Source: JBHIBR01 sp046759145 [NCBI: Nitrospinota bacterium] (lineage in GTDB: Bacteria; UBA8248). From it: a DNA stretch of 8,733 bases. Each line of letters begins with the position of its first letter. The stretch's first letter is position 1. The stretch covers positions 1 to 8,733 of the forward strand of contig JBHIBR010000050.1 in NCBI GenBank assembly GCA_046759145.1, given 5' to 3'. This document shows, one piece after another, positions 1 through 8,733 of the stretch. The notes beneath the pieces were generated by a model. The model was not told where the DNA came from. It did not search any database and saw only the letters and a list, made by a program, of their open reading frames with translations. A program made the position numbers and the translations under genes.

Positions 1-1624
1 GGTGGAGCCCCTTGTCGAGGGCCCCCTGGAGGTGGGCGGGTAGGTGGCCGAAGGCCACCTTCGCCCCTGTTAGCAGAGCGAGGTTCACAAGCTCCCGGCA
101 GGCCGCCTCCTCCCACAGTCCGGGCCCGCCGATGAGGTAAGCGGGCTTCTCCTTCAACAGCGCCTCCGCCGCCCGCCGCACCTGGGCCTCCTCCACGCCC
201 GCGCGGGCCAGCAGAGAGGCCAGCCCCGCCCCCTCCAGAGCGCGCCGGTAGGCCTCCCCGCCCGGGCCCTCGGGCGCCGCCCCCGCATCGAAGGCGCACC
301 GGGCCACCGCCCGCAGCAGGTGGGCCTCCGCCCCGGGCCGGTGGATCAGATGCTCCATGTGGCCGTAAACCCGAAGGTCCACCCGTCGGGTGTGGGCGGA
401 GAGGAGCCTCGCGCCCGCCCTCGTGTAAGCCTTGCGGATGCGGAGGGCGAGAATGGGGAGCTCCTCGAAGGGGTCCGACCCCATCAGGAAGACGCAGCGG
501 GCGGCGTCCAGACCCGCCAGGGGTGCCTCCCAGCCCGTCCGGCCGAAGGCGGCGAGCTGCGCTTCGCTCTGCGCCCGCTCCCGGGGGTGGATGCGGCAGT
601 CCAGGTTGTTGCTCCCGAGGGCCCCGCGGAAGAGGCGTCCCAGGGCGTAGGCCGCCTCGTTGGTCGCCCGCGCCCCGCCGATGGCCCCCACCACCCGAGA
701 CCCCCCGGCGCGGAGGGCCTCCCGAAAGCCCCGGGCCACCCGCTCCAGGGCCTCCCGCCAGCTCACGGGGACCAGACGGTCCCCCTCCCGGAGCATGGGT
801 TTTGCGAGGCGCGCCCCGCTCTCGGCGGCCGACCACCCGAAGCGGCCCACGTCGCAGATCCAGCAGTCGTTGACCGCCCCGTTCTCCCCTGCCGTCACGC
901 GCTTGATGCGCCCCTCGCGGGTCCACACCCGGCTGCAGCAACCCACGCTGCAGAGGGTGCAGGGGTTGGGCGTCTCGCGCATCTCCCACACCCGCGCGCT
1001 GAAGCGGTACCTCTTGTCGGTGAGGGCGCCCACGGGGCAGATGTCGATGACGTTGCCCGAAACCACGCTGGCGAGGGGCCTCCCCTCGAAGGTCCCCACC
1101 TCGGTGCGGTCGCCGCGCCGGACGAAGCCGAACTCCCCCCCTCCGTCCACCTCCAGGCTGAAGCGGATGCACCGGCTGCAGTGGACGCAGCGGTTCATCT
1201 CGGGCTCGATGTAAGGGGAGATCGGCTTCTTCTCGTACACCCGCCGGGGCTCGCGGCTTCGGGTGCGGCCCTTGGCATACGTCATGGTCTGATCCTGGAG
1301 GGGGCACTCCCCCCCCTGGTCGCACACGGGGCAGTCCAGCGGGTGGTTGAAGAGGAGGAACTCGAACACCCCCTCCTGGGCCGCGGCCGCCCGGGGGCTG
1401 TGGCTCTTGACCACCATGCCCTCGCGCACAGGGGTGGAGCAGGCGGGCTGGAGCTTCGGCACCCCCTCCACCTCCACCAGACAGGCCCGGCACTGGGAGA
1501 CGATGCTGAGCTCGGGGTGCCAGCAGAAGTGGGCGATGTGGACCCCGTGGCGCAGCGCCGCCGCCAGCACCACCTCGCCCTCGCGGGCCTCGATGGGTTT
1601 GCCGTCTATGGTGAGTGCCGGCAT
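1..1624 (-). CDS. nuoG: NADH-quinone oxidoreductase subunit G (partial, 3' end outside window)
   Basis: Large Fe-S subunit of the peripheral arm of complex I; it passes electrons from NuoF toward NuoB. The visible part is the first 541 residues, open to the window edge. Cluster ligands can be read in order: a 2Fe-2S ferredoxin-type set (C34, C45, C48, C62); the His-liganded 4Fe-4S set H94, C98, C101, C107; a second 4Fe-4S set C146, C149, C152 with C196 in an ICPVGAL motif; and a third, C222-x2-C225-x3-C229-x27-C257, which matches the N7 cluster of E. coli and Thermus NuoG. After about residue 265 comes the molybdopterin-oxidoreductase-like domain, which in this family has lost its cofactor role. 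The ATG at 1624 is preceded by AAGAGG five bases upstream. It lies 50 nt after the nuoF stop, an unusually wide gap for this operon, filled by a palindromic element. Identification is secure; the C-terminus cannot be judged. Confidence 0.97.
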   Translation of the reverse strand, partial: MPALTIDGKPIEAREGEVVLAAALRHGVHIAHFCWHPELSIVSQCRACLVEVEGVPKLQPACSTPVREGMVVKSHSPRAAAAQEGVFEFLLFNHPLDCPVCDQGGECPLQDQTMTYAKGRTRSREPRRVYEKKPISPYIEPEMNRCVHCSRCIRFSLEVDGGGEFGFVRRGDRTEVGTFEGRPLASVVSGNVIDICPVGALTDKRYRFSARVWEMRETPNPCTLCSVGCCSRVWTREGRIKRVTAGENGAVNDCWICDVGRFGWSAAESGARLAKPMLREGDRLVPVSWREALERVARGFREALRAGGSRVVGAIGGARATNEAAYALGRLFRGALGSNNLDCRIHPRERAQSEAQLAAFGRTGWEAPLAGLDAARCVFLMGSDPFEELPILALRIRKAYTRAGARLLSAHTRRVDLRVYGHMEHLIHRPGAEAHLLRAVARCAFDAGAAPEGPGGEAYRRALEGAGLASLLARAGVEEAQVRRAAEALLKEKPAYLIGGPGLWEEAACRELVNLALLTGAKVAFGHLPAHLQGALDKGLH

Positions 1625-1629
1625 GGCCG

Positions 1630-1681
1630 CCTCTTAAGGGGTACCCCAGCGCGCAGGCGCGCTGGGGGCCCCTCTTAAGGG
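1630..1681. repeat. Palindromic mini-element flanked by 11-bp direct repeats (copy 1, nuoF/nuoG junction)
   Basis: A perfect 10-bp stem (CCCCAGCGCG at 1644-1653 with CGCGCTGGGG at 1658-1667, loop CAGG) sits next to a second small palindrome, GGGGTACCCC (1638-1647). The block is bracketed by identical 11-mers, CCTCTTAAGGG at 1630-1640 and 1671-1681, as if the target had been duplicated on insertion. The right copy contains the nuoF stop codon and the left copy contains the nuoG Shine-Dalgarno, so the insertion leaves both genes intact. The 29-bp core 1638-1666 matches copy 2 (7578-7606) at 26 of 29 positions. No T-tract follows on the minus strand, so it is not a classical terminator, although the RNA hairpin could still slow the polymerase or protect mRNA ends. 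Confidence 0.8.
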
Positions 1682-2961
1682 TAAGGGCTTCCGAGGGGGC
1701 ACTGCCCCTCGCGGATGTGGGCCTCGTACTCCGCGCGGAACTTCTGCAGGCTGCTCCCCACCGCCATGGAGCAGGCGTCCGAGAGGACGCAGATGGTGTT
1801 GCCCTGCATGTTGGGGAGAAGTCCCGCTAGCGTGTCCAGGTCGTCGGGCCGCCCCCTGCCGTTTTCGATCCGCCGGAGGATCTGGCTCGCCCAGCCCGTG
1901 CCCTCCCGGCACACCGAGCACTGGCCGCAGCTCTCGTGCTCGAAGAAGCGGGCCACCTTGTAGGCCGCCTGCACCATGCAGGTGGTCTCATCCATGACGA
2001 TGACGCCGCCCGAGCCCCCCATGCTCCCGGCGCGGGCGAGGGAGTCGAAGTCCATCCGCACGTCCGCCTCCTCGGCCGTGAGGAGGGGGGCCGAGACCCC
2101 GCCCGGGATGACCGCCTTGAGCTTCTTCCCCCCCCGGACGCCCCCGGCGTGCTCCTCGATCATCTCGCGGAGCGTAATGCCGAGGGGCAGCTCGTAGATG
2201 CCGGGCCGCTCCACATGGCCCGAGAGGCAGTACATGCGCGTCCCCGTGTTCTTCTCGTCGATCCCGATGCTGCGAAACCACTCGGGCCCCTTCAGCACGA
2301 TGTCGGGGAGGCAACACAGGGTCTCCACGTTGTTGATGACGGTGGGCTTTCCATAGAGCCCCTTGACGGCGGGGAAGGGCGGCCTGGGGCGGGGCATGCC
2401 GCGCTTTCCCTCCAGGGATTCGAGCAGGCCCGTCTCCTCCCCGCAGATGTAGGAGCCCAACCCGCGGTAGGTGTGCACCTCAAGGGAGAAACCTGAGCCC
2501 AGGACGTCCTTCCCCAGGTAGCCCGCCTCGTAGGCCTCGGCGAGCGCCGCCTCCACCCGTCGCCAGGGCTCGGCGAACTCCCCCCGGATGTAGATGAAAG
2601 CCCGCTCGATGCCCACCGCGTAGGCGCAGATCAGCGTCCCCTCGATGAGAAGGTGGGGGTCATAGAGCATGAGGGCCCGGTCCTTGAAGGTGCCGGGCTC
2701 TCCCTCGTCGGCGTTCACGGCGAGGTAGCGGGGGGAGATGTCCCGGGGGACGAAGCTCCACTTGAGCCCCGCGGGGAAGCCCGCCCCACCCCGGCCCCGC
2801 AGCCCCGAGGTCTTCGCCCACTCCACCACCTCCTTCGGCTCCACCCGGCCGAGGATCCTCCGGATGGCCTGGTAGCCGCCGCCCTCCAGGTAGGCCCGGA
2901 GGGTATGGCTTTCGGGCTTTCCGAAATTCTTGGTGACGATCCTCTCGTGGACCAGGGCCAT
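1675..2961 (-). CDS. nuoF: NADH-quinone oxidoreductase subunit F (NADH-binding, FMN)
   Basis: This subunit oxidises NADH, holds the FMN and carries cluster N3, the entry point of electrons into complex I. At 428 residues it has normal length. The FMN/NADH-binding glycine loop RGRGGAGFPAG is at 55-65, NADEGEPGTFKDR at 83-95 and the conserved SYICGEETGLL stretch at 170-180. The 4Fe-4S ligands are C345, C348 and C351 (ESCGQCSVCREG) with C391 as the fourth. The second-sphere sequence is CSVC rather than the commoner CxPC, a small substitution. The ATG at 2961 follows the nuoE stop by nine bases (GGGGCGGCC), which include a G-rich ribosome-binding site. The gene ends with TAA at 1675-1677, inside the 11-bp direct repeat that flanks the palindromic element. 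Co-transcribed with nuoE and nuoG. Confidence 0.98.
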   Translation of the reverse strand: MALVHERIVTKNFGKPESHTLRAYLEGGGYQAIRRILGRVEPKEVVEWAKTSGLRGRGGAGFPAGLKWSFVPRDISPRYLAVNADEGEPGTFKDRALMLYDPHLLIEGTLICAYAVGIERAFIYIRGEFAEPWRRVEAALAEAYEAGYLGKDVLGSGFSLEVHTYRGLGSYICGEETGLLESLEGKRGMPRPRPPFPAVKGLYGKPTVINNVETLCCLPDIVLKGPEWFRSIGIDEKNTGTRMYCLSGHVERPGIYELPLGITLREMIEEHAGGVRGGKKLKAVIPGGVSAPLLTAEEADVRMDFDSLARAGSMGGSGGVIVMDETTCMVQAAYKVARFFEHESCGQCSVCREGTGWASQILRRIENGRGRPDDLDTLAGLLPNMQGNTICVLSDACSMAVGSSLQKFRAEYEAHIREGQCPLGSPYP

Positions 2962-2970
2962 GGCCGCCCC

Positions 2971-3522
2971 CTAGCTCGCCGCCTCGGCCTTCGCCGGCGC
3001 GGCCGCCGGCTCAGCCGCGCGAGCCGCAGCCGGACGGGCGCTCTCCGCCTTTTCGAGCCCCTCGAGGAGGGCGTCCAGCTTCTCGGGCGTCACCCCCTCC
3101 CGGTAGTCTTCGTTGAGCTGGACCACGGGCGCCCCTCCGCACGCGCCGAGGCACTCCACACACTCCAGCGAGCAGAACCCGTCCGCCCGGGTCTCCCCCG
3201 GCCGCACCCCCAGGCGGGCCTCCAGGTGGCGCAAGATGCGGCCCGCCCCCAGGAGCGAACACGAGAGGTTCGTGCACACCTGGAAGTGGTGGCGCCCCAG
3301 GGGTCTGGTCTTGAGCATGCCGTAGAAAGAGGCGGTGGCCCACACCTCCATGGGGGAGAGCTCGAAGAGCTCGGCGAGGTACTCCATGACTTCCCGGGAG
3401 ATGTGGCCGTTTTGCTCCTGGGCCATCTGGAGGGCGGGCAGGAGGGCCGAGCGGCGCACGGGGAAGATGCCCAAAAGCCGCTCCAGCTCTTTGCGGTTCT
3501 CCTCGCTGAACTCAAACGCCAT
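2971..3522 (-). CDS. nuoE: NADH-quinone oxidoreductase subunit E (2Fe-2S)
   Basis: Thioredoxin-fold subunit of the NADH dehydrogenase module, carrying cluster N1a next to the FMN of NuoF. The 183-residue product has the four expected ligands in a C-x4-C plus C-x3-C arrangement: C83 and C88 (QVCTNLSC) and C124 and C128 (ECLGACGG). The N-terminal helical part (about 5-75) contains the family-typical segment ending WATASFYGML. Residues 162-183 are an Ala/Pro/Glu-rich tail outside the conserved fold, probably disordered. The ATG at 3522 has a GGAGG Shine-Dalgarno four bases upstream, which sits in a small palindrome (CCTCCGGGAGG) that could partly hide it. The gene lies 33 nt after nuoD and nine bases before nuoF, within one transcription unit. 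Confidence 0.97.
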   Translation of the reverse strand: MAFEFSEENRKELERLLGIFPVRRSALLPALQMAQEQNGHISREVMEYLAELFELSPMEVWATASFYGMLKTRPLGRHHFQVCTNLSCSLLGAGRILRHLEARLGVRPGETRADGFCSLECVECLGACGGAPVVQLNEDYREGVTPEKLDALLEGLEKAESARPAAARAAEPAAAPAKAEAAS

Positions 3523-3555
3523 GGGGCCTCCGGGAGGGCGCCCGCGGGGCCGCCC

Positions 3556-4755
3556 TCAGCGGTCAATCTCTCCCAGCACGATGTCGACGCTGCCGATGAC
3601 GGCCACCAGGTCGGCGACGAGCCCGCCCACCACCATCTTCGGCAGCACCTGCAGGTTGGCGAAGGAGGGGGCGCGGACGCGCACCTTGTAGGGCTTGGTG
3701 CCCCCGTCGCTCACGATGTAGTAGCCCAGCTCTCCCCGTGGGGACTCGACGGGCAGGTACACCTCCCCCGCCGGGACCTGGTAGCCCTCGGTGAAGAGGA
3801 GGAAGTGGTGGATGAGGGCCTCCATGTCGAAGGCGAGCCGCTCCTTGGGCGGGGGCACCACCTTGGGCGCATCGGCCACCCAGGGCCCTTCGGGCATGCC
3901 GTCGAGGGCCTGCTGGGCGATGCGCGCGCTCTGGCGCATCTCCTCGATGCGACACAGGTAGCGGTCGTACGTGTCCCCGCCGCCCCGGACAGGGACCCGG
4001 AAGTCGAACTCCTGGTAACTGCTGTAGGGCTGCCGCTTGCGGAGGTCCCAGTCCACCCCGCTCGCCCGCAAGATGGGCCCCGTCACCCCGAAGGCCAGCG
4101 CGTCCTCCCTCGCCAGCACGCCCACGCCCTGCGTGCGCCGCATCCAGATGGGGTTCTCCGTGAGGAGCGTCTCGTAGTCCTCCACCCGCTGGGGGAACTC
4201 GCCGAGGAAGGCCCGCACGTCGCGCCCCAGCTCGGGGTAAGGGGGCCTCGCCAGGCCGCCCACGCGGAAGTGGCTGGTCATCATCCGCACCCCGCTGGCA
4301 CGCTCGAAGATCTTCATGAGCTGCTCCCGCTCCCGGAAGCAGTAGAGGAAGACCGTGATGGCGCCGATGTCGAGGGCGTGGGTGCCCAGCCACACCAGGT
4401 GGCTCGCGATCCGGGTGAGCTCGGTCAGGAGCACCCGCACGTACTGCGCCTTGCGGGGGACCTCCAGGCTGAGAAGCCTCTCCACCGCCAGCACGAAGCC
4501 CAGGTTGTTGGACAGGGGGGCCAGGTAGTCCATCCGGTCGGTGAGGGTGAGGGCCTTGTTGTAGGTCTTGGCCTCCATGCTCTTCTCGATGCCCGTGTGG
4601 AGGTAGCCGATGACGGGCTTGCAGGCCACCACCGTCTCCCCCTCCAGCTCGAGCACCAGGCGCAAGACCCCGTGGGTGGAGGGGTGCTGGGGCCCCATGT
4701 TGAGCACCATGTGCTCGGTGCGGATGGGGCCGAGGAGGTCCGCCTCTTGCGCCAC
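3556..4755 (-). CDS. nuoD: NADH-quinone oxidoreductase subunit D (49-kDa-type)
   Basis: Subunit of the connecting module that, with NuoB, forms the quinone-binding pocket; it descends from the large subunit of NiFe hydrogenases but lacks the metal site. The 399 residues are collinear with the family: MGPQHPSTHGVLR at 19-31, HTGIEKSMEAKTY shortly after, RMMTSHFRVGG in the middle, and the C-terminal ARGELGYYIVSDGG-type motif (here SPRGELGYYIVSDGG). It ends with SVDIVLGEIDR, the usual family terminus. The start chosen is GTG at 4755, six bases after the nuoC stop, with AGAGG overlapping that stop. An ATG at residue 15 is a less likely alternative because homologues carry a short N-terminal leader before MGPQHPSTHG. 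NuoC and NuoD are separate here, unlike the fused NuoCD of E. coli. Confidence 0.98.
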   Translation of the reverse strand: MAQEADLLGPIRTEHMVLNMGPQHPSTHGVLRLVLELEGETVVACKPVIGYLHTGIEKSMEAKTYNKALTLTDRMDYLAPLSNNLGFVLAVERLLSLEVPRKAQYVRVLLTELTRIASHLVWLGTHALDIGAITVFLYCFREREQLMKIFERASGVRMMTSHFRVGGLARPPYPELGRDVRAFLGEFPQRVEDYETLLTENPIWMRRTQGVGVLAREDALAFGVTGPILRASGVDWDLRKRQPYSSYQEFDFRVPVRGGGDTYDRYLCRIEEMRQSARIAQQALDGMPEGPWVADAPKVVPPPKERLAFDMEALIHHFLLFTEGYQVPAGEVYLPVESPRGELGYYIVSDGGTKPYKVRVRAPSFANLQVLPKMVVGGLVADLVAVIGSVDIVLGEIDR

Positions 4756-4761
4756 GCGCCT

Positions 4762-5319
4762 CTACCCCCCTTGCGATTCTTTGGGGTTGGGCCGGAAAGT
4801 GAAGGCCACTTCCTCGGCGCCCACGTCGAAGTCGCGCCGGTGGGGGTGGCCCACGAAGTCCTCGGGGAGGATCAGGGGCTCCAGGTTCGGGTGGCCCTCG
4901 AACCCGACCCCCACGAGCTCGTGGGTCTCCCGCTCGTGCCAGTTCGCCCCCGCCCACACCGGGATGAGGGTGGGGACCCGGGGGGGGTCCCCGCGGGCGG
5001 GGACCTTGAGGCGAAGGCGGCGGCTGCGGGAGATGCTCAGGAGCTCATAGACCACCTCGAAGCGGTGCGGCCGATCCAGCTCCAGGCAGTCCACCCCGCA
5101 CACCGAGAGGAGCACCTCGTAGCCCAGTTCCTCCCGGCAGATGCGGGCCGCCTCGAGCAGAGACTCCGGGGCGAGGAGGAGGGCCACCTGGCCCCGGTGG
5201 GCCGCTGCGCCCCCGACTCCCGCTCCCAGGGCCGACCGCAGGCAGGCCACGTCCGGATCCTCGGGGGCCCCTTCGACCCGGGCGATGTCTTCCCTCTGCC
5301 CCTGTCCTTCCATATCCAT
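4762..5319 (-). CDS. nuoC: NADH-quinone oxidoreductase subunit C (30-kDa-type)
   Basis: Connecting-module subunit that packs against NuoD near the quinone site. The product has 185 residues. The signature is in the second half: NWHERETHELVGVGFEGHPNLEPLIL-type sequence (WHERETHEL, FEGHPN) followed by LPEDFVGHPHRRDF at about 151-164. The first 30 residues are poorly conserved, and the start is uncertain: ATG at 5319 is the first in-frame ATG, with a second ATG two codons later. Neither has a clean Shine-Dalgarno; the only G-run (GGGG, about seven bases upstream) lies in the 3' arm of a GC hairpin at 5326-5340. The gene is separated from nuoB by 89 nt containing a terminator-like structure, the widest gap in the cluster. 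It is followed six bases later by nuoD. Confidence 0.95.
   Translation of the reverse strand: MDMEGQGQREDIARVEGAPEDPDVACLRSALGAGVGGAAAHRGQVALLLAPESLLEAARICREELGYEVLLSVCGVDCLELDRPHRFEVVYELLSISRSRRLRLKVPARGDPPRVPTLIPVWAGANWHERETHELVGVGFEGHPNLEPLILPEDFVGHPHRRDFDVGAEEVAFTFRPNPKESQGG
4986..5005. repeat. Palindrome inside nuoC shared with the right-edge gene
   Basis: GGTCCCCGC (4986-4994) and GCGGGGACC (4997-5005) form a perfect inverted repeat around GG. The 16-mer TCCCCGCGGGCGGGGA (4988-5003) recurs unchanged at 8324-8339 in the unrelated right-edge gene. Both copies are read in the same frame, giving PARGD in NuoC and PARGE in the other protein. NuoC homologues have a similar-length VP...P.VP segment here, so nothing obvious has been inserted. 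It may be GC-driven coincidence. Confidence 0.35.
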
Positions 5320-5325
5320 GGCTAT

Positions 5326-5340
5326 CCCCGCGCCGCGGGG
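5326..5340 (-). promoter_or_regulatory. Hairpin immediately upstream of the nuoC start
   Basis: CCCCGC and GCGGGG pair perfectly around a three-base centre, ending six bases before the ATG at 5319. The 3' arm contains the only G-rich stretch that could serve as a ribosome-binding site. As RNA, the structure could therefore lower or gate nuoC translation. The pairing is seen in the sequence; the regulatory role is inference. Confidence 0.4.
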
Positions 5341-5373
5341 CTCTTCGTGAAAATCCGAACAATCCCTGCCGCT

Positions 5374-5401
5374 AAAAAACCCCGGCGCGGCGGCGTCGGG
5401 G
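5374..5401 (-). terminator. Terminator-like hairpin with T6 tract between nuoB and nuoC
   Basis: Seven bases after the nuoB stop, read on the minus strand, CCCCG (5401-5397) pairs with CGGGG (5384-5380). After one mismatch, two inner C-G pairs can extend the stem. It is followed directly by TTTTTT (5379-5374). GC stem plus T-run is the form of an intrinsic terminator and is the only such structure in this GC-rich window. Inside an operon it would act as a partial terminator that lowers nuoC-G relative to nuoAB, or it could mark an mRNA processing point. The stem is short (5 bp, up to 7-8 with the mismatch), so efficiency is probably incomplete. Confidence 0.55.
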
Positions 5402-5408
5402 CATGCGC

Positions 5409-5921
5409 TCAGGCTTGCCGCAGCCCGGCACCGGCCCCGTCCCCGGGCCGGCGGGCGAAGCCCTCGCGCTGGATCTTCCGCTGGAGCTTCAGGATGCCCT
5501 CGATGAGCTGCTCCGGGCGGGGGGGACAGCCGGGGACGTAGACGTCCACCGGCACCACCTCATCCACACCCTGGACCAGGGCGTAGTTATTGAACACCCC
5601 GCCCGTGGAGGCGCAGGCCCCCATGGAGATGACCCACTTGGGCTCGGGCATCTGGTCGTAGATCTGCCGGAGCACAGGGGCCATCTTGCGGGAGACGCGG
5701 CCCGCCACGATCATCAGGTCTGCCTGCCGGGGCGAGGCGCGGAACACCTCGGCGCCGAAGCGGGCCAGGTCGTAGCGGCTGGCCGAGGTGGACATCATCT
5801 CGATGGCGCAGCACGCGAGCCCAAAGAGAGCGGGCCACAGGCTGTTCTTCCGCGCCCAGCTCACCGCGTCCTCGAGCTTGCCGAGGACCGCCGTGCCGGC
5901 GAGCCTCTCCTCTAGTCCCAC
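5409..5921 (-). CDS. nuoB: NADH-quinone oxidoreductase subunit B (cluster N2)
   Basis: This subunit carries cluster N2, the last Fe-S centre before quinone, at the interface with NuoD. With the GTG start at 5921 the protein has 170 residues. The ligands are C37 and C38 (LACCAIEMM), C103 (MGACASTGG) and C132 ([10 protein letters not shown]). Their spacing (65 and 29) is the same as in E. coli NuoB. A Gly/Ala-rich tail follows residue 158. The start at 5921 was chosen because GAGGGG lies seven bases upstream; it overlaps the nuoA stop by ten bases, implying translational coupling. A GTG at 5942 in the same frame would add seven residues but has no clear Shine-Dalgarno. Confidence 0.96.
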
Positions 5922-6265
5922 TCCAGAGCCCCTCGTCGCCACTCATACGCCAAGCTCAGCGCCACCATCAGGAGGAACACCAGGATCGCCAGGAAGCCGT
6001 AGAGTTTCAGCTCCCGGGCCACCACCGCCCAGGGGACGAGGAAGATGGCCTCCACGTCGAACACGATGAAGGACATCGCCACCAGGAAGAACTTGACCGA
6101 GAAGCGGCCCCGGGCGCTCGTCTCGGGGATGATGCCGCACTCATAAGGCAGGAGTTTCTCGGCCGTAGGGCGCCTGCGACCGAAGTTCCAGGAGAGGAGG
6201 AGGATGGCGAGGGCGAAAACTCCCGCCAGCGCCATCATGATGAAGATGGGGATGTAATCTCCCAT
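5912..6265 (-). CDS. nuoA: NADH-quinone oxidoreductase subunit A (membrane)
   Basis: Small membrane subunit (ND3 homologue) at the junction of the peripheral and membrane arms. The 117 residues contain three hydrophobic segments at roughly 6-26, 57-79 and 87-107. The conserved loop between the first two carries YECGIIP with C43, equivalent to the ND3 loop cysteine, and the second helix has the family motif FDVEAIFL with D70 and E72. The ATG at 6265 is preferred over an upstream in-frame GTG at 6283 because a G/A-rich Shine-Dalgarno (GGGGGAGGGGGA) lies between them, directly before the ATG. This is the first gene of the nuo cluster and follows a good promoter (6366-6337). Its stop codon overlaps the nuoB start region. 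Confidence 0.96.
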
Positions 6266-6284
6266 TCCCCCTCCCCCGGCCACT

Positions 6285-6308
6285 CGCAGGGGACACCCGC
6301 CCTCTGCG
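6285..6308 (-). promoter_or_regulatory. Leader hairpin in the nuoA 5' UTR
   Basis: On the minus strand CGCAG (6308-6304) pairs with CTGCG (6289-6285). After a bulged A, GGG/CCC extends the stem around a short loop. It lies in the predicted leader of the nuo mRNA, between the promoter and the Shine-Dalgarno of nuoA. It could affect leader stability; no known riboswitch was recognised. Confidence 0.3.
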
Positions 6309-6336
6309 ATTTCGGCCGCATCAGCGCACTTTAATC

Positions 6337-6366
6337 ATCTTAGGAACCGCCCTCTTTCACTGTCAA
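6337..6366 (-). promoter_or_regulatory. Sigma70-type promoter of the nuo operon
   Basis: Read on the minus strand: a perfect -35 box TTGACA (6366-6361), an 18-base spacer, and TAAGAT (6342-6337), matching TATAAT at four of six positions including the first two and the last two bases. The region is markedly less GC-rich than its surroundings. Transcription would begin near 6330, giving a leader of about 65 nt before nuoA. It starts about 45 nt after the stop of the preceding gene, so nuo can be expressed independently of it. Confidence 0.75.
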
Positions 6367-6373
6367 GGCATTT

Positions 6374-6403
6374 CCCCCGGGGGGGGAGAGAGGGGGCCCT
6401 CTC
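6374..6403 (-). other. GC palindromes after the DHS-like gene, possible weak terminator
   Basis: Eight bases after the stop at 6412-6414, GAGAGGG and CCCTCTC (6403-6397 and 6394-6388 on the minus strand) form a stem with a very short centre. A CCCCC/GGGGG palindrome follows (6383-6374). No T-tract follows, so intrinsic termination is doubtful; the structure may only stabilise the upstream mRNA's 3' end. Confidence 0.25.
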
Positions 6404-6411
6404 CGCCGCCC

Positions 6412-7518
6412 CTAGCCGATCTCCAGCCGAACGCAACCCTCCTCGTCCCAGCGGAAGCGCCGGGGCTTGCGCGCCTCGACGGCCCCGCGATGCTCGAGGA
6501 CGTAGGCGGCGATGAGCGGAAGGCCGATGGTCACATCCACATAGGCCGTGCCCAGCGCCCCCTCGTGCTCGTACTTCCCCCAGGAAACCGACTCCTTGAG
6601 GGTGCACCCCGAGAGGCCGCCCCATTTGGGGTCGTCGGTGGTGAGCTGGATGGCGTACTTGTGGGCGTGAATCGCGTGGCCCATGACCTCCAGCAGGGGC
6701 TGGGCCGACTGGATGTAGTTCTTGGGCACGCCCCCGCCCAGGTAGATGCCCCCCGTGGCGTGGGTGGCGAGATGGAGCCGGGCGAACTCCAGGTTGTCCC
6801 GGACCAGATCCAAGCGGAAGGAGCTCCCGGGGCGCTTCTGACCGTGGCGCGCGAGGGCCATGCCGAGGCCGCTGTCCACTATGGAGGGGGAAAAGAGGGG
6901 CTTGCCCAGCCGCGCCGCGGCCGCGACGAAGCACTCCTCATCCTCGAACGCCAGGCCGAGGCGCTCCAGGAACTCCCGCGAACTGTACGGGCGCTCCTCC
7001 AGGGCGGGGATGAACTCGTCCGCCAGGTCGTATGCGAGCTGGGCGAAGAGGTCATCGTCCACCAGGGTGTCGTATACCCGGTCCACGTCCATGATCTCGA
7101 GGTCGTAGTCGTCCGCCCCCGGCACATACCTGTAGTGCCGGTGGCCCCGGGCCTCGAAGATGTCGTGGTAGATGTTGGCGCCGGTGGAGACGACCACGTC
7201 CGCCAGGTTGTGGCGCAAGAGGTCGCAGATCACCCTGCGCATCCCCCCCGCGATGAGGGCGCCCGCCAGGCCCAGGTAGATGACCGCCTCGGGGTCCTCC
7301 ACCATTTTCAGGAAGATGCGGGCGCACTCCCCCAGGTTGCGGCTCTGGAAGGAGCCCTCACCGAAGGCGTGGACCAGCTCCCCCACGGTGCGGGTGCGGC
7401 TGAGGTCTATGTGCTCGACGGGGCGGTGGAAGAGGCACTGCTTGCGGGTGCGCTTCATCTCGGCCTTGTAGGCCGCTCGCTCATCCGAACTCATCCCGGA
7501 ACGGTGAACTCTCGGCAT
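6412..7518 (-). CDS. Deoxyhypusine synthase-like protein (probable polyamine aminobutyltransferase)
   Basis: Member of the deoxyhypusine synthase family, 368 residues, soluble. NAD-site and active-site motifs seen: IYLGLAGALIAGGM (about 79-92), VVVSTGANIYHDIFEA (about 107-122), FSPSIVDSGLG (about 209-219), YLGGGVPKNYIQSAQP (about 256-271), and ESVSWGK with K315 matching the lysine that forms the covalent enzyme-aminobutyl intermediate in human deoxyhypusine synthase. Human enzyme has KHHIAN where this has KNYIQS, a change typical of bacterial relatives. Bacteria lack eIF5A, so the acceptor is probably not a protein; bacterial members have been linked to homospermidine or related polyamine synthesis by transferring an aminobutyl group from spermidine or putrescine. 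The ATG at 7518 has GGGGAGG eight bases upstream; a second ATG at residue 9 is possible. It overlaps the extended 3' end of the Nudix gene by 28 nt. Family is certain, substrate is not. Confidence 0.9.
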   Translation of the reverse strand: MPRVHRSGMSSDERAAYKAEMKRTRKQCLFHRPVEHIDLSRTRTVGELVHAFGEGSFQSRNLGECARIFLKMVEDPEAVIYLGLAGALIAGGMRRVICDLLRHNLADVVVSTGANIYHDIFEARGHRHYRYVPGADDYDLEIMDVDRVYDTLVDDDLFAQLAYDLADEFIPALEERPYSSREFLERLGLAFEDEECFVAAAARLGKPLFSPSIVDSGLGMALARHGQKRPGSSFRLDLVRDNLEFARLHLATHATGGIYLGGGVPKNYIQSAQPLLEVMGHAIHAHKYAIQLTTDDPKWGGLSGCTLKESVSWGKYEHEGALGTAYVDVTIGLPLIAAYVLEHRGAVEARKPRRFRWDEEGCVRLEIG

Positions 7519-8018
7519 CCATAAACCCTCCCCGGGGCGGCGCTGAACCCGCCCCTAGCTTGAAGGACTCCACTCCCGGGGAACCCCAACGCGCAGGCGC
7601 GGTGGGCCTCCCGGATGACGTCAGCCGTGCCCTTTGTCATAGGCTGGTAGCCGTCGAGGTCTGAGAGAGCTACCCAGCGCGCCTCGCCGATGTCCCCCCC
7701 GGCTCGCAGCTCTCCCCCGGTCGGGCGGCAGGTGAAATCCACCAAGACGTAGTGATAACGGACCCGGCCCCACTCGTCGCGGTAGATGCGGTCGAGGACG
7801 GCGCAGCGCTCCACCACCTCGACACTGAGCCCCGTCTCCTCCCGCACCTCACGCCGGAGGGCCTCTTCGAGCCCCTCACCCAGCTCCACCACCCCGCCGG
7901 GGATGGACCATCTCCCCCGGCTCGGCTCCATCGCCCGGCGCACGAGGAGGACCCGATCGTCATCCACTATCACCGCCCCGACGCCCACAACGGGCTGCCG
8001 GGGATATTCACGGCCCAT
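7491..8018 (-). CDS. Nudix hydrolase (C-terminus altered by palindromic insertion)
   Basis: Hydrolase of nucleoside-diphosphate-type substrates. The 175-residue product starts MGREYPRQPVVGVGAVIV and has a complete Nudix box at 42-64 (G42, E48, R56-E57, E60-E61, G63), with W37 and the IPGGV lead-in before it. All metal-binding glutamates are present, so it should be active. The sequence resembles ADP-ribose pyrophosphatase or MutT-like enzymes, but substrate cannot be assigned. The ATG at 8018 was chosen: the earlier in-frame TTG at 8102 is the -35 box of the promoter, and GGGAG lies upstream of 8018. The domain ends near residue 137 (ADVIRE). The last 38 residues are encoded by a palindromic element and the frame-shifted sequence after it; without the element the protein would end a few residues later at a TAG (7555-7557). 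The present stop overlaps the next gene. Confidence 0.9.
   Translation of the reverse strand: MGREYPRQPVVGVGAVIVDDDRVLLVRRAMEPSRGRWSIPGGVVELGEGLEEALRREVREETGLSVEVVERCAVLDRIYRDEWGRVRYHYVLVDFTCRPTGGELRAGGDIGEARWVALSDLDGYQPMTKGTADVIREAHRACALGFPGSGVLQARGGFSAAPGRVYGCREFTVPG
7573..7614. repeat. Palindromic mini-element flanked by 7-bp direct repeats (copy 2, in Nudix gene)
   Basis: Near-perfect inverted repeat: CCCAACGCGC and GCGCGGTGGG pair with one mismatch around AG, next to GGGGAACCCC. CTCCCGG occurs at both ends (7573-7579 and 7608-7614). The 29-bp core 7578-7606 matches copy 1 (1638-1666) at 26 of 29 positions in the same orientation. The insert plus one direct repeat is 35 bp, not a multiple of three, so it changes the reading frame of the Nudix gene. 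Confidence 0.75.
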
Positions 8019-8044
8019 GGCCCCGCTCTCCCGACCAATCCCTC

Positions 8045-8055
8045 GCGCGCTGGGG
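8045..8055. repeat. Half-site resembling the palindromic mini-element
   Basis: GCGCGCTGGGG is identical to one arm of the element at 1657-1667 except that the first base falls in the loop region there. The other arm is missing. It lies in the predicted 5' leader of the Nudix gene. It may be a decayed copy or chance in GC-rich DNA. Confidence 0.25.
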
Positions 8056-8073
8056 CGCACACGTTTGAAGCGC

Positions 8074-8102
8074 ATGGTATGAGGGGAGACTAGTATTGTC
8101 AA
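8074..8102 (-). promoter_or_regulatory. Sigma70-type promoter of the Nudix / DHS-like genes
   Basis: On the minus strand: TTGACA (8102-8097), a 17-base spacer containing ATACTAG, then TACCAT (8079-8074), four of six to consensus. Spacing is ideal and the patch is AT-rich in a GC-rich background. The start point would be near 8067, leaving about 50 nt of leader before the ATG at 8018. The DHS-like gene is probably co-transcribed from here. Confidence 0.65.
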
Positions 8103-8138
8103 TGAAACCGAGACCCTGGGCTGCGCCCGGAAGAAGTT

Positions 8139-8192
8139 GGAGCGCCGGCGTCTCGCCGGCTTTTTGCGCTGCCAGCCAGAGGCCGGCGCTAC
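8139..8192. repeat. Composite GCCGGC intergenic repeat (two hairpins)
   Basis: Two half-elements face each other. The first is GCCGGC-GTCTC-GCCGGC (8144-8160); the second is GCCAGC-CAGAG-GCCGGC (8171-8187), with one mismatch. In addition the outer arms AGCGCCGGC (8141-8149) and GCCGGCGCT (8182-8190) pair perfectly. This architecture, two similar palindromes in opposite orientation, is that of REP-type extragenic repeats. It lies 37 bp upstream of the Nudix promoter and after the right-edge gene. It is different in sequence from the element at 1630-1681. Confidence 0.7.
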
Positions 8193-8239
8193 GGGGTAGG
8201 GGTCGGGGCGCGGGCATCTTCCCGGGATCGTTTGCCGCC

Positions 8240-8273
8240 GGGACGGCGGCGTTCCGACGGCTGGCCCCGTCCC
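8240..8273 (-). other. Long-loop inverted repeat after the right-edge gene
   Basis: GGGACGG (8240-8246) and CCGTCCC (8267-8273) form a 7-bp stem with a 20-base loop, seven bases after the stop of the right-edge gene. No T-tract follows. It could protect the 3' end of that gene's mRNA; evidence for termination is weak. Confidence 0.25.
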
Positions 8274-8280
8274 TCCCGCC

Positions 8281-8733
8281 TTACTCCCACCTCTGCACGA
8301 CTAGGTACCCCTCGCGGGGGACCTCCCCGCGGGCGGGGAGACCCTGGGCCTCTTTGAGCTTTTGGATGGTGTAGAGGTGGGCGAGGGCCTCCCAGTACAT
8401 GTGCCGGAGGGTCCACTCCAGGTCATAGTGCCAGAGGTCGGGGTCCTTCTCATCCTGCCAGATGCCCCGCGGGTGGGCCCGGAGGGTGACCTGGCGGTGA
8501 CGCTCATGCGCGGACTCCTGGCTTTGGCCGACCCGGTCTTCGAGCCCGATGCGGCGGGTGACGCTCTTGGCGCGGAGCGAACCCTCCGTCTCCCGCTCCA
8601 CCACTTCCTGGACGAGGGCGAAGGAATCCCGCAAGGCATCGAGGATAGAGGCGAAGGTCGGGTAGCGCCCCGGGTTGAGCTGGCGGTCCGCCTCTCCCGT
8701 TCCATAGAGGGCCTCGGGGTTTTGGCGCAGGGA
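8281..8733 (-). CDS. Hypothetical protein (partial, N-terminus outside window)
   Basis: The frame is open from the right edge to a TAA at 8281-8283, giving 150 C-terminal residues; the true start is beyond the window. A TTG at 8634 is in frame but coding clearly continues upstream of it, since the 33 codons before it are open and of similar composition. I do not recognise the family with confidence. What can be seen: a probable amphipathic helix at about 27-50, a basic region rich in Arg, Gln and Glu (about 55-85), the segment WQDEKDPDLWHYDLEW, and a Trp/Tyr/His-rich probable helix (TLRHMYWEALAHLYTIQ) ending KLKEAQGLP. The last helix faintly recalls DinB-like four-helix bundles, but their metal-binding histidine pattern is not clear. 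No signal peptide or membrane segment is visible. Same strand as the Nudix gene but separated by a repeat and a promoter, so probably a different transcription unit. Confidence 0.7.
   Translation of the reverse strand, partial: SLRQNPEALYGTGEADRQLNPGRYPTFASILDALRDSFALVQEVVERETEGSLRAKSVTRRIGLEDRVGQSQESAHERHRQVTLRAHPRGIWQDEKDPDLWHYDLEWTLRHMYWEALAHLYTIQKLKEAQGLPARGEVPREGYLVVQRWE

Follow-up and report, generated by a model that had tools for sequence, protein, structure and literature searches.

A short GC-rich palindrome at two gene junctions of one contig probably gave a Nudix protein an unusually long tail

Known palindromic elements and the two copies in the window

Small mobile hairpins that enter genes are already known, and the locus described here adds a modest new example to them. 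REP sequences, or palindromic units, are short, imperfect and GC-rich palindromes near gene ends within operons, a description shared by the two elements of this study; they are multicopy, dispersed repeats associated with RAYT transposases. Among known elements, the Rickettsia palindromic element (RPE) found inside protein genes comes closest. In passages of PMC2229807, RPEs are described as Rickettsia-specific elements of 105-146 bp, fused in frame in 19 reading frames. The same passages characterize bacterial MITEs, e.g., Correia elements and RUP, as small and non-autonomous, with inverted repeats and target site duplications and a location between or inside genes, most MITEs being A+T-rich with a terminal TA (PMC2229807).

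The window, i.e., the whole stretch of 8,733 nucleotides analyzed here (GC 70%), carries on its minus strand a nuoA-G operon, a deoxyhypusine-synthase-like gene and a Nudix gene. Two palindromic elements are located at gene junctions, E1 between nuoF and nuoG and E2 in the coding end of the Nudix gene (Table 1). Like the RPEs in the passages cited above (PMC2229807), they lie between as well as inside protein genes and add residues without destroying the protein; unlike RPEs, the element of the window measures only ~28-35 bp, belongs to a contig of 70% GC and goes along with an out-of-frame shift at the 3' end. With respect to MITEs, the size corresponds (below 200 bp without a protein of its own), 28-30 nt lying between the flanking repeats, and so does the inverted-repeat structure, E1 forming a strong and E2 an imperfect hairpin. 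Candidate target duplications are the direct repeats of 11 bp at E1 (0 of 8,370 control positions) and of 7 bp at E2 (4.5% of the controls). The A+T-rich character with a terminal TA is absent, the ends being GC-rich (E1 GGTACCCC...GGGGGCCCC, E2 GGAACCCC...GTGGGC), and, unlike Correia elements and RUP, the window element is far shorter and has flanking repeats of unequal length. Within limited text searches no published description of the element was found, and the papers containing the string CCCCAGCGCGC were unrelated by title.

Table 1. Features of the window (positions on the whole stretch) and plasmid loci with a hairpin of the same type
Feature	Position or locus	Strand	Remarks
CCTCTTAAGGG, flanking repeat of E1	1630..1640	.	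contains AAGAGG ahead of nuoG
Palindromic element E1, nuoF/nuoG copy	1641..1670	.	strong hairpin
CCTCTTAAGGG, other flanking repeat of E1	1671..1681	.	contains nuoF stop TAA (1675-1677)
Deoxyhypusine-synthase-like gene, 368 aa	6412..7518	-	PF01916, E 1.5e-76; overlapped by Nudix tail
Nudix hydrolase gene, present reading	7491..8018	-	175 aa from ATG 8018; PF00293
Nudix tail after E137	7494..7607	-	~12 codons from element and repeat, then 26 codons of lower GC3
Shine-Dalgarno-like GGGGAGGG	7526..7533	-	7 nt ahead of ATG 7518; read by eye
TAG ending the reading if insert and one repeat are absent	7555..7557	-	scripted joining of flanks
CTCCCGG, one flanking direct repeat of E2	7573..7579	.	
Palindromic element E2, Nudix copy	7580..7607	.	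GGAACCCCAACGCGCAGGCGCGGTGGGC on + strand; main stem with one mismatch
CTCCCGG, other flanking direct repeat of E2	7608..7614	.	
Plasmid loci, hairpin before DUF736 or ArdC-like/zincin-like gene	L117, L118, L119, L130, L131, L132		
Further such plasmid loci (hairpin before DUF736 or ArdC-like/zincin-like gene)	L180, L181, L182, L183, L185, L186		

The initial annotation of this stretch had proposed that the same palindrome occurs twice, and this was corroborated by the 24-nt cores, ACCCCAGCGCGCAGGCGCGCTGGG at 1643-1666 in E1 and ACCCCAACGCGCAGGCGCGGTGGG at 7583-7606 in E2, which are identical at 22 of 24 positions; across 300 dinucleotide shuffles of the window, the best match was 19 and 22 was never reached. 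Comparison over 33 nt revealed 27 identities (0/300 shuffles), while a 29-nt cut gave 23, reached by one of 300 shuffles. Judged by this sequence comparison, E1 and E2 are related and most likely copies of one element. None of the Rfam families matched in the window or in five related loci.

The two copies are preserved to a different degree. The E1 hairpin has a predicted energy of -33.6 kcal/mol, with z-scores of -5.76 and -5.37 on the two strands and no equally stable structure among 200 shuffles for each, and it is flanked by an 11-bp duplication, a repeat length that none of the 8,370 positions of the window outside the element neighborhoods attained (longest 10). The duplicated 11-mer CCTCTTAAGGG holds the TAA of nuoF as well as AAGAGG on the coding strand; the duplication thus left both genes their signals. 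The E2 hairpin is imperfect, decayed and only mildly more stable than shuffles, with -23.2 kcal/mol on the plus strand (z -1.25; 24 of 200 shuffles as good) and -25.9 kcal/mol on the minus strand (z -2.02; 6 of 200). Its CTCCCGG repeats, located as in the initial annotation, recur with a period of 35 and 28 nt in between. As flanking repeats of at least 7 bp, sought within 20 nt on either side of a 24-nt core, were reached at 4.5% of the same 8,370 positions, CTCCCGG alone is weak and only suggestive evidence of a target duplication.

Reading frame and tail of the Nudix gene

The ORF list puts the start of the Nudix gene at TTG 8102, corresponding to 203 aa; the homologues align from residues 1-3 of the 175-aa reading that starts at ATG 8018. 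The NUDIX domain (PF00293) was recognized by Pfam with an E-value of 1.6e-25 and 90.1 bits, compared with a curated cut-off of 21.1. The present reading runs 38 aa beyond E137, the last residue of ADVIRE, covers the GGGGAGGG of the deoxyhypusine-synthase-like ORF (start 7518) and overlaps the latter by 28 nt, exactly as annotated initially. Equally, the arithmetic of the proposed removal was reproduced: deletion of the insert plus one repeat (35 bp) and joining of the flanks by script resulted in an open reading of 142 aa whose last residues, DVIREWSPSS, precede a TAG. The G or C content at third codon positions amounts to 16/26 in the last 26 codons, while the domain has 114/137 and the next gene 339/368, and the low value of the tail fits former intergenic DNA. 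A single-sequence fold of low confidence (mean pLDDT 42.7) placed a helix at residues 129-143 and no structure beyond, and the suggestion of a protein innovation, made in the initial annotation, goes beyond the evidence. The folded Nudix domain is intact and the tail atypical; the palindromic repeat probably gave the protein its unusually long, non-conserved tail, which is probably neutral and has no known effect as things stand.

To put this end into context, 297 Acidobacteriota genomes and 198 from the phylum of G008 (a MAG named Thermodesulfobacteriota) were screened for the Nudix domain. At E 1e-20, 47 and 64 of them matched, respectively, and reading the 30 best of each set yielded 60 homologues. 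Beyond the equivalent of E137, 59 of these proteins have 4-34 residues and one fusion (L083, counted among the 60 tails and excluded from the 59-row alignment) has 204, with a median of 12; the 38-aa tail of the window is longer than in 59 of the 60. Barring the fusion, the homologues end at residues 141-171 (median 149). Only three of the 60 stop at residues 137-143, the region in which the closest homologues had been expected to end.

In the alignment of 59 homologues, position 138 is occupied by A (42 proteins), G (12), V (four) or S (one) and never by W, and position 137 mostly by R (28) or K (25) and never by E; F, L and W are commonest at residue 139, where the window has H139. E137 is common to both readings, which then diverge into A138, the first residue of the insert, in the present one and W138 in the reconstruction. 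With W138 in none and A or G in 54 of the 59 homologues, the exact ancestral end WSPSS put forward earlier is unsupported, the insert itself supplying the A138. Going by these sequence comparisons, an insertion may have taken the place of an earlier end, or the true boundaries of the repeat may lie elsewhere. An orthologue with an empty site, as called for in the initial annotation, was not found among the relatives searched, the best NuoD identity being 66%, to Acidobacteriota MAGs (NuoD query, 36 loci).

The extent of the overlap with the next gene depends on its start codon. If the gene started at the alternative in-frame ATG 7494, the overlap would shrink to 4 nt; the N-termini of two relatives (L037, L038) do not discriminate between ATG 7518 and ATG 7494. 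The idea that the Nudix stop inside ATGA at 7494 proves coupling was dropped, since a shifted frame entering ATGA stops regardless; it is also weakened by GGGGAGGG being well spaced from ATG 7518 and not from 7494. Next to its nuo operon the window carries this bacterial deoxyhypusine-synthase-like gene, for which the best relatives found are 42% and 38% identical and come from two MAGs. Searching the genome contigs with this gene yielded 26 pattern stretches and none confirmed as a relative. A conserved neighborhood of Nudix and deoxyhypusine-synthase genes was not seen either, with no Nudix match at E 1e-5 in loci L001-L055, of which the deoxyhypusine-synthase loci L037-L055 extend only ~1.5 kb past the match. 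Upstream of the Nudix gene, at 8140-8193, the window contains a further inverted repeat, AGCGCCGGCG...GCCGGCGCT, with a T-run inside, which we take to resemble dispersed repeats of other phyla.

Explanations for the extended reading

We favor, with a probability of roughly 60%, the reading that E1 and E2 are one short GC-rich mobile palindrome inserted twice and that the insertion of E2 extended the Nudix reading into the next gene. A GC-rich element of ~28-35 bp with the consensus core CCCCARCGCGCAGGCGCGSTGGG would have been inserted at two gene junctions, its movement possibly being helped by a transposase from elsewhere, as one example of a route. At nuoF/nuoG, the insertion would have duplicated the 11 bp in which the stop of nuoF and the ribosome-binding site of nuoG lie, damaging neither gene. 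At the Nudix gene, entry near the 3' end would have shifted the frame or eliminated the original end, the reading since then passing through the hairpin and former intergenic DNA to a stop just inside the next gene. Of the initial proposal, the insertion lengthening the gene is likely in view of the odd tail and the related palindromes, tempered by the weak 7-bp repeat and the imperfect E2 hairpin; the arrival of E2 by insertion, the order of events, the loss of an ancestral end and the neutrality of the tail we infer. Against insertion speaks A138, which as the first insert-coded residue fits the conserved A/G (54/59) as if a native end lay there. If true, a tiny mobile hairpin, much smaller than the RPEs and outside Rickettsia, would have altered a protein end and made two genes overlap.

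The exact version of such an event, in which a gene formerly ending VIREWSPSS received a clean insertion of 35 bp along with a 7-bp target duplication, is conceivable but doubtful: the joined flanks do give an open reading with an early TAG, and its five residues past 137 fall within the homologue range of 4-34, but W138 occurs in 0/59 homologues, only 3/60 end within 6 residues of position 137, and 7-bp repeats are common in the DNA of the window. It is unlikely that the coding sequence of the Nudix gene always ran through this region; the palindrome, as a local GC-rich stretch, would then owe its resemblance to E1 to chance or convergence, and the long tail would be a trait of the species. 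Such an origin would agree with A138 at the conserved A/G, with the possible extension of the C-terminal helix by the present sequence in the low-confidence fold and with an E2 hairpin only mildly better than shuffles; it is at odds with the 22/24 identity to E1 (0/300 shuffles), with E137 where 53 of 59 homologues have R or K, with H139 where F, L and W prevail and with the lower GC3 of the tail.

Both copies are found at junctions of same-strand genes, E1 is very stable, and 11 of 14 regions opened on alphaproteobacterial plasmids have a hairpin of this type 73-107 nt ahead of a DUF736 or ArdC-like gene, all of which would suit hairpins kept by selection as junction RNA structures (REP-like mRNA stabilizers or attenuators) instead of a passive mobile repeat. 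With E2 decayed and the window as well as five related loci devoid of an Rfam match, this appears quite improbable; it is also compatible with insertion, as it concerns later events. By far the least credible is that the frameshift and long tail are artifacts of base calling or assembly in GC-rich metagenomic DNA: the 70% GC of the window would be conducive to such an error, but the frame is shifted by a whole palindrome plus repeat (35 bp), not by one base.

The core motif in genomes, plasmids and phages

Extension of the search to 297 Acidobacteriota genomes, allowing at most one mismatch, revealed four genomes with a total of 12 sites (six in G299, four in G137 and one each in G185 and G225), compared with one site for the reversed control. 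A looser search of G137 returned five sites (control 0), and the copies of this genome stand in differing flanks. The readable copies of G299 share near-identical flanks, the palindrome there thus being part of something larger; in this genome (L187, L191, L193, L195) and in G185 (L188), it was observed inside a dispersed repeat of greater length, which contains several nested hairpins and has near-identical flanks. Speaking against a general family, the motif was found in none of 296 Actinomycetota genomes, with three control sites. In the same direction, a narrower core with at most two mismatches matched in 1/198 and 4/94 genomes of two other phyla, the four matches in the latter representing one and the same non-palindromic sequence, with five control sites in that phylum.

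A flanking repeat of at least 7 bp was present at 7 of 23 motif sites including E1 and E2, in comparison to 3.4% of random positions in the same loci (binomial 7e-6), the sites not being independent, with five in the same phage gene and four on plasmids. Without E1 and E2, 5 of 21 sites were flanked in this way (binomial 6e-4), and 16 of the 23 lack a 7-bp flanking repeat. Six plasmid loci (L130, L181-L185) fell outside the pattern of the script and are excluded from the 23, among which the six copies of G299 are represented by L187 only.

BLAST with one plasmid motif retrieved 42 plasmid records, mostly from Rhizobiales; in one plasmid search, 24 of the 64 records lie outside the listed matches, Escherichia and Salmonella appearing in the genus tally and in none of the matches listed. 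We opened 14 plasmid regions and found the downstream gene to be DUF736 in nine and ArdC-like or zincin-like in three, the distance from hairpin to gene being 73-107 nt in 11 of these 12 and 188 nt in one (Table 1). The two other regions comprise a Streptomyces coding region and a site ahead of a recombinase gene. The plasmid motif seems to be of a different nature, or to have turned into something different, and looks like a conserved regulatory hairpin, possibly a single-strand promoter element. Single-strand promoters (Frpo) of leading-region genes are known and could be a model for its action, passages of PMC11541004 naming neither ArdC nor DUF736.

Scanning IMG/VR with the general core CCCCANCGCGCNNGCGCGNTGGGG resulted in nine matching viral stretches versus none for the letter-reversed control; two of them (L126 and L128) are identical in sequence and five lie in one phage gene. 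Collecting this gene from IMG/VR gave 42 loci (L138-L179), with the palindrome CCCCATCGCGC-NN-GCGCGATGGGG present in six and absent in 36, a frequency that is overstated, since the query was a filled copy and one of six search peptides spans the palindrome. In 31 empty copies, exactly 5 nt separate GGGGGAA from a GGCGGCGA-like sequence, while the filled copies have 41 (four copies), 35 or 44 nt, i.e., +36, +30 and +39, all in frame. A palindrome has here been either inserted into the coding sequence or lost from it, and the six filled copies may go back to one event. Filled and empty sites of this gene would allow testing the spread of ~36-bp hairpins between phages, plasmids and chromosomes.

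For the phage protein, Pfam gave no match and PHROG a weak one, to a family without a name (E 3e-4); our guess is a tail-assembly chaperone with programmed frameshifting. The palindrome was observed directly downstream of the GGGGGAA stretch, where the frame of the gene appears to change, and it could act there as a frameshift-stimulating hairpin. One 18-nt match (E 3) and three weak matches (E 2-7) to annotated phages were taken as chance.

Under a still broader reading, the core CCCCANCGCGCNNGCGCGNTGGGG would mark one mobile-hairpin family across phages, rhizobial conjugative plasmids and Acidobacteriota-like chromosomes, entering coding sequences repeatedly and sometimes being co-opted, as in the Nudix tail, the phage hairpin after GGGGGAA and the plasmid hairpin before DUF736 or ArdC genes. 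We hold this to be rather unlikely; a common descent of all motif occurrences is hypothetical. As a further observation, one viral contig (L134:7981-8045) has a tandem array of two or three of these palindromes (CAGCGCGCCGGCGCGCTGGGGTCGGCGCGCCAGCGCGCTGGGGTCAGCGCG).
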